NCBI GenBank assembly: GCA_017620205.1
Contig: JAFZQX010000040.1
Span: 1 to 64,000, forward strand
Length of the DNA: 64,000 bases
Direction: 5' to 3'
Origin: Clostridia bacterium
GTDB taxonomy: Bacteria; Bacillota; Clostridia; UMGS1883; UMGS1540
This document shows, one piece after another, positions 1-64,000 of this stretch. Below the pieces are notes generated by a model that ran no database searches, was not told the origin of the DNA, and saw only the letters and a list, made by a program, of their open reading frames with translations. The position numbers were made by a program, and so were the translations under genes. Position 1 is the stretch's first letter, and every line of letters starts with the position of its first letter.

Positions 1-1
1 A

Positions 2-1273
2 TTAAAACACGTTGTTATTACAAATCCCCAAGCCGTAAAGGGAAAGAAGACTATGGATGTATACGTAAACGGCGTATACCAAAAGAGCGTTGAGCTTGAT
101 GTATCAAAAAATGTAACTCACGCTACGATGCACTTCTTCGGCACTTCATCTATACGCGATGAATACTGGAAGTCATGTGCCGATATCGTGCCCGAAGCAA
201 AGCTCGGCGGACTCAAGGTTTATGACGGCGTTATGTCAGGTGAAGAAGTAGCAGACCTTTATTGTGCACAGCTTCCTGAATTTACGGAAGCAGGTGATAA
301 TGTTGATTATGATGTTGATGTTGAAATCATAACGGCAGATGGCGGCGTATATAATGATTACCTCGATGGAGACAATAAAATTGTTATAATCTCAGGCGAT
401 ATTGACCCCGCAACAAGCAGGGTTATAGTAGGCGGCGCAAAACTTTATTATGTTGCAGCACGCGATTACTTTGTAGGTATAGTTCCTGCCGAATATGCTG
501 CTGATGAAGACGCGGTAAAGGCTGCAATCAGAGTGGCTCCCGTCGCTTCCGAAACGATAGCATACGGTAAGATTCCGGGTACAGAGGGTCGGATAGACAA
601 TTCAGACGTTGGTATGGCAAAGAGTATATTGCTCCAGAAGATTAATAATCCGACAGCTAAGCAGCTTTTGTCTTTCGATGTCGCCGGTGGCGTTATGGAC
701 GGCAAACTCAAAAATGCCGACTATATTGCAGTCAAAAGAGTAGCGCTCGCAAAAGACGATGATCTCGCGATTAACAAAAATGAACAGTCTACGGAACCCG
801 TTGTAGAAGACGTTGAAATCATCACGGCAGATGGCGGCGTATACAATAATTACCTCGATACAGACAATGTAATTGTTATAATTTCAGGCTATATTGATCC
901 CGAAATAGGCAATGTTACTGTAGGCGGCATAGATCTTTACTATGTTGAATCACGCGATTACTTTGTAGGTATCGTTCCTGCCGAATATGCTGCTGATGAA
1001 GACGCGGTAAAGGCTGCAACTGTAGTAGCAGACGGCGCTTCCGAAACGATAGTATACGGTAAGATTCCGGGCACTGAAGGAGCAATAAACGAAGATGACG
1101 TTGAAATGGCAAAGAAATTAGCGCTCAGAAAGATTGAAAATCCGACAGCTAAACAGCTTTTGTCTTTCGATGTCGCAGGCGGCGTTATGGACGGTAAACA
1201 CAGCACAACAGACTTTGCAGCGGTCAAGAGAGTATCGATCGGTACAGACGCTGATCTTGCAATTAACGGATAA
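2..1273 (+). CDS. Secreted/surface protein C-terminus: LamG-like domain plus two dockerin-like modules (5' partial)
   Basis: The reading frame is already open at base 2 and reads in frame through the first ATG (53), so this is the 3' end of a larger gene. The first ~90 residues look like the end of a LamG/concanavalin A-like fold (VYVNGV strand, then GGLKVYDGVMSGEEV). Two copies of a ~155-residue module follow. Each has a beta-rich half (EIITADGGVYN, YYVxxRDYFVGIVPAEYAADEDAVKAA) and an end that resembles a type I dockerin: two loop-helix halves, EGRIDNSDVGMAK and GGVMDGKLKNADY...VKR. The first loop has lost most acidic calcium ligands, so function as a true dockerin is uncertain. There is no LPXTG anchor. 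Role inferred: extracellular carbohydrate binding or enzyme anchoring. Confidence 0.75.
   Translation, partial: LKHVVITNPQAVKGKKTMDVYVNGVYQKSVELDVSKNVTHATMHFFGTSSIRDEYWKSCADIVPEAKLGGLKVYDGVMSGEEVADLYCAQLPEFTEAGDNVDYDVDVEIITADGGVYNDYLDGDNKIVIISGDIDPATSRVIVGGAKLYYVAARDYFVGIVPAEYAADEDAVKAAIRVAPVASETIAYGKIPGTEGRIDNSDVGMAKSILLQKINNPTAKQLLSFDVAGGVMDGKLKNADYIAVKRVALAKDDDLAINKNEQSTEPVVEDVEIITADGGVYNNYLDTDNVIVIISGYIDPEIGNVTVGGIDLYYVESRDYFVGIVPAEYAADEDAVKAATVVADGASETIVYGKIPGTEGAINEDDVEMAKKLALRKIENPTAKQLLSFDVAGGVMDGKHSTTDFAAVKRVSIGTDADLAING
320..1273 (+). repeat. Tandem 492-bp coding repeat (two dockerin-like modules)
   Basis: Sequence starting GTTGAAATCAT at 320 recurs at 812, an offset of exactly 492 bp, and the match continues to the stop codon. 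Long stretches are nearly identical (around 455-505 versus 947-997, and 655-710 versus 1147-1200), with divergence concentrated between them. This is an in-frame duplication of one protein module. Confidence 0.85.
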
Positions 1274-1292
1274 ATAAACTTAAAAGAATACT

Positions 1293-1330
1293 AAAAAAGC
1301 TAAGCGCAAATGATTGCGCTTAGCTTTTTT
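1293..1330. terminator. Bidirectional intrinsic terminator between convergent genes
   Basis: Perfect stem AAAAAAGCTAAGCGCAA / TTGCGCTTAGCTTTTTT around an ATGA loop. The A-tract and T-tract on the two sides let it serve both the surface-protein gene (+) and malQ (-). Confidence 0.9.
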
Positions 1331-1335
1331 CTGTA

Positions 1336-1366
1336 TTTCTACATTCTACACTCTACATTCTACATT
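1336..1366. repeat. Short TCTACATTCTACA direct repeats
   Basis: Three or four imperfect copies of CTACATTCTAC sit between the terminator and the malQ stop codon. This is a small simple repeat with no recognised role. Confidence 0.5.
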
Positions 1367-1368
1367 TT

Positions 1369-2802
1369 TTAAATTCTCGCATATATCTCATTAAAGTGCC
1401 TGAATTTTCCTCGGTCAATGCCCCCGAGCTGTTCGCGCGTTACGCGAAACTGCCAGTTGCCGTCCGCCTTTCCGGGGATATTAAGGCGCGTATCGGAGCC
1501 GTAGCCGAGTAAATCCTGTATCGGCAGGATAACAAGTCCCGCGTTGCTCTCAAAGATAGTTCTTAAAATGCTGTCATAGCCGTTGTTCCAGTCGGGAGAG
1601 GTATAGCCGCAGTATTCAAGCATTTCGCGCCTGCGGATGTCCGAAAGCTCCCAAACATAGCCGAGGAGTGTGTTATTGTCGTGCGTGCCGGTGTAGGCTA
1701 CGCAGTTATTTATATAGTTATGCGGCTTGTGCGGCGTGTCGCCGTCACCCAAAAAACCGAACTGAAAAACGCGCATGCCGGGGAAACCGCTGTAGCGGAC
1801 AAGCTCATGCACTTCTTCTGTAACGTCTCCGAGGTCTTCCGCGATAATAAGCTTATCTCTGCGAATTTCATTTAACATATCGCAAAACTCTTTGCCGGGC
1901 CCTTTTATCCATTTGCCTTCGCGCGCTGTTTCAGCGTCTGCGGGTACGCTCCAGTAGGATTCTATTGCTCTGAAATGGTCAATTCTTACGCCGTCAAACA
2001 TTGAAAGCATGTGCTGCATTCTCGCGCGCCACCATGCGTATCCGTCTTCGCGCATTTTGTCCCATTTATATAGGGGATTGCCCCAAAGCTGACCGTCTGC
2101 AGCAAAATAATCCGGCGGCACGCCCGCAACAGATATCGGCGCGCCTTTTTTGTCAAGCTCAAAAAGCTCTTTGTTTGCCCAAACGTCCGCGCTGTCGTAT
2201 GAAACGTAAATAGGCAGATCGCCTATGATTTTAATTCCTCTGTCATTTGCGTATTTTTTAATTTCTTTCCACTGCGTGAAAAATTCAAACTGAATAAACT
2301 TCCACATAAAGAGGATTTCTTCGTCAATATCTGTTTTTTTCCAATTTATCCAGCACTTTTCGCCGTTTGCGCTTTTAAACGCCATAAAACGGCAAAACTG
2401 TTCAAGATACGGATTATCATCGATAAACTTTTCAATTTCGTCGCGGTTACCTGCGCGCTTTGAAGCCTCGTGCAAAAGCATTGTGCGCGTATGATAAAGA
2501 CGTACGAATTCGCAGCTGTACGGAGTTTGCTGTCTGTATTCACCCAGCTCTTCGCCCGTCACAAGCCCTTTGCGGCAAAGCGTTTCAAGGTCAATAAAAT
2601 ACGGATTTCCCGCAAAAGACGAATACGATTTGTAGGGAGAGTTGCACTCATCCACCATGCAGAAAGGCAATACCTGCCAATAGGTAAAGCCGCAGTCCTT
2701 TAAAAAATCAACAAAGTGCCGTGCACTGTCCGAAAAACCGCCTATGGAAAAATCTCCCGGAAGGGAGCTTACATGCATTAATACACCGCTTTTTCTGTCC
2801 AT
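1369..2802 (-). CDS. malQ: 4-alpha-glucanotransferase (amylomaltase, GH77)
   Basis: Transfers alpha-1,4-glucan segments between maltooligosaccharides in the cytoplasm. GH77 signatures are present in order: N-terminal SGVLMHVSSLPG, the nucleophile aspartate in FDGVRIDHFRA, the acid/base glutamate in LIIAEDLGD, and the stabilising aspartate in YTGTHDNNT. At about 477 residues it matches the short bacterial family. An ATG at 2814 touches the AAAGGAG ribosome binding site with no spacer, so the ATG at 2802 (MDRKSGV...) is preferred. The gene stands alone, convergent with the surface-protein gene and divergent from the thiamin operon. No other maltose genes are nearby. Confidence 0.93.
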   Translation of the reverse strand: MDRKSGVLMHVSSLPGDFSIGGFSDSARHFVDFLKDCGFTYWQVLPFCMVDECNSPYKSYSSFAGNPYFIDLETLCRKGLVTGEELGEYRQQTPYSCEFVRLYHTRTMLLHEASKRAGNRDEIEKFIDDNPYLEQFCRFMAFKSANGEKCWINWKKTDIDEEILFMWKFIQFEFFTQWKEIKKYANDRGIKIIGDLPIYVSYDSADVWANKELFELDKKGAPISVAGVPPDYFAADGQLWGNPLYKWDKMREDGYAWWRARMQHMLSMFDGVRIDHFRAIESYWSVPADAETAREGKWIKGPGKEFCDMLNEIRRDKLIIAEDLGDVTEEVHELVRYSGFPGMRVFQFGFLGDGDTPHKPHNYINNCVAYTGTHDNNTLLGYVWELSDIRRREMLEYCGYTSPDWNNGYDSILRTIFESNAGLVILPIQDLLGYGSDTRLNIPGKADGNWQFRVTREQLGGIDRGKFRHFNEIYARI

Positions 2803-2889
2803 TTGGGTTTTCATCTCCTTTGCATATAATTATATTATCACAACGGAAAATTTTATGCAATAATCATACTGATTTTTTTAAATAAAACC

Positions 2890-2918
2890 TTGTATTTTAA
2901 AAAGTTTTGTTATATAAT
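2890..2918 (+). promoter_or_regulatory. Sigma-A type promoter of the thiamin operon
   Basis: TTGTAT (2890-2895), 17-bp spacer, TATAAT (2913-2918). Transcription would start a few bases before the TPP riboswitch. Confidence 0.75.
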
Positions 2919-2929
2919 ACATAGGACAA

Positions 2930-3024
2930 CAAGACAGGGGAGCTCGGTGTGCCGGGCTGAGAGGAAGTAATAAAAGCTTTGACCCTTAAACCTGATGCGG
3001 ATAATGCCGCCGTAGGAAGCATAT
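2930..3024 (+). promoter_or_regulatory. TPP riboswitch aptamer (THI element), complete
   Basis: Carries both halves of the thi-box: the pyrimidine-binding arm (GGGCTGAGAGG ... TTGACCC) and the pyrophosphate-binding arm (ACCTGATGCGGATAATGCC ... CGTAGGAAGC). It lies between the promoter and the thiW operon, followed 18 nt later by an intrinsic terminator. TPP binding would therefore stop transcription of thiW-thiM-thiE-thiD-thiC. The family assignment is established knowledge; the regulatory sign is inferred from the terminator. Confidence 0.95.
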
Positions 3025-3041
3025 AAAAAGCTTTGTGCGAT

Positions 3042-3069
3042 AGCTGTTCCGTATCGGGACAGCTTTTTT
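3042..3069 (+). terminator. Intrinsic terminator, expression platform of the TPP riboswitch
   Basis: AGCTGTTCC / GGGACAGCT stem with a 5-nt loop, followed by TTTTTT. It sits directly after the first aptamer and upstream of all thi genes. Confidence 0.85.
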
Positions 3070-3128
3070 ATTTGAAAGGAGGACCGTATTTCGGGTGGCA
3101 AGGGAGCGCTTGACATCTCAGAATTTTG

Positions 3129-3213
3129 CGAGGGAACCCGTGTTCCGGGGTGAGAGGAAGCCAGTGAGCTTTGACCGAGCGAAACCTTTCGGTTTCGTAT
3201 TTTAAATACGAAA
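3129..3213 (+). promoter_or_regulatory. Second, half-length TPP-like aptamer with two mutually exclusive hairpins
   Basis: GGGGTGAGAGGAAG ... AGCTTTGACC repeats the pyrimidine-binding arm of the riboswitch upstream. Similarity stops after AACCT; the GGATAATGCC...CGTAGG arm that holds the pyrophosphate is missing. In its place are hairpin A (CGAAACC 3180-3186 / GGTTTCG 3191-3197, then TATTTT) and hairpin B (TTTCGTATTT 3193-3202 / AAATACGAAA 3204-3213). They share GGTTTCG, so only one can form. The thiW Shine-Dalgarno GAGG (3215-3218) follows at once. The same bases can also be read as a 36-codon ORF from GTG 3095 to TAA 3205, behind AAAGGAGG at 3075. It could be a working derived switch or a decaying duplicate. 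Confidence 0.65.
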
Positions 3214-3226
3214 TGAGGAAATATAA

Positions 3227-3967
3227 ATGATCAGCTCAAAAGGAATTTTAAAAATGGTTGTGCTTTCAATGCTTGTGGCGCTCGGCGTTGTGATTTCGCC
3301 GATACTGCGCTTTGAGGGTATGTGCCCCATGGCGCACTTTATAAATATAGTGTGCGCTGTGCTTTTGGGACCCTGGTATGCACTTTTGTGCGCAACCGTA
3401 ATAGGAATTATAAGAATGGCTTTAATGGGCATACCGCCGCTTGCTTTAACGGGCGCCGTGTTCGGTGCGTTTCTCTCGGGTGTTTTTTATAAAGCGTCAA
3501 AGGGCAAGCTTATCTTTGCCGTTTTGGGCGAAGTAATCGGAACGGGCATTATAGGCGCGCTGGTATCCGTCCCCGTAATGAAGTTTTTGATGGGCAAAGA
3601 GGGAATATCGTGGTTTTTCTATGTTCCCACCTTTATTTGCGGCACGCTTATCGGCGGCAGTATTGCTTTTGTGTTTCTTAAAAAGCTTGCAGGCGGGGGA
3701 ATGCTTCAAAGATTTCAAGATATGCTCGGCTCTGCAATCTATCAGTACAAAAGCAGTCACGTTGAAAACTCCTGCACTATAGCGGCACTCGGCGTTATAC
3801 TGTTTCTTGTAATTAAAGTTCTGACGGTAGTTACATTTCCGGGAAATCCCAATGTAAAAATTTTGCCGCCCGTATGGTCATATATAGCATACATAGTTCT
3901 GGCTTTGTTTATATTAGCCGCGGTAATATACTTTTTTGTAAAGAAAAAGAAGGTTGATGCAGTTTGA
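3227..3967 (+). CDS. thiW: ThiW-family thiamin-precursor transporter subunit (ECF-type), C-terminally extended
   Basis: Predicted integral membrane substrate-binding subunit for uptake of the thiazole precursor, probably working with an ECF energising module coded elsewhere. The first ~170 residues are the hydrophobic ThiW core with about five membrane segments (MVVLSMLVALGVVISP, FINIVCAVLLGPWYAL and others). The usual family length is about 160-170 residues, but here 246: after a charged stretch (~160-180) there are two further hydrophobic segments (ALGVILFLVIKVLTVV, SYIAYIVLALFILAAVIYFF). ATG 3227 has GAGG 8 nt upstream. The stop overlaps the thiM start by 4 bp. Linkage to thiM and the absence of thiazole synthesis genes here support thiazole as substrate. 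Confidence 0.85.
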   Translation: MISSKGILKMVVLSMLVALGVVISPILRFEGMCPMAHFINIVCAVLLGPWYALLCATVIGIIRMALMGIPPLALTGAVFGAFLSGVFYKASKGKLIFAVLGEVIGTGIIGALVSVPVMKFLMGKEGISWFFYVPTFICGTLIGGSIAFVFLKKLAGGGMLQRFQDMLGSAIYQYKSSHVENSCTIAALGVILFLVIKVLTVVTFPGNPNVKILPPVWSYIAYIVLALFILAAVIYFFVKKKKVDAV

Positions 3968-4770
3968 CATACAGAGAAATAAATGAAATCAGACATGCGG
4001 TGAAAGAGAAAAGACCTTTAATTCACTGCATAACAAACCCGATATCGATAACCGGGTGCGCAAATGCAATACTGTCGCTCGGCGCGCGTCCCATTATGGC
4101 GGAACACCCAAAAGAAGTTTCGGAAATTACCGAAACAGCTTCCGCACTTATGCTCAATCTCGGAAATATAACCGACGCGCGAATGGAGTCTATGCTTATC
4201 GCTTCGGATATTGCGGCAAAAAAGAATATCCCTGTCACATTAGACCTTGTAGGCGTTGCATGCTCAACGCTCCGGCGCAAATTTGCATCTGAACATGTAA
4301 ACAAAAACACGCCCGCAATACTAAAGGGAAACTATTCCGAAATCATGGCTTTTTTTAACGAAGATTACAAAGCGTCGGGAGTTGATGCTGAAGTGTCGCT
4401 CCAAGCGGAAAGCGTTTTAAAAGCCTCGGCGGCGCTTGCAAAGAAGTATAACTGCACAGTCCTTGCAAGCGGTAAAACCGATATAATAACAGACGGCAAA
4501 AAAGCCGTATCGGTTTATAACGGAACGGAGAAAATGAGCAGTATAACGGGAACGGGCTGTATGCTCGGCGCGTTTGCGGCAACGTTTTCATCCGCGTCAG
4601 ACCCGTTTGAAGCCGCAGTATCGGCCGCCGTCGCGTTTGGCATTTGCGGCGAAAAGTCAGAGTGTGACGGCGCGGGCAGCTTTTCTGCGGCGCTTTTAGA
4701 CAGCATATCGCTGCTGTCGGATGCTGACATTGAAAAATATATGAAAGCAGAGGATATAATAATTGGTTAA
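3964..4770 (+). CDS. thiM: Hydroxyethylthiazole kinase
   Basis: Phosphorylates 4-methyl-5-(2-hydroxyethyl)thiazole with ATP, the thiazole salvage step of thiamin synthesis. The family pattern is present: PLIHCITNPISITGCAN at the N-terminus, an internal PVTLDLVGVACS, and the catalytic cysteine in SITGTGCMLGA (about residue 198). At 268 residues it is the usual length. The start is a TTG at 3964 overlapping the thiW stop, which implies translational coupling. Its product and that of ThiD are joined by ThiE, coded next. Confidence 0.95.
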   Translation: MTYREINEIRHAVKEKRPLIHCITNPISITGCANAILSLGARPIMAEHPKEVSEITETASALMLNLGNITDARMESMLIASDIAAKKNIPVTLDLVGVACSTLRRKFASEHVNKNTPAILKGNYSEIMAFFNEDYKASGVDAEVSLQAESVLKASAALAKKYNCTVLASGKTDIITDGKKAVSVYNGTEKMSSITGTGCMLGAFAATFSSASDPFEAAVSAAVAFGICGEKSECDGAGSFSAALLDSISLLSDADIEKYMKAEDIIIG

Positions 4771-5395
4771 ATTTGATTCAACGCTTTATTTTATAACGGA
4801 CAGCACGAATTTTGACACGGAAACTTTTTTATATAGGGTAGAGGATGCTTTAAAGGGCGGGGTAACGCTTTTGCAGCTCCGCGAGAAGAATAAAACAACG
4901 AGAGAGTATATTTCCCTTGCGGAAAAAGTGCATGAGATAACAAAAAGATATAACGTGCCGCTTATAATTGACGACAGAATTGACGTTGCCATGGCAATAG
5001 GCGCGGAAGGCGTGCACCTCGGGCAGAGCGATATGCCTATAAGAACGGCAAGAGAAATACTCGGCAATGATATAATCATAGGCGCTACCGCCAAAACTGT
5101 TCCGCAGGCAAAAGAAGCGGAGGAGGGCGGCGCGGATTATTTGGGCGTAGGCGCTATATATCCCACTACCACAAAGGTTATAACAATTATAACGTCAACA
5201 GAAACGCTTGACGATATATGCAAAGCGGTCAAAATCCCCGTAAACGCCATAGGCGGCCTTAATAAAGACAACATATTTGTTTTAAAGGGCATAGGCATCG
5301 CGGGCATATGCGCAGTTTCTGCAATTATGAAAGCGGACAGTCCGCAAAAAGCGGCAGAAGAACTTAAACGCGCGTTTTTAGATTTAAACAGATAA
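4763..5395 (+). CDS. thiE: Thiamin-phosphate synthase
   Basis: Condenses HMP-PP with thiazole phosphate to thiamin phosphate. It is a small TIM barrel of 210 residues, the family length, with LLQLREKNK, the HMP-PP site GAEGVHLGQSDM, DYLGVGAIYPTTTK and the phosphate-binding AIGGL near the end. The start is a TTG at 4763, eight bases inside thiM, again suggesting coupling. A 71-nt spacer containing a hairpin separates it from thiD. Confidence 0.95.
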   Translation: MVKFDSTLYFITDSTNFDTETFLYRVEDALKGGVTLLQLREKNKTTREYISLAEKVHEITKRYNVPLIIDDRIDVAMAIGAEGVHLGQSDMPIRTAREILGNDIIIGATAKTVPQAKEAEEGGADYLGVGAIYPTTTKVITIITSTETLDDICKAVKIPVNAIGGLNKDNIFVLKGIGIAGICAVSAIMKADSPQKAAEELKRAFLDLNR

Positions 5396-5397
5396 TT

Positions 5398-5435
5398 AAA
5401 AGCGGTAAATTGGGGGCACCACCTTTTGCCGCTAT
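5398..5435 (+). other. Intergenic hairpin between thiE and thiD
   Basis: AGCGGTAAA pairs with TTTTGCCGCT around a G-rich loop. No T-run follows, so it is more likely an RNA-processing or stability element than a full terminator. Confidence 0.4.
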
Positions 5436-5466
5436 ATAAAATTAGTGCTAAGAGAGGAATAAGAAT

Positions 5467-6273
5467 ATGAAAACAGCATTAACAATCGCAGGTTCGGATT
5501 CCTGCGGAGGCGCCGGAATACAGGCAGATATAAAAACAATGACGCTAAACGGCGTATACGCCATGAGCGCGATAACTGCCTTAACTGCTCAAAACACGAT
5601 GGGAGTAAAAGACGTACTGGAGAGTACGCCCGAGTTTTTAAAAGAGCAGATAGACTGTATATTTGAAGATATACCTCCGGACGCCGTAAAAATAGGAATG
5701 GTTTCATCAAAGGAGCTTATTTCCGTTATAGCTGAGAGGCTTTCGTACTATAAGGCGAAGAACATAGTTGCAGACCCCGTAATGGTTGCGACAAGCGGTT
5801 CGAATTTACTTAAAACAGACGCTGTCACAGCACTTTGCGAAAAGCTTTTTCCGCTTGCAACGGTTATAACGCCCAATATTCCCGAAGCGGAAGTGTTATC
5901 GGGTATGAAAATAGAAAACGAAAGCGATATGGAAAAAGCGGCTGATGATATATGGCGAAAATACGGCTGTTCGCTTCTTCTAAAGGGCGGTCACAGCATA
6001 AATGACGCAAACGACCTGCTTTTTGAAAACGGCAGCGGCACGTGGATTAATGGTGAGAGAGTTGATAACCCCAATACGCACGGCACGGGTTGTACGTTAT
6101 CGTCAGCCATTGCCGCAAACCTTGCCAAGGACTTTAGCCTTTTCGATTCTGTAGTCAGAGCTAAAGAGTACATAACGGACGCGCTGAGGGCAAACCTCAA
6201 TTTAGGTCACGGAAGCGGCCCTTTAAATCATGCTTTTTATATAGAAGGAAAATATACGGAGGTAAATAAATAA
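5467..6273 (+). CDS. thiD: Hydroxymethylpyrimidine / phosphomethylpyrimidine kinase
   Basis: Phosphorylates HMP and then HMP-P to give HMP-PP. It is a ribokinase-fold protein of 268 residues with the N-terminal [17 protein letters not shown], the conserved [10 protein letters not shown], and the catalytic [13 protein letters not shown] near the C-terminus. The ATG follows AGAGAGGAATAAG. It supplies the pyrimidine half for ThiE using HMP-P made by ThiC, whose start overlaps the thiD stop. Confidence 0.95.
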
Positions 6274-7577
6274 TGAGAAACTTTAAAACGCAGATGGACG
6301 CTGCGAAACGCGGAATTATAACAGATGAAATGAAAGCGGTGGCGGAGAAAGAATACCGCACGCCGGAAGAGATACGCGACCTTGTCTCTCGCGGTCAGGT
6401 TGCAATTTGCGCAAACAAGCTGCACAAGTGCATAGAGCCAAACGGCGTAGGTTCAATGCTCCGCACGAAGATAAACGTAAATCTCGGCGTTTCAAGAGAC
6501 TGCAAGGACTATGACATAGAAATGAAAAAGGTTATGGCGGCTGTTGATCTCGGCGCTGAGGCTATAATGGACTTATCCTCGCACGGCAACACACAGCCTT
6601 TCAGAAGAAAGCTTACAAGCGAATGTCCCGCGATGATAGGTACGGTGCCGGTTTATGACAGCGTTATCCACTATCAGAGAGACTTGTCAACGCTCACGGC
6701 GCAGGACTTTATAGACGTTGTCCGTCTTCACGCGGAGGATGGCGTAGACTTTGTAACGCTTCACTGCGGCATTACAAGAAAGACAATAGAACAGATTAAA
6801 AAACACAAAAGAAAGATGAACATAGTATCGCGCGGCGGCTCTCTCGTTTTCGCGTGGATGTGCATGACAGGTGAGGAAAACCCGTTTTACGAACACTACG
6901 ATGAAATTCTCGATATATGCAGAGAATATGACGTGACAATATCACTCGGTGATGCGTGCCGTCCCGGCTGTCTTGCGGACGCGAGCGACGTTTGCCAGAT
7001 AGAAGAGCTTGTTCGCCTCGGCGAGCTTACAAAAAGAGCATGGGAAAAGGACGTTCAGGTAATGATTGAAGGTCCCGGTCACATGCCTCTTGACCAGATC
7101 GAAGCAAACATGAAAATTCAGCAGACGATCTGCATGGGCGCGCCCTTCTATGTGTTAGGACCGCTTGTTACCGATATTGCGCCCGGATATGACCATATAA
7201 CGTCTGCCATCGGCGGCGCTATAGCGGCGTCGGCGGGAGCTGCTTTCCTTTGCTACGTAACTCCTGCGGAGCACCTTGCGCTTCCGAATGTTGAAGATGT
7301 TAAGCAGGGAATTATAGCTTCGAGAATTGCGGCGCACGCGGCTGATATTGCAAAGCACGTACCGCACGCAAGAGATATTGACGATAAGATGGCGGACGCA
7401 CGCCGCACGTTTGACTGGGACGCACAGTGGGAATGCGCAATAGATCCCGAAACCGCGAAGCAAATAAGAGACGACAGAAAGCCCGAAATAGAGGAGAGCT
7501 GCTCAATGTGCGGCAAGTTCTGCGCGGTAAGAAGTATGAATAAGGCATTAAACGGAGAATATATAGATATACTTTAA
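6273..7577 (+). CDS. thiC: Phosphomethylpyrimidine synthase (radical SAM)
   Basis: Converts aminoimidazole ribotide to HMP-P using SAM and a [4Fe-4S] cluster. Typical motifs: [51 protein letters not shown], and the C-terminal cluster site. At 434 residues it is the short ThiC type without the long N-terminal domain of the E. coli enzyme. The cluster cysteines read [12 protein letters not shown], i.e. CX2CX3C, one residue shorter than the CX2CX4C usually quoted. This may be a lineage trait. ATG 6273 overlaps the thiD stop and has GGAGG upstream. It is the last gene of the operon. Confidence 0.96.
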
Positions 7578-7637
7578 GGGATGTAAAAACAGCGCAGACC
7601 GCAAAAGGCAAAAGGATAAATATAATTACAATTATGA

Positions 7638-7664
7638 AGAAAACCTGCTTTCGGCAGGTTTTCT
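7638..7664 (+). terminator. Hairpin terminator after thiC
   Basis: AGAAAACCTGC / GCAGGTTTTCT, 11 bp perfect, with a TTTCG loop. The T-rich 3' arm provides the terminator character. Confidence 0.7.
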
Positions 7665-7679
7665 GATAATTTGAGCCTT

Positions 7680-7930
7680 TTGCTTTGAACAAACGTCACC
7701 TCTCGACGGAGGAAGACAGGAGTCGAGTCCTAACCGCCTATCAGCGGCTATTTTCGCCTCTTTCTCCTTGCCGTCCTTGCCTTGCGAAGGTATTTCCGAG
7801 GCTTTTGACAAAATATTGGCGGAAATCTGCCGTCAAAAACCGGTCTGTACCCGGCTTCTGTCAGCCTTAGTACGCCTTCGGGTTCCGTTTGTCCAATCTG
7901 CATCTGTTTTTCCTATCCCTTTGTTGTGTA
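7680..7930. other. Non-coding spacer of unknown function
   Basis: Contains no ORF with a credible start. It differs in composition from its neighbours and holds several small stems (CCGC..GCGG at about 7727, GGCGGAAATCTGCC at about 7818). It could be an unrecognised RNA or repeat. Confidence 0.35.
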
Positions 7931-7932
7931 AA

Positions 7933-7955
7933 AAAACACGCCGCAGGCGTGTTTT
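7933..7955 (-). terminator. Intrinsic terminator of the 7954-8196 gene
   Basis: AAAACACGCC / GGCGTGTTTT with a 3-nt loop. On the minus strand it is followed by further T residues, and it overlaps the stop codon of the small membrane protein gene. Confidence 0.75.
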
Positions 7956-8196
7956 AAAGCCTATAATTGTCTTTTTTTCCGTCTTTGCGGTTTTGGTTTA
8001 TCATCTTGCTGATTTGAGCGACATCCCACACAACATATACGGCAACGAAACATAATGATATAAACATGGTTATATGAAGCGGGGTTCTGTTGCTTAAGTA
8101 TTTATCGGAAAATGAGAAATAACAAATTGCAAAAAGCAGTGATATTGAAATAATAACCGTAAGCGCTAAAATTGATTTCTTATTTAATCTTTTCAT
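7954..8196 (-). CDS. Small hypothetical membrane protein (two TM helices)
   Basis: An 80-residue protein with a basic N-terminus (MKRLNKKS) and two hydrophobic segments (ILALTVIISISLLFAICYF; ITMFISLCFVAVYVVWDVA). It ends in a charged tail with many lysines. The ATG at 8196 is preferred over the one at 8220 because AGAGGTG lies the right distance upstream. I recognise no family. It is monocistronic and followed by its own terminator. Confidence 0.6.
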   Translation of the reverse strand: MKRLNKKSILALTVIISISLLFAICYFSFSDKYLSNRTPLHITMFISLCFVAVYVVWDVAQISKMINQNRKDGKKDNYRL

Positions 8197-8269
8197 AAAC
8201 AGGCACCTCTTTGTTTTCATATTACACTCATTAGGGCATATTTGTCAATAGGTATGTAAAGAAGCGCCG

Positions 8270-8440
8270 CAAGGCGCAAAACCGTGAAAAGTTGGTAGTG
8301 AAGTGTAGGCGTTATGCCTGCGCTTGCAAAGGCATAGTCGGAACGAACGTGACTTTTCACGGAAAAGGAGCAGCAACGGAGCATATGAAAACCGCCCGTG
8401 CTTTGCACGAGCGGTTTGATTGCAGCGTAGTTTGCTGCGA
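8270..8440. other. Structured intergenic element (nested inverted repeats)
   Basis: Three consecutive foldable units: GCGCC-GCAA-GGCGC; CCGTGAAAAGT (8282-8292) paired with ACTTTTCACGG (8352-8362), enclosing smaller stems (AGGCGTTATGCCT); and GCAGCAA paired with TTTGCTGC (8371 to about 8437), enclosing CCGCCCGTGC / GCACGAGCGG. No ORF fits. It may be a structured RNA or a MITE-like relic. Confidence 0.45.
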
Positions 8441-8453
8441 CGTGTATGTTTAC

Positions 8454-8497
8454 TACCAAAAGGTACTATGTTACAAGGTGTGTGCTACCAAAAGGTA
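8454..8497. repeat. Paired TACCAAAAGGTAC motif, locus 1
   Basis: Two copies of the palindromic 13-mer TACCAAAAGGTAC, 31 bp apart. The same pair occurs at 13602-13646 and 14152-14196, with related flanking sequence (CATATTAGGGGG...TTTTGCTCTGT) at 14.2 kb. A dispersed repeat of unknown role. Confidence 0.7.
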
Positions 8498-8556
8498 CAT
8501 ATTAGGGGGAAGAAAGCATATTGTACACTATTTTGCTCTGTGGTTAACGATTGGCG

Positions 8557-8700
8557 CTGAAGGAGTTATTTATAAGTTGACAAAAAATGTACGTCCCCAA
8601 ATGTCCGTCCCCAAATGTCACTGAAGGAGTTATTTATAAGTTGACAAAAAATGTACGTCCCCAAATGTCACCGTCCCCAAATGTCACTAACCGTCCCCAT
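8557..8700. repeat. 64-bp tandem repeat with GTCCCCAAATGTCA phrases
   Basis: CTGAAGGAGTTATTTATAAG begins at 8557 and again at 8621. Each copy ends in one or more GTCCCCAAATGTCA phrases, and a last degenerate unit reaches 8700. Related GTCCCC phrases appear near 14275. Probably a mobile-element-associated repeat; not coding. Confidence 0.65.
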
Positions 8701-8711
8701 TGTGTTGTTAA

Positions 8712-11633
8712 TTAAGGTGTAGTGCTTAAAAGCACTTCGAGCGCTTCAAAAGCTGCTTCCAAAGCTTTTTCGCGGGATGGGAATTTCGTACCGCAAAACT
8801 TTGAGTCTATTGAATATGTCCATTCCTTCATGTTGTCTTTTTTGAAAAGCACAATAATATGTTCTTTTATTTTAATATATTCGTTTCCGTTCTTTGATGT
8901 TTTCCATTTCCGCTTCATAAAGGTTTCGCGGCGTGATTCTTTGTTTTTGAATTCGTTCTCACGTTTCCTTGCTCCTTCAATATCACCTTCCATTTTTCCG
9001 GCGCAGACACAGCCTACATTCAAGCTGCGGTATTCAGGGTGAACCATGTGGTGCACATACCGTATAATCTGGTATCCGCACATTTCGCATACGCCCCGGG
9101 GCGCGCCGAGATCGGTAATTCCCACGCATGTCCAACCGGAATGGGGTACATCTTCGCGTTTCCAAAGATTTGGCGTGTCTGCAAGCTTTTGTTTTAATTC
9201 CTCGGTCATAGCAACAAAGCCGTCATCGTTTGTATCCGGCTCTTGGTTTTCGGAGTTCTGACGCCCGTTTTTTGCTGTTATGCGCTCGGGAACGACAAAA
9301 CGCTCTTCCTCCGTAAAACCGTCGTGGTCATCCTGCGGCTCATCAATGCTTTTTTCAGCATGGTCTTCTTTGATAGCGTCTTCGTTTTCGTCTTGTTCGA
9401 AAGCTTCCTCGCTGATTGGTTTGTCCTCAATTTCATGTTTGGCGTCATAAATCTTCGGAACGGTGTGCTCGCGGCTGAAATATTCTGCCGAAAGTGTGCG
9501 AGACTGACCGATTTTCTCAAAAGATGCCGTCAGGGTGTTTCTTTCCGCGTCAAACGATATAACCGTCCCTTTGCCGAAAACGTGATGATAAACTTCGTCT
9601 CCGGGCTTGTATTTTTTCGTGTCTTCTGTGACAATACCGGCGTTTAAGCGCACCGAGTATTCACGGCTTTCCGCGTCAAGCGCGTTTGATATTACGCCGA
9701 CTCTGTTGTAATTTTGCAATCCTATCTCGCGCAGAAAACGTGAAGGCAGTTTTTTTATGCCGTTTTGCGAAAAGCCTTCGGAATCCATGATATACAACTG
9801 CTCTTTTGCTCTTGTTATGGCAACGTAGCATAAGCGCCGATCTTCTTCAAGACCGAGAAGCTTCCTTTCTTCTACCGTTTTAGATGACGGGAATATACCT
9901 TCAGAAAAGCCTATTATAAATACGATGGGAAATTCGAGGCCTTTTGCGGCGTGAATAGTCATAAGCTTTACCGCGTCTTTTTCTCTTTCGCTGTCTTCGC
10001 TGCTTTGAAGTGACAGCTGCTGCAGAAACTGCGGAAGGCTTATGTCCTCTCCAAAATTGCGTTCAAATTCGTCTGCTACGCGTTTAAACTCCATAAGGTT
10101 TTCGTATCTTTCCTCATCGCCTAAAGAGCGAATGTATTCCTCATATCCCGATTCCGCAGAAACCCTGTTGACTATATCGCTTATTCTCTGCTTGCCCATA
10201 TCTTCTCTTATGCTTTTAATAAGCTTTACAAAGGAAGCGGCGTCGCTGTTTTTAAACGGCGCGTTTTCGAGATTGTCGGATAAAACAGCGAAAAGGGAGG
10301 GGGAATCGCCGTTTTCGTGAGAAATGGTTTCCTGCAGTTCTTCAAGGGCGTTCATTTTGACTCTTCCAAAGCGTCTTCGCGGTTTGTTTATCACGCGTTT
10401 TGTTGAAATATCGTCACCGAACGCTATGACGCGGAGATAAGCTATAATGTCAAGAACCTCCATTCTCTGGAAAAATTTTACGCCTCCGTATATCTCATAA
10501 GGTATGTTCTTTTCAACCAGCTTGTTTTCAATAAGACGGGATAAAAAGCCGGAACGGTATAAAATTGCGATATCGGAGTAGTTTTTGCCTTTGCCGCGCA
10601 CAAATTCTTTTATAAGCGAAGCTATTGTTTCGTTTTCTTTGTCATCGCTCTTGGAGTGGTAATGCACAACATCCGCACCGCGCGGAAGTTTTGTGAAAAG
10701 TTCTTTTTTCAGCCTCAGAGTGTTGTTGCCTATAAGAGTGTTAGCGCAGGTCAGTATCTGCGGGGTAGAGCGGTAGTTGCGGTTCAGAAAAATAGTTTTG
10801 GTCGGTTCGTGGGTTTTATCAAAATCCACAAGCAATTTCACATCCGAACCGCGCCATTCGTAAATATTCTGATCAGGATCTCCAACTATTAACAGGTTTT
10901 TGTAAAAACCCGATAATATATCAATGAGTTTCATTTCGCGGCGCGAGCTGTCCTGAAATTCATCAACCTGAATATAATTCAGCTTTTGCTGCCAGCGCGA
11001 GCGGACTTCTTCGTTGGTTTCCAAAAGATAAAGAGCAAAACTCATCAAGTCGTTAAAATCAAGCGCGTTTACGGCTTTTTGTCTTTGCATATATTCTTCG
11101 ATTATGATGTCATCCTGAGTTGTTATGCTTTCCATAATTCTTTCATGCGCGGGTGAGCACATTTTTGGAACATATACGCAGTATGATTCGGACTTGTATC
11201 CGCCTATAAGTTTAAGTATTCGTTCAAAACTTGCGTAGTCAAGCTTAAGCTCGTGTTTTTGATATATTTCGCTCAGAATGTTTTTCTGCTGAACGGCGTC
11301 TATAATTTGAAAATCTTTTGATAAAAACAACTTTTCCGCGTCGTCGCGAAGAAGCCTTGCGCAAAATCCGTGGTATGTGCAGATAAGCGCGGTTTCATAC
11401 TCGCCGCCTATAAGCGATCTTATCCTCCGTTTCATTTCGCCGGCAGCCTTGTTTGTAAAGGTTACGCATAAGATGTTAGCCGGATTTATGCCGTATTCTT
11501 TAACAAGATACGCATATCTGCTTACAAGCAGTTTTGTTTTTCCGCTTCCGGCGCCTGCGATAACACGGACAAACCCCTCTGTTTCAAGCACAGCCTCGCG
11601 CTGCTTTTCGTTTAAATCATCTATAATGCTCAT
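8712..11633 (-). CDS. PcrA/UvrD-type superfamily 1 DNA helicase with zinc-finger-like C-terminal extension
   Basis: ATP-dependent 3'-5' DNA helicase, expected in repair or replication restart. The SF1A motifs appear in order: Walker A AGAGSGKT (~27), TFTNKAAGEM, Walker B VDEFQDSS (~222), GDPDQNIYEWRGSD, RNYRSTPQIL, TIHAAKGLEFP (~555) and YVAITRAKEQLY (~600). A Tudor-like PcrA tail follows (GDEVYHHVFGKGTVI, ~670). The last ~250 residues are unusual: an acidic linker, then WTCVGITDLGAPRGVCEMCGYQ, YVHHMVHPEYR and VGCVCAGKMEGD, which contain C/H pairs suited to zinc, and a basic stretch RRETFMKRKWK. At 973 residues it is well above the ~730 of PcrA. GGAGG precedes ATG 11633. Repeats flank the gene on both sides. 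Confidence 0.9.
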   Translation of the reverse strand: MSIIDDLNEKQREAVLETEGFVRVIAGAGSGKTKLLVSRYAYLVKEYGINPANILCVTFTNKAAGEMKRRIRSLIGGEYETALICTYHGFCARLLRDDAEKLFLSKDFQIIDAVQQKNILSEIYQKHELKLDYASFERILKLIGGYKSESYCVYVPKMCSPAHERIMESITTQDDIIIEEYMQRQKAVNALDFNDLMSFALYLLETNEEVRSRWQQKLNYIQVDEFQDSSRREMKLIDILSGFYKNLLIVGDPDQNIYEWRGSDVKLLVDFDKTHEPTKTIFLNRNYRSTPQILTCANTLIGNNTLRLKKELFTKLPRGADVVHYHSKSDDKENETIASLIKEFVRGKGKNYSDIAILYRSGFLSRLIENKLVEKNIPYEIYGGVKFFQRMEVLDIIAYLRVIAFGDDISTKRVINKPRRRFGRVKMNALEELQETISHENGDSPSLFAVLSDNLENAPFKNSDAASFVKLIKSIREDMGKQRISDIVNRVSAESGYEEYIRSLGDEERYENLMEFKRVADEFERNFGEDISLPQFLQQLSLQSSEDSEREKDAVKLMTIHAAKGLEFPIVFIIGFSEGIFPSSKTVEERKLLGLEEDRRLCYVAITRAKEQLYIMDSEGFSQNGIKKLPSRFLREIGLQNYNRVGVISNALDAESREYSVRLNAGIVTEDTKKYKPGDEVYHHVFGKGTVISFDAERNTLTASFEKIGQSRTLSAEYFSREHTVPKIYDAKHEIEDKPISEEAFEQDENEDAIKEDHAEKSIDEPQDDHDGFTEEERFVVPERITAKNGRQNSENQEPDTNDDGFVAMTEELKQKLADTPNLWKREDVPHSGWTCVGITDLGAPRGVCEMCGYQIIRYVHHMVHPEYRSLNVGCVCAGKMEGDIEGARKRENEFKNKESRRETFMKRKWKTSKNGNEYIKIKEHIIVLFKKDNMKEWTYSIDSKFCGTKFPSREKALEAAFEALEVLLSTTP

Positions 11634-11762
11634 TTTTCCGCCTCCCGTTTTGAATTAGTATTACTTTCCATTTTGAATTATATCAAAAGCAGTGTACAAA
11701 AAAACGGACACAGAGAACATACACGGCGAATTTTTTGTAAAAAAAATACGCCGAACATAAAA

Positions 11763-11789
11763 AACACAGAGGGACGGTTCTCTTGTGTT
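11763..11789. repeat. REP-like palindrome (ACACAGAG...CTCTTGTGT)
   Basis: AACACAGAG / CTCTTGTGTT around GGGACGGTT. This sequence type recurs as a REP element in many Firmicutes genomes. Partial relatives lie near 14070-14094 (AGAGAATCATCCCCTTGTGTT). Confidence 0.6.
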
Positions 11790-11820
11790 AATGATGGTTA
11801 TGGCGGTTTTTGGGCAAAAA

Positions 11821-11857
11821 AGAAATCACATTTGCTTGGTATACAAATGTGATTTCT
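11821..11857. repeat. Loop-conserved hairpin, copy 1
   Basis: 14-bp perfect stem AGAAATCACATTTG / CAAATGTGATTTCT with loop CTTGGTATA. An A6 run on the plus-strand left side becomes a U-run on the minus strand, so it can act as a minus-strand terminator. Downstream sequence to about 11960 repeats GTACACCATT and AAAAAGGTACA phrases related to the other loci. Confidence 0.75.
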
Positions 11858-12064
11858 TACGTGGCAAAGACGGGCAAAAAGGTACATTTTAGGGGTAATT
11901 TTAAGGTAAGAAATTCAAAAAGTACACCATTAAGGGTAAGAAAAGCAAATTGTACACCATTTTCGCTTTCTGTAAGCGGCGCGACAAACCAATAGAAGAG
12001 GCCTCAGCTTTCGGTTACTATAACTATCCGCTGGGCTCATAGTGTGTAAAAACTCAAATAAATA

Positions 12065-13054
12065 TTATGTGATTTCTTGACAATAGATGCGTGTTGGAAT
12101 ATGCCAACCGGTATATTCCTCGACAATCGAGTATTTTTTGTGACAAATCGGGCACTCAATAATCCCTTGTATAGAATAATCACTAACTTTTTTGTCTGCC
12201 TGAACAAGTAAAAAGCCTTCTTTTGCAAGTCCGTTGGCGCTCGGACCAAATTCATCTATTAGTAGGCGACAAAAGCATATATCTGTATTATTACCTTCAA
12301 TAATTTCAATTGCACGACTGGAAAACCGACTGTTAGGTGCAAAAATGCCACCCATTTCCAAACTATTTAAATTCTGCTTTATTAGAGGAAGATTTTGGTA
12401 TGCGTTGGAAAGAAATTTCTTCCTTTCTTGCGGATCTTTTAATACAAGGTTGTGTACACAAAATACCGCACCTCTTACAATCCTATCATCTCTGGAAAGC
12501 AATTGTTTAGTTAATATTTCCCCACTGCAATCAGGGGACATAAACATAAAAGTAAAATAGATTTCCCAATTTGTTTCATCCAAATCGCCATAAATTTTTT
12601 TTGCGCTTTTATTAAACTTATTTAATAATTGCAAGAATGTAGTGACTTTTTGAGGTTCTTTTACAAAAAAGTATGTATTGTTTATAATCTTTTGAGCTGT
12701 AAATTCATATAATTCTTTTGTCACCTTGTGAATGCATAAATATTCTGTTCTGTCTCGTAAATCGCTTTTTGAAAGACATAGATATACATTTGAAACAAAC
12801 TTTTGATAATCTTCAATTTCTTGTTTGTATTTATTTAAAATTTTATCTCTTTCCCTAATTGAACAATCAGAATCGGCTTTAGAAAGACAAAATACTAAAC
12901 CAAACGTTCCGACAACAAATAGTAATATTGCAGTCAAAGCCACGGCATCGGAACGCATGGCTGCTGTGATAAATCCAAGCAGAAACAGAAGAATGCCCAT
13001 ACATGCCATAATTATACAGATAGTTCGTATAGTTTTGTATTTATCGTTATTCAT
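12065..13054 (-). CDS. Hypothetical membrane-anchored protein
   Basis: A 329-residue protein of no recognised family. Two hydrophobic segments lie near the N-terminus (IRTICIIMACMGILLFLLGF; VALTAILLFVVGTFGLVFC). A charged, probably helical cytoplasmic part follows, and a C-terminal IIECPICHKKY could be half of a zinc ribbon, with a single C at the far end. GGAGGAG lies 7 nt before ATG 13054. Low-GC codon use compared with the housekeeping genes, and the surrounding repeats, suggest acquired DNA. Confidence 0.65.
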   Translation of the reverse strand: MNNDKYKTIRTICIIMACMGILLFLLGFITAAMRSDAVALTAILLFVVGTFGLVFCLSKADSDCSIRERDKILNKYKQEIEDYQKFVSNVYLCLSKSDLRDRTEYLCIHKVTKELYEFTAQKIINNTYFFVKEPQKVTTFLQLLNKFNKSAKKIYGDLDETNWEIYFTFMFMSPDCSGEILTKQLLSRDDRIVRGAVFCVHNLVLKDPQERKKFLSNAYQNLPLIKQNLNSLEMGGIFAPNSRFSSRAIEIIEGNNTDICFCRLLIDEFGPSANGLAKEGFLLVQADKKVSDYSIQGIIECPICHKKYSIVEEYTGWHIPTRIYCQEIT

Positions 13055-13549
13055 TTAATACTCCTCCATGTATTAAGATCCAGACTCAGATTATGATGGT
13101 AACCTCTAATAATCGATTCCCAATCATAACATTTTGCCATTTTGCTTATTTCTCAAAAATCAAGACAAGAAACAGTCAATTATCGTTGATATTCGCTACG
13201 AGTCTATCATGTTAATTTTACTACAAAAATAGCAACAAGTAAAGATAGAATTGTATATTTTAATAGGTTTCGTTAATTATACCATATGGCTGTATTCGGT
13301 ATCAAGTAAAATAAAAAAACTATTGAAATTCGAAGGGGAGGACTCGAATCTTTCCCGGTATTTATGCGGGTTTGAAGGGTTCGCGTCCTGCTGTCCGCGC
13401 TTTTTGAGCTTTTGGGTAATTTAAAGAATTTGAAGCTATTTTTGTGATTTTTTGCTCAATTTTGGTCAAAAAAATAGTCCGCCGATGGTTCGACGGAACA
13501 ATTAAAAAAGTGCTGCATGCCGCGTGGTTACGCGGTTTTCAGGCAAAAA
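13055..13549. other. Non-coding spacer with a tRNA-like 3' fragment
   Basis: No gene is visible. GTATTTATGCGG (13358-13369) is followed by a T-arm-like GGGTTCGCGTCC. The same 12-mer precedes a tRNA-like fragment at 15238. On the minus strand GATTCGAGTCCTCC (about 13341-13354) also resembles a tRNA T-arm. These look like scars of integration events; they are not intact tRNAs. Confidence 0.35.
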
Positions 13550-13646
13550 AGAAATCACATTTGCTTGGTATACAAATGTGATTTCTTACGTGTCTGTGTG
13601 CTACCAAAAGGTACTTTGTTACGACGTGTGTACTACCAAAAGGTAC
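13550..13646. repeat. Loop-conserved hairpin copy 2 plus TACCAAAAGGTAC pair
   Basis: The stem AGAAATCACATTTG / CAAATGTGATTTCT (13550-13586) is identical to copy 1, including the loop. TACCAAAAGGTAC follows at 13602 and 13634, spaced 32 bp. Confidence 0.75.
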
Positions 13647-13737
13647 ATATTTTGATGATTATTATTATTTACTGATCTCAAATGATTTTCTTGTCACTAT
13701 GCCATCATATTCTAAATCGAGTTGTCTCCCCTTGTGT

Positions 13738-14037
13738 TCAGTGTTGTTGTACATTATATGTGTCTGCTTTTAACATTTCCATAAAATAGTTAATGGCTTT
13801 CTTTTCGTTTTGAAATGTTTTTGAAAAAACAATTCCACGCTCCGCATCCCGTCTGCTTGAGATTTGATATTTCCCATCCTCTACCTTTAGTGTAGTGGCT
13901 GGCGTGCCATATAGTGAATCATGATAATGCAATTCATTTGGCAAAGCATAGAAAGCAATCCTTTCTAAAAGGTTATTTTTACAAAGAAATAAGTTGATCT
14001 GGTTTTCATGTTTTTTCATATTACACATTGATATCAT
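13738..14037 (-). CDS. Small hypothetical protein
   Basis: Up to 99 residues; the start may be the ATG at 14019 (MKKHENQ) instead. It is polar, with no membrane segment, and a mixed alpha/beta pattern (ISSRRDAERGIVFSKTFQNEKK, then an amphipathic helix). I recognise no family; an immunity-type or mobile-element cargo protein is conceivable but unsupported. It is flanked by dispersed repeats on both sides. Confidence 0.5.
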   Translation of the reverse strand: MISMCNMKKHENQINLFLCKNNLLERIAFYALPNELHYHDSLYGTPATTLKVEDGKYQISSRRDAERGIVFSKTFQNEKKAINYFMEMLKADTYNVQQH

Positions 14038-14100
14038 ACCCCATATTTTAGCGCATTTTTATGCAACAGAAGAGAATCATCCCCTTGTGTTAGAACAAAA

Positions 14101-14240
14101 GGAATAACTTTTGTTTGGTATACAAAAGTTATTCCATAGGTGTATGTTCACTACCAAAAGGTACTATGTTACAAGGTGTGTGCTACCAAAAGGTACATAT
14201 TAGGGGGTAAGAAATGTAAAAAGGTACACCATTTTGCTCT
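14101..14240. repeat. Loop-conserved hairpin copy 3 plus TACCAAAAGGTAC pair
   Basis: GGAATAACTTTTG / CAAAAGTTATTCC (14101-14135) has the same loop type (TTTGGTATA) as copies 1 and 2, but both stem arms differ and still pair. TACCAAAAGGTAC follows at 14152 and 14184, then CATATTAGGGGG and TTTTGCTCTGT, nearly identical to 8485-8540. Confidence 0.75.
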
Positions 14241-14287
14241 GTATCCTTTAAATAATATATGCCAAAAATGTACGTCCCCAGATGGCC

Positions 14288-14779
14288 TTATATCGTCGAA
14301 TCAACATCCATTTCGAGTGTCCCTTTGTTTTTTGCAGTTTCAGAGTTATTTGTTTCTTCAATATATTTTTTCAACATTTTACACTTTTCTTTCGAAAAAA
14401 TACCAATGAAAACACCCAATATATAAATAATCGCACCTATTTTTGCAAAGACCATATTTATAAAACCCATTAAGAACAAAACAACTCCAATACCAATCAC
14501 TACAAGAGCGACATTTTTACTTTTTTCTGTTCTCTTAAGTTGATTTTGCGCCTCTTCCAAAGTCTTTTGAGGTTTCTTTCCACCGCCACTTTTTTTAAAT
14601 CCTAGTACCAGAAATGTAATCCCGCCGGATACACACAATAACAAGACAAACGGCAAAATTATCTCGCAGTATTTATTGGCTTTTATTGCTTCCGAATTTC
14701 TAAAAATAACCACTAATACAATATACAATGCAAGAAGTGCGAACCCGACAATTTTATAAATTGATTTTTTGTTCATCAT
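14288..14779 (-). CDS. Hypothetical membrane protein (about four TM helices)
   Basis: A 163-residue protein with hydrophobic segments near residues 9-27, 39-61, 89-106 and 108-127. They are split by a basic, glycine/lysine-rich loop (KKSGGGKKPQK) that leads into a short helical stretch (TLEEAQNQLKRTEKSK). No recognised family. AAGGAGA precedes the double ATG. It lies 35 bp after the excisionase-like gene in the same direction, so the two may be co-transcribed. Confidence 0.6.
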   Translation of the reverse strand: MMNKKSIYKIVGFALLALYIVLVVIFRNSEAIKANKYCEIILPFVLLLCVSGGITFLVLGFKKSGGGKKPQKTLEEAQNQLKRTEKSKNVALVVIGIGVVLFLMGFINMVFAKIGAIIYILGVFIGIFSKEKCKMLKKYIEETNNSETAKNKGTLEMDVDSTI

Positions 14780-14814
14780 AAAACTCTCCTTATCCCAATA
14801 AATTATTCATTATA

Positions 14815-15012
14815 TTATTCCGAAGCTTTACCACTTATAACCCATTCGTCAACTTCACTAACTTTAAACTTCCAATTGCGTCCTACCTTGTGCGCCGGAA
14901 GTCCTTTTTCATTTATCCACAGCATCAAAGAATCGCGTCCAACGCCAAGATGTTCGCAAATTTCTTTTGTAGATAACCAGCGCTTTGCTTCGGTTTTTAC
15001 AATATCATTCAT
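14815..15012 (-). CDS. Excisionase / MerR-like helix-turn-helix DNA-binding protein
   Basis: A 65-residue protein matching the excisionase-family HTH_17 pattern: RWLSTKEICEHLGVGRDSL (helix-turn-helix), then MLWINEKGLPAHKVGRNWKF (wing) and VSEVDEWV. Such proteins act as recombination directionality factors or small regulators in integrative elements and defence loci. No integrase is found next to it. GAGG precedes ATG 15012, and a good promoter lies upstream. Confidence 0.8.
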   Translation of the reverse strand: MNDIVKTEAKRWLSTKEICEHLGVGRDSLMLWINEKGLPAHKVGRNWKFKVSEVDEWVISGKASE

Positions 15013-15057
15013 TTCAAATTTTCCTCTTTCTAAAGAAAATTATAACAATACATTATA

Positions 15058-15086
15058 ATTATAACATATATATTTGAATTTTTCAA
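15058..15086 (-). promoter_or_regulatory. Promoter of the excisionase-like gene
   Basis: On the minus strand TTGAAA (15081-15086), 17-bp spacer, TATAAT (15058-15063), about 45 bp before the start codon. Confidence 0.7.
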
Positions 15087-15237
15087 GGTTTTAGATCGAT
15101 TTTTATGTTTTATTGCCGATTTATGCCGATTTAAATTTGTAGCTTATCAGTCATTTCAACCATAATTCCGAATTCCTTATATCGTCAAAATCGCTAACAG
15201 CTCTACAACAGGGGCTTGAACTATTTTGAAAAAGCAA

Positions 15238-15282
15238 GTATTTATGCGGCTTTGAGGGGTTCAAGTCCCCTCCTGTGCTCCG
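15238..15282 (+). other. tRNA 3'-end-like fragment
   Basis: GTATTTATGCGG is followed by AGGGG-TTCAAGT-CCCCT (a T-arm) and CCTGTGCTCCG, which looks like an acceptor 3' strand. No matching 5' half is nearby. Probably an attachment-site scar. The rest of 15013-15535 shows no gene. Confidence 0.4.
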
Positions 15283-15535
15283 ATTTTTGCGAAAATTTGT
15301 AATAAGACCAAAAGTACACTTTTTTGCAAAAATTCAAGAAATGGCCTGACCACGCGGGTTTCGGGTATTTTGGTTCAAAACCTTGAAGTACACTTGTCAA
15401 GTTTTTTTCTGTAACATAAGCCTATTCGGAATTATTTTTGCTTATTTTTTGCTGTTTTTACAAAAAATAAGACTTCCGAAAAATTTTCAAAAAGCCCTTA
15501 AAAGCGCGTAGATATGCGGTTTGCGCGTAAAAAAA

Positions 15536-15568
15536 GAATAACTTTTGCTTGGTATACAAAAGTTATTC
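15536..15568 (-). terminator. Terminator of tRNA-Leu; loop-conserved hairpin copy 4
   Basis: GAATAACTTTTG / CAAAAGTTATTC with loop CTTGGTATA. On the minus strand the stem is followed by a run of T residues and lies seven bases beyond the tRNA CCA end, the expected place for its terminator. The same hairpin type recurs at 11821, 13550 and 14101. Confidence 0.8.
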
Positions 15569-15574
15569 CATAGG

Positions 15575-15661
15575 TGGTACCGGTGGTCGGGGTCGAACCG
15601 ACACGGTATCGCTACCATCGGATTTTGAGTCCGACACGTCTGCCAATTCCATCACACCGGC
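15575..15661 (-). tRNA. tRNA-Leu (anticodon CAA)
   Basis: On the minus strand: acceptor GCCGGTG paired with CACCGGT (terminal G-U), D-arm with TGGCAGAC, anticodon loop CTCAAAA giving CAA, a long variable arm typical of class II tRNAs (TGGTAGCGATACCG), T-arm GTCGG-TTCGACC-CCGAC, discriminator A, and an encoded CCA. Length 87 nt including CCA. Confidence 0.95.
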
Positions 15662-15757
15662 GTATGAACAAATAATATTATACAACAACTGCTCGAAAAA
15701 ATCAAGCTTTTTTTCTAAGTTTTTTGTGTTTTCCCTTCGATTATTTACAAAAAACTC

Positions 15758-15786
15758 TTGACTTATAATGTGCTTCCATATATAAT
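15758..15786 (+). promoter_or_regulatory. Promoter of secDF
   Basis: TTGACT (15758-15763), 17-bp spacer, TATAAT (15781-15786), 33 bp before the secD start. Confidence 0.8.
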
Positions 15787-15819
15787 AGATATGTTATATT
15801 AACAAAGGAGGATATTGGC

Positions 15820-17145
15820 ATGAGGTGGAAAAGTGTAGTAGGACTCATTTTATGCATCGCCGTTTTGGCATGTCTTTTGTACACGGCGGCATTTGGCTTT
15901 AATTTGACGAGTCCTTTCACAGGAAATGAATATTACTTCCCGAAGGTACTTGACGAGAATTACGGTATCAAGAGGGGATTGGATTTGGTAGGCGGCTCTA
16001 TTATAGCGCTTGAACCTGACGTTGAAAATCCTTCAACCGAAGAGGTTGACGCGGCTATGCAGGTTATCAGAACAAGACTTGACCAGCAGGGCTATTTTGA
16101 CGCCGTTGTTACAAAACAGGGTGACAGGGTTATAAGAGCTGAAATACCTGATATTGACGATCCGGAAACAGCAGTACAGCTTTTAAAAGCAGACGCGGTT
16201 CTTAAATTTACCGACGATGAAGGCAATGTTATCATGGAAGGTAAAAGCGGCGTTGCAAAAGCGCAAAATGTTTACGGTCCTATAAATGACTCCGGTCAGG
16301 AAGCGCATCATATTCAGCTTACATTGACAAACGAAGGCCAGGCGGCTTTTGCAGAGGCTACTGAGAAACAGGCTGCAAAATCTTCCGGTCAGAACGTAAT
16401 AAAGATTTTGCTTGACGATGAAGTTATTTCATCGCCGCAGGTTCATGAAAGAATAGACAGTAAGACATGTATCATCACAGGTAACTTCACAGAACAGTCG
16501 GCTAAAATTCTTGCAGACCAGATAGAGGGCGGTCAGCTTCCCTTCAGCTTGAAGGAAAACGAGCTCCGCAGCGTTGGTCCTACGCTCGGCAGTAAAGCTC
16601 TTCAGACATCTCTTTTAGCTGCACTTATCGGTATTCTGGTTGTCCTTGCGTTTATGCTTATAATGTACAGATTGCCCGGCCTTGTTGCAGACCTTGCTTT
16701 ACTTTGCTATATCGCATTGGTATGCTTGGTGCTCGCAGGTTACTTCATGCCGAACGGCTTCTCGGCAACGCTCACACTTCCCGGTATTGCCGGTGTTATT
16801 CTTTCAATAGGTATGGCGGTTGACGCAAACGTTATTATATTTGAAAGAATTAAGGACGAGCTTAGACTCGGTAAATCAATCAAAGCAGCAGTTGAACTTG
16901 GTTTTAAAGGCGCTCTCTCGTCAATTATTGATGCTAACATAACAACAATTATCGCGGCCATCGTTTTGTGGAAGTTCGGTACAGGTACTATTCAGGGCTT
17001 CGCATTAACTCTCGGTGTCGGCGTTTTAATCAGTATGTTGACAGCGGTATTTGTAACGAGATTCCTTTTAAATCTCATGCTTGGCTTAAACATTAAGAAT
17101 CAGTGGCTTTACGGTGTTAAGAAGGGGGTTGAAGAAAATGAATAA
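15820..17145 (+). CDS. secD: Protein translocase subunit SecD
   Basis: Membrane RND-type accessory subunit that uses the proton or sodium gradient to help pull secreted proteins through SecYEG. N-terminal TM (VVGLILCIAVLACLLYTAAF), the SecD hallmark GIKRGLDLVGGS, the periplasmic-type domain with RLDQQGYFDAVV, then five C-terminal TMs including PGIAGVILSIGMAVDANVIIFERIKDE. At 441 residues it is the usual Gram-positive size. AAGGAGG precedes ATG 15820. It is co-transcribed with secF, which overlaps it by 8 bp. Confidence 0.95.
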   Translation: MRWKSVVGLILCIAVLACLLYTAAFGFNLTSPFTGNEYYFPKVLDENYGIKRGLDLVGGSIIALEPDVENPSTEEVDAAMQVIRTRLDQQGYFDAVVTKQGDRVIRAEIPDIDDPETAVQLLKADAVLKFTDDEGNVIMEGKSGVAKAQNVYGPINDSGQEAHHIQLTLTNEGQAAFAEATEKQAAKSSGQNVIKILLDDEVISSPQVHERIDSKTCIITGNFTEQSAKILADQIEGGQLPFSLKENELRSVGPTLGSKALQTSLLAALIGILVVLAFMLIMYRLPGLVADLALLCYIALVCLVLAGYFMPNGFSATLTLPGIAGVILSIGMAVDANVIIFERIKDELRLGKSIKAAVELGFKGALSSIIDANITTIIAAIVLWKFGTGTIQGFALTLGVGVLISMLTAVFVTRFLLNLMLGLNIKNQWLYGVKKGVEENE

Positions 17146-18076
17146 AAGAAATATCGATTTCATCGGCAAAAGAAAGATTTTCTTTATAATCTCCGGTCTT
17201 ATCATTTTAGCAGGTCTTATAGCATACATCCTGCCCCCGACAGGTCTTAACTACGACCTTGACTTCCAGGGCGGTACAGCTCTCCGTATAAATATCGGAC
17301 AGGATTTCAGCGATGAAGACATCCAGGCAGTAGTAAAACCCATCGTAAAAGAAGCAATAGGCAAAGAAAATGTTACGGTTCAGAAAACCGGTGACAATAA
17401 AACAGAAGTTTATATCAGAACTTATGAAGTTGACACGGAAACACGTGATAAGATTTTCGAAGCGGTAAGAGATAAATATTCTTTGGAGCAGGAAGCGCTT
17501 CTGGAATCTACAAACGTATCGGCAACAGCAAGTGCAAAGCTTATAACTGACGCTTTTAAAGCTATAGGCTTAGCGGTTATATTCATGCTTATATATATCG
17601 TTATAAGATTTAATGTACGCTCCGGTATATCCGCGGTGCTCGCTCTTATTCACGATATTCTCGTAATGCTTTCCGTATACAGCATTTTCAGAATTCCCGT
17701 AAATACATCATTCGTTGCAGCTGTACTGACCATTGTCGGTTATTCAATCAACGATACGATAGTTATTTTCGACAGAATCCGTGAAAACGCTAAGAAGGAA
17801 AGAAGACTCGGATTCTCGGAAGTTGTTAACATGAGTCTTAACCAGACCATTGCAAGAACGGTTAATACATCTCTTACAACTCTTTTCACGATCCTCACGC
17901 TTTATATTCTCGGTGTTGCTTCAATTAAAGAATTCGCACTTCCGATTATTATCGGTATCATAGTTGGTACGTATTCTTCAATGTGCATTGCTTCACCGAT
18001 CTGGGCGCTTCTTCGTGAAAAGACAGGTAAGAAGAATGCAAAGTCCAAACAGCTTAAGACAAAGAAAGCATACTAA
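17138..18076 (+). CDS. secF: Protein translocase subunit SecF
   Basis: Partner of SecD. Pattern: IDFIGKRKIFFIISGLII (TM1), YDLDFQGGTALRI, a short extracytoplasmic domain, then TMs with AVLTIVGYSINDTIVIFDRIREN and TLFTILTLYILGVASIKEFALPIIIGIIVGTYSS. The ATG at 17138 (MNKRNID) fits GGGGG nine nt upstream better than an earlier in-frame ATG at 17114. 312 residues. Confidence 0.95.
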   Translation: MNKRNIDFIGKRKIFFIISGLIILAGLIAYILPPTGLNYDLDFQGGTALRINIGQDFSDEDIQAVVKPIVKEAIGKENVTVQKTGDNKTEVYIRTYEVDTETRDKIFEAVRDKYSLEQEALLESTNVSATASAKLITDAFKAIGLAVIFMLIYIVIRFNVRSGISAVLALIHDILVMLSVYSIFRIPVNTSFVAAVLTIVGYSINDTIVIFDRIRENAKKERRLGFSEVVNMSLNQTIARTVNTSLTTLFTILTLYILGVASIKEFALPIIIGIIVGTYSSMCIASPIWALLREKTGKKNAKSKQLKTKKAY

Positions 18077-18089
18077 GATAAAAATATTA

Positions 18090-18122
18090 AAGCGGTTTCG
18101 AAATATCGAAGCCGCTTTTTTT
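18090..18122 (+). terminator. Terminator after secF
   Basis: AAGCGGTTTCGA / TCGAAGCCGCTT stem with an AATA loop followed by a T7 run. It overlaps the ribosome binding region of the next gene. Confidence 0.85.
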
Positions 18123-18132
18123 GGAGGCAAAA

Positions 18133-18768
18133 ATGGCGTTTGATTTCAAAAAAGAATATAAAGAATACTATATGCCGAAAAACAAACCGTGCATAGTCGA
18201 AATTCCGAAAATGAATTATATAGCCGTGCGCGGACAAGGGAACCCCAACGATGAGGAGGGGGAGTATAAAAAAGCCATAGAGCTTTTATACGGCGTCGCA
18301 TACACAATTAAAATGAGCTATAAGGGCGAGTATAAAATCAAAGGATTCTTTGAGTATGTAGTGCCGCCGCTTGAAGGTTTCTGGTGGCAGGCGGGCAAAA
18401 GCAGCTTTGACTATAACGACAAGTCCGCTTTAAACTGGATTTCCGTTATCCGTCTGCCCGATTTTGTTTCAAAGACAGATTTTGAGTGGGCGATAGGAGA
18501 GGCAACGCGAAAGAAAAAACTTGATTTTTCAAAAGTAGAGTTTTTAACCGTAAATGAAGGCGTGTGTGTTCAGTGTATGCATCCGGGGAGTTATGATACC
18601 GAACCCGCGACAGTCGCTCTGATGCATGATTTTGCCCGCGAAAACGGGTATGACATTAACATAACGGATAAAAGACTTCACCATGAGATATATTTGAGCG
18701 ATCCGAGAAAGTGCGAAGCGGAAAAACTAAAAACAGTAATAAGACATCCCATAAAAAAAACGCTGTGA
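18133..18768 (+). CDS. GyrI-like small-molecule-binding domain protein
   Basis: A 211-residue soluble protein of the GyrI-like (SOUL/BmrR-type ligand-binding) family. FKKEYKEYYMPKNKPCIVEIPKMNYIAV is the typical entry to the fold, with GEYKKAIELLYGVAYTIKM, PPLEGFWWQ and KTVIRHPIKK further on. Relatives bind hydrophobic small molecules or hydrolyse some of them; the ligand here is unknown. GGAGG at 18123-18127 selects ATG 18133. There is no DNA-binding domain. It is probably transcribed alone; a terminator hairpin overlaps its 3' end. Confidence 0.85.
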   Translation: MAFDFKKEYKEYYMPKNKPCIVEIPKMNYIAVRGQGNPNDEEGEYKKAIELLYGVAYTIKMSYKGEYKIKGFFEYVVPPLEGFWWQAGKSSFDYNDKSALNWISVIRLPDFVSKTDFEWAIGEATRKKKLDFSKVEFLTVNEGVCVQCMHPGSYDTEPATVALMHDFARENGYDINITDKRLHHEIYLSDPRKCEAEKLKTVIRHPIKKTL

Positions 18769-18784
18769 CTTTTGTCACAGCGCT
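18760..18784 (+). terminator. Hairpin after the GyrI-like gene, apparently separated from its T-tract
   Basis: AACGCTGTGAC / GTCACAGCG with a TTTT loop. The T-run expected next (CTTTTTTG) is found only at 18991, after the 200-bp repeat. CAGCGCT occurs on both sides of that repeat (18778 and 18986). Confidence 0.65.
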
Positions 18785-18788
18785 CAGG

Positions 18789-18988
18789 CCACTGACAAAC
18801 TCGGCCTACCGCAAGGAAGAACGTATTTTATCGTAGTTTAAAAAATTAACATAGTTTTTTAATTTCAAAAACAGCCCAAAGAGATTATCGAAATCCCTTT
18901 GGGCTGCTTGCTTTCCGCGAATTCAAAATCTACCGTACCATCGTACGCCGACGAATTTGAATTCGCGAAATATACCGTCGTTTCTCAG
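18789..18988. repeat. 200-bp dispersed element, copy 1 (MITE-like or structured RNA)
   Basis: Near-copy of 58943-59144. The ends are imperfect inverted repeats (CTGACAAACTCGG against the complement of CCGTCGTTTCTCAG). Inside are a CCCAAAG...CTTTGGG hairpin and a second inverted repeat built on GCGAATTCAAA / TTTGAATTCGC enclosing GTACCATCGTAC. It encodes no protein. It probably inserted at the terminator of the gene upstream. Confidence 0.75.
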
Positions 18989-19007
18989 CGCTTTTTTGAT
19001 ATTTTGA

Positions 19008-20561
19008 TTAAATATCAGCTTTTAAAGCTTTATCAAACTTATCCTCAATATCCTTTGAAGGCTTCTTTGTCAAAAGACTTACAACAACAATAAGTATTGC
19101 AGACACTATAAAGCCGGGGAGGAGGCAGTAAATATTGCTTGTCGGGAAAACTGTTTTCCAGAAGAGAGCAATAAGTCCGCCGGATACCATACCGCTGAGC
19201 GCGCCTGCCTTTGTTGTTCTTTTCCAGAAGATAGAGAAGAGTACCAAAGGACCGAACGCAGCACCGAAGCCTGCCCATGCGTCCTGAACTATACGGAACA
19301 CAGAGCTGCCGGGGTCGTTTGCAATTAAAATAGCTATCAAAGATATGATAACAACCGTAATACGGCTTACCCACATATAGAAGCTGTCTTTTTTATCTTT
19401 TGTTATTTTTGTGAATATATCCTGTGAGAAAGCTGATGAAGCAACGAGGAGCTGTGAATCAGCAGTGCTCATAATAGCGGCAAGCACCGCGCAAAGGAAG
19501 AGACCGATAATGATAGGTCCTGCTATAGCGCCTAACGCTTCTTTTGTAAATATTGACTGCGTCATATAAATAAATATGTTTTCAGCATTTCCTGCTTCAA
19601 TAGGCATTTCCGTAACGCCTTTGAACTTTAAAAGATAGGGAGCAGCAAGGTAACCGACGAGAATTGCGCATGCAAGAGTAATGATAACCCAGATCATAGC
19701 GATAATTCTTGCGGGGCGAACTTCCTTTGAGTCGCGTATACCCATAAAGCGTGCTAAAATATGCGGCTGACCGAAGTATCCGAGACCCCATGCGAGAGAC
19801 GAAGTGATGAGCGCGAAGGTTGCCGTGCCTTTTATACTGCTTTCGCCTAAAGATGAAGCAATCTCGTTTACGGTAGATGATGTGCCTGCTCCGCCGCCGA
19901 GCTTTGAAAAAGCTACAATTGGAACTATGAGCAGAACGATAAACATCAGTATTCCCTGAACAAGGTCTGTCTTACATACTGCGGAAAATCCGCCGAGGAA
20001 TGTGTAAGATACGATAATAACCGCGCCGATTAAAAGCGCTGCCGTGTAGTCAATGTTCGGGAATAAAACTCTGAAAAGCTTTGCGCCTGCAGCAAACTGC
20101 GCCGCAGAATAAACCGTAAAGAATATCAGAATAAATACAGCTGCTATAAAACGGATTATACCGCTTTTGTCGTCAAAACGTTTTTCAAAAAACTCGGGAA
20201 GAGTGATGGAATCATCATATACCTGAGTAAATTTGCGAAGACGTTTTGCAACGATGAGCCAATTTAAATAAGTACCTATAGCAAGACCTACTGCAGTCCA
20301 GATGGCCTCTAAAAGACCGTTATAGCTTGCAGTTGCGGCACCGTCTTTTGTTATAAAGTAAATAACTGCGAGACCGGGAAGGCCCATTAAGAGCCAGCCT
20401 GACATATCGGATGCCTGCGCGCTCATAGCGGCCTGCCAAACGCCCAGCTTTCTGCCGCCTAAAACGTAGTCAGCGTTTGACTTGTTGCCTCTGAAACAAA
20501 CAATACCTATTATAAGCATTGCAAGAAGGTATGCTCCCATTGTGATGATTTCTAAAAACAT
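19008..20561 (-). CDS. putP: Sodium/proline symporter
   Basis: Sodium-coupled solute symporter of the SSS family, 517 residues with about 13 TM helices; proline is the likely substrate. Signatures: YVLGGRKLGVWQAAMSAQASDMSGWLLMGLPG at the N-terminus, LPEFFEKRF, TFLGGFSAVCKTDLVQG, FGQPHILARFM, and the sodium-site ALAAIMSTADSQLL. A good GGAGG precedes ATG 20561. The long leader upstream can fold (see 20583-20699). No other proline genes are nearby, so the substrate rests on family similarity. Confidence 0.9.
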   Translation of the reverse strand: MFLEIITMGAYLLAMLIIGIVCFRGNKSNADYVLGGRKLGVWQAAMSAQASDMSGWLLMGLPGLAVIYFITKDGAATASYNGLLEAIWTAVGLAIGTYLNWLIVAKRLRKFTQVYDDSITLPEFFEKRFDDKSGIIRFIAAVFILIFFTVYSAAQFAAGAKLFRVLFPNIDYTAALLIGAVIIVSYTFLGGFSAVCKTDLVQGILMFIVLLIVPIVAFSKLGGGAGTSSTVNEIASSLGESSIKGTATFALITSSLAWGLGYFGQPHILARFMGIRDSKEVRPARIIAMIWVIITLACAILVGYLAAPYLLKFKGVTEMPIEAGNAENIFIYMTQSIFTKEALGAIAGPIIIGLFLCAVLAAIMSTADSQLLVASSAFSQDIFTKITKDKKDSFYMWVSRITVVIISLIAILIANDPGSSVFRIVQDAWAGFGAAFGPLVLFSIFWKRTTKAGALSGMVSGGLIALFWKTVFPTSNIYCLLPGFIVSAILIVVVSLLTKKPSKDIEDKFDKALKADI

Positions 20562-20582
20562 TGTTTTTATCCTCCTTCAAAG

Positions 20583-20699
20583 CATAATAGAGTTAAACTC
20601 TGTATGCTCTTATTTGTTAAAATCCCGCAAGGAAAACTTATCGAACTTTATGGGCGTCAGCCCATCTGCATTCTCTGCATCTCCCTTGCAATTATTTTT
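20583..20699 (-). promoter_or_regulatory. Structured putP leader (three-way junction plus hairpin)
   Basis: An outer stem GCAAGG (20627-20632) / CCTTGC (20694-20699) encloses ATGGGC-GTCA-GCCCAT (20650-20665) and TGCA-TTCTC-TGCA. A separate hairpin GCATAATAGAGTT / ACTCTGTATGC (20583-20606) lies just before the Shine-Dalgarno of putP. A T-tailed hairpin (about 20752-20782, AAATACGAA / TTCGTATTT, then TTT on the minus strand) is further upstream. I match it to no known riboswitch class. Confidence 0.5.
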
Positions 20700-20857
20700 C
20701 CGACATAAGAGTTCTGCGAAGTTTTAAAGTGCAGATTTTTTCTGAGATAAGAAAAAATACGAAGTGAATACTTTCGTATTTACAAGTAATTTGACGCAAT
20801 ATCAGGGGAAATCAGCCTTTAAAACCATGCAGCGGTTGACTTTCTTATGCTTTAAGT

Positions 20858-20968
20858 AAAAAAAGAGACCGGAAAACCGAAATGATAATGCATATTTCAA
20901 ATTGACACCCGTAATAACAATTGCAAATACCAATTCTCTTAAAAACAATTCATTCGGTTTTTCCGGTC
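20858..20968 (-). terminator. Terminator of the ribosomal protein operon, long-looped
   Basis: On the minus strand GACCGGAAAAACCGA pairs with TCGGTTTTCCGGTC followed by TCTTTTTTT. The ~70-nt loop is long for an intrinsic terminator and may contain further folds. Confidence 0.75.
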
Positions 20969-20999
20969 AAAACTTTAAGTTTAAGCAGATAAACTTAAA

Positions 21000-21371
21000 T
21001 TACTTAAGTTCAACTTTTGCTCCAACTTCTTCAAGTTTTTTCTGCATTTCTTCAGCGTCATCCTTGGAAACGCCTTCTTTGATTGTCTTGGGAGCAGAAT
21101 CAACGAGGTCTTTTGCTTCTTTAAGACCGAGACCTGTGATGTCTTTAACAACCTTAACAACTTTGATTTTCTGGTCGCCTGCATCAGCAAGAACAACGTC
21201 GAAATCTGTTTTGTCAGCAGCAGCACCTGCATCAGCAGCACCGCCGGCAACAACTGCTACGGGAGCAGCAGCACTTACACCGAACTCTTCTTCCATCATT
21301 TTAACGAGTTCAGCAACTTCTAAAAGCTTTAATTCTTTAATTTCAGCAATAATGTTTTCTAAATTAGCCAT
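21000..21371 (-). CDS. rplL: Large ribosomal subunit protein L7/L12
   Basis: 123-residue stalk protein that binds L10 as dimers and recruits translation GTPases. N-terminal dimerisation helix ([22 protein letters not shown]), an alanine/glycine-rich hinge, and a C-terminal factor-binding domain ([36 protein letters not shown]). A Shine-Dalgarno (AGGAGG) precedes ATG 21371. It lies 38 bp after rplJ in the usual order. Confidence 0.98.
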
Positions 21372-21409
21372 TATGAATTTACCTCCTATTTGTAAATTAA
21401 AAATCTAAA

Positions 21410-22114
21410 TTATTCAGCGTCTTCCGCTTTTTCTTCAGCGGGCGCTTCTTCAGCTGCGGGTGCAGCTTCTTCTGCTGCCGGAGCTTCCTCTGCGGGAGCT
21501 TCTTCAGCCGGTGCAGCTTCCTCTGCGGGAGCTTCAGCTGCGGGAGCAGCTTCTTCAGCGGGCGCTTCTTCTGCTGCCGGAGCAGCTTCGCCTGCTTTCT
21601 GTGCAGCGAGATCTGCCGGTTCAACACCGCCGTCTACAATAGCCTGCAAGAGACGTGCGAGGTTTGAAGCGGGAGCATTCAAGCTGCCGAGCATTTTCGC
21701 ATAAAGAGTTTCTCTCGACGGGGTAGAAGCAAGAGTCTTGAGCTCATCAAGAGTCATTACCTTTCCGTCCATAAAACCTGCTTTAATTTCGAGGTTTTCG
21801 TTTTCTTTTGCGAAATCTGCCAATATTTTTGCGGGAGCCACCGGATCGTCAACGCTTAAAGCGAGTGATGTAGGACCGTTTAATATTTCGTCAAGTTCTG
21901 TCATTCCGAGCTCGTTTACCGCAAAACGGCAAAGAGTGTTTTTGATAACTTTGTACTCTACGTTAGCTTCACGGAGTTTTGCACGAAGTTTTGTATCTTC
22001 CGCAACCGTAAGACCTCTGTAGTCAACAAAAACACCTGTTGCAGCACCTTTGAGTTTTTCAACGAGATCTGCAACAATTTGTTTTTTCTCGTTTAATACT
22101 TTTTCGCTTGGCAT
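21410..22114 (-). CDS. rplJ: Large ribosomal subunit protein L10 with Ala/Glu/Pro-rich C-terminal tail
   Basis: Base of the ribosomal stalk, binding 23S rRNA and L7/L12 dimers. Residues 1-170 are standard L10 (VADLVEKLKGAATGVFVDYRGLTVAED, YKVIKNTLCRFA, LNAPASNLARLLQAI). About 60 further residues follow, almost only A, E and P in APAEEA-type repeats, ending KAEDAE. Normal bacterial L10 is ~165-175 residues; this one is 234. The tail is encoded by degenerate repeats and is acidic and probably disordered. Preceded by an L10 leader RNA. Confidence 0.97.
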   Translation of the reverse strand: MPSEKVLNEKKQIVADLVEKLKGAATGVFVDYRGLTVAEDTKLRAKLREANVEYKVIKNTLCRFAVNELGMTELDEILNGPTSLALSVDDPVAPAKILADFAKENENLEIKAGFMDGKVMTLDELKTLASTPSRETLYAKMLGSLNAPASNLARLLQAIVDGGVEPADLAAQKAGEAAPAAEEAPAEEAAPAAEAPAEEAAPAEEAPAEEAPAAEEAAPAAEEAPAEEKAEDAE

Positions 22115-22139
22115 GTGTTCTTACACCTCCTTGAACTGA

Positions 22140-22262
22140 TATGATATACCCTTTAAAAAATTAAAGGGCTCTTTATCAGCAGACAAAGAACCCATATTAT
22201 CATTATGAGTATCCTCGGCAGGATTTATTTTTGCACCTGCTGTCTGCGGATTATTAAATTAA
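22140..22262 (-). promoter_or_regulatory. L10 leader (ribosomal protein autoregulatory RNA)
   Basis: The rplA-rplJ gap, read on the minus strand, holds the L10 leader hallmarks: a CCGCAGACAGCAGGTGC ... AATCCTGCCGAGG helix, the GGTTCTTTGTCTGCTGATAAAG segment, and a final CCCTTTAATTTTTTAAAGGG hairpin before the rplJ Shine-Dalgarno. L10-(L12)4 is known to bind such leaders and repress rplJL. Confidence 0.85.
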
Positions 22263-22273
22263 GATTCACCCTA

Positions 22274-22969
22274 TTAAGAAGTGAATTTAGCGGAATTAAC
22301 TCTGATGCCGGGGCCCATTGTTGAAGCTACGGCAACGCTGCGGAGGTACTGACCTTTTGCAGCAGAGGGTTTTGCTTTAACAATAGCGTTCATAAGAGTT
22401 TCAAAGTTTTCCGCGAGTTTTTCATCGCCGAAGGAAACTTTTCCGATGGGGCAATGAATAATATTTGTTTTATCAAGACGGTATTCAATTTTACCGGCTT
22501 TGATATCGGATATAGCACGTGCTACGTCCATCGTAACGGTACCAGCTTTCGGGTTAGGCATAAGACCTTTAGGACCGAGAACACGACCGATACGGCCAAC
22601 AACGCCCATCATATCGGGTGTTGCTACAACTACGTCAAATTCGAACCAGTTTTCGCTCTGGATCTTCTGAACGAGTTCTTCAGCACCAACGTAATCTGCA
22701 CCTGCGCCTTCAGCTTCTGTTGCTTTTTCGCCTTTAGCGAACACGAGAACTCTGATTTTTTTACCTGTTCCGTGGGGAAGAACAACAGCGCCTCTGACCT
22801 GCTGGTCAGCGTGACGTGAGTCAACACCGAGCTTTATGTGAGCTTCAACAGTTTCATCAAATTTAGCTTTTGATGTACTGCAAACGAGCTTCATAGCTTC
22901 AGGAACGTCATAGTGCTGAGATTTATCAACGAGCTTTGCGCTCTCAAGATAATTCTTTCCTCTTTTCAA
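22274..22969 (-). CDS. rplA: Large ribosomal subunit protein L1
   Basis: 231-residue protein of the L1 stalk, also a translational repressor in many bacteria. Canonical [67 protein letters not shown] and [13 protein letters not shown] precedes ATG 22969, in the standard position after rplK. Confidence 0.98.
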
Positions 22970-23014
22970 ACTAATAACCTCCTTGTGGTAATCGGACTAA
23001 AATCCTCCCACATA

Positions 23015-23440
23015 CTAATCTTCTACAACAATACCCATGCTTCTTGCAGTACCTGCAATCATGCTAATCGCTGAATCAATGTTTGCAGCGTTTAAGTCGG
23101 GCATTTTCATCTCAGCTATCTCTTTAAGCTGAGCGCGTGTGACAGTTGCAACCTTGTCCTTGTTGGGAACACCGGAAGCTTTGTCGAGTTTGCAGGCCTT
23201 CTTAAGAAGAACGGCAGCAGGCGGAGTCTTTGTGATAAAACTAAAGGATCTGTCTGCATAAACGGTAATAACAACCGGGATTATAAGACCTGCGTCTTTG
23301 GCTGTTTTCTCGTTGAATTCCTTTGTGAACTGTACGATATTAACACCGTACTGACCGAGAGCAGGACCAACCGGGGGAGCCGGAGTAGCCTTTCCTGCAG
23401 GAATTTGGAGCTTAATATAACCTGAAATTTTCTGTGCCAC
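23015..23440 (-). CDS. rplK: Large ribosomal subunit protein L11
   Basis: 141-residue protein of the GTPase-associated centre. Canonical [23 protein letters not shown](Y)[20 protein letters not shown] and [28 protein letters not shown] precedes ATG 23440. It lies between nusG and rplA. Confidence 0.98.
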
Positions 23441-23545
23441 TTGCGTTACACCTCCTCATCAAAAAATGTGGTAATTGGCGAGCTTTAAGCTCTCCCACTG
23501 CGCGCGCTGAAAAATCAGCCGCAATATAACAACCCCAAAGGGGAG

Positions 23546-24067
23546 TTATGACAATGCTTCAACTTGATGAAACTCAAGTTCAACAGGTGTGTCTCTTCCG
23601 AACATTGAAACACAAACACGAAGCTTTTGCTTTTCAAGGCTTATTTCTTCAACAATGCCGATAAAGCTTTCAAGCGGGCCGTCCGTGATGCGGACATTGT
23701 CGCCAACTTCAAAATCAACTGAAACTTCGTGAGATTCAACGCCCATAGAGGCAACTTCGCTTTCGGAAAGCGGAACAGGCTTTGAGCCGGGACCTACGAA
23801 ACCGGTAACACCGCGCGTGTTGCGGACAACATACCAGCTTTCGTCTGTCATTACCATTTTTATGAAGACATAGCCCGGATAAATTTTCCTTGTGACAACC
23901 TTTTCGGTTTCGCCGTTTTTCTCAACAACGGTTTCCATAGGAACTTTAATATCCGGAAACAAATCCTGCATACCGCGATTTTCGATAGCTTTTTCGATAT
24001 TCGCTTTTACTTTGTTTTCATAACCGGAGTATGTATGAACTACATACCATTTTGCATCTTTTGCCAT
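23546..24067 (-). CDS. nusG: Transcription termination/antitermination factor NusG
   Basis: RNA polymerase-binding factor linking transcription with pausing, termination and translation. N-terminal NGN domain (AKWYVVHTYSGYENKVKANIEK, RKIYPGYVFIKMVM, RNTRGVTGFVG) and a C-terminal KOW domain (GDNVRITDGPLESFIGIVEEI). 173 residues, the usual length. Downstream of secE by 46 bp. Confidence 0.98.
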   Translation of the reverse strand: MAKDAKWYVVHTYSGYENKVKANIEKAIENRGMQDLFPDIKVPMETVVEKNGETEKVVTRKIYPGYVFIKMVMTDESWYVVRNTRGVTGFVGPGSKPVPLSESEVASMGVESHEVSVDFEVGDNVRITDGPLESFIGIVEEISLEKQKLRVCVSMFGRDTPVELEFHQVEALS

Positions 24068-24113
24068 AAGAACCGGAAGCCGCAGCTTCTGCCTCCTTTA
24101 AATCAAAATATCA

Positions 24114-24335
24114 TTATATCTGCTTTGCGCCGGAGCCCAAAAAGGTTTTTACACCAAAGCCGAAGATGGCGTCAAGTATCCAGATAGCAATACCGATAAC
24201 GAGAATGCAGAGAATAACAACGCCTGTGTTGTTTCTTATCTGTTCCCAGGTAGGCCAAATTATTTTTTTAATTTCAACTTTGACTTCTCTGAAGAATTTG
24301 GCTATACGGCCAAAAAAATTAGAAATTGCTTTCAT
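24114..24335 (-). CDS. secE: Preprotein translocase subunit SecE
   Basis: 73-residue SecE of the short Gram-positive type: an amphipathic helix with FFREVKVEIKKIIWPTWEQI, then one TM helix (TGVVILCILVIGIAIWILDAIFGF). It clamps SecY in the translocon. In its usual place between rpmG and nusG. Confidence 0.97.
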   Translation of the reverse strand: MKAISNFFGRIAKFFREVKVEIKKIIWPTWEQIRNNTGVVILCILVIGIAIWILDAIFGFGVKTFLGSGAKQI

Positions 24336-24398
24336 AATCCTGATCTCCTGAATTCCATTTAAACGCCTCCCGTGCAGGGGAAACGAATAAACTTAAAT

Positions 24399-24548
24399 TT
24401 ATTTTGTTTCTTTGTGGAGTGTGTGTTTTCTGCAGAATCTGCAGTATTTTTTCATTTCAAGGCGGTCGGGGCTGTTTTTCTTGTTTTTCATTGTATTGTA
24501 GTTACGCTGTTTGCACTCCGAACATGCCAATGTTATTTTTACACGCAT
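24399..24548 (-). CDS. rpmG: Large ribosomal subunit protein L33
   Basis: 49-residue zinc-binding type L33 with two CXXC pairs ([19 protein letters not shown]). An upstream in-frame ATG at 24593 would add 15 residues, but GGAGGTG sits 7 nt before the ATG at 24548, giving the normal length MRVKITLAC. First gene of the rpmG-secE-nusG-rplKAJL block. Confidence 0.96.
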
Positions 24549-24653
24549 TATGGGACACCTCCTGAAAATTATCCTTTTTATCGCTTTTCGCATACGCGCG
24601 AAAGCGGAAAAATTTCCGCATAGAAAAAAAGACTTCTAAAACGAAGCAAAAAT

Positions 24654-24682
24654 AGTATAACACACTCCGTGAAGAAAGTCAA
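24654..24682 (-). promoter_or_regulatory. Promoter of the rpmG-secE-nusG-rpl operon
   Basis: On the minus strand TTGACT (24677-24682), 17-bp spacer, TATACT (24654-24659), giving a 5' UTR of roughly 100 nt that contains a GCGGAAA/TTTCCGC hairpin. Confidence 0.8.
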
Positions 24683-24727
24683 CAATTTTTTACATTTTTT
24701 TTGAAGTTTATATATATTAATTAGAAG

Positions 24728-24758
24728 AAAGAGGCGGACTTGTGATTTCCGCCTCTTT
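24728..24758 (-). terminator. Terminator of the ydjGHI-like operon
   Basis: AAAGAGGCGGA / TCCGCCTCTTT, 11-bp perfect stem with a 9-nt loop and a T-rich end on the minus strand, 16 bp past the stop of the SPFH gene. Confidence 0.9.
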
Positions 24759-24773
24759 AAAACCTTATAGGTA

Positions 24774-26003
24774 TTACGCGTTAAACGGGTTTCCGCATTC
24801 GGGACAGAACTTCGGAGGAGTAGTCATATCCTTTGAAGTCCAGCCGCATTTTGAACATGTAAACACAGCGGGCTCGGGCTTTTTAGCTCCGCAGTTTGAG
24901 CAGAAGTTGCCCGTGTTTACATTGCCGCACCGGCATGTCCAGCCGTCTGCTGCGGGTGCCGCCGGCGCCGCGGGCTGTGCCTGTTGCTGCTGCCCTGCTA
25001 CCGTAAAGAGGTTTGCTGCAGCGTTGCCGCCTGAGTTCTGAGCCATATTCATTCCGAAGAATCCGCCCATTGCGCCCATGCCGCCTTCGTTTTTGGCCGC
25101 GCTTTGCATAGCTTCCGCGGTAGCGCCCGTCATATGAGCAGCCGCCATGTTGGGATCGCGCAGAGCAGCGTTTCTCTGGAGCTCTTTTATCATCTTTTCG
25201 TCTTCTTCGGACGCCGTAACGCTCGATACGCCGAATACAACGATTTCAAGACCTCGCAGATCTTTCCATTTTGAAGAAAGAATATCATTTAAAGTGTCGG
25301 AAAGCTCCATTGTGTGCGCGGGAAGAGCACTGTAACGGATACCCATTTCCGAAATCTTCGCGAATGCCGGCTGAAGAGCCGTTAAAAGCTCTGTTTTGAG
25401 CTGACTGTCTATTTCTTCGCGTTCGTAATCTTTTTCCACGTTGCCGCAAACGTTTGCGTAAAACAGCAATGGGTTAGTAATTTTGTAAGAATACTCACCG
25501 TGACATTTTATTGCGATATCAACGTCAAGACCTATGTTTCTGTCAACAACTCTGAAGGGAACGGGGGAAGGAGTTCCGTATTTGTTGCCGACGATTTCTT
25601 TTGTGTTGAAGAAATATACGCGCTGATCCTTGCCCGTGTCACCGCCGAACGTGAAACGTCTGCCTATCTGTTTAAACGTTTCTTTGATGTTTTCGCTGAG
25701 TTTTCCGTAGAAAAGGCTCGGCTCAGTTGATTTGTCATAAACATATTCGCCGGGCTCTGCGCAAAGGTCAACAACCTTGCCCTGCTCAACTATTATCATG
25801 CACTGACCGTCGTTTATAGCTACGATAGAGCCGTTTGAGATAATGTTGTTTTCACCCTTTTTGTTGGAGCTTCTGCCGCCTGTTCTTTTTTCGCCTTTTG
25901 AAACAAGAACGTCAGCCGATAAAGACTCACAATAAAAATACTCGCGCCATGTATCGGCCAAAACGCCACTCATAGCACCTATACCTGCTTTTAATAAACC
26001 CAT
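24774..26003 (-). CDS. SPFH-domain protein with C-terminal zinc ribbons (YdjI-like)
   Basis: 409-residue protein of the family sometimes called virion core protein, B. subtilis YdjI type. Residues ~40-290 form the SPFH/stomatin-like part (SNGSIVAINDGQCMIIVEQGKVVD, VVDRNIGLDVDIAIKCHGEYSY). A Gly/Ala/Gln-rich linker follows, then two zinc ribbons (WTCRCGNVNTGNFCSNCG and FTCSKCGWTS ... FCPECG). Last of three genes in the order ydjG-ydjH-ydjI. In B. subtilis this set lies with the PspA homologue ydjF and is linked to envelope stress; no pspA is in the window. Role here inferred from that context. Confidence 0.88.
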   Translation of the reverse strand: MGLLKAGIGAMSGVLADTWREYFYCESLSADVLVSKGEKRTGGRSSNKKGENNIISNGSIVAINDGQCMIIVEQGKVVDLCAEPGEYVYDKSTEPSLFYGKLSENIKETFKQIGRRFTFGGDTGKDQRVYFFNTKEIVGNKYGTPSPVPFRVVDRNIGLDVDIAIKCHGEYSYKITNPLLFYANVCGNVEKDYEREEIDSQLKTELLTALQPAFAKISEMGIRYSALPAHTMELSDTLNDILSSKWKDLRGLEIVVFGVSSVTASEEDEKMIKELQRNAALRDPNMAAAHMTGATAEAMQSAAKNEGGMGAMGGFFGMNMAQNSGGNAAANLFTVAGQQQQAQPAAPAAPAADGWTCRCGNVNTGNFCSNCGAKKPEPAVFTCSKCGWTSKDMTTPPKFCPECGNPFNA

Positions 26004-26074
26004 ATTAAATCCCTGCCTTTATAATAAATTTGTTTTTATTTATTTCGAAGGGGTAACCCCAAATGAAATACAGA

Positions 26075-26935
26075 CTAAAAATCTCTGCCGCCACCGGAGA
26101 AGGTATGGCCGCTTGAGGAAACTCCTCCGCCAAACGATGAGCCTCCGCCGGACGACCTCGTTTCCGTCGCACGCGGCGTTTTGGTCAGTGAACTGTAGAG
26201 GAAGTTTGCGCTCTTGTCGCTGATATTTAAGCTGTCGTTGATAAAATAGCTTGCTGCCGCCATTTCCGGCTTTATGTTCATGCTTTTTTTCTGAGAAGAT
26301 GTCTTAAATGCCGCAAGTACCAGCCCGGAAATAAGGCCCAGCCCTCCGCATTTTGCTTTTGTTCCTGAGGAAACGGGCATTTTTTTGTGCTTTAAGATAT
26401 AATCCGTGTAACCGATGTAAGCGTCAAATGCTTCGTTATAATTACCGCCTACGATATCGGGTTCCACGGCGTCATCAAGCTCATTAATAAGCTTTTCGTT
26501 ATCGTATATTTTTTCGCATTTGCCGAAAGCCAAAGTACGCCAGCCGCGATTGCCCGGTTCCATACAAAGGAAAAGAATAACGCCGCTGTAGTCATCGCCT
26601 GTGCCGTAGCCATTGAAAATAAAGAAATCCGAAGCATACATTTCTTTTGAAAGTCCGTGCGAACTGTCATCGGTAAAGATTACAAAACCCACATTATATT
26701 TATCCGCAAGTTCCTGCGCTTTTGAGGACAGCGCCTTTTCCTCTTCGGCCGTCAGAAGATTGGCGTTATCCACAACACGCGGCGGGTTTTCGGCATGGAA
26801 ATCCTGAAAAGACGCTATGTTTTCGGGATACCAGTCCGGCAAGCTGTTTATGTTTTCCGCAAGCGCCGTGCAAAACGGGATAAACAGGAAAATAAACAGC
26901 ACACAAACCGGAATGATTTTTATATGTTTGTTCAA
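26075..26935 (-). CDS. TPM-domain membrane protein (YdjH/YgcG-like)
   Basis: 286 residues. A signal/anchor segment (VCVLFIFLFIPFCTALA) leads to an extracytoplasmic TPM domain (~55-175): VVDNANLLTAEEEKALSSKAQ, YNVGFVIFTDDSS, SDFFIFNGYGTGDDYSGVILFL. A short possible second membrane segment (LGLISGLVLAAF) and a Gly/Ser-rich tail (GGGSSFGGGVSSSGH...GGGRDF), typical of YgcG proteins, complete it. Some TPM proteins have phosphatase activity and others act in complex assembly; activity here is unknown. Middle gene of the operon. Confidence 0.88.
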   Translation of the reverse strand: MNKHIKIIPVCVLFIFLFIPFCTALAENINSLPDWYPENIASFQDFHAENPPRVVDNANLLTAEEEKALSSKAQELADKYNVGFVIFTDDSSHGLSKEMYASDFFIFNGYGTGDDYSGVILFLCMEPGNRGWRTLAFGKCEKIYDNEKLINELDDAVEPDIVGGNYNEAFDAYIGYTDYILKHKKMPVSSGTKAKCGGLGLISGLVLAAFKTSSQKKSMNIKPEMAAASYFINDSLNISDKSANFLYSSLTKTPRATETRSSGGGSSFGGGVSSSGHTFSGGGRDF

Positions 26936-26949
26936 TTGGCTCTACCTCC

Positions 26950-28032
26950 TTATCTGAAAAGCCAAAAAGCGATGAGCGATACGATGGCAGCAGTAATAGC
27001 TGCGGTTTTGAAGAAATAAAACCACTTTCGCTTTTTGGATACCGGAAGTTCTCCGACCGTTTTACCTGTCTGACCGTTTACTGCAAAACGGTATTTTTTG
27101 TTGTCGTAGTTAATATTGATAAGATAAACAGGAAGCATTGCGTATTTTACGGCGGCCTGTGATATTTTCATTCTGTTTGAACGCATACTTGACGATGAAT
27201 ACGAGCTGCTTATCTGCGATGAAAATGCGTCTGTCGCGCTTTCAAGCATTCGTTTTGAGGCGCGGGGAAGACTTTTGTCGGGATTTTCGTCAAATCTGTC
27301 GGCTAAAAAGCCCGAAAGATACGAAGTGTCAAAAGGTACCATTTGAGAATAATCAAAAGGCTCAAGCGCGTCCATCAAATCGTCATCCATTTTAGTGCTT
27401 CCGTCAACGGGTACTTTTGAGAAATTCATTTTACCGTTTAGTTTTATAAGAAAATGGTCGGTTTTTGTGTAGGAATAGCGCGAATCGGTAAAAAACTTAA
27501 CGGAAGAAGCGTCAAAGTCCATTTCGCCCGCGAGCTCCGCGTCAAAAAGCCAGAACGGAACATATACACCCATGATTTTGTCCATAACCTGCTCCGAAAA
27601 AAAGTTTTTCGGCAAAAGCTTTTTGCCTTTTGCGTATTCGGCTACTTTGTCTTTAAGCCCTTTTTTGTCAATTTTAAAAGGAATTATGTAATTTGGCTTT
27701 ATACCGCCCGTAAGTCTTTCGTTTATGACAATCTCGTTGTCGCAGTAGGGGCAGTGCGTAGCGGCGGTTGTAGCGTCCGTTTGAACGGTGGCGCCGCATG
27801 ACAGGCAATTGTAAACAACGGTATTATCAAGCGTTTCACCTGTTCCGAAGGCTTCTTTATATTCGCTCCAGTCAAAACCCGTATTGGTTGCATCCGACTG
27901 AGCCAGCATCTGAAGAGCTTCTATCTTATATTGGTTTCCGCAGGCGTCGCACTTGAGTTCGCCGTCATTTGCCGAAAACTTCAGCGCTGCTCCGCAGGCG
28001 GGACATTTATATTGTATTGTTGCGTCGCCCAT
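26950..28032 (-). CDS. Zinc-ribbon membrane-associated protein (YdjG-like)
   Basis: 360 residues, first gene of the ydjGHI set. The N-terminus carries two TFIIB-type zinc ribbons (YKCPACGAALKF ... LKCDACGNQY; YNCLSCGATVQ ... HCPYCDNEI). The middle is a beta-rich region (IIPFKIDKKGLKDKVAEYAKGKKLLP, VYVPFWLFDAELAGEMDF). A single C-terminal TM (FFKTAAITAAIVSLIAFWLF) anchors it. GGAGATG lies before ATG 28032. Zinc ribbons on two of three operon proteins suggest a membrane-linked complex. Confidence 0.88.
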   Translation of the reverse strand: MGDATIQYKCPACGAALKFSANDGELKCDACGNQYKIEALQMLAQSDATNTGFDWSEYKEAFGTGETLDNTVVYNCLSCGATVQTDATTAATHCPYCDNEIVINERLTGGIKPNYIIPFKIDKKGLKDKVAEYAKGKKLLPKNFFSEQVMDKIMGVYVPFWLFDAELAGEMDFDASSVKFFTDSRYSYTKTDHFLIKLNGKMNFSKVPVDGSTKMDDDLMDALEPFDYSQMVPFDTSYLSGFLADRFDENPDKSLPRASKRMLESATDAFSSQISSSYSSSSMRSNRMKISQAAVKYAMLPVYLININYDNKKYRFAVNGQTGKTVGELPVSKKRKWFYFFKTAAITAAIVSLIAFWLFR

Positions 28033-28091
28033 GAGAAGTCATCTCCTTTTTATAGGCATTATACTCTATAATATTAAATATTACTATATAT

Positions 28092-28119
28092 ATTATAGCA
28101 TATTTTCACTAATAGTCAA
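28092..28119 (-). promoter_or_regulatory. Promoter of the ydjGHI-like operon
   Basis: On the minus strand TTGACT (28114-28119), 16-bp spacer, TATAAT (28092-28097), divergent from the tcdA promoter 30 bp away. Confidence 0.7.
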
Positions 28120-28148
28120 GAAATATATTAAGCAATTGCTTAAATGAT

Positions 28149-28176
28149 TGACAAAGGGAAAAACACGCTTTATAAT
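28149..28176 (+). promoter_or_regulatory. Promoter of tcdA-mnmA
   Basis: TTGACA (28149-28154), 16-bp spacer, TATAAT (28171-28176). The ~140-nt leader contains an AAACCGCGCA / GCGCGCAGTTT hairpin (about 28268-28293). Confidence 0.75.
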
Positions 28177-28322
28177 CATATTATATTATAAAAAAAGTGT
28201 TTTCAACACATCAACCCCCTGACCCCCAATATTGGGGGCAGATAGGAACGCTTTTATGAAACAAGCAAACCGCGCACTTTCGCGCGCAGTTTCCTATGTT
28301 ATAAAAAAAGGATGAAAGAATC

Positions 28323-29021
28323 ATGGACAATCAGTTTTCACGCCTTTCAAAACTGCTCGGAGAGGATGCAACAGAAAAACTAAAAAAAGTGCGCGTAGCG
28401 GTGTTCGGCATTGGCGGCGTTGGCGGTTATGCAGTTGAAGCTTTGGCGCGTTCGGGCGTCGGCACACTTGATTTGATAGACAACGATACCGTGGCACTGT
28501 CAAATTTAAACAGGCAGATAATAGCGCTTCACTCTACTGTCGGCAGATACAAGGCGGACGTTATGGCGGAGAGGGTAGCGGATATAAACCCCAAAGCCAA
28601 AGTAAATACTTACAAAGTGTTCTATCTTCCGGAAACGGCGGAGGAATTTGATTTTACGAAATACGATTATATAGTAGACGCGGTTGATACGGTTTCGGCT
28701 AAAATTTCTTTAGCGGAGAGAGCCTGTGCGGCAGGCGTTCCCATAATAAGCGCAATGGGCACAGGCAACAAGCTTGACGCAACGCGCCTTTGCGTTACGG
28801 ATATTAATAAAACTTCCGTTTGTCCTCTTGCCAAAGTTATGCGGTATGAGCTTCGGAAAAGAGGAATAAAGAAGCTTAAAGTCGTGTATTCTGAGGAAAT
28901 TCCGATAAAGCCGGAAGATGATCCGCGCACGCCGGGCAGCACGGCTTTTGTGCCGGGCGCGGCAGGACTTATAATTGCGGGCGAGGTTATAAAAGACATA
29001 TTGAATGGAGTAAATAAATGA
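28323..29021 (+). CDS. tcdA: tRNA threonylcarbamoyladenosine dehydratase (ThiF/E1 family)
   Basis: Cyclises t6A37 to ct6A in ANN-decoding tRNAs using ATP. The E1-like fold is clear: nucleotide-binding VAVFGIGGVGGYAVEALARSGVG (~24-45), LIDNDTVALSNLNRQIIA, DYIVDAVDTVSAK, and a late DDPRTPGSTAFVPGAAGL. 232 residues, the usual TcdA size. Its pairing with mnmA, another tRNA-modifying enzyme, supports TcdA over ThiF or MoeB; the thi operon has no ThiS. It overlaps mnmA by 4 bp. Confidence 0.9.
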   Translation: MDNQFSRLSKLLGEDATEKLKKVRVAVFGIGGVGGYAVEALARSGVGTLDLIDNDTVALSNLNRQIIALHSTVGRYKADVMAERVADINPKAKVNTYKVFYLPETAEEFDFTKYDYIVDAVDTVSAKISLAERACAAGVPIISAMGTGNKLDATRLCVTDINKTSVCPLAKVMRYELRKRGIKKLKVVYSEEIPIKPEDDPRTPGSTAFVPGAAGLIIAGEVIKDILNGVNK

Positions 29022-30043
29022 AAAAGGTACTTGTCGGAATAAGCGGCGGAGTTGACAGCGCCGTTTGCGCCGCGCTTTTAAAACGCGAAGGATATGAGGT
29101 CATCGGCGCAAATTTAAAAATGTGGAATGAAAGTGAAACTGCGGATAAGGACGCGGAAAAAGTGGCAGATATGCTCGGGATAGGCTGCATAAAAGTTGAC
29201 TGCTCGGAACGCTTTAAAAAATACGTTGTCGACTATTTTATAGATGAATATTTAAAAGGCAGAACGCCCAATCCCTGCGTGCGCTGCAACAGATTTTTAA
29301 AACTGCGCGCTCTGTGCGATGCGGCGGATGAGCGCGGCATAGATTTCGTCGCTACGGGGCATTATGCAAGGGTTGTCCGCGAAAACGGCAGCGTAATGCT
29401 TCAGAAAGCGCTTCATGCGCAGAAAGACCAAAGCTATTTTCTTTATGACATAGGCGAAGATATTTTGAATAAGCTTATATTGCCGCTTGGGGCGTATGAG
29501 AAAAAGGATATAAGACTTTTGGCTGAGCAGTTTGGCATACCGGTTGCGCAAAAGCCAGACAGTCAGGAAATATGCTTCCTCCCGGACGGCGACATAAGCT
29601 CATTTATTAAAAGACATGCAGAGAATTTGCCGCCGCGCGGAGACATTTTGTTTCAGGACGGAATAAAGTGCGGCAGACATGACGGCATCTATAATTATAC
29701 AATAGGGCAGAGAAAGGGTCTCGGCGCTTTCGGCAGACCCGTGTTTGTCCGTGATATAGACGCGGAGAACAATACAGTAACAATAGGTGACGACCTCTTC
29801 AGCGGCGGTCTATACACAGAAAACTTTACAAATACAAGCGGCATACAGTTTGAAGATAATATGAAGGTTACGGTTAAAATACGCTCCCGTGCAAGAGAAG
29901 CGGAAGCCACGCTAAAACGGTGCGGCAAAGGCGTTTATGTTAAGTTTTCCGAGCCGCAGCGCGCCGTAACGCCGGGGCAGAGCGCTGTGTTTTACATAGG
30001 CGATACCGTTTTCGGCGGCGGAATTATCCGAAAAAGAGATTAA
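29018..30043 (+). CDS. mnmA: tRNA-specific 2-thiouridylase
   Basis: Adds sulfur to U34 of tRNA-Lys, Glu and Gln, using ATP and a persulfide donor. PP-loop GISGGVDSAV at the N-terminus, the first catalytic cysteine in TPNPCVRCNRFLK (~90), KDQSYFLYDI, the second cysteine in SQEICFLPDGD (~187), and the C-terminal GQRKGLGAFGRP plus beta-barrel. 341 residues, slightly short of the usual 355-370 but with all motifs. The start overlaps tcdA. Confidence 0.95.
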   Translation: MKKVLVGISGGVDSAVCAALLKREGYEVIGANLKMWNESETADKDAEKVADMLGIGCIKVDCSERFKKYVVDYFIDEYLKGRTPNPCVRCNRFLKLRALCDAADERGIDFVATGHYARVVRENGSVMLQKALHAQKDQSYFLYDIGEDILNKLILPLGAYEKKDIRLLAEQFGIPVAQKPDSQEICFLPDGDISSFIKRHAENLPPRGDILFQDGIKCGRHDGIYNYTIGQRKGLGAFGRPVFVRDIDAENNTVTIGDDLFSGGLYTENFTNTSGIQFEDNMKVTVKIRSRAREAEATLKRCGKGVYVKFSEPQRAVTPGQSAVFYIGDTVFGGGIIRKRD

Positions 30044-30051
30044 CAAAATAG

Positions 30052-30080
30052 TTGCATTTTGTTTTTGTTTGTGATAAAAT
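30052..30080 (+). promoter_or_regulatory. Promoter of the XRE-cupin / acyl-CoA ligase operon
   Basis: TTGCAT (30052-30057), 17-bp spacer, TAAAAT (30075-30080), 55 bp before the chosen GTG start. Confidence 0.6.
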
Positions 30081-30134
30081 AAATAGAAAATTTAAAAATT
30101 GCCTTTTAATTTCAGGGCGGAAAGGTGGATTTCA

Positions 30135-30689
30135 GTGAGTGAAGATATCAAAAAGATAGCTATGCGTTTGCGCGAAATGCGTGAAATCAAAGGTAAAACG
30201 ACAGAAGAAATGGCAGAGCGTCTCGGTATCACCAATGAAGAATATCTTGAATATGAAAGCGGAGCCGTCGATATGCCCATAAGTTTTTTATCTGAGGTTG
30301 CGGAATACTTCGAAATGCAGGTCTATGAGCTTTTAAGCGGCGATGAGCCTCATCTTAAAGTATACCAGCACGTAAAAAACGGAAAGGGCCTGAAAATAGA
30401 AAGAAGCAAGCAGTATAATTATCAGCATCTTGCTTATAATTTTGCAAATAACAGAGTTTTGCCGCTTTTGGTGACGGTGGATCCTTTGGAAGAGGGTCAG
30501 GAAATACACACCAATACGCATATGGGGCAGGAATTTGACTATTGCCTCAGCGGCAGAACATTAATTCATATAAACGGCAAGGACGTTATTTTGGAGGAAG
30601 GCGACAGTATCTATTATAACTCCAATTATCCGCACGGTATGGCGGCGCTTGACGGTAAGCCTTCAAAACTCCTTGTTATCGTAATTTAG
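30135..30689 (+). CDS. XRE-family regulator with C-terminal cupin domain
   Basis: 184 residues: an HTH_3 domain (KKIAMRLREMREIKGKTTEEMAERLGITNEEYLEYESG) and a cupin sensor (HTNTHMGQEFDYCLSGRTLIHINGKDVILEEGDSIYYNSNYPHGMAAL). The GTG at 30135 is preferred over the ATG at 30099 because AAAGGTGG ends six nt before it. Placed 15 bp before an acyl-CoA ligase gene, a pairing common in Clostridia, so it probably senses a related carboxylate or acyl compound and controls this operon. Ligand unknown. Confidence 0.88.
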   Translation: MSEDIKKIAMRLREMREIKGKTTEEMAERLGITNEEYLEYESGAVDMPISFLSEVAEYFEMQVYELLSGDEPHLKVYQHVKNGKGLKIERSKQYNYQHLAYNFANNRVLPLLVTVDPLEEGQEIHTNTHMGQEFDYCLSGRTLIHINGKDVILEEGDSIYYNSNYPHGMAALDGKPSKLLVIVI

Positions 30690-30704
30690 GAGAAGTGATA
30701 CAAA

Positions 30705-32393
30705 GTGGATATAGTTTCAAGATACATAAATAGGGATAAGTTTGATTCCTATGAAGATTTTAAGCAGAATTTCAAAATAAATATTCCGGAGGATTTTAAC
30801 TTCGGGTTTGACGTTGTTGACGAGTGGGCAAAAATAGAGCCCGATAAAAAAGCGCTCGTTTGGTGCAATGATGACGGAGATAAAAAAACAATAACTTTTT
30901 CGGAAATGAAAAAGCTGTCAAACCAGACAGTAAACTTTTTAAAGTCGCTCGGCATAAAAAAGGGCGACCATATTCTTGTTATGCTTCGCCGTCATTATGA
31001 GTATTGGATTTGCGCCGTTGCGCTTCACAAGCTCGGTGCCGTTCTGGTTCCGGCAACAAGCCAGCTCAAAGCGAAGGATATAACATACAGAGCACAGGCG
31101 GCAAACGTAACCGCCGTAATAGCCGCTGATGACAGAGACCTTGTAGCTGCTATTGACGAGGCCGCTAAAAAGTGCCCCTTTATGAAATATAAAATAATGT
31201 GCGGCAAATTCAGAGACACCGAGGGCTGGATTCCTTTCGGAGAAAACATAAAGAAGCATTCAGACGTTTTTGAAAGACCCACGGGCGAGGACGCAACACA
31301 TAATGAAGACATGATGATTATGTATTTTACGTCCGGCACAACGGGTTATCCGAAAATGGCTTGGCATTGCTACACATATCCATTGGGACATATCATAACC
31401 GCCAAATTCTGGCAAAACGTTGAAAACAACAAGCTGCATATGACGGTTGCGGAAACAGGCTGGGCAAAGACGTCGTGGGGCAGAATTTACGGTCAGTGGA
31501 TCTGCGGCGCATGTATTTTCGTTTACGATTACAGCTCGCGCTTTACGCCTACCGATTTACTCAAGAAAATTGAAGAGTACAGAATAACAACTTTCTGCGC
31601 TCCGCCTACTATTTTGCGTTTTCTTATAAGAGAAGATCTTACAAAATACGATTTAAGCAGTCTCCATTACTGCACAACGGCAGGCGAAGCATTAAACGCG
31701 GAAATATTCAATAAGTTTTATGAAGGCACGGGTATAAAAATACGCGAAGGCTTCGGTCAGACGGAAACAGTCGTAGCGCTTGCAAACTTTCCGTGGATAG
31801 AACCCCGTCCGGGTTCGCTCGGAAAGCCCTCGCCGGGTTATGAAGTTCATCTTTTAAACGACGACGGTGAGGACTGCGAAGAAGGTCAGGCAGGCAAAAT
31901 AGCCTTCAGAACAGAGGAAATGATGCCCTACGGTCTTTTCAGAGGTTACTATAATGACGAAGAAAAGACAGAGGAGTGCTGGCATGACGGATATTATTAT
32001 CCGGGCGACATCGCATGGTGCGATGAGGACGGCTACTACTGGTATGTCGGACGTTCCGATGATATGATAAAAAGCTCAGGCTACAGAATAGGGCCTTTTG
32101 AGGTTGAAAGTGCTTTGATGGAGCATCCGTCGGTTCTTGAATGTGCCGTAACGGCTCTGCCCGATGACATAAGAGTTCAGATAGTTAAAGCAACAATAGT
32201 TTTAAATAAAGGTTACGAACCCTCCGAAGAGCTTATAAAAGAGCTTCAGGAACACGTAAAGAAAACAACTGCTCCTTATAAATATCCGAGAGTTGTTGAG
32301 TTTACAGAGTCGCTTCCCAAGACAGCAAGCGGAAAAATAATGAGAACCGTTATACGCGATAACGATTTGCGCAAAAGAGGGCTCATCAGATAG
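30705..32393 (+). CDS. AMP-forming acyl-CoA synthetase
   Basis: 562-residue ANL-family enzyme that adenylates a carboxylic acid and transfers it to CoA. Motifs: MMIMYFTSGTTGYPK (P-loop, ~205), REGFGQTETVVAL (~345), GYYWYVGRSDDMIKSSGYRIGPFEVE (hinge region, ~445), and the catalytic lysine in LPKTASGKIMRTVIRDND. It is closest in look to medium-chain acyl-CoA or acetyl-CoA synthetase-like proteins; the substrate is not determined. GTG start with GGAG upstream. Confidence 0.9.
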   Translation: MDIVSRYINRDKFDSYEDFKQNFKINIPEDFNFGFDVVDEWAKIEPDKKALVWCNDDGDKKTITFSEMKKLSNQTVNFLKSLGIKKGDHILVMLRRHYEYWICAVALHKLGAVLVPATSQLKAKDITYRAQAANVTAVIAADDRDLVAAIDEAAKKCPFMKYKIMCGKFRDTEGWIPFGENIKKHSDVFERPTGEDATHNEDMMIMYFTSGTTGYPKMAWHCYTYPLGHIITAKFWQNVENNKLHMTVAETGWAKTSWGRIYGQWICGACIFVYDYSSRFTPTDLLKKIEEYRITTFCAPPTILRFLIREDLTKYDLSSLHYCTTAGEALNAEIFNKFYEGTGIKIREGFGQTETVVALANFPWIEPRPGSLGKPSPGYEVHLLNDDGEDCEEGQAGKIAFRTEEMMPYGLFRGYYNDEEKTEECWHDGYYYPGDIAWCDEDGYYWYVGRSDDMIKSSGYRIGPFEVESALMEHPSVLECAVTALPDDIRVQIVKATIVLNKGYEPSEELIKELQEHVKKTTAPYKYPRVVEFTESLPKTASGKIMRTVIRDNDLRKRGLIR

Positions 32394-32423
32394 TATTTCA
32401 TTATTGAGATTGAGGCGATTTAT

Positions 32424-33581
32424 ATGACTGATTTTATAATCAAACGCATTTTAAAGAATAATGATACAAAGGCTCCCGAAACAAGAAAAAAAGCAGGCTT
32501 CATCGGGAGCCTTTTCGGCATCTTATTAAACGCTTTGCTTTTTGTAATTAAATTTCTCGTCGGCACGCTTATTAAGAGTGTTTCCGTAATTGCGGACGCT
32601 TTTAATAACCTTTCGGACATGGGGTCGTCTGCCGTAACGCTTTTGGGGTTTAAACTTGGTGATCGCCCTGCTGACGATAAGCACCCGTTCGGTCACGGGA
32701 GAATAGAATACCTTTCGGGACTTTTTGTATCCGTTATGATAATTGTCGCGGGTTTTGAGCTTGCGAAAACGTCTGTTGAAAAGATAATACATCCCGAAGA
32801 AGCCGCATTTTCACTTGTGCCGTTTTTGCTTTTGGTTTTAACCATACCCGTTAAGCTTTATCTTGCGTCGTTTAATAAAAAACTCGGTAAAAAGGTAAAT
32901 TCCTCTGCTATGGAAGCGGCTGCCGCGGACAGCAGAAACGACGTGCTTATTACAACCGCAACTCTCATTTCAACGCTCGCGGTAAAATTTACGGGCATTT
33001 ACGCAATAGACGGCTATATAGGTTTACTTGTTGCGCTGTTTGTTATGTGGTCGGGAATATCGATAGCGAGAGAAACGCTGTCTCCGCTGCTCGGTCAGGT
33101 GCCTGACGAAGAGCTTATAGATAAAATATCAAGCGTTATTCTCTCGGGCGAAAACGTCTGCGGAATACACGATATTATAGTACATAATTACGGCCCGGAC
33201 AGATACTTCGCGTCGGCGCATGCGGAAATTCCCGCGGACTGTGATATCTTAAAGGTGCACGATGAAATTGACAATCTGGAGCACAAAATAAAAACAGAGA
33301 TGGGCGTTCATATAACTATTCATATGGATCCTGTTGAAACAAACAATGAATACGTTATGTCGCTTAAAAGAAAGATGTCTGAAATAATAAGCGGAATAGA
33401 TACGGAGCTTACCTTCCACGATTTCCGCGTTGTTTCGGGAGAAACGCACACGAATCTGATTTTTGACGTTGTTGTGCCAAATAAATATAAACTCAGCGAT
33501 GAAGAGATTAAAGAGAAGATAGACAAAGAGCTTGAAGAAAATCTGTTCACGGTAATTGAGTTTGACAGAAAGTTTACTTAA
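32424..33581 (+). CDS. Cation diffusion facilitator family transporter
   Basis: 385-residue metal/proton antiporter. About six TM helices in the first ~215 residues, with the metal-site pattern SVIADAFNNLSDMGSSAV, DDKHPFGHGRIEYLSGL and AAAADSRNDVL, then the cytoplasmic CDF dimerisation domain (GIHDIIVHNYGPDRYFASAHAEIP) and an extra ~70-residue tail. Exports divalent metals such as Mn, Zn or Fe; the asparagine at the first site is seen in several groups, so the metal is left open. Confidence 0.92.
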   Translation: MTDFIIKRILKNNDTKAPETRKKAGFIGSLFGILLNALLFVIKFLVGTLIKSVSVIADAFNNLSDMGSSAVTLLGFKLGDRPADDKHPFGHGRIEYLSGLFVSVMIIVAGFELAKTSVEKIIHPEEAAFSLVPFLLLVLTIPVKLYLASFNKKLGKKVNSSAMEAAAADSRNDVLITTATLISTLAVKFTGIYAIDGYIGLLVALFVMWSGISIARETLSPLLGQVPDEELIDKISSVILSGENVCGIHDIIVHNYGPDRYFASAHAEIPADCDILKVHDEIDNLEHKIKTEMGVHITIHMDPVETNNEYVMSLKRKMSEIISGIDTELTFHDFRVVSGETHTNLIFDVVVPNKYKLSDEEIKEKIDKELEENLFTVIEFDRKFT

Positions 33582-33594
33582 AGGAGACTTAGTA

Positions 33595-34077
33595 ATGAGT
33601 AAAACACTTGTTGCGTATTTCAGCGCAAGCGGCGTTACGGAAAAGGCTGCAGAAATGCTTTCAAAAACGCTGGGCTCCGATATTTATAAAATAGAGCCCA
33701 AGGTGCCTTATACTGCGGCGGATTTAAATTGGCAAGACTCAAAGTCGCGAAGTTCTTTGGAAATGAAGGATAAATCTTTCCGCCCCGAAATAGTAGATAC
33801 AAACGCCGATATAGAAAACTATGATACGGTTTTTCTCGGCTTTCCGATATGGTGGTACACCGCGCCGCGGGCAGTAAATACTTTCCTTGAAAAATACGAT
33901 TTTTCGGGAAAGACAATCATTCTGTTTGCTACATCGGGCGGAAGCGGCTTTTGCAGCAGCAGGGAGGATCTTAAAAAGAGCGCGTCCGATGCGGCCAAGA
34001 TAAAAGAAGGCAAGCTGTTTCGCGGTACGGTAAAAGAAGAAGAACTTAAAGAGTGGATTAAAACACTAAATATATAA
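33595..34077 (+). CDS. Flavodoxin-like protein
   Basis: 160-residue FMN-binding flavodoxin of the Flavodoxin_4 type: TLVAYFSASGVTEKAAEML (phosphate loop), NYDTVFLGFPIWWYTAPRAVNTFLEKYDFSGKTIILFATSGGSGF, with the variant phosphate-binding loop SASGVTEKA. The ATG at 33595 has AAGGAGA upstream. Likely an electron carrier or quinone/flavin reductase. In a run of co-directional genes with the transporter before and HAD phosphatases after. Confidence 0.88.
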   Translation: MSKTLVAYFSASGVTEKAAEMLSKTLGSDIYKIEPKVPYTAADLNWQDSKSRSSLEMKDKSFRPEIVDTNADIENYDTVFLGFPIWWYTAPRAVNTFLEKYDFSGKTIILFATSGGSGFCSSREDLKKSASDAAKIKEGKLFRGTVKEEELKEWIKTLNI

Positions 34078-34090
34078 ACGGAGTTGAACA

Positions 34091-34912
34091 ATGAGAGAAT
34101 TTGAAAATTATTTGATATGCTGCGATCTTGACGCAACATTTATAGGCGACAATTTAAAAATACCGGAAGCCAATCTTAAGGCATTGGAAAAATTCCGCGC
34201 AAAGGGAGGCAGATTTACCCTTGCGACAGGCAGAACAAATGTGGGAATGAAGCTTTATCTTGACGAGATAAAGCCCGATACCCCTGTTGTATGCCAAAAC
34301 GGCGGCGCAATATATGACAGCCGTACGGAAGAGTATATCTGGACTTATGAAGTTCCGAAAAGCAGCGCCGAAGTGCTCCGTTATATAGTTGAAAAGTACC
34401 CCAGTGTAGGTCTTGAGGTTATGACAACGCTGGATACTTACTGCCCGAAGCATAACGCTACAACGAGAAAGCACGCCTATGACGAGCACTTTGTCTTTAC
34501 CGAAAAGGACCTTGATGATATCCCGGAGCCTTGGCTTAAAGTTGTTTTTGCAGATGATCCCGAAATCATAGACAAAATTCAGGCGGAGCTTGAAGAATCG
34601 GAATATAAAAACAAGTTTACAATGTCGCGCTCAACGCCTGTTTATTATGAGATTTTTGCAAAGGGTACAAATAAGGCAAACGCCATAGAGGAGCTTTCAA
34701 AAATCACAAACACGCCGCTTGACAAAATAATAGTTTTGGGCGATAACGATAACGACGCGGAGATGCTGTCTCTTCCGTGCATAAGCTTTTGTCCGTCAAA
34801 TGCTTCGGAGAAAGCCGAGCGCAGCGCGGATATTATGCTGAAATCGGACAATAATAAGGGCGTTATTCCCGAAGCGTTGGAAATAGTATCAAACCGTAAT
34901 AAATACAATTAA
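34091..34912 (+). CDS. Cof-type HAD phosphatase (copy 1)
   Basis: 273-residue HAD-IIB hydrolase, probably acting on a sugar phosphate or nucleotide. Motif I reads CDLDATFIGDN, with alanine where the family normally has glycine (DLDGT). Motif II TLATGRTNVG, the C2 cap domain, and motifs III/IV in IIVLGDNDNDAEML are intact, so activity is plausible. Roughly half identical by eye to the next gene; a tandem duplicate. Confidence 0.88.
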   Translation: MREFENYLICCDLDATFIGDNLKIPEANLKALEKFRAKGGRFTLATGRTNVGMKLYLDEIKPDTPVVCQNGGAIYDSRTEEYIWTYEVPKSSAEVLRYIVEKYPSVGLEVMTTLDTYCPKHNATTRKHAYDEHFVFTEKDLDDIPEPWLKVVFADDPEIIDKIQAELEESEYKNKFTMSRSTPVYYEIFAKGTNKANAIEELSKITNTPLDKIIVLGDNDNDAEMLSLPCISFCPSNASEKAERSADIMLKSDNNKGVIPEALEIVSNRNKYN

Positions 34913-34936
34913 TTTTAAAGAAAACGGAGCGTACTT

Positions 34937-35755
34937 ATGGGTGCTTTTGAAAATATATTGATATGCTCTGATCTGGACGGCACTTTCATAGGAGACAACC
35001 TTAAAATTCCTAAAGCCAACATAAAAGCGGCTGAAGCTTTCCGAAAAGGCGGCGGCAAACTCACTTTTGCCACGGGCCGCACAGGCATCGGAATGAAGCC
35101 GTATGCCGATATTATGAAGCCCGATGTGCCCGCCATATGCCAAAACGGCGCAGCGTTATATGATTGCAAAAAAGACGGATATATATGGATTAGCGAACTT
35201 TCAAAAGACATCGCAAAGCTGCTGCAGAGCATGGCGGATAAATATAAAAGCACGGGTATAGAGGTTATGACAACGCTCGACGTTTACTGCCCGCGCCATA
35301 ATTATTTAACCCGCAGACATGCCGCGGACGAGGACTTTGTGTTTAAAGAAAACGCACTAAGTGATATTCCCGAGCCGTGGCTGAAAGCGGGCTTTGTGGA
35401 TGAGAAAGAAATAATAGACAAAATACAAACGGAAATTGAAGCTTCGGAATACGCCGCTGACTATACAATGGAACGCACAATGCCTATCTACTATGAGATT
35501 TTCGCAAAAAACGCAGATAAGGCAAACGCGGTTTTGGAGCTTTCGAAAATCACAAACACGCCGCTTTCCCAAATAATAGTTTTGGGCGATAACGATAATG
35601 ATATCCCGATGCTCTCGATGCCTTGTTTGAGTCTCTGCCCGCCGTCTTCATCGGAAAGAGCAAAGAAAAGCGCCGATATAGTGCTTAAAACGGATAACAA
35701 TGACGGCATTTTGCCGGAAGTTTTGGGGTGGATTTTAAAAAATGATAATATTTGA
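34937..35755 (+). CDS. Cof-type HAD phosphatase (copy 2)
   Basis: 272-residue paralogue of the preceding protein, with a standard motif I (CSDLDGTFIGDN), TFATGRTGIG and QIIVLGDNDNDIPML. The cap regions share VEVMTTLD-type and CPxHNxxTRxHAxDExFVF patterns. The 3' end overlaps the dipeptidase gene by 14 bp, indicating coupled expression. Confidence 0.9.
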   Translation: MGAFENILICSDLDGTFIGDNLKIPKANIKAAEAFRKGGGKLTFATGRTGIGMKPYADIMKPDVPAICQNGAALYDCKKDGYIWISELSKDIAKLLQSMADKYKSTGIEVMTTLDVYCPRHNYLTRRHAADEDFVFKENALSDIPEPWLKAGFVDEKEIIDKIQTEIEASEYAADYTMERTMPIYYEIFAKNADKANAVLELSKITNTPLSQIIVLGDNDNDIPMLSMPCLSLCPPSSSERAKKSADIVLKTDNNDGILPEVLGWILKNDNI

Positions 35756-36644
35756 TACGCATTGCGATACGCTTGATTTACTTAAAGATACAGATAATAT
35801 GTATACGTGCGATACGCACTATAATTTTAGCAAGGCGGCAAATTATGACACGCATATTCAGATAACCGATATTTGGGTTGACAACGCGGAGCACAAACCC
35901 ATATCTCGCGTTGACGGTCTTATAGACAGGTTTTATGAAGAAACAAAAAATGTTTCTGTAATAAAAACAGCCGCAGACCTTGAAAAAGCCAAAGGCGTTT
36001 GCGTAATGCTCGGCATAGAAGGCGGAGAGGGAATAGGCGGCAGTATAAAAAGACTCTATGATTTATTCTCCCGCGGAGTCCGTCTTGTAACGCTTACGTG
36101 GAACCATGAAAACGAAATATCCGGTACGGCATTCGAAAACGGCGGCGGACTAAAACCCTTCGGGCGCGAAGCCGTGCGCGAGATGGAAAACCTCGGTATA
36201 ATGGTTGACGTTTCGCACCTTTCAGATAAAGGCTTTTACGATGTTCTTGAAATGACAAAAAAGCCCTTTATAGCGTCGCACTCAAATTCAAGAAAGGTCT
36301 GCGATATATTCAGAAATCTTACGGACGATATGTTTTTGTCGCTCATAAAAAAAGGCGGCGTAACGGGCATAAATCTCTGTCCCGATTTTTTGGGAGAAAA
36401 CCCGGATATAGATACAATAGTCAAGCACATTGAGCACTTCATGTCGCTCGGCGGCGAGGATAACGTTGGTATCGGAGCGGATTTTGACGGCGTACCCGCA
36501 CTCCCCGACGGCATTCGCGGCACGGAAGACCTTTATAAAATATTTGACAGACTTTCGTCACTTAATTATTCTCAGGAGCTGTGCGAAAAAATAGCGTATA
36601 AGAATATGATGAGAGTATTTTCGGAAGTCCTGCCGGAAAAGTAA
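35742..36644 (+). CDS. Membrane-dipeptidase-type peptidase (family M19)
   Basis: 300-residue zinc dipeptidase of the renal dipeptidase family. IFDTHCDTLDLL carries the HXD metal pair, GIEGGEGIGGSIKRLYDLFSRGVRLVTLTWNHEN contains the bridging glutamate, VDVSHLSDKGFYDV and FIASHSNSRKV hold the later histidines, and IGADFDGVP completes the site. No signal peptide, so probably cytoplasmic. May cleave dipeptides, D-amino acid-containing peptides or small amides. Followed by a terminator. Confidence 0.92.
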   Translation: MIIFDTHCDTLDLLKDTDNMYTCDTHYNFSKAANYDTHIQITDIWVDNAEHKPISRVDGLIDRFYEETKNVSVIKTAADLEKAKGVCVMLGIEGGEGIGGSIKRLYDLFSRGVRLVTLTWNHENEISGTAFENGGGLKPFGREAVREMENLGIMVDVSHLSDKGFYDVLEMTKKPFIASHSNSRKVCDIFRNLTDDMFLSLIKKGGVTGINLCPDFLGENPDIDTIVKHIEHFMSLGGEDNVGIGADFDGVPALPDGIRGTEDLYKIFDRLSSLNYSQELCEKIAYKNMMRVFSEVLPEK

Positions 36645-36666
36645 TTGAATAAAAAGTATAAAATTT

Positions 36667-36692
36667 GGTTTCCCTTCGGGAAGCCTTTTTTA
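36667..36692 (+). terminator. Terminator after the dipeptidase gene
   Basis: GGTTTCCC-TTC-GGGAAGCC followed by a T7 run. Confidence 0.9.
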
Positions 36693-36706
36693 TTTTCACG
36701 CAAAAG

Positions 36707-36746
36707 CCTTCCCCTAAAAAGGGGAAGGTGGGGCGCTGTGCGCCCC
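36707..36746. repeat. REP-like double hairpin
   Basis: CCTTCCCC-TAAAAA-GGGGAAGG directly followed by GGGGCGC-TGT-GCGCCCC. This G-rich double palindrome resembles REP/MITE ends common in Clostridia. Confidence 0.6.
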
Positions 36747-36849
36747 GGATGAGGTGTAAATATACAAAAAAAGCACCTTATTTTACGGCAAGGCAAAAAA
36801 TCACATAAATTGTAACACAAGTTTATTTGAAGCTCTTTGCTTTTTGATA

Positions 36850-36878
36850 TTGACTGGAACGCTGAAAATTGTTATAAT
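36850..36878 (+). promoter_or_regulatory. Promoter of the cobalamin-riboswitch gene
   Basis: TTGACT (36850-36855), 17-bp spacer, TATAAT (36873-36878), just before the riboswitch. Confidence 0.85.
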
Positions 36879-36899
36879 ATTAAAGAAAAATGAATATAC

Positions 36900-37100
36900 G
36901 CAACAGAGTGCCTTATACGCTGTAACGAGCTCTGCTCAGGCGCATGGGGTGAAAAGGGAAAGAGGTGCGAATCCTCTGCGATAACGGTCGCTGTATGTGT
37001 TTCTATGTTTTACGCCGTCGGTGAAAGCCGGTCATTGGGAAACTGAGAAGGCATGGTGTAAAACGGTTAAAGGCACGAGCCAAAAGACCTGCTCTGATGC
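36900..37100 (+). promoter_or_regulatory. Cobalamin riboswitch
   Basis: Contains the class hallmarks in order: GGGGTGAAAAGGGAA, GGTGCGAATCCTCTGCG, AACGGTCGCTGT, GTGAAAGCCGGTCA, GGGAAACTGAGAAGG, and the B12 box AGCCAAAAGACCTGCTC, followed by a closing region. Placed between a strong promoter and an intrinsic terminator, it should switch the next gene off when the cobalamin coenzyme is plentiful. Confidence 0.93.
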
Positions 37101-37208
37101 CGATCCGTACTTGTATTATACATAGGATAGGCAGTTTAAAATGAAGTATACTTTGGGGTATGCTTATTTGTGTTGCATTTAAATTGCGTATTTTGCAGAA
37201 ACACTCCG

Positions 37209-37240
37209 CTGCATTGATTTTTAAATCAGTGCAGTTTTTT
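37209..37240 (+). terminator. Riboswitch-controlled intrinsic terminator
   Basis: CTGCATTGATTT / AAATCAGTGCAG, 12 bp with one G-T pair, followed by TTTTTT, 28 nt before the start codon. Expression platform of the cobalamin riboswitch. Confidence 0.88.
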
Positions 37241-37267
37241 CTTGCACGCAGAAAGGAAGTAATACAA

Positions 37268-40200
37268 ATGAACACAACAAAGAAACTGCTATCACTGCTC
37301 CTTGCTCTGGCTATGGTATTAGGCCTGTGCAGTATAAATGTTTTTGCGGAACCCGCAGAAGTTACAACCGCAGACATATATATTGTTGCACAGCTCAGTG
37401 GCGGTTTTCTGGCGCCTCCTCAGGTGGTAGAGGTATCAAGTGATTTATCCGAAAAATACGGCTTTGAGGACGAAGTAGACGGCGTTTCCGTACTTGACGC
37501 GCTTATAAAAGAGCACGAGCTTGTCTTCGGATCGGACTTTACAAAAGACACCGCAAGCGATTATCTTGAAGTTTCAAACGGCAGCGCAACAAAAGAATTC
37601 GGCATATCGTCAAGCACATACTTCGGCGGTTTTCTTGTAAACGAAGGCTATCCCAATGACGGTACCGCAAGCCCTTACGGCACCGGCTACAACGGCACTA
37701 CATATACAACGCATAAACTCGTATCGGGCGATAAAGTTGATTTTTTCTTTTATGAAGACACGTACTGGGGCGACACCTATACATGGATAGACGGAGACCT
37801 TTCCACTCTGCCGGGAGATGATTTGGAAGTAACCGTTACCGGAACTATGGTAATGGCAGGATATATGTATAAAACACCGGAAGAATTTAAAGAATCCGGC
37901 GAAGAAATAGAAGACGCATCATTTGCATGGGTAAGTGAAGACGGCGCTATAACCGGAATTGAAGGCGTTTATACGGACGAGGACGGAGAAGCTTCTATCC
38001 CGATACCCGATGATATGGAGCCCGGCATATATTATCTTACTGTACTGCCCGAGTCAGAAGAATATATGTTCTTATGTATAATGAACCCCACGCCGGTTAA
38101 TATAGGAAACATTAAAACAACGTATGTAAGCATAAGCCAAAATGCAGATTTTGTAGAAACAAAAGACGGACAAACCTTTAACCGGCTGCCCGTAACGATA
38201 TCGGGCAAGTATGTATATACAATAGACGATGTGCTTTCTGCAGCTCACAAAGAATATGCGGATGAGGATCACGGCTATGAATCGGGCGAAAGCTTTTACG
38301 GTCTTTCAATACTCAAACTATGGGGCGATACTAGCGGCGCTTTCGGATATTATCAGAATGACAATTCTTCATGGTCTCTTGACGATGAAGTGACGGAAGG
38401 CGACTTTATATCGGCATTTATATATAAAGATCAGGACGGCTGGAGTGATACTTATACAAAGTTTGAAGAAATCTCAGTTTCAACAAACGTGGGTGATGAA
38501 ACAGAATTTACCCTTTTAAAATATGATTGGGTCACAAATTCGTTTATCCCCTGTGAAGGCGTTGCCATTGGCGTTTCAAAGCTTGCTGACACTTCTGCCG
38601 TAACCGATGCAGACGGCAAAGCGACACTCACATTTCCCGCAGTGGGCACATACACGGTTGTTGCCAAGAGCGCGGACGCGCCCGTTATTGTTCCCTCATC
38701 CTGTACCGTAACGGTAGTGTCGGTTGCGGTTACGGATATAGATATTGATAACACTTTAACCGTTTATGAAAACAAAAGCAAACAGGTAGGCTATGGAATA
38801 GCACCTACAAACGCTACTGACAAGAGCGTTTCATGGGAATCGTCCGACAACGGTGTGGCAACTGTTTCGGAAGACGGCTTAGTCACAGGCGTTAAGGCGG
38901 GCACGGCGACAATAACTGCCAAAACAAACGACGGCGGCTTTTCTGACAGCTGTGAAGTGACGGTAAAAGCAATTCCGTCAGCGCTTGACATCATGCATGG
39001 CATTGCCGCGAAATACGCGGAAAATGGCATAGCAAACGACATTAACGCGCCGTGGTTTGCGGCGGATCTGGCGGCATACAAAAAGGCATTTCCCGATACG
39101 GAAAACGTTTTATCGGACGAGCAGGTACAGGAATATCTCGACAAACTCATACCTGCATCTGCAGAAGCAACAAAAGCGGGCGATCTCGCAAAATGCATTA
39201 TAGCGCTTCGTGCACTCGGCTTTGACCCCGAAAATATAATTACATCGGATTTCAGTTCCGTAAACATAGTAGAAAAGCTTCATAAACTTATTGAAGACGA
39301 AAACGCGGCGGTTAAAAGTATATACACTCTTCCATATGTTATTATCGCCATGAATGAAGATGAAACTTATCTTTCAGCCGATGATACTGCCAAACTTATT
39401 TCTTATGCCATAGATCAGAAAAATGCTTGGCAGGATAACTCATGGGGCGTTGATACGGCAGCTGCCATGCTCCTCGCTTTATCACCGCTTTACGATACAA
39501 ACGAAGAGGTAAAAGCTGCTGCGGACGAAACAATAGAAATGATGAAGAATGCGCAATATGATGACGGCTCTTTCGGAAACGCGTCTTCAACGGGACTGGC
39601 GGTTGCGGCACTTTCTGCATACGGCATTAACTGCTCGGAACTTAAAAAAGAAGACATGAGCGCTTTGGAAGGCCTTGCAATAAATGCAACGGATACTCTT
39701 GACGGTTTCAACCCCGCATCTAACAGCTTCGGTACGGAGCAGGGCTTCCGAGGCCTTGTGGCAAATCAGCTTTCAGGTTCAAGCATTTATGATTTCTCGG
39801 ATAATCCAAAAAACACGGCACAGGCTACATGGGGAGAAAACTGCCCCGTCACATTTGTTGTTACTCCCGATACCGCCGAAATAACTGTTGAATGTCAGGA
39901 TGCCGTATCGGATGGCAAATACGATCTGCCCGCCGGAACGTATAACTACACCGTGTCCCAAAGCGGTTTCAAAACGGCCGGGGGCACGTTCGCGGTAACA
40001 GATGCAGATGCTGAAAACCACACTCCGAAAACAATAAACGTATCTCTCGAAATCGACTCTTCGTCATCGGACAGCGGCGTTCTCATAAGCGTTACGGATG
40101 TTTTGGAAAGCGGCAACCCGGTTGTGTCGGTTTCGGCTGACAACAGGGAAAGCACCACGCAGGACGCGCTCCTTTTCCTTGCGTTTTATGGTGAAACGGG

Positions 40201-40369
40201 ACGCGTAATTGATATAAAATGCGCAGATATCAGTTTGGCTCCGAATGAAATAAAGAGCGACATTTCATTTATGGTGCCGGACGGTGCACTTTCATACAGA
40301 GTATTTTTATGGAACAAGGTAATGCACCCTCTTTGCGGTACGGCAAGCGGCAAGCCTAGTGACAATTAA
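37268..40369 (+). CDS. Secreted transcobalamin-like protein: two DUF4430-like domains, BIG2 and an alpha/alpha-toroid region
   Basis: 1033 residues. The ATG at 37268 has AAAGGAAG upstream and gives a clean signal peptide (KLLSLLLALAMVLGLCSINVFA). Residues ~35-185 resemble the transcobalamin/intrinsic-factor beta domain (DUF4430): VSVLDALIKEH, SSTYFGGFLVNEG, SGDKVDFFFYED. A second copy lies at ~283-415 (YVYTIDDVLSAAHKE, GAFGYYQND). A BIG2 Ig-like domain follows at ~481-567 (WESSDNGVATVSEDGLVTGVKAGTATIT). At ~569-854 helical pairs such as NSWGVDTAAAMLLALSPLYD and YDDGSFGNASSTGLAVAALSAYGI resemble prenyltransferase/intrinsic-factor toroids. The C-terminus is beta-rich with no LPXTG. With the B12 riboswitch, an extracellular corrinoid-binding role is inferred, not shown. 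Confidence 0.8.
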   Translation: MNTTKKLLSLLLALAMVLGLCSINVFAEPAEVTTADIYIVAQLSGGFLAPPQVVEVSSDLSEKYGFEDEVDGVSVLDALIKEHELVFGSDFTKDTASDYLEVSNGSATKEFGISSSTYFGGFLVNEGYPNDGTASPYGTGYNGTTYTTHKLVSGDKVDFFFYEDTYWGDTYTWIDGDLSTLPGDDLEVTVTGTMVMAGYMYKTPEEFKESGEEIEDASFAWVSEDGAITGIEGVYTDEDGEASIPIPDDMEPGIYYLTVLPESEEYMFLCIMNPTPVNIGNIKTTYVSISQNADFVETKDGQTFNRLPVTISGKYVYTIDDVLSAAHKEYADEDHGYESGESFYGLSILKLWGDTSGAFGYYQNDNSSWSLDDEVTEGDFISAFIYKDQDGWSDTYTKFEEISVSTNVGDETEFTLLKYDWVTNSFIPCEGVAIGVSKLADTSAVTDADGKATLTFPAVGTYTVVAKSADAPVIVPSSCTVTVVSVAVTDIDIDNTLTVYENKSKQVGYGIAPTNATDKSVSWESSDNGVATVSEDGLVTGVKAGTATITAKTNDGGFSDSCEVTVKAIPSALDIMHGIAAKYAENGIANDINAPWFAADLAAYKKAFPDTENVLSDEQVQEYLDKLIPASAEATKAGDLAKCIIALRALGFDPENIITSDFSSVNIVEKLHKLIEDENAAVKSIYTLPYVIIAMNEDETYLSADDTAKLISYAIDQKNAWQDNSWGVDTAAAMLLALSPLYDTNEEVKAAADETIEMMKNAQYDDGSFGNASSTGLAVAALSAYGINCSELKKEDMSALEGLAINATDTLDGFNPASNSFGTEQGFRGLVANQLSGSSIYDFSDNPKNTAQATWGENCPVTFVVTPDTAEITVECQDAVSDGKYDLPAGTYNYTVSQSGFKTAGGTFAVTDADAENHTPKTINVSLEIDSSSSDSGVLISVTDVLESGNPVVSVSADNRESTTQDALLFLAFYGETGRVIDIKCADISLAPNEIKSDISFMVPDGALSYRVFLWNKVMHPLCGTASGKPSDN

Positions 40370-40374
40370 ATATC

Positions 40375-40403
40375 TTGACAAAACAGCAGAAAAATAATAT
40401 AAT
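40375..40403 (+). promoter_or_regulatory. Promoter of the reverse rubrerythrin gene
   Basis: TTGACA (40375-40380), 17-bp spacer, TATAAT (40398-40403), 34 bp before the start codon. Confidence 0.88.
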
Positions 40404-40436
40404 TATTTTACATAATAATATTTTGGAGGTTAAAAA

Positions 40437-40979
40437 ATGAAAAAGTTTGTATGTCAGATTTGCGGTTACGTTCACGAAGGCGATTCGGCTCCCGAAAAAT
40501 GCCCCGTTTGCAGTGCACCCGCTGAAAAATTCACAGAACAGAGTGGTGAGCTTACATGGGCTGCTGAGCACGTTTTAGGCGTAGCCAAAGGCGTTGACCC
40601 CGCTATAATAGAAGGCCTTAAACAGAACTTCACGGGCGAATGCACGGAAGTCGGTATGTACCTTGCCATGGCAAGAGTTGCATACAGAGAAGGCTATCCC
40701 GAAGTTGGCTCATATTATGAAAAAGCCGCTTTTGAAGAGGCTGAACACGCTGCAAAATTTGCAGAGCTTTTAGGTGAAGTTGTAACAGACAGTACAAAGA
40801 AAAACTTAGAGCTCCGCGTTGAAGCCGAAAACGGCGCAACGGCAGGCAAAACAGAGCTTGCAAAACTCGCAAAGGCTCAGAATCTTGACGCTATCCATGA
40901 CACTGTTCATGAAATGGCAAGAGACGAAGCAAGACACGGAAAAGCATTTGCAGGCCTTTTGAAGAGATATTTCGGTTAA
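40437..40979 (+). CDS. Reverse rubrerythrin (NADH-dependent peroxidase)
   Basis: 180-residue oxidative-stress protein. An N-terminal rubredoxin-like knuckle pair ([25 protein letters not shown]) precedes a ferritin-like diiron four-helix bundle with [41 protein letters not shown] and [17 protein letters not shown]. The order rubredoxin-then-ferritin is the reverse of classical rubrerythrin and matches the clostridial revRbr type that reduces peroxide and oxygen. Strongly supports an anaerobic lifestyle. GGAGG lies upstream, and the gene has its own promoter. Confidence 0.93.
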
Positions 40980-41030
40980 TCGTAAATACAAATAATTACG
41001 ATTAGATACACTTCAAAAACCGCATAAAAT

Positions 41031-41166
41031 AAGAACCCCACCCGCCTGTGAAATCCAAGATTTCAAGCGGGTTCCCGGGAACCTTGATATGCAGGCATAT
41101 TAAGGCTTTTCAAGCTTAGTACACAAAACACGGTTATCTGTTTTATGATAGCCGTGTTTTGATTTT
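41031..41166 (+). terminator. Two hairpins after reverse rubrerythrin
   Basis: ACCCGC..GAAATC / GATTTC..GCGGGT (about 41039-41074), and CAAAACACGGTTATC / GATAGCCGTGTTTTG (41124-41161) followed by ATTTTT. The second is the better intrinsic terminator. The rest of the 337-bp gap shows nothing else. Confidence 0.7.
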
Positions 41167-41316
41167 TGGCGGACTGATGAAATTTCCCGACTGTTTTGGT
41201 AAGGCTTCGCAGCTTCAAGTGTTATTATTATAATATCAAAAGCAATCTGCTTGATTTTTAAATTTAATAATGATATAATTAATAATATACTAATTTCAGA
41301 ATGGAGATACATACAA

Positions 41317-42606
41317 ATGGATATTAAACTTATGCACCCGGCTGATCAGCTGGTAACCATTATGGACAGAATCTACCATTACGGAATGACAACAACGTCC
41401 GGAGGCAATCTGTCTATTAAAGACGATAACGGAGATATTTGGATAACTCCGGGCGGAATTGATAAAGGAACTTTATCGCGTGACGATATAATACTTATAA
41501 AGGCAGACGGCACGGTTATAGGACCGCATAAGCCGTCGAGCGAGCTGCCGTTTCACCTCGATGTTTATAAGCGCAGACCCGATGTCCGCGCCGTTTTGCA
41601 CGCGCACCCGCCGGCACTTATTGCGTTTTCCGCCGTCAGAAAACTGCCCGATATTTCTCTTATTCCAAACGCAAATATAATTTGCGGCAAGGTTGAATAT
41701 GCTCCGTATGACGTGCCGGGAAGCAAACAGCTCGGCGAAAAAATTGCAGACGTGTTTGATAAGGGAATAAACACCGTAATGCTTGAAAACCACGGTGTTG
41801 TTTTGGCACAGAAAGATTTGTTTGCGGCTTTTATGGCATTTGAAACGCTTGAATACTGCGCGCGGCTGCAGATTAACGCTTTAAAAATAGGAACGCCGCA
41901 CGGCATATCTGAAAAGCACATGGAAATTGCCAAAAAGAAAAACAATGTTGAACTCGAAGAATATACAGCAGAAAGCTATTCAAGCGTTGAAAGAGAAGCA
42001 AGAAGTAAGATATGTGAACTGATTCACCGCGCTTATGACCAACAGCTCTTTACCGCAACGCAGGGCACGTTTTCAGAAAGGATTGACGGCAATAATTTTA
42101 TAATAACGCCTTACGGTGTTGACAGAAAGTATATAGAACCAAAAGACTTGGTAAGAATTGAAGACGGCAAAAAGGAAGCGGGTACAAACCCGAGCCGTTC
42201 TGTGCTCTTACATAAGCATATATATGAAACGCATCCCGAAATAAATGCTATAATAGTGGCGCACCCGCCGAATATCATGGCTTTTGCGGTAACGGATGAA
42301 GAGTTTGACTCAAAGATAATACCGGAGAGCTATATCGTTTTGCGTGATGTTAAAAAGCTGCCGTTTGGTTCAAACTTTATGCAGCCGAAGCTGACGGCGG
42401 CGGAGCTTACGGCAAAAACTCCCGTTGTGCTTATAGAAAACGACTGCATAATTGCGCTCGGAGACTCGCTTATAAACGCTTTCGATAAGCTGGAAGTTCT
42501 TGAATACAGCGCAAAGGCTATAATCGAAACAAAAGACCTCGGCGATATCGTTATGATAAACGACAAAGAAATTAAAGAACTGCACGAAGCTTTTAATTTG
42601 GATTGA
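41317..42606 (+). CDS. Tandem class II aldolase/adducin-domain protein
   Basis: 429 residues built from two class II aldolase-like domains in one chain. Domain 1 (~1-215) is complete: TSGGNLSIKDDNGD, AVLHAHPPALIAFS (metal histidines) and VMLENHGVVLAQ (third histidine). Domain 2 (~220-429) keeps the fold (ATQGTFSERIDGNNFIITPYG) but reads IIVAHPPNIMAF and VLIENDCIIAL, losing one histidine of the pair and the HG of ENHG, so it probably does not bind metal. The expected reaction is aldol cleavage of a sugar phosphate or a related step. The ATG at 41317 has GGAGA upstream. First gene of the carbohydrate locus. Confidence 0.85.
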   Translation: MDIKLMHPADQLVTIMDRIYHYGMTTTSGGNLSIKDDNGDIWITPGGIDKGTLSRDDIILIKADGTVIGPHKPSSELPFHLDVYKRRPDVRAVLHAHPPALIAFSAVRKLPDISLIPNANIICGKVEYAPYDVPGSKQLGEKIADVFDKGINTVMLENHGVVLAQKDLFAAFMAFETLEYCARLQINALKIGTPHGISEKHMEIAKKKNNVELEEYTAESYSSVEREARSKICELIHRAYDQQLFTATQGTFSERIDGNNFIITPYGVDRKYIEPKDLVRIEDGKKEAGTNPSRSVLLHKHIYETHPEINAIIVAHPPNIMAFAVTDEEFDSKIIPESYIVLRDVKKLPFGSNFMQPKLTAAELTAKTPVVLIENDCIIALGDSLINAFDKLEVLEYSAKAIIETKDLGDIVMINDKEIKELHEAFNLD

Positions 42607-42615
42607 GGTACTTTT

Positions 42616-43434
42616 ATGATTCATAATATTGTTAATTTATTAGAAAAGCCGACAGAATTTGATTTTATGCCGACTCTTAAAACATACGTTTTGGATACTG
42701 TCGAGCGTGACACATTAAGACCTGCCGTAATCGTTTTCCCTGGTGGCGGTTATGAAGGCTGTTCTTACAGAGAAGGCGAGAGGGTTGCGCTCGCATACAA
42801 TTCCGCCGGTTTTCATTCTTTCGTAGTATATTACAGATGCGCGCCGCACAGGCATCCTGCGCCCCTGTATGACGCTGCCGCTGCCGTAAAATATGTGCGT
42901 AACCATGCAAAAGAATGGAAGATTGACCCAAATATGATAGTTGTTGCGGGCTTCAGCGCGGGCGGACGTTTGGCGGCTTCTATATCAACGCTTTGGAATA
43001 GTGAAAAGTTTTTTTCACATGAAGAAATAACGTCAGAAATATATAAGCCGAATGCGTCTATATTGTCTTATCCCGTTATAACATCAGGAGAAAAGGCACA
43101 TAGAGGCTCTTTCGATAACCTTTTGGGTAAAGACGCACCGCAGGACTTGGTTGAATTTATGTCGCTTGAAAACAGAGTTTCGGAAAACACGCCGCCTGCT
43201 TTTTTGTGGCATACGTTTGATGACAAGGGCGTGCCGTGCGAAAATTCTTTGTATTATGCAGAAGCGCTTTCAAAATTTGGAGTTCCGTGCGAGCTGCACA
43301 TTTATCCGGTAGGGGGGCACGGACAGTCAAGAACGACAAGAGAAACTATTTGGTGTGTTTCAAATTTCCGCAGAAAATATAATTGGCTTAATGAGTCCTG
43401 TGAATGGCTTGTAGATCTTTTTGAATTAGCTTGA
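42616..43434 (+). CDS. Alpha/beta hydrolase, probable carbohydrate esterase
   Basis: 272 residues of the BD-FAE/acetyl-xylan-esterase-like type. Oxyanion loop VIVFPGGGYEGCSYREGE, nucleophile serine in VVAGFSAGGRLAA (~117), and a late acid/base region around FLWHTFDDKGVP and YPVGGHGQS. No signal peptide, so it would deacylate imported oligosaccharides in the cytoplasm. Nine bp after the aldolase gene and convergent with the AraC regulator. Confidence 0.85.
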   Translation: MIHNIVNLLEKPTEFDFMPTLKTYVLDTVERDTLRPAVIVFPGGGYEGCSYREGERVALAYNSAGFHSFVVYYRCAPHRHPAPLYDAAAAVKYVRNHAKEWKIDPNMIVVAGFSAGGRLAASISTLWNSEKFFSHEEITSEIYKPNASILSYPVITSGEKAHRGSFDNLLGKDAPQDLVEFMSLENRVSENTPPAFLWHTFDDKGVPCENSLYYAEALSKFGVPCELHIYPVGGHGQSRTTRETIWCVSNFRRKYNWLNESCEWLVDLFELA

Positions 43435-43440
43435 TTATAA

Positions 43441-43484
43441 AAATTGCCCCGGGTTCCGAAAAGCGTGGTAGCCCGGGGCGATTT
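43441..43484. terminator. Bidirectional terminator between esterase and araC-type genes
   Basis: AAATTGCCCCGGG / CCCGGGGCGATTT stem, GC-rich core with A/T flanks on both sides, between convergent genes. Confidence 0.85.
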
Positions 43485-43501
43485 GCGTCATAAACTGCTT
43501 T

Positions 43502-44482
43502 TTATTTATAAGCATTGGCATTATTTTGCTCTCTGAACTCTCTTGGAGAGACGCCGTAGATGTCTCTGAACAATCTGTAAAAATGGCTGCTGTTTTCATA
43601 TCCGACAGCGTTCATAATTTCCGCAACCGTCATGTTGGTTTCCGTCAAAAAATCTGCGGCTTGAGCTATTCTTTTTCTTTGCAGCAGGTCGGAAAATGTA
43701 TAGCCGGTTGCTTTTTTTATAATTTTGCAAATGTTTGACGGAGACTGATGCATATTTGCTGCAAGCTCTTTAAGCGTAATATTTTTATAGTTTGTGTTTA
43801 TATAATGTAAGACCGTGCTTGCTATCATATCGTTTTCGTTTAGCAGAGAGTCCGGGCTTATCGTGTCCATGCTTTCGATTATATGAAGAAAAATAAGTCC
43901 CATAGTAAAACGGTTTATGTTTTCTTCACCCGTTTCATTCAAAAGCGAGGAAATAATATTCTCAATTAAGTTTTCTATTGCTGTATTTCCTGCGGTTCTG
44001 AAGTGCATATACCTGGGCGTTTTTTCGTTTTTCCTGAAAATATCAACCAAAAAGTCAGCAAACAAAGTGCTTTTGTCCTCTTTAAGCATTTTCAGGGGAA
44101 TATCAAAAAACTCGGGTAAAACAATAAAGTTAATACCAATATCGTTTTCACCTGCTTTTTTTATGCTGTGACTGACATGTTGATTCATGAAAAGGAAGTC
44201 TCCCGTTGACATGTTTATCTCATGACCGTTTATGGTGTGAGTAATATGGCCGCTGCACACATACATTATTTCAATATAGTCGTGTGAGTGTTCGGGAAAA
44301 TCAATAAAACGCGTGTGTGTACGTATTGCGATATGTTTGCCGATTGACATAAGCTTAACGCTTTCAACCGAAAACGCCTCGCTCGAAGTATATATTTTTT
44401 TGTCAATTTTATTCTTATGCAAAATTAGTCTTTCTTCTTCCGATATTTCTTTTAAACGTTCCAGCAGTTCGCTTTTCATCCG
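43502..44482 (-). CDS. AraC-family transcriptional regulator
   Basis: 326 residues. N-terminal cupin sugar-sensing domain (FPEHSHDYIEIMYVCSGHITHTINGHEINMSTGDFLFMN) and a C-terminal double helix-turn-helix (ITLKELAANMHQSPSNICKIIKKATGYTFSDLLQRKR, VAEIMNAVGYENSSHFYRLFRDIYGVSPREFR). AGGTGATACGG selects the ATG at 44482 over 44530. Divergent from rhaA across 173 bp, so it most likely controls the rhamnose/uronate genes in response to rhamnose or an oligosaccharide. The effector is inferred from position. Confidence 0.92.
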   Translation of the reverse strand, partial: RMKSELLERLKEISEEERLILHKNKIDKKIYTSSEAFSVESVKLMSIGKHIAIRTHTRFIDFPEHSHDYIEIMYVCSGHITHTINGHEINMSTGDFLFMNQHVSHSIKKAGENDIGINFIVLPEFFDIPLKMLKEDKSTLFADFLVDIFRKNEKTPRYMHFRTAGNTAIENLIENIISSLLNETGEENINRFTMGLIFLHIIESMDTISPDSLLNENDMIASTVLHYINTNYKNITLKELAANMHQSPSNICKIIKKATGYTFSDLLQRKRIAQAADFLTETNMTVAEIMNAVGYENSSHFYRLFRDIYGVSPREFREQNNANAYK

Positions 44483-44655
44483 TATCACCTCTATATGACA
44501 AATTATAAACCATACGGGTGTAAAATTCAAGAGTTTTGGAAATTTTCGTCCTATTTTTTGTTAATTTGCGTTCTTAATTTTTGGCGTGAAATCATTTATA
44601 ATATAGACAAAGAATAAAATGACTACACAATTAAGCTGTTATGGGGAGGAAAAAC

Positions 44656-45900
44656 ATGAGTTATCAAGACGCTAAAAAAAGATATGCCGGAATCGGAATT
44701 GATACTGATGCAGTTATTGGCAAACTCCGTGAAATCCCTGTATCGCTTCATTGCTGGCAGGGTGATGACGTTACCGGCTTTGACCATGACGGTCCTTTGA
44801 CGGGCGGAATACAAACAACGGGCAACTACCCCGGTAAAGCGCGTACTCCCGAAGAACTTATGGATGATATTGATAAAGCCATAAGTCTTATGCCGGGCAA
44901 GAAAAAACTTAATTTGCACGCTTGCTACGCCATATTTGAAAACGGCGGATTTGCAGACCGCGATAAAATAGAACCGCGTCATTTTGAAAAGTGGGTAAAG
45001 TTTGCAAAAGAGCGCGGTATGGGAATTGATTTTAACCCGACGTTTTTCTCACATGACAAAGTAAAAGATAATTTAACGCTTACGAGTCCCGATGAGGAAA
45101 CAAGAAAATTTTGGATAGAACACGGAAAAGCCTGCATACGTATCTCGGAGTATTTTGCAAAAGAAACGGGCGTTCCCTGTGTTATGAATATTTGGATAGG
45201 GGACGGATATAAGGATATCCCGTCTGACCGCCTCGGGCCGAGACTCCGCTACAAGGACTCTATCGAACAGATTTTGTCCGAGCCTTATGATAAATCGCTT
45301 GTTAAAGTCTGTGTCGAATCTAAGGTGTTCGGCGTCGGTGTTGAAGCATACACGGCGGGTTCTTCCGAATTTACTCTGACGTTTGCGGCAACGCATGAAG
45401 GCATACTGCCGCTTATGGATAACGGGCATTATCATCCTACGGAAGTTGTGTCCGATAAAATCCCGGCACTGCTTACGTTTTTTCCTGAAATCGCGCTTCA
45501 CATCACGCGCGGCATAAGATGGGACAGTGACCATGTCGTAGTATTTGACGACGAAACACGCGAGATGGCAAAAGAAATAGTCCGCTGCAATGCACTCGGC
45601 AAAGTCTATATGGCGCTTGACTTTTTTGACGCCAGCATAAACCGTATTGCGGCATGGGTAATAGGCTTTTCAAGCTGGCAGAAGGCTTTGCTTTCGGCAA
45701 TGCTGACGCCGCACGAAACGCTTAAAAAACTGCAGGACGAAAACCGCCTGACAGAGCTGCTCGCTATGCATGAGGAAATTAAAATGTTGCCGTTTGGCGA
45801 TGTATGGGAAGAATACTGTCGCGTTTGCGGTGCTCCCGTACAGAGCAAGTGGATAGAAGATATTAAAGAATACGAGAAAAACGTTCTCTTAAAGAGATAG
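44656..45900 (+). CDS. rhaA: L-rhamnose isomerase
   Basis: 414 residues. Converts L-rhamnose to L-rhamnulose with divalent metals. Family motifs: IPVSLHCWQGDDVTGFD, MPGKKKLNLHACYA, GIDFNPTFFSHDKV, MNIWIGDGYKDIPSDR, VGVEAYTAGSSEFTL, LMDNGHYHPTEVVSDK, HITRGIRWDSDHVVVFDD. GGGAGG selects the ATG at 44656 over an ATG at 44641 inside the ribosome binding region. Followed 10 bp later by the aldolase gene. No rhamnulokinase is found in the window. Confidence 0.97.
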   Translation: MSYQDAKKRYAGIGIDTDAVIGKLREIPVSLHCWQGDDVTGFDHDGPLTGGIQTTGNYPGKARTPEELMDDIDKAISLMPGKKKLNLHACYAIFENGGFADRDKIEPRHFEKWVKFAKERGMGIDFNPTFFSHDKVKDNLTLTSPDEETRKFWIEHGKACIRISEYFAKETGVPCVMNIWIGDGYKDIPSDRLGPRLRYKDSIEQILSEPYDKSLVKVCVESKVFGVGVEAYTAGSSEFTLTFAATHEGILPLMDNGHYHPTEVVSDKIPALLTFFPEIALHITRGIRWDSDHVVVFDDETREMAKEIVRCNALGKVYMALDFFDASINRIAAWVIGFSSWQKALLSAMLTPHETLKKLQDENRLTELLAMHEEIKMLPFGDVWEEYCRVCGAPVQSKWIEDIKEYEKNVLLKR

Positions 45901-45910
45901 GAAAAGTATT

Positions 45911-46912
45911 ATGGAACAATTTGTAAAAATGTGTCGGGAAATCGGAGCCATGCCTGATTATGTTCAGGGCGGAGGGGGTAACGCCTCCTGCAAAACGGAC
46001 GGCAATATAATGGCTATAAAAGCTTCGGGTTTCGCACTTAAAGATATTACGGAAACATCCGGTTATGTTAATGTAGACTACTTAAAAATTAAAGAATATC
46101 ACAAAGATGTATCCGAAAGTGAAAAAAAGAAAAGGGAAGAGGAGGCCTCGGCTTTTAACCTTAAGTGCACAATTCCGTCGGCGGACGGAAAAACGCTGCG
46201 CCCTTCCGTTGAAACGGGTTTTCATTCCATAATGAAGAAATACGTTATGCACACGCATCCTGTGTATACTAACGTATTAACCTGCGCGCAGGGCGGAAAA
46301 AAGAAGGCAAAAGAAATTTTTGAGGGCACATGCTTTGTTTGGGCTCCTTATATGAATCCCGGCTTTATGCTGACGCTTGCCATAAGCGACGCCATATCAA
46401 AATTTGAAAAGAAAAACGGTGAATATCCCAAAGTGATATTCCTTGAAAACCACGGTCTTGTAACTACAAGCGATGACCCTGACGAATGTCTGAGGCTCCA
46501 TATTAAAACAAATGAAACCATAAAAAGTAAACTCGGTTTATCCGATTTCTATCAGGATTTAAAACTCCAAAAGGCGGGAGACGGATATAAAAGCTCCGCG
46601 CCTTTTATAGGTGAGTTTCTTTCAAAATACGGCATGAACACTATGATGAGTATGGCGCTTTATCCCGATCAGCTCGTTTATCTGTATAACGGACTAAAGG
46701 ACGGGAAAATCAGTTTTGAGAACGGAACAATGTTTTTTAAGACCGGCGAAAATGAGGCGCGCGCCATACTTGAAACGTTCGCAGCTGTTGTTTATATTAT
46801 TGAGTCTTTACATAAACTGAATATTCCCGTGCATCCTATGCACTATATAGCAAGAGACTTTATAAACAACTGGGAAAGTGAAAAATACAGAAGAAAAGTT
46901 ACGGCAAAGTAA
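45911..46912 (+). CDS. Class II aldolase, probable rhamnulose-1-phosphate aldolase
   Basis: 333 residues, similar to the aldolase half of bifunctional RhaE/YuxG-type proteins, without the C-terminal short-chain dehydrogenase half. QGGGGNASCKTDGNIMAIKASG, the metal-binding YVMHTHPVYTNVL and VIFLENHGLVTTSDD are intact, ending YIARDFINNWESEKYR as in the longer proteins. Cleaves rhamnulose-1-phosphate to DHAP and lactaldehyde by analogy. Directly after rhaA. A lactaldehyde-handling enzyme must be elsewhere. Confidence 0.85.
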   Translation: MEQFVKMCREIGAMPDYVQGGGGNASCKTDGNIMAIKASGFALKDITETSGYVNVDYLKIKEYHKDVSESEKKKREEEASAFNLKCTIPSADGKTLRPSVETGFHSIMKKYVMHTHPVYTNVLTCAQGGKKKAKEIFEGTCFVWAPYMNPGFMLTLAISDAISKFEKKNGEYPKVIFLENHGLVTTSDDPDECLRLHIKTNETIKSKLGLSDFYQDLKLQKAGDGYKSSAPFIGEFLSKYGMNTMMSMALYPDQLVYLYNGLKDGKISFENGTMFFKTGENEARAILETFAAVVYIIESLHKLNIPVHPMHYIARDFINNWESEKYRRKVTAK

Positions 46913-47457
46913 CAGGCTTTCCCGGCATGCAAAAGCTGTACAAAACATGCTTTTGCAGTTGGTTTGACAATTCCTGATTTGTTTTTTTCATATCCACTCA
47001 CCTTTTGCCCTATGTGTAAAACGGAGGGCCGTAAAGATTAAGGCTCTCCGTTGCATGAGGGAAATTAATAAGAATTACACTCTTTTTTCATACTTCCACC
47101 CTTTTTGTATTCTGAGCTCAAGGGAGAGATGTAAAACAGCAAAACATCTCTTCCTTGCCCGGAAAAATATGAAAAAGTTCATATCTGCTCTGCTTTTACG
47201 GCAGGGCAGTTTTTATGCCGGGATTTAGTTTTTGAGCATTCAAAAGAGTTATAAGCTTTAAATCGTGTAAATTACGATGATGTTTCGAAAACTAATCATA
47301 CAAAAGATATATAACCGGTTTCTGCAGCAAACCCAAACAATTGATAAATCCGCAATTTAAAGGGCTTTTTTGGAAAAATAGTCATATTGACACATGGCAA
47401 TTTAAAGTGGTATCATATAAGTAGGGAAAACATATTGATTTGAACCGGAGTATGAAT
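46913..47457. other. Long structured intergenic region before the FAD oxidoreductase gene
   Basis: No credible gene. It contains TGCAAAAGC/GCTTTTGCA (terminator-like, after the aldolase), ACGGAGGGCC/GGCTCTCCGT, AAGGGAGAGATGT/ACATCTCTTCCTT and CTGCTCTGC/GCAGGGCAG followed by TTTTT (to about 47214). TTGACA at 47386 with TATCAT at 47411 (19-bp gap) may be the promoter of the next gene. The stem series between 47030 and 47215 could be a structured leader RNA. Confidence 0.4.
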
Positions 47458-48576
47458 ATGAAATTCAATATTGATGTGACAAAAAAAGATAAATATGATG
47501 TTATTGTGGTCGGAGGGGGAATTGCCGGCGTTGCCGCGTCTGTTTCCGCGGCAAGATGCGGCGCCGGCGTGCTGCTTATAGAAAAACAGGTAAATCTCGG
47601 CGGATTGGCAACGTGCGGACTTATAAGCTGGTATGAGCCCCTTTGCGACGGAAACGGCAATCAGATGATTTACGGTATAGCGGAGGAGCTTATAAAGCTT
47701 TCCGCGAAGTACGGTTTTGACAACCTTCCCGAAGAATGGGGCGGCGAAGGTATAAATACGCCGAAAAACAGGCGATATGCAACTCTTTATTCGCCTACTG
47801 TTTTTTCTGCCGCGCTTGATGAATTTGTTTTGGAAAACGGAGTGGAAATCCGCTTTGACTGCAGAGCAACTTATCCCGTAATGGAAGAAAATATCTGCAG
47901 AGGTGTTATCTGCGAAAGCGTAAGCGGCAGTGAGTTTTTCGAAGCAAACGCCGTAATCGACGCAACGGGTGACGCGTCAATTATGTACAGAGCCGGCGTG
48001 CCGACGGAAGACGGCGAAAACTTTATGACATACATAGTTCATATGTATGATAAGGAAGACGTCCGAAAGCTTAATAAAACGGGCGACCTTTGTAAATTCA
48101 GAAGATGGGTCAATAAGGGGAGCGACCTAAACGGCGTCGGCCATCCGAAGGGGATGCGCCTTTTAAAGGGCGTCACCTGCGAGGATATAACCGAATATAT
48201 GGTTACAGGTAAAAGGGGAATGCTAAAGTATATTAAAACGCTTGATAAAAACAGCTTCGATATCATGACGCTGCCGACAATGCCGCAGCTTCGCACAATC
48301 AGAAGAATAATAGGAAAATGTGATTTTAATGCGATAGACGGAGAAACTTTTGCAGATTCGATAGGTACTTGCGGAGATTTCAGACCGGAAAATATAGGGC
48401 GTCATTATCAGATACCGCTTGGTGCTTTATATAATGAACAATTTCCTAATATGTTTGCGGCGGGGCGCATAATTTCAGCGCCGCGCGGAGACGGCTGGGA
48501 GGTCGCAAGGGTAATTCCGACATGTGCGCTGACGGGAGAAGCGGCGGGACGTGCTGCAGCAGGCATCAGGGTTTAA
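47458..48576 (+). CDS. FAD-dependent oxidoreductase (FAD_oxidored type)
   Basis: 372 residues. Rossmann FAD-binding VIVVGGGIAGVAASVSAARCGAGVLLIEKQ at the start, then GGLATCGLISWYEP, the second dinucleotide-type strand NAVIDATGDASIMYRAGVP, and a C-terminal FAD contact MFAAGRIISAPRGDGWEVARVIPTCALTGEAAG. Members of this family often lie beside glycoside hydrolases, with an unknown oxidation role. GGAG seven nt upstream selects ATG 47458. Starts the second block of the locus, followed 24 bp later by the GH67-like gene. Confidence 0.85.
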   Translation: MKFNIDVTKKDKYDVIVVGGGIAGVAASVSAARCGAGVLLIEKQVNLGGLATCGLISWYEPLCDGNGNQMIYGIAEELIKLSAKYGFDNLPEEWGGEGINTPKNRRYATLYSPTVFSAALDEFVLENGVEIRFDCRATYPVMEENICRGVICESVSGSEFFEANAVIDATGDASIMYRAGVPTEDGENFMTYIVHMYDKEDVRKLNKTGDLCKFRRWVNKGSDLNGVGHPKGMRLLKGVTCEDITEYMVTGKRGMLKYIKTLDKNSFDIMTLPTMPQLRTIRRIIGKCDFNAIDGETFADSIGTCGDFRPENIGRHYQIPLGALYNEQFPNMFAAGRIISAPRGDGWEVARVIPTCALTGEAAGRAAAGIRV

Positions 48577-48600
48577 GCATAAGGCAAAGGAGAACTTTAA

Positions 48601-50232
48601 ATGAAGTTTATTATGGACATGGTTCATGACAACCCCGGCGAGCCAAGATTTGTAACAAAGTTCAGAAATCCCGAAACTCTTGTTGAGTTTGGGTTTAATA
48701 CACAGGTATTCAGGCAAACCAATACTGCAGTAAGCTTTGAAAAGCTGGGCGATGTTATTTTTGACGGAGACGGGAAAAAGTGGCTTCAAAATATGCAAAG
48801 CGTTTCCCGCGATGAAATATGCGCCGCACACTCTAAAGGTCTTATGACCATGTGCCATATAGATTTGTTTGTTTTGCCCGCATTGCTCTATCAAAAATAT
48901 AAAAAAGAGATATGTGACGAAAGCGGTAATATTTCAATATTTAAAGAAAAAACAAAAGAAATTCACAGAGTAATGTTTGACGAACTCTTTGAAAAATATC
49001 CCATTGACGGACTTATTATACGTGTGGGAGAAACATATCTGCACGATACGCCGTATCATGTGGGAAACGGTGCGGTTGGGTACGGAAACCCCGATGAAGA
49101 AAAGAAAGCATTTACAGAACTTATCGGGTTTTTGAGAGAAGAAATCTGCGTCCGTCACGGAAAATTTTTAATATTCAGAACGTGGGATTATTATCCCGAC
49201 AAATTTCATTCAAACAAAGAGTATTATTTGGATGTGACAAACTGCATAGAGCCGCACGAAAAGCTTTTCTTTTCAATAAAATATACGGCGCTCGACTTTT
49301 GGCGCTATGTAAAAACAAACCCCTGCCTGGGCGAGGGAAAGCACAAGCAGATAATTGAGGTGCAGTGCCAGAGGGAATATGAGGGCAAAGGCGCTTATCC
49401 TATGTATAACATGCAGGGCGTTATAGAAGGCTTTCCCGAAACAGGTGAAAAAAAAGGAATCAAGGATATAATAAAAAGCGGCAAGATAAGCGGCATTTAT
49501 GTATGGTCACGAGGCGGAGGCTGGATGGGGCCGTATATAAAAAATGAGTTTTGGTGCGAATTAAACGCATATGTAATTTGCAGATACGCAGGCGATACAA
49601 GCAAAACGGAAAAGGAAATATTTTTATCGTTTTGCAAAGAGAAAATGGGACTCGATGAGAAAAACGCGGAAGCTTTTTATAAGGCGTGTCTTAAAGTACC
49701 CGAAGCGGTTTTGCACGGAAGATATATATCCGCTTATGACAAGCATTTAAACGGAACAAAAATGCCGTCGGCAAATTGGATAAGGGACGACAGAATAGCA
49801 GGTTTGCACAAAGACTTAAATGAGGTTTTTGACTGTCTTGAAGCAAAAAACTCGGTGGAAGATGCGATAGAGGAAAAGAAAAACGCCGTAAGGCTTTGGA
49901 AAGAGATTAAAGCTGATTTTGAAAAAATAAGCATTCCAAACGCAGAATTGAAAGATTTTATTTTAAACAGCGCGGAATACGCCATAAGGTTTTTTTCAAT
50001 CATTTCTGTCGCGTTTCAAATTTTTGCAAAGTGCCGCAAGAGTGAAGACGTAACAGATCTTTTAAAAGAATACGATAAGCTTTGGGAGAAATACAAAGAA
50101 ACACAGTTGTTTCCGGATGCCGCTACTTTGTATTATGACGATTATTTGTTTGAGGAGCAAAAGCGCGGCTTGGGAGACACGATAGAGTATTGCAGAGCGC
50201 ATTTATGCCATAAAAATATAAACGGCAGGTGA
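48601..50232 (+). CDS. Putative GH67-like (alpha-glucuronidase-like) TIM-barrel protein
   Basis: 543 residues without signal peptide; not confidently assigned. The N-terminal half looks like a TIM barrel with repeated acidic/aromatic strand ends: DGLIIRVGETYLHDTPYH, FLIFRTWDYYPDKFH, FFSIKYTALDFWRY and QIIEVQCQREYEGKGAYP. The last recalls the EFQ-xx-QEYxG strand of GH67 alpha-glucuronidases. VWSRGGGWMGPYIKNEFWCELN follows, then a helical C-terminal half. Its place between an FAD oxidoreductase and a GH38-like protein in a rhamnose/uronate locus supports a role in releasing uronic acid residues. AAGGAG precedes ATG 48601. Confidence 0.6.
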   Translation: MKFIMDMVHDNPGEPRFVTKFRNPETLVEFGFNTQVFRQTNTAVSFEKLGDVIFDGDGKKWLQNMQSVSRDEICAAHSKGLMTMCHIDLFVLPALLYQKYKKEICDESGNISIFKEKTKEIHRVMFDELFEKYPIDGLIIRVGETYLHDTPYHVGNGAVGYGNPDEEKKAFTELIGFLREEICVRHGKFLIFRTWDYYPDKFHSNKEYYLDVTNCIEPHEKLFFSIKYTALDFWRYVKTNPCLGEGKHKQIIEVQCQREYEGKGAYPMYNMQGVIEGFPETGEKKGIKDIIKSGKISGIYVWSRGGGWMGPYIKNEFWCELNAYVICRYAGDTSKTEKEIFLSFCKEKMGLDEKNAEAFYKACLKVPEAVLHGRYISAYDKHLNGTKMPSANWIRDDRIAGLHKDLNEVFDCLEAKNSVEDAIEEKKNAVRLWKEIKADFEKISIPNAELKDFILNSAEYAIRFFSIISVAFQIFAKCRKSEDVTDLLKEYDKLWEKYKETQLFPDAATLYYDDYLFEEQKRGLGDTIEYCRAHLCHKNINGR

Positions 50233-50236
50233 TAAC

Positions 50237-52894
50237 GTGAAAGTCAATAAGATTGACGTAGTTTCAAATACGCACTGGGACAGAGAGTTTCGCTTCAGCT
50301 TTGAAAAAACAAGGCATAATCTTTTAGTTATGCTCGATACCACGCTTGACATTTTGGAAAGTGATAAAAACTATCACTCTTTTACAATGGACGGTCATTC
50401 CATAATGATAGACGATTACCTCGAAATGCGCCCCGAAAGACGGGAGCAGGTTGAAAAATTCGTAAAAGAGGGACGGCTTATAATAGGCCCTTATTACACT
50501 CTGCCCGAAGAATTTACAATATCGCACGAAGCGCTTATACGTAATTTGATGTTCGGTAGAGAAACGGTAGAAAAATACGGCGGAAAAGTGCCGGTTGTTG
50601 CGTATACTCCCGCAAGCTGGGGACAGACGGGACAATACCCGCAGTTACTTTCCGATTTCGGCATAAAGTATATGATGTTTTACCGCGGAATTTCGCACCA
50701 TGAAGCGCCTGCCGAATACATCTGGAAGGCACCTGACGGCAGCGAAGTTCTTGCCAGCAGATTTGCGCTTTACTGCAGATATAATTGGTATTATCAGGTT
50801 CACCGCGCCGTAACGCGCGGCAGAGTCTGGAGCAAGGACTATAAATGGGGCGAGTTTGATGAAGCGCCATTTAGACGCGCAGACGGATTTGTTGGACCTG
50901 CCGTAAATTATGATTTAAAATCGTCCGTCGCAAACTATAATAAAGAAAACCTTAAAAAAGCAATTCTTGATATGCTTGAAGAAGAAAAAGGTCACTTTAC
51001 AACGCCCGTATTTCTGGGAATGAACGGACACGATATTTCCGTTGGATTCCCCCGTGAGAGCGAAGTAATTGAGGACGCGAAAAAAGCATTTGAAGGAGAA
51101 ATAGAAATAGAGCACACAAATCTTGAAGGCTTTTGGAAGGACGCCGAACGTTATCTTGAAAAAGATAAAATGACGGTGCTTAGGGGAGAGCGCCGCGCAT
51201 ACTTAAAAAAAGGCAAATGGACATATCTTATGCCCGGCACAATAAGCGCGAGAACATATTTAAAACAGGCGGATTTTGCCGCATATACAGCGCTTTGCTA
51301 TATAGCGGAGCCGCTTAACGCCATGGCGGGGAATGACAGCAAGCTGTATCTGCACAGGGGATGGCAATATCTCTTATCAAACCACAGCCACGACGCAAAC
51401 GGCGGCTGCGCGCCCGACTGCGTATGTAAGGATATGGAATACAGGTACAGAAAAGCGCAGGATATTGCGGAAATAGTAACGGAAGACGCAATGGCGCACA
51501 TTGCCAAAAATCTCTCGCCAAAAGGACAGAAAGAAGATATAGTTCAGCTTGTGGTATACAACACTCTGCCTTTTAAAAGAGACGTAATAGTTCCGCTTGA
51601 TATCGAAGTGCCCGAAACGCTCGGAGAAGGCGTAGAAATAGACGGCGCAAAGCTGCAGGTGACACTAAGCGAAGAATCAAGCATATTCATGGATAACATA
51701 TGGGATGTTCCGACAATTCTTCAAAGCCGTCACTATAGATTATATGCAGAAATGCGCGATGTTCCCGCAATGGGATACAAGACTTTTGAAATTAAAGGAA
51801 CTCCTGAAGCAAGTTGTGAAAAAGCAGGTATTGCAAAAGGAAATAGGCTTGAAAACGATAAGCTTTCTGTTACGGTAAATAAAAACGGAACAATAGACGT
51901 AATATACAAAAAAACGGGAAAAGAATATAAGGGACTTAATTTTTACACATCACAGGGCGAAGTAGGCAACGCGTGGAACCACAGAAGCCCCGAGGGGGAC
52001 AAAAAGTTTTCAAGCATTGACGCAAACGCAAAAATATATGTTGCCGAAAACGGCGAACTGAGCGCAACTATAGTTTCGGAACTTCAATTTGAAGTGCCCG
52101 AAAGCTGCGAAGTAAAGCAGAGCGATGTTTTAACCCAAATACCGTTAAAAACGAGCTATACGCTCCAAAAAGACGCAGATTTTGTTAAAGTTTGCGTGGA
52201 GCTCAATAACACTGCAAAAGACCATTGGCTGAGAGTTAATTTCCCGACCGGAATTAAGACGGAGTATTCTTATTCCGACAGCCATTTTGACATAGTAAAA
52301 CGCAATGTAAAAGTGCCCGATTCAACGGGCTGGGTAGAGAGAGCCTACGGCATGCAGCCGCTTCGCACTTTTGCGGAGGTTTGTGACGGCGAAAACAGCT
52401 TTGCCGTTATGCCTAAAGGCCTTTTTGAGTATGAAGTTTTTGAAGACACGGTAATGGCGCTGACACTAATCCGCGCATGTCGCATAAAGCTTGCCGTATC
52501 GGAAGAAAAGGTTACCGAGCTGCCGGATGAAGGCGTAGAGTGTCCGGGAAAACACACATTTGAATATGCGTTAAACTTTGGTGAAGACGAGATAACAACA
52601 CTTCCGAATAAGGCGGCAGAAATATTTGCAAATGTAAAATGCGCAGTATGCGGAAGAGGTAAAGGCAGTTTGCCGCTTGAATCAAGCCTTTTTGAAATCG
52701 GCAACAAGAATGTTCACGTAACTGCCGTTAAAAAAGCTGATGACGGAAACGGCATAATAGTCAGAATGTTTAATCCTTCGGAAGAGAGGCAAACGGTAAA
52801 TCTCAAAGGTGTAAAATGCAAAATGGACGAAACCGCTTTGGGAGATTTTGACGGCACGGTAGGCGCCAAAAAGATTGTGACGGTGAGAATATAA
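50237..52894 (+). CDS. GH38-like alpha-mannosidase-family protein lacking the usual nucleophile
   Basis: 885 residues, no signal peptide. The first metal site VVSNTHWDREFRFSF (H and D) and the late NHSHDANGGCAPDCVCKDMEYRY match GH38, as does the C-terminal beta domain arrangement. The stretch that usually reads YLPDxFGHxGQxPQIL reads YTPASWGQTGQYPQLL, so the aspartate that is both nucleophile and zinc ligand aligns to alanine. It may belong to a GH38-related subgroup with other chemistry. GTG start with AGGTGA upstream. Followed directly by an esterase gene whose ATG overlaps the stop by one base. Confidence 0.8.
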   Translation: MKVNKIDVVSNTHWDREFRFSFEKTRHNLLVMLDTTLDILESDKNYHSFTMDGHSIMIDDYLEMRPERREQVEKFVKEGRLIIGPYYTLPEEFTISHEALIRNLMFGRETVEKYGGKVPVVAYTPASWGQTGQYPQLLSDFGIKYMMFYRGISHHEAPAEYIWKAPDGSEVLASRFALYCRYNWYYQVHRAVTRGRVWSKDYKWGEFDEAPFRRADGFVGPAVNYDLKSSVANYNKENLKKAILDMLEEEKGHFTTPVFLGMNGHDISVGFPRESEVIEDAKKAFEGEIEIEHTNLEGFWKDAERYLEKDKMTVLRGERRAYLKKGKWTYLMPGTISARTYLKQADFAAYTALCYIAEPLNAMAGNDSKLYLHRGWQYLLSNHSHDANGGCAPDCVCKDMEYRYRKAQDIAEIVTEDAMAHIAKNLSPKGQKEDIVQLVVYNTLPFKRDVIVPLDIEVPETLGEGVEIDGAKLQVTLSEESSIFMDNIWDVPTILQSRHYRLYAEMRDVPAMGYKTFEIKGTPEASCEKAGIAKGNRLENDKLSVTVNKNGTIDVIYKKTGKEYKGLNFYTSQGEVGNAWNHRSPEGDKKFSSIDANAKIYVAENGELSATIVSELQFEVPESCEVKQSDVLTQIPLKTSYTLQKDADFVKVCVELNNTAKDHWLRVNFPTGIKTEYSYSDSHFDIVKRNVKVPDSTGWVERAYGMQPLRTFAEVCDGENSFAVMPKGLFEYEVFEDTVMALTLIRACRIKLAVSEEKVTELPDEGVECPGKHTFEYALNFGEDEITTLPNKAAEIFANVKCAVCGRGKGSLPLESSLFEIGNKNVHVTAVKKADDGNGIIVRMFNPSEERQTVNLKGVKCKMDETALGDFDGTVGAKKIVTVRI

Positions 52895-53709
52895 TGGTTG
52901 GTGAAACTAATTTTGTATATAAGAAAACACAAGGGGCGGAGCTGGGACTGACGTTCCTGCCGCCCGAAAATAAGGTTTTTGAAAATGCGCCGCTTTATTT
53001 TCTTCTTCCCGGAGGCGGCTGGCATAAGGGGACGAGGCGGTCAATGATTGTTTTTTCAGAACAATCCGTGTCCGATCTGCGAAAGCGTGGCTTTGCGGTT
53101 GCCGCTGCCAATTACAGATTAACCTCGGACGGCATCACAAACGTATATGATATATTAGAGGACTGTTTTGACGCGCTTTCGTATATGTGCGGTAATGCGG
53201 CAGAGTGTGGAATTGATGCCGGTAATATTATTCTGTCGGGACATTCGGCGGGCGCACATCTTGCGCTAATGCTTGGCTATTGCGACTGCGAAAAGTTTTC
53301 AAAGAATAAGAAGAATTATAATATAAAAGGTATTGCCGCAATGTCTGCGCCTACCGTGCTTTATGATAACAGAACGCACCGCCTGACGGAATCAATTGCC
53401 GCACTTTTCAGAAACTGCGATTTTGACAAAGCCGCAAAAGAGACAAGTCCCACAGCGTATGTGTCAAAGAACTGTCCGCCCACTCTTTTGTGCGCGGGAA
53501 CAAGCGATTATCTTGTTTTTGCGGTTTCATCGGAGATTCTATACAGCAAGCTTAAAGAGAAGGGCGCCGAAGCGGATATTATTCTTTCGGTAGGCGGCGG
53601 ACACAGCTTTGAAAAGGTGCATGGCAGTGTTGAGCCAAGCGTTTCCATGGAGGAAATACAGGCGAGAATTACGGAGTTTGCAATAAGTCATATTGATAAA
53701 AAGATATGA
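52894..53709 (+). CDS. Alpha/beta hydrolase, probable esterase
   Basis: 271 residues of the esterase/lipase (BD-FAE-like) type. LPGGGWHKGTRRS is the oxyanion loop, ILSGHSAGAHLALMLG carries the nucleophile serine (~113), CAGTSDYLVF the aspartate region and VGGGHSFEKVHG the histidine. Probably removes acetyl or other acyl groups from oligosaccharides in the cytoplasm. Second esterase of the locus, after 42616-43434. Confidence 0.87.
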   Translation: MVGETNFVYKKTQGAELGLTFLPPENKVFENAPLYFLLPGGGWHKGTRRSMIVFSEQSVSDLRKRGFAVAAANYRLTSDGITNVYDILEDCFDALSYMCGNAAECGIDAGNIILSGHSAGAHLALMLGYCDCEKFSKNKKNYNIKGIAAMSAPTVLYDNRTHRLTESIAALFRNCDFDKAAKETSPTAYVSKNCPPTLLCAGTSDYLVFAVSSEILYSKLKEKGAEADIILSVGGGHSFEKVHGSVEPSVSMEEIQARITEFAISHIDKKI

Positions 53710-53751
53710 TGCTTTTGTTTAAAATTTAACTTAAAAGGAAGTCTTGTAGCT

Positions 53752-55011
53752 ATGACGGAAAAAGTGATACAATTCGGTGAAGGCGGTTTCCTGCGCGGAT
53801 TTGCGGATTGGATGCTGCAAATTGTAAACGAAAAAACGGATTTTGGCGGCAAGGTGGTTGTAGTTCAGCCTATAGACAGGGGAATGTGCGATGTGCTTTC
53901 TGCGCAAAACTGCGAATATACGCATATCTGCAGAGGGATTGAAGGCGTTGAAGCAAAGAGAATAAATGTTATTTCAAGATGCGTAAAGCCGTATGACGAT
54001 TTTGACGGATTTCTGGCTCTTGCGGAAAACCCGAGTTTCCGTTTTGTTATTTCAAATACGACGGAAGCGGGTATATGCTTTGACGGTAATGACAAAATAG
54101 AGGACAGACCCGCAAAAACCTTTCCCGCAAAGCTTACGCAGTTGCTTTACAGGCGGTTTGATTTGGGACTCACGGGTTTTGTGTTCCTGCCTTGCGAGCT
54201 CATAGATAAAAACGGCGAAAACTTAAAAGAATGTGTTTTAAAGTATGCCGATTTATGGAATCTCGGAACTGATTTTAAAGAGTGGATCCAAAAAGATAAT
54301 ATATTCTGCAACACTTTAGTTGACAGAATAAACACAGGCTATCCGAAAGATGAGGATACGGGGATTGACGATAAAATGCTCAACACCTCCGAGTATTTTC
54401 ATCTTTGGGTAATTGAAGGCTATAAAGACCTTTTTTCTGAAATCCCGTTTGACAAATGCGGCCTGAACGTAATTTTAACGGACAATCTTGAAAAGTACAG
54501 AACGAGAAAGGTGCGCATACTAAACGGCGCGCACACTTCGCTTGTACCATACGCGCTGCTCTCGGGTTTTGAAACCGTAAAAGAGTGTATGGACGATGAA
54601 AAGATGCTCTCTCATATCAAAAAATGCGTTTATGATGAGATAATCCCTACGCTCGATTTGCCGCACGCGGAGCTTTGCGAGTATGCGGACAATGTTTTAA
54701 AGCGCTTTGCAAATCCGTATATTAAGCATTATCTTTCATCTATTGCGCTAAATTCCGTCAGCAAATTCAAGGTAAGAGTTTTGCCGTCGATTACGGAATA
54801 TATAAAAAGATATAATAAAATGCCGGAAACGCTTTTGTTCTCGTTTGCAAAGCTTATTGATTTTTATAAAACGGATATGACAAACGACGATAAAAACGTA
54901 ACAGCGTTTATGAAAACGGCAAGCGTTCGCGACATTCTTGCAAATGAGAAGCTTTGGGATGAGGATTTATCATACCTTTCAGACGGGGTAGAAAAATATG
55001 TTGATAAATAA
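53752..55011 (+). CDS. uxaB: Tagaturonate reductase (altronate oxidoreductase)
   Basis: 419 residues of the mannitol/altronate dehydrogenase family. IQFGEGGFLRGFADWMLQ is the N-terminal NAD-binding start, FRFVISNTTEAGICFD the family signature, then FIFLPCEL-type, FCNTLVDRINTGYP, and the catalytic region KVRILNGAHTSLVPYALLSGF (K, N, H). Reduces D-tagaturonate to D-altronate with NADH. Shorter than E. coli UxaB (483) but with all motifs. Its 3' end overlaps uxaA by 14 bp. Confidence 0.93.
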   Translation: MTEKVIQFGEGGFLRGFADWMLQIVNEKTDFGGKVVVVQPIDRGMCDVLSAQNCEYTHICRGIEGVEAKRINVISRCVKPYDDFDGFLALAENPSFRFVISNTTEAGICFDGNDKIEDRPAKTFPAKLTQLLYRRFDLGLTGFVFLPCELIDKNGENLKECVLKYADLWNLGTDFKEWIQKDNIFCNTLVDRINTGYPKDEDTGIDDKMLNTSEYFHLWVIEGYKDLFSEIPFDKCGLNVILTDNLEKYRTRKVRILNGAHTSLVPYALLSGFETVKECMDDEKMLSHIKKCVYDEIIPTLDLPHAELCEYADNVLKRFANPYIKHYLSSIALNSVSKFKVRVLPSITEYIKRYNKMPETLLFSFAKLIDFYKTDMTNDDKNVTAFMKTASVRDILANEKLWDEDLSYLSDGVEKYVDK

Positions 55012-56365
55012 GCTTGACAATGTTGAGGTTAATATCGAAAACGGCCATAAATACGCTCGTGTTGACATTAAAAGCGGAGAAAACATTATCAAATACGGCG
55101 AGCCGATAGGTCATGCCATTGGCGATATAAAAAAGGGCGAACATGTTCATACCCATAATATGAAAACAAACCTGTCCGGCAAAACCGTATATACATATAC
55201 GCCCTATGAAGATAAAACTGAATATGAAAAAACGGATTTAACTTTTATGGGATATGTCAGGAAAAACGGAAATGTAGGCATCAGAAACGATATATGGATT
55301 GTAAATACCGTCGGCTGTGTAAACAAGTCCGCCGAGAAAATTGCAAAAATTACGGGGGCCAAATGCTTTTTACACCCTTTCGGCTGCTCGCAGCTCGGAG
55401 ACGACCATAAAATAACTCAGCTTATTTTGAAAGGTATAATAAATAACCCAAACGCAGGCGGTGTGCTTGTACTTGGGCTCGGCTGTGAAAACAACAATAT
55501 CCCCGAATTTAAAAAGGTTTTGGGAGAGTATGATAATAGCCGCGTAAAATTTTTGATTTGCCAGGAAGTAGAAGACGAAATTGAAGAAGGCGTAAAAATA
55601 GTAAAAGAGCTTCAGGAAAACGCGAAAAAAGATATAAGGACGGCAGTAAATATAAGCGAGCTTAAGGTGGGACTTAAATGCGGCGGCAGCGACGGGCTTT
55701 CGGGCATTACCGCAAATCCTTTGGTCGGCAGATTTTGCGATAAGCTGACGCGTATGGGCGGCAAATGCGTTTTAACGGAAGTGCCCGAAATGTTCGGTGC
55801 GGAACACCTTTTAATGAAAAGATGCCGCGACAAAGAAACCTTTGATAATACGGTAAAGCTTATAAATGATTTTAAAGACTATTTTTTGCGCCACAATCAG
55901 GTGATATACGAAAATCCGTCGCCCGGCAATAAGGCGGGAGGCATAACCACTCTTGAAGAAAAATCGCTCGGCTGTGTTCAAAAGGGAGGACGCGCGGCAG
56001 TTGTTGATGTTTTAAACTACGGCGATACGGTCAAAAAAAGCGGATTATCTCTTTTAAACGGTCCGGGCAACGATATAGTAGCCGTTACAAATCTTTTTGC
56101 CGCGGGTGTAAATCTTATTTTGTTTACAACGGGGAGAGGAACGCCCGTGGGAACAGGCGTTCCGACCGTCAAAATCTCAACAAACGCGCCCCTTGCAGAG
56201 AAAAAACAAAACTGGATTGATTTTGACGCAAGTGGACTTACGGAAAAAGATTTGACGGAAGAACTGTTTAGTTTTGTCATATATATCGCAAACGGCAAAA
56301 AGACAAAAAACGAAGAAAACGGATATGAAGAAATATCAATTTTCAAGGATGGTGTTGTACTGTGA
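54998..56365 (+). CDS. uxaA: Altronate dehydratase
   Basis: 455 residues. Converts D-altronate to 2-keto-3-deoxygluconate, iron-dependent. The N-terminal SAF-like part (GHAIGDIKKGEHVHTHNMKTNL) is followed by the catalytic domain: GYVRKNGNVGIRNDIWIVNTVGCVNK, HPFGCSQLGDDH, LVLGLGCENNNIPEF, VGLKCGGSDGLSGITANPLVG, FTTGRGTPVGTGVPTVKIS. Starts inside uxaB and ends overlapping the GTG of uxaC, so the three genes are coupled. Confidence 0.96.
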   Translation: MLINKLDNVEVNIENGHKYARVDIKSGENIIKYGEPIGHAIGDIKKGEHVHTHNMKTNLSGKTVYTYTPYEDKTEYEKTDLTFMGYVRKNGNVGIRNDIWIVNTVGCVNKSAEKIAKITGAKCFLHPFGCSQLGDDHKITQLILKGIINNPNAGGVLVLGLGCENNNIPEFKKVLGEYDNSRVKFLICQEVEDEIEEGVKIVKELQENAKKDIRTAVNISELKVGLKCGGSDGLSGITANPLVGRFCDKLTRMGGKCVLTEVPEMFGAEHLLMKRCRDKETFDNTVKLINDFKDYFLRHNQVIYENPSPGNKAGGITTLEEKSLGCVQKGGRAAVVDVLNYGDTVKKSGLSLLNGPGNDIVAVTNLFAAGVNLILFTTGRGTPVGTGVPTVKISTNAPLAEKKQNWIDFDASGLTEKDLTEELFSFVIYIANGKKTKNEENGYEEISIFKDGVVL

Positions 56366-57582
56366 GCTTTATAAACGACAGTTTTATGCTGAAAAACGAA
56401 ACCGCAAAAAAGCTTTTTGAGCATGTAAAGGACTTGCCGATAATTGATTATCATTGCCATATCCCGCCGCAAATGATAGCGGAGGATTATATGTTTTCCG
56501 ACGCCTATGAGCTTTTTCTCGGCGGAGACCATTACAAGTGGCGGCAGATGCGCTCAAACGGCATAGACGAAGAGTATATAACAGGCGGGGCAGAGCCGTT
56601 TGAGAAGTGGCTGTATTTTGCAAAAACGATGCCGCGTCTTATCGGAAACCCTATATATCATTGGACGCATTTAGAGCTTAAACGGTATTTTGATATTGAT
56701 TTGATACTGAATGAAAAAAACGCGAAAGAAATATGGGATGCGGTAAATGAAAAGCTTAAAACGCCTGAATTTTCGGTCAAGAACATAATAAGAAAATCAA
56801 ACGTTGAGGTTATCTGTACAACGGATAACCCTTATGATGATCTCAAATATCACAAACAGCTGAAAGGTTTTGAAACGAAGGTAATTCCCGCGTTTCGACC
56901 GGATTTAGATGGCTTAAAGCCCGATATAACAGAGCGAATGGACTATTTCCACGAAAACGGATGCCGCCTTTCGGACCATGCGGTTGATGAGATAAACGAC
57001 GAAATAATTGACCATCTCGCGTTTTTGGGCGAAGAATACGCAAAGCGCGGCTGGGTATGGCAGCTGCACATAGGCGCCATGCGCAACAATAACACCAAGA
57101 TGTATGAGAAACTCGGCGCGGACACGGGCTTTGACAGCGTAAATGATTTTGAGATTGCAAAAGGGATTTCAAAGCTTCTTGATACTTTGGATAAAAAAGA
57201 CGTGCTTCCGAAAACTATTCTATACTGTTTAAACCCCAAAGACAATTATGTTCTCGGCACAATGCTCGGGAACTTCCAGAAAGCGCCCGTAAGGGGAAAA
57301 ATACAACTCGGCTCGGGCTGGTGGTTTAACGACAACCGCGACGGAATGGAAGCACAGCTTAGAGCATTTGCCAATTTAGGCTGTCTCGGAAACTTTATAG
57401 GAATGCTTACTGACAGCCGCAGCTTCGTATCATACACAAGACATGAGTATTTCAGAAGGATACTGTGTAATTTGATCGGCAAATGGGCGGAAGACGGAGA
57501 ATATCCTATGGATTTGGACGCATTAAAGCAAATAGCTGAGGATATTTCTTATTATAACGCAAAAGAATACTTTGATTTTTAA
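56362..57582 (+). CDS. uxaC: Glucuronate/galacturonate isomerase
   Basis: 406 residues. Isomerises D-glucuronate to D-fructuronate and D-galacturonate to D-tagaturonate. Amidohydrolase-fold motifs: LPIIDYHCHIPPQMIAED (HXH metal site), DHYKWRQMRSNGIDEEYITG, VICTTDNPYDDL, VIPAFRPD, WVWQLHIGAMRNNN, GSGWWFNDNRDGMEAQL, GMLTDSRSFVSYTRHEYFRRILC. Shorter than the E. coli protein (470). GTG start at 56362 overlapping the uxaA stop. Confidence 0.96.
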   Translation: MSFINDSFMLKNETAKKLFEHVKDLPIIDYHCHIPPQMIAEDYMFSDAYELFLGGDHYKWRQMRSNGIDEEYITGGAEPFEKWLYFAKTMPRLIGNPIYHWTHLELKRYFDIDLILNEKNAKEIWDAVNEKLKTPEFSVKNIIRKSNVEVICTTDNPYDDLKYHKQLKGFETKVIPAFRPDLDGLKPDITERMDYFHENGCRLSDHAVDEINDEIIDHLAFLGEEYAKRGWVWQLHIGAMRNNNTKMYEKLGADTGFDSVNDFEIAKGISKLLDTLDKKDVLPKTILYCLNPKDNYVLGTMLGNFQKAPVRGKIQLGSGWWFNDNRDGMEAQLRAFANLGCLGNFIGMLTDSRSFVSYTRHEYFRRILCNLIGKWAEDGEYPMDLDALKQIAEDISYYNAKEYFDF

Positions 57583-57613
57583 CAGGCTCATTAAAACGGC
57601 AAGGGGGTTGTTT

Positions 57614-58906
57614 ATGAAATTTACGGTTGCGGGCGATATGCTTATACAGAGACGTATTCCGGCTGATTATGAAGGCTTAAGCGAAGTGAAACGGTATATA
57701 GAAAAGGGCGATGTAAGGTTCTTTAACCTTGAAACAACAATAGGAAACGGCGAGTTTTTTGCCAATCAGTATAACGGCGGCAGCTATTTAAGGGCTGTGC
57801 CCGCTGTGCTTGACGATGCGAAAATGTTTGGCTTTAATATGCTAAGCTTTGCCAATAATCACGCAATGGATTTCTCGCATGACGGTCTTATGGCGACAAA
57901 AAAGGCTGTTGATGAGGCGGGATTTGTAAACGCGGGAGCCGGCGCAAATTTGGACGAAGCCGCCGCACCCTCGTATCTCGATACAAAAAACGGGCGGGCT
58001 GCTCTTATCTCGGTTGTCTCCACAATGATGAACGGGGCGGCTATGGCGGGAAGGCAATCGAGAAGATTTAAGGGTCGTCCCGGCGTAAACGGGCTCAGAA
58101 TCGACGAGCATATTGAGGTAACTCCTGAACAGTTTAAGGTTTTAAAAGAAATTACAGATCAGAGCCATGTAAATGCGGAGTTTGATATTGTAAGAGCAGA
58201 GGGCTATCTGCCGCAGATTGAAGAAGGAAAGCTTGTAATCAAAGATAAGGTTTTCAAGGAAGGAGATAGGACAAAATACGTCACGCACCCGAACGAAGCG
58301 GATACGGAACGCGTTTTAAAAGCTATATATGAAGCGCAGCTGCAGGCGGATTACATATTAATTAGCGTTCATTCGCATGAAATTTCGGGAACTTCAAAGG
58401 AAAACCCCGCGGACTTCCTTTGTGAATTCGCGCATAAATGTATAGATGCGGGCGCCCACGCCGTTGTGGGTCACGGGCCGCACCTGTTACGTCCCATAGA
58501 AATATATAAAAACCGTCCCATATTCTATTCTCTCGGTGATTTCGTTATTCATAACGAGTGCATTCCGTATGCGCCGTATGAAATGTATGAGGAACAGAAT
58601 TTGACCGATGACGCCACCGTGCGCGATCTGATTTTTGAGCGATCCAAAGGGCTTACACGCGGACTAATGCGTGATAAAAGGATGCTCCAAAGCGTAATAC
58701 CGTATTTTGAAATGGAAAACGGCGAACTTAAATCCGTTGAGCTTATGCCCATAGAACTGGGGTTTGACAAAAAAGGAGTAGGCCTGAAGGGCAATCCACG
58801 CGTGGGTGTTGAGTTTGGAATTATCGAACGGCTCGCAAAAATGTCTGAGAAGTACGGGACGGAGATTCAAATAAACGAAAACGGCTTTGGAACGGTTATA
58901 ATATAA
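57614..58906 (+). CDS. CapA-family metallophosphatase-like protein
   Basis: 430 residues of the CapA/PgsA calcineurin-like fold: KFTVAGDMLIQRRIP, VRFFNLETTIGNGEF, LSFANNHAMDFSHDGL, ADYILISVHSHEISG, GAHAVVGHGPHLLRPIEIY and YSLGDFVIHN. CapA proteins are tied to poly-gamma-glutamate capsule, but many members in sugar loci have no such partner. With no signal peptide and no capB or capC, a phosphatase or hydrolase role within this locus is more likely. GGGGG before ATG 57614 selects that start. Confidence 0.82.
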   Translation: MKFTVAGDMLIQRRIPADYEGLSEVKRYIEKGDVRFFNLETTIGNGEFFANQYNGGSYLRAVPAVLDDAKMFGFNMLSFANNHAMDFSHDGLMATKKAVDEAGFVNAGAGANLDEAAAPSYLDTKNGRAALISVVSTMMNGAAMAGRQSRRFKGRPGVNGLRIDEHIEVTPEQFKVLKEITDQSHVNAEFDIVRAEGYLPQIEEGKLVIKDKVFKEGDRTKYVTHPNEADTERVLKAIYEAQLQADYILISVHSHEISGTSKENPADFLCEFAHKCIDAGAHAVVGHGPHLLRPIEIYKNRPIFYSLGDFVIHNECIPYAPYEMYEEQNLTDDATVRDLIFERSKGLTRGLMRDKRMLQSVIPYFEMENGELKSVELMPIELGFDKKGVGLKGNPRVGVEFGIIERLAKMSEKYGTEIQINENGFGTVII

Positions 58907-58942
58907 GTATTAATATGCGTACAAAAGTGCGCAATTTTCAAA

Positions 58943-59144
58943 CCACTGACAAACTCGGTCTACCGCAAGAGGAACGTATTTTGTTAGTAATTTCATAGAA
59001 TAGACACAGTTTTTTAATTTCAAAACCCGGCCCCAAGAGATTGTCGAAATCTCTTGGGGCTGCTTGCTTTCCGCGAATTCAAACTCTGCCGTACCCACGT
59101 ACGCCGACGAATTTGAATTCGCGAAATATTCCGTCGTTTCTCAG
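58943..59144. repeat. 200-bp dispersed element, copy 2
   Basis: Near-copy of 18789-18988, including the imperfect terminal inverted repeats, a perfect CCCCAAGAGATT-GTCG-AAATCTCTTGGGG hairpin (59030-59060), and the GCGAATTCAAA ... TTTGAATTCGC inverted repeat around GTACCCACGTAC. The first stem differs from copy 1 by a compensated base pair. Confidence 0.75.
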
Positions 59145-59152
59145 TGTCCTAT

Positions 59153-59214
59153 CAGATTGATGACTTTGTCATCAATCTGAAACTGCGCACGCAAGTGCGC
59201 AGTTTGGCTTTTTT
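59153..59214 (+). terminator. Double hairpin terminator after the CapA-like gene
   Basis: CAGATTGATGAC-TTT-GTCATCAATCTG (59153-59179), then AAACTGCGCAC-GCAA-GTGCGCAGTTT (59180-59205) and GGCTTTTTT. Two perfect 11-12 bp stems in a row; the second is an intrinsic terminator. Confidence 0.85.
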
Positions 59215-59384
59215 AAAAGCAAAATTGTCACCTAAAAAGGAATAAATTATCATATTTAAAAAAGTAGTCCGGAATGATAAAATATATATAAAGAAAGATG
59301 CCTGTTTGCCACGGTATTTGTGAAAAACTGTCAAACGAACGGGCATTACAGAATTTTCCAGACTATTAAGGAAAGTGACATGTT

Positions 59385-61058
59385 ATGATTAAAGACATGA
59401 AATTCAGTTCAGAAAAAAACAGCCTGACAGTTAAATACATAATGCCCGTAAGGATAATAAAGTGTGAAAACGCTGAAAACGTGGAGGTTCTTTTAAAAGA
59501 TCTTCCCGCGCAGGCAATCCGCGGCGGTGAGCCGGAGGTTGCCGTTTTACACAAGGGCGGACATATTATATTTGATTTCGGCACGGAGTTGGCCGGTGGG
59601 ATAACGGTTACGGTGCGTTATCTTAAGGAGAACGGAGAAGAGGAAAGAAAGAGCCCAAATCCGTCGATAAGAGCAGTGTTTGGCGAAAGCGTTGCGGAAG
59701 CGATGGGCGCGCGCGGTGAAAAGAATTTTGTAAATGACCACAGTATGCGGGATGTTACTAGGGAATACGGGTTTATGTCAACGTTTCGTATAGGTCAGAC
59801 GGGATTCAGGTTCGTAAGGCTTGAAGCGTGTGACACCGGCGTTGAAATACTTTCCGTAAAGGGAGCTTTTGAATACCGCGATATACCGTACATAGGTGAA
59901 TTCCACTGCAGCGATAAAAGGCTTGAAAAGATCTGGAACGTTGGCGCTTATACCGTGCATCTTAACATGCAGGACTATTTGTGGGACGGAATAAAAAGAG
60001 ACAGGATGGTCTGGATTGGCGATATGCATCCCGAGATGCTTACAATATTCAGTGTTTTCGGCAAAAACGAATGTGTTACGAAAAGCATGGATCTTGTAAG
60101 AGATATAACGCCTTATACAGATTGGATGAACGGTCATTTAAGCTACAGCATGTGGTGGGTTACGCTGCAGCACGATTGGTATTTTCAGACCGGCGATGCG
60201 GCGTATCTTGAAGAGAATAAGGACTATCTTTTCGGTCTGCTCGAAAGAACGGTTTTGCTGATAGACGAAAACGGCGACTTTAAATGCGACGACTGTATGT
60301 TTGTGGATTGGAGCTCAAAAGACACACCTTACGCAAAAACAGGCGTTGCGGCAACAGCCGCACTCGCACTCAAAAACGGAGCAGAGCTTGCTCGCATTCT
60401 GAAAAATGACGCGCTTGCGGAAAAATGCGAAGAAGCTTACGGCAGAATAGACAGAGGAAAACTGAAATATGACGGAAATAAACAGGTTGCGGCGCTTCTT
60501 GCGGTTTCGGGGCTTGAGAGCGCGGAAAAAATAAACAAAGATGTCCTTTCAAACGACCCGCTTCGCGGCATTTCAACATTTATCGGCGGCTATGTTTTGC
60601 AGGCAAGAGCAGAGGCGGGCGACACCAAGGGCGCGATCGATGTTATACGCAAGTATTGGGGCGCTATGCTTGACCTCGGCGCGACAACGTTTTGGGAGGA
60701 TTTCGACCTTGATTGGACAGAAAACGCAACGCCTATTGATGAGCCCGTGCCGGAAGGCAAAAAGGATATTCACGGCGATAACGGACGTTTTTGCTATAAA
60801 CAGTTCCGTCACAGTCTTTGTCACGGCTGGGCAAGCAGTCCTACGTGGTTTTTGTCAAAATACGTACTCGGCGTAAGTGTAAAAGGACCCGGATGCAGAA
60901 AGCTGCTGATAAGACCGTGCCTCGGAGACCTTGACTATGTCAGGGGAAAATACCCAACGCCGTACGGGGCGGTTACAATAGAACACAAAAAGGATAAAGA
61001 CGGAAAAATAATAACCGCAGTTGACGCGCCAAAGGGAGTAGAAATAATAAGCGGCTGA
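59385..61058 (+). CDS. Alpha-L-rhamnosidase (GH78)
   Basis: 557 residues without signal peptide. An N-terminal beta-sandwich (~1-180) precedes the (alpha/alpha)6 barrel. The GH78 acid motif LWDGIKRDRMVWIGDMHPE is at ~205-222, TPYTDWMNG and WWVTLQHDWYFQTGD follow, the general-base region is ATTFWEDFDLDW (~430), and HSLCHGWASSPTWFLSKYVLGV closes the barrel before a C-terminal beta domain. It releases terminal rhamnose from imported oligosaccharides, feeding RhaA. Shorter than many GH78 enzymes (900+), lacking the extra N-terminal carbohydrate-binding domains. Separate transcription unit from the uxa block. Confidence 0.93.
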   Translation: MIKDMKFSSEKNSLTVKYIMPVRIIKCENAENVEVLLKDLPAQAIRGGEPEVAVLHKGGHIIFDFGTELAGGITVTVRYLKENGEEERKSPNPSIRAVFGESVAEAMGARGEKNFVNDHSMRDVTREYGFMSTFRIGQTGFRFVRLEACDTGVEILSVKGAFEYRDIPYIGEFHCSDKRLEKIWNVGAYTVHLNMQDYLWDGIKRDRMVWIGDMHPEMLTIFSVFGKNECVTKSMDLVRDITPYTDWMNGHLSYSMWWVTLQHDWYFQTGDAAYLEENKDYLFGLLERTVLLIDENGDFKCDDCMFVDWSSKDTPYAKTGVAATAALALKNGAELARILKNDALAEKCEEAYGRIDRGKLKYDGNKQVAALLAVSGLESAEKINKDVLSNDPLRGISTFIGGYVLQARAEAGDTKGAIDVIRKYWGAMLDLGATTFWEDFDLDWTENATPIDEPVPEGKKDIHGDNGRFCYKQFRHSLCHGWASSPTWFLSKYVLGVSVKGPGCRKLLIRPCLGDLDYVRGKYPTPYGAVTIEHKKDKDGKIITAVDAPKGVEIISG

Positions 61059-61220
61059 TGTTTTAAGGCGGTTTATATCAAATGTACAAAAATAATAAAA
61101 AAATTAGTTAACTTTGTCTACTAAATAGATAACAATGTAATCTTGTAATTTTTGCACATAAGTGTTATAATAATAGTATAGAATATTTGTAACTTATATA
61201 TATCTAGAGGAGGTAATGAA

Positions 61221-63470
61221 ATGAAATTACGTAAAATCATAAGCCTTATAGTTACAATCGGCTTGATTATGACTTGCATGGCGATAGTATCCATGCCGTC
61301 AGTTTCAGCTGCAACCAAAACGGGCAACACTTATTCAATGAACTTTGGTACCGTAGCGTATGGCTACACAGATACACTAAGCAGATTGAGTACTTATGAT
61401 TGGTGGGCGGCGGATAACACCCAGCTTTTTAACAGCACATCAAATTCCCTTTATAAAGCAGCGAGTTATAAATTTGCGCAGATTGTAGCCGATCCTACCG
61501 GCACGGCTAATAACTATTGTCTGGAGGTCATCTCGGCAGCCGGAACGCATGGTACCGCCGGCAGTTATGTCATCAAGAATTACGGCTATGGCACAACTTT
61601 CCCGGGTGTAGCGGCAAATCAGGATGTATCGGGTGCATGGGAAATAGAATTTTATTTCATTCCCAATTTCAACTCCTCAACAGGAGCTCTTGAAAATGAC
61701 GAGTTTGCTTTTACAATTAACACATCAGCGGGTCCGAATAACCTTGTTTCATCTGACGGAACAAATATGATACTCGGTCAGTTCAATCCCACAACGGCAA
61801 GCGTTCCGTTTTCAACCGCTGCAATAAATACAGTGCCTTTGCAAAAAGCAACGTACCGTGTTAAAGCTTTCTTAAATATCGACCAGGGATATTACTCTGT
61901 AGAGCTTTGGCAGGGTGGCAATCTTATTGCACGCAGAAGCCCGATAACTTTAAACAATACTAATGTCAGATTTTTGAAGTTCTCGGCTCTCGGTATATCC
62001 AGTACATGCAAAGTATATGTTGATAATCTTTCGATTAAATCGGCAGAAAGCTCAACCTCAACATTATATGCAGACGGCAGAGAAAAGCTTATATACAGCG
62101 ATAATTTCAACGCTTACACAGGGAATACGGCAGCTACTACAGCTATGACAAGCGAAACCACAGGTACCAGCTTCTTCCCTGCTAAATACACGCCTTGGAG
62201 AGTATTTGCAAATACCGGTACAAACGGTAACTATTCTGTTACAGACGGCGTTTTAAGGATCGGCAAGCAGAACGGCACGGAAAGGTCCGCTATGATATAC
62301 GCTATACCCGGTGAGACAATTGTAAACACATCAACCGAGCCTACCCGCGGTATGCTGAATGTAAGCTTTAAGATTAATCCTGCGGATATTAAAGCAAATC
62401 AGGGCTTTACATTGGAGCTGGGTAATGCGCCGAGCGCAAGTACTCAAACTAAGGTCTTAATATTAGGACTTACTGCTCAAAACGAACCTAAAATAATGCA
62501 CTTGGATGGCACGGGTACAGTATTAAATCCGGCACATTGGTACACGGTTAATATGACGGTTGATGTAATAAACCGCGGAATAAAATTTGTTGTAACAGAT
62601 GATGACGATAGCGGCGCTGTAGTCAGCAGTTATGTTCAGGCACCCGACTCGGGCAGCTATATGACGCCAACCGCAATCGGCGAGATTATGTTCAGAGCAG
62701 GCGACAACGCAGGTTCATATGTTTACCTTGATGATGTAAACATTTCCTATGTAACACCCGAGCCTTCTGTTGATACAGCCAATATTGTCATGACAGACGG
62801 AGACGGCAGCACGGTAGAGGGTACAACAGGCGTTACAACGGATATAGATGAAATTGTAGTTCCTCTCGGAACAATTGTAAGCGGCACAACCATATCGGAT
62901 TTCACATTGGTAGATAATGACAGCAACACAATTACTTGCACAGGAACATTAAATCACGGCAATGCATATTCGTGCGGCGATACTTTTACACTGAGCCCAA
63001 GTTCAGCGCTGCAAAGCGGTAAAATATATACGTTAACCGTAGCATCAACCGTTGCAAGCGTTTACGGTGACACTTTGGGAACTCCCGCAACGTTTACGTT
63101 TACAACAGCAATAGAAGACAGGTCAGACCTTATGGAAATAACCGCCGTAAGAATAGGCGGCACAGCGGTTAATTCATTATCAGACATAACGGCAGGCTCA
63201 ACAATAAACGTTGATTTTGATTATGTAAACAGCACGGCGGACACTATAAACGGAACTGCAATAGTTGCTTTTTACAGCGGCGGTACACTCGTTGGCATAG
63301 TTTATGACGATACAACTGTTGCGGCAGGTGCACACGGAACAGATACTACCACATTTGCGCTTACTGTACCGGTAACCGTAAATATGGCAACGGTTGATAA
63401 GGTTTCCGTATTCCTCTGGGATGATTTTATAAATATCATGCCCTACTGTGAACACCTTGAATTTGAATAA
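61221..63470 (+). CDS. Secreted surface protein with LamG-like domains and Ig-like C-terminus
   Basis: 749 residues with a clear signal peptide (IISLIVTIGLIMTCMAIVSMP...VSAA). Two jelly-roll-like segments of LamG/CBM type lie at ~35-275 (GAWEIEFYFIPNFN, YRVKAFLNIDQGYYSVELW, KVYVDNLSIKS) and ~290-515 (LIYSDNFNAY, VTDGVLRIGKQNG, YVYLDDVNISYV). A Big_5-like domain follows (~520-630, SGKIYTLTVAS), then a final beta domain whose end (VSVFLWDDFINIMPYC) resembles the C-terminus of the 37268-40369 protein. No catalytic domain is recognised. Carbohydrate binding at the cell surface is likely. AGGAGG precedes the ATG. Confidence 0.8.
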   Translation: MKLRKIISLIVTIGLIMTCMAIVSMPSVSAATKTGNTYSMNFGTVAYGYTDTLSRLSTYDWWAADNTQLFNSTSNSLYKAASYKFAQIVADPTGTANNYCLEVISAAGTHGTAGSYVIKNYGYGTTFPGVAANQDVSGAWEIEFYFIPNFNSSTGALENDEFAFTINTSAGPNNLVSSDGTNMILGQFNPTTASVPFSTAAINTVPLQKATYRVKAFLNIDQGYYSVELWQGGNLIARRSPITLNNTNVRFLKFSALGISSTCKVYVDNLSIKSAESSTSTLYADGREKLIYSDNFNAYTGNTAATTAMTSETTGTSFFPAKYTPWRVFANTGTNGNYSVTDGVLRIGKQNGTERSAMIYAIPGETIVNTSTEPTRGMLNVSFKINPADIKANQGFTLELGNAPSASTQTKVLILGLTAQNEPKIMHLDGTGTVLNPAHWYTVNMTVDVINRGIKFVVTDDDDSGAVVSSYVQAPDSGSYMTPTAIGEIMFRAGDNAGSYVYLDDVNISYVTPEPSVDTANIVMTDGDGSTVEGTTGVTTDIDEIVVPLGTIVSGTTISDFTLVDNDSNTITCTGTLNHGNAYSCGDTFTLSPSSALQSGKIYTLTVASTVASVYGDTLGTPATFTFTTAIEDRSDLMEITAVRIGGTAVNSLSDITAGSTINVDFDYVNSTADTINGTAIVAFYSGGTLVGIVYDDTTVAAGAHGTDTTTFALTVPVTVNMATVDKVSVFLWDDFINIMPYCEHLEFE

Positions 63471-63753
63471 TATACATCATTGTCAAGCAGATCTTAGTTT
63501 TAGGTTATAAAATTTAATATGTAAGTGTCCGCACAGAGTTTGCGGACAGTATAAAAGGATCGTGCGACTGAATAAATGAGCGTAAAGTATGGTTTTTGTT
63601 TAGGCAGATGACAGGGTTTATATCTTAAGCGGCGCCGCGGGCGCGTCTCTGCAGGTCACATATATTGAGACAGCCCCATAAATGATGCTCGCCTTAAAAG
63701 CGGCACGGTCCTTTTTCTTTAAATCTTTTTTCTGAAAAGGGGCCCGGACATAA
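63471..63753. other. Spacer between the two secreted-protein genes
   Basis: Holds a TGTCCGCA-CAGAGTT-TGCGGACA hairpin (63527-63549), probably the terminator of the preceding gene, and a GC-rich stem (GCGCCGCGGGCGC, about 63632-63644). No gene or known riboswitch recognised. Confidence 0.4.
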
Positions 63754-64000
63754 ATGAAAAAGATGTTTCTTTCAGTATTGTGCGCTGTATGTATTGCGGC
63801 ATTAAACTTTAATATAATAACCGTATCCGCATCACTGGACGATACAACTCTTGTGGAGCTCGATTATATTACAAGCGCAAAGGCAGGCAATATTTTTGCG
63901 ATAACGGATACGATAAGTTTCAGACAGATAATAACAAATAAAGTAAGCGAAAGCGTTGTTTCAAATTATTATTGGAATATAACTGATGAAACGGGTACGT
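63754..64000 (+). CDS. Secreted protein, N-terminal part only (cut by window end)
   Basis: The ATG at 63754 has AAAAGGGG upstream and opens a frame that runs to the last base. The first ~24 residues are a signal peptide (MKKMFLSVLCAVCIAALNF...VSAS). The next ~55 residues (LVELDYITSAKAGNIFAI, SFRQIITNKV, VVSNYYWNITDETG) look like the start of an extracellular beta-rich domain. No family can be named from so little. Confidence 0.75.
   Translation, partial: MKKMFLSVLCAVCIAALNFNIITVSASLDDTTLVELDYITSAKAGNIFAITDTISFRQIITNKVSESVVSNYYWNITDETGT

Follow-up and report, generated by a model that had tools for sequence, protein, structure and literature searches.

A cobalamin riboswitch-controlled secreted protein of a Clostridia bacterium with a transcobalamin-type toroid and a probable role in extracellular corrinoid capture

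What is the function of a large secreted protein whose gene lies directly behind a cobalamin riboswitch in a Clostridia bacterium? The original prediction, made for a 64,000-nucleotide stretch of DNA (the window), placed a strong promoter, a full cobalamin riboswitch and a 12-bp intrinsic terminator before a 1033-residue protein, and proposed, by analogy with intrinsic factor and transcobalamin, that this protein may catch corrinoids outside the cell. Every coordinate in it holds, and the leader elements are all real (Table 1). The aptamer scored 51.1 bits, compared to a gathering threshold of 31.5 (E 8.3e-10, computed over 64 kb and 4227 families), and the terminator stem had a folding energy of -15.4 kcal/mol (z -3.9), a stability reached by 0/200 shuffled sequences. 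The same stem was present in the leader of a paralogous gene elsewhere in the genome. The terminator is likely the off-switch of the riboswitch; no antiterminator, i.e., an alternative pairing with the riboswitch, was visible in a single-sequence fold of the leader. The window also contained a TPP riboswitch (2926-3035, 61.9 bits) and, on the minus strand, a ribosomal protein L10 leader (22153-22267, 54.2 bits).

Table 1. Features of the riboswitch-controlled gene in the window, and location of the paralogue operon
Feature	Position	Strand	Evidence or remark
Sigma-70-type promoter, TTGACT-17-TATAAT, extended TG	36850..36878	+	Consensus match only, 11/12
Cobalamin riboswitch aptamer, RF00174	36904..37096	+	Core near-identical to that of the paralogue-operon riboswitch
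Intrinsic terminator, 12-pair stem (37208-37235) and T run	37208..37242	+	Sequence, folding energy
Purine-rich ribosome-binding site, AGAAAGGAAG	37250..37259	+	Sequence
Transcobalamin-like secreted protein, 1033 aa	37268..40369	+	ORF, Pfam; ATG at 37268, stop at 40369
Signal peptide, Sec-type (residues 1-27)	37268..37348	+	Sequence pattern, by inspection
N1 module (28-277), DUF4430-like beta and prealbumin-like domain	37349..38098	+	hhalign 93% to DUF4430
N2 module (278-483), DUF4430-like beta and carboxypeptidase-regulatory-like domain	38099..38716	+	Profile comparison
Big_2 Ig-like spacer (487-564)	38726..38959	+	PF02368, E 2.1e-17
Alpha/alpha toroid, PF01122-type (571-850)	38978..39817	+	Pfam; invariant TEQGFRGL motif of the family
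PEGA/carboxypeptidase-regulatory-like domain after the toroid (851-929)	39818..40054	+	Homology to the paralogue stops here
C-terminal domain, ~100 residues	40055..40366	+	C37, C40 and C8 matches; replaces DUF4430 and SLH
Paralogue operon	L005 5805-15811, contig 40		Second cobalamin riboswitch at its head

Downstream of the signal peptide, the predicted alpha/alpha-toroid region was borne out, since residues 631 to 793 matched PF01122, the Pfam family "Eukaryotic cobalamin-binding protein" (intrinsic factor, transcobalamin and haptocorrin), with an E value of 4.9e-12 and 45.9 bits against a curated cut-off of 25; the predicted BIG2 spacer was likewise recovered by Pfam. Neither a lipobox nor SLH or LPXTG motifs were found in the 1033 residues, and the protein thus has no detectable anchor. 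A search of NCBIfam with the protein gave no match, and a sequence search of the PDB gave only Ig-like and similar domains. The C-terminal domain has no Pfam family; other secreted proteins encoded by the genome carry copies of it at identities of about 25% and above.

The claim of two DUF4430-like domains was supported in part. PF14478 (DUF4430) gave no Pfam match at E<=1 anywhere in the protein, so that neither N1 nor N2 reached the profile cut-off. Remote homology was nevertheless detected by hhalign with a DUF4430 profile built from the DUF4430 domains of the family itself, at 93% for N1 (P 2.8e-7, score 46) and 49% for N2 (P 1.7e-4, score 31), compared to a best score of 20 for shuffled sequences; the reversed controls also scored far lower. 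Between themselves, the two modules showed a clear relationship (hhalign 98%). N1 additionally contained a SpaA-type Pfam match below the cut-off, and N2 is the common N-terminal module among relatives of the protein.

The 2.34-Mb genome contains two cobalamin riboswitches, the one described above and another heading an operon that encodes, in this order, a paralogue of the window protein, a toroid-SLH protein, a DUF4430 protein anchored in the membrane by its N terminus, EcfT and, adjoining it, a single-chain EcfA-EcfA'-S fusion. The paralogue has 1339 residues and is 74% identical to the window protein over 926 residues (about 75% between the toroids). Its toroid, scoring 51-53 bits against PF01122, is followed by a PEGA-like domain, a DUF4430 domain (PF14478, 49.9 bits), a Listeria-Bacteroides repeat and three SLH domains, and its order, toroid then DUF4430, is that of transcobalamin. 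The second toroid of the operon matched SQHop_cyclase_C in Pfam. For the S-component profile, the best match was ECF-CbrT (6fnp, E 6.2e-18), followed by RibU (E 5e-5); ECF-CbrT, whose S-component has been characterised both structurally and biochemically, carries both cobalamin and cobinamide (PMC5997447). No CbiD gene was found in the genome, which does encode a MetH-like protein carrying DIHDIG, a B12 motif; this suggests a B12 requirement without de novo synthesis and would fit a corrinoid importer. A PduO-type adenosyltransferase was not found, which counts against a role in B12 capture.

At the window copy, the neighbouring importer and DUF4430 genes, the SLH domains and the C-terminal DUF4430 domain are all absent. 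Because it lacks the C-terminal beta domain, it was not classed as a complete transcobalamin; judged by its sequence, it is a paralogue with homology in the toroid only. The most likely reading is an apparently unanchored paralogue that is released from the cell or attached to it loosely. Compared to the operon copy, it is conserved under purifying selection, with a dN/dS of 0.24 overall and 0.14, the lowest of any segment, in the toroid.

Fold models were compared with known structures. The toroid-PEGA-DUF4430 part of the paralogue was modeled with a pLDDT of 93.3 and a pTM of 0.84, and when this model was searched with Foldseek against 350,542 PDB chains, the 16 best matches were, without exception, chains of transcobalamin, haptocorrin or intrinsic factor (E 8e-12 to 4e-4). 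The beta domain alone superposed on that of human transcobalamin (5np4) with a TM score of 0.76 at 2.8 Å, whereas the full-length superposition on transcobalamin was poor (TM 0.34-0.38, rmsd 26 Å). Since there was no rigid whole-molecule superposition, the model supports the domains and not their placement, which may differ from that in transcobalamin or may simply not be predicted. For the N-terminal region, N2 was modeled confidently and N1 was not, and Foldseek gave generic beta-sandwich matches only; the expected resemblance to B12 carriers was thus seen, by model, in the toroid-beta module of the paralogue and not in the N region. By sequence, a profile of the toroid alone (A9) gave no significant PDB match, and a broad profile of all canonical members found squalene-hopene cyclase chains before intrinsic factor. 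The case for the fold is therefore built on PF01122 and Foldseek, through which the proposed analogy with transcobalamin and intrinsic factor holds as homology.

We gathered relatives by scanning genome contigs for a protein pattern, without regard to RNA, which gave 80 loci, mostly from metagenome-assembled genomes of gut Clostridia, together with Pseudoflavonifractor, Clostridium luticellarii and Pelotomaculum. A cobalamin riboswitch lay just upstream of 58 of the 70 intact toroid genes (56 found by a riboswitch model, on the strand of the gene and within ~450 nt of it, and 2 added by Rfam), compared to about 1 expected by chance from 67 matches placed randomly on both strands of 1.26 Mb. 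Many of these loci carried the full five-gene operon. Together with the CbrT-type importer in the paralogue operon, this linkage upheld the predicted connection to B12. PF01122 was matched by 10/13 of the nearest toroids and SQHop_cyclase_C by 1/13. Across 292 sampled genomes of the class, the profile of the toroid-DUF4430 module was matched in 106, and cobalamin riboswitches were present in 99/106 of these versus 131/186 of the others (tables counted by eye).

The original prediction had also described a domain order opposite to that of the mammalian carriers, with a doubled beta domain. This was seen in the window copy but is not the basic plan of the family, as the beta domain was C-terminal to the toroid in 39/57 intact relatives. 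In 12 of the 57, beta-like modules preceded the toroid and none followed it, and 11 of these 12 had a separate DUF4430 protein encoded downstream of them, in most cases with an N-terminal membrane segment or a lipobox. The window protein shares the order of these 12, but it also lacks SLH domains and a neighbouring DUF4430 gene. Vescimonas fastidiosa, a cultured human gut species, encodes a surface protein annotated as "cadherin-like" (L128 13227-17924) in which a DUF4430 domain and an N1-type domain are combined with a toroid at the C terminus, and because this protein has the beta-first order, that order is no accident of assembly. No riboswitch was found near the Vescimonas toroid gene. In a sister genome (L035 8247-9101), an N2 module was joined to an apparent two-repeat dockerin without a toroid, possibly a cellulosome-attached relative.

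The paralogue operon with its CbrT-like importer, the fold matches to B12 carriers and the riboswitch linkage among relatives together argue for a bacterial transcobalamin-type corrinoid-capture system that feeds an ECF transporter. The window protein is very probably part of such a system for extracellular B12 capture, and we consider it probable that it is itself a secreted corrinoid-capture protein of the transcobalamin/intrinsic factor type, relaying its ligand to riboswitch-controlled surface machinery and a CbrT-type ECF importer. At low intracellular cobamide, the riboswitch would let transcription through the terminator; the protein would then be exported, and its toroid, with a DUF4430-type beta lid, would bind corrinoids outside the cell. 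As the window copy lacks a C-terminal DUF4430 domain, the lid would have to be supplied by N1/N2 or by the membrane-anchored DUF4430 protein encoded separately in the paralogue operon. The corrinoid would be handed to machinery encoded elsewhere in the genome, passing via the SLH-anchored paralogue, the second toroid-SLH protein and the membrane-anchored DUF4430 protein to the importer. Against this stands that a DUF4430 domain may occur in proteins unrelated to B12.

The capture system could be real and the window copy nonetheless a truncated, non-binding paralogue that has kept an old riboswitch and now serves as an adhesin, matrix protein or scaffold. Its missing C-terminal DUF4430 and SLH domains, and a C-terminal domain common to other secreted proteins, would fit such a fate, and the N2-dockerin protein without a toroid implies that these modules get reused. 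We regard this as unlikely, however, given that constraint is strongest in the toroid, where the residues invariant across the family are retained, that both riboswitch and terminator are retained, and that the C-terminal DUF4430 domain is equally absent from the 12 beta-first relatives, nearly all of which have a separate DUF4430 protein instead. That the ligand is something other than complete cobamides seems more doubtful still. Cobinamide or another corrinoid precursor would be the better candidate here, since cobinamide is also taken up by ECF-CbrT (PMC5997447), and heme, too, has a known ECF transporter (PMC7299338); control by a cobalamin riboswitch and the fact that, among solved S-components, CbrT is the closest nevertheless point to corrinoids and make heme unlikely.

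It would be very surprising if the toroid were instead a surface enzyme resembling terpene cyclases or prenyltransferases, with the riboswitch reflecting a B12-dependent pathway and not capture. The order of hits with the broad profile and the SQHop_cyclase_C match of the operon's second toroid are the observations that speak for it, but the window protein is exported, its paralogue adjoins the CbrT-type importer, and the structure search with the paralogue model favours B12 carriers. For the window toroid, which matches PF01122, identity as a squalene-hopene cyclase or prenyltransferase was rejected, as it has no DxDD motif and no SQHop or Prenyltrans match.

How does the proposed system compare to known ones? 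Like the mammalian carriers of PF01122, the proteins are secreted, and the paralogue and most relatives carry the toroid followed by a DUF4430-type beta domain. They differ in being bacterial, riboswitch-controlled, S-layer-anchored or unanchored, with extra N-terminal beta modules and Ig spacers, in the missing C-terminal beta domain of the window copy, and in their link to an ECF importer where the carriers use receptor endocytosis. The S-component of the paralogue operon is a homologue of CbrT from Lactobacillus delbrueckii (PDB 6FNP), and EcfT and EcfA are present as in ECF-CbrT; unlike the latter, the operon has a dedicated A-A'-S fusion as well as extracellular toroid and beta proteins. 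The likeness to BtuG and BtuH of Bacteroides, surface proteins that capture B12 and feed an importer (PMC6143338, PMC8941943), is functional only, and no family membership is claimed: BtuG is a beta-propeller lipoprotein that partners BtuB in the outer membrane.

In some genome annotation subsystems, DUF4430 proteins bear names that make them additional parts of predicted cobalamin ECF transporters. LGG_02295 of L. rhamnosus, a DUF4430 protein encoded beside rtpR, and the database name "Additional lipoprotein component of putative cobalamin ECF transporter" (PMC9963975) tie such proteins, through their context or their name, to cobalamin ECF transport or the use of B12, but no toroid partner is described in that paper, where their function is given as unknown. 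Each kind of component is known separately, and what seems to be new is their combination. No description of the operon or of a bacterial transcobalamin was found in the open-access literature that was searched.

Cobamide acquisition by Firmicutes is little understood (PMC8941943), and the extracellular gathering of cobamides by Gram-positive gut bacteria is largely uncharted; the operon offers a concrete candidate for Clostridia. Tentatively, and with slightly less than even confidence, we propose that Clostridia possess a widespread transcobalamin-homologous apparatus for B12 capture and relay, controlled by cobalamin riboswitches and comprising S-layer toroids, beta lids that sometimes reside on separate proteins and a CbrT-type ECF importer, that this apparatus may represent the bacterial equivalent of the vertebrate B12 carriers or their origin, and that the window protein acts within it as a released, siderophore-like corrinoid scavenger. 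With bacterial relatives of the vertebrate carriers at hand, their origin, binding by split domains and competition with host carriers become testable.

Two minor observations concern the N1 module. Between the window protein and its paralogue, dS was 0.32 in N1 (window 37349-38098), far below the 1.1 of the toroid, which suggests gene conversion at the 5' end of the two genes. In the sister genome, an OLE RNA (L034 7951-8575, 453 bits) lay within 1 kb of a gene for an N1 module, at the end of a contig.
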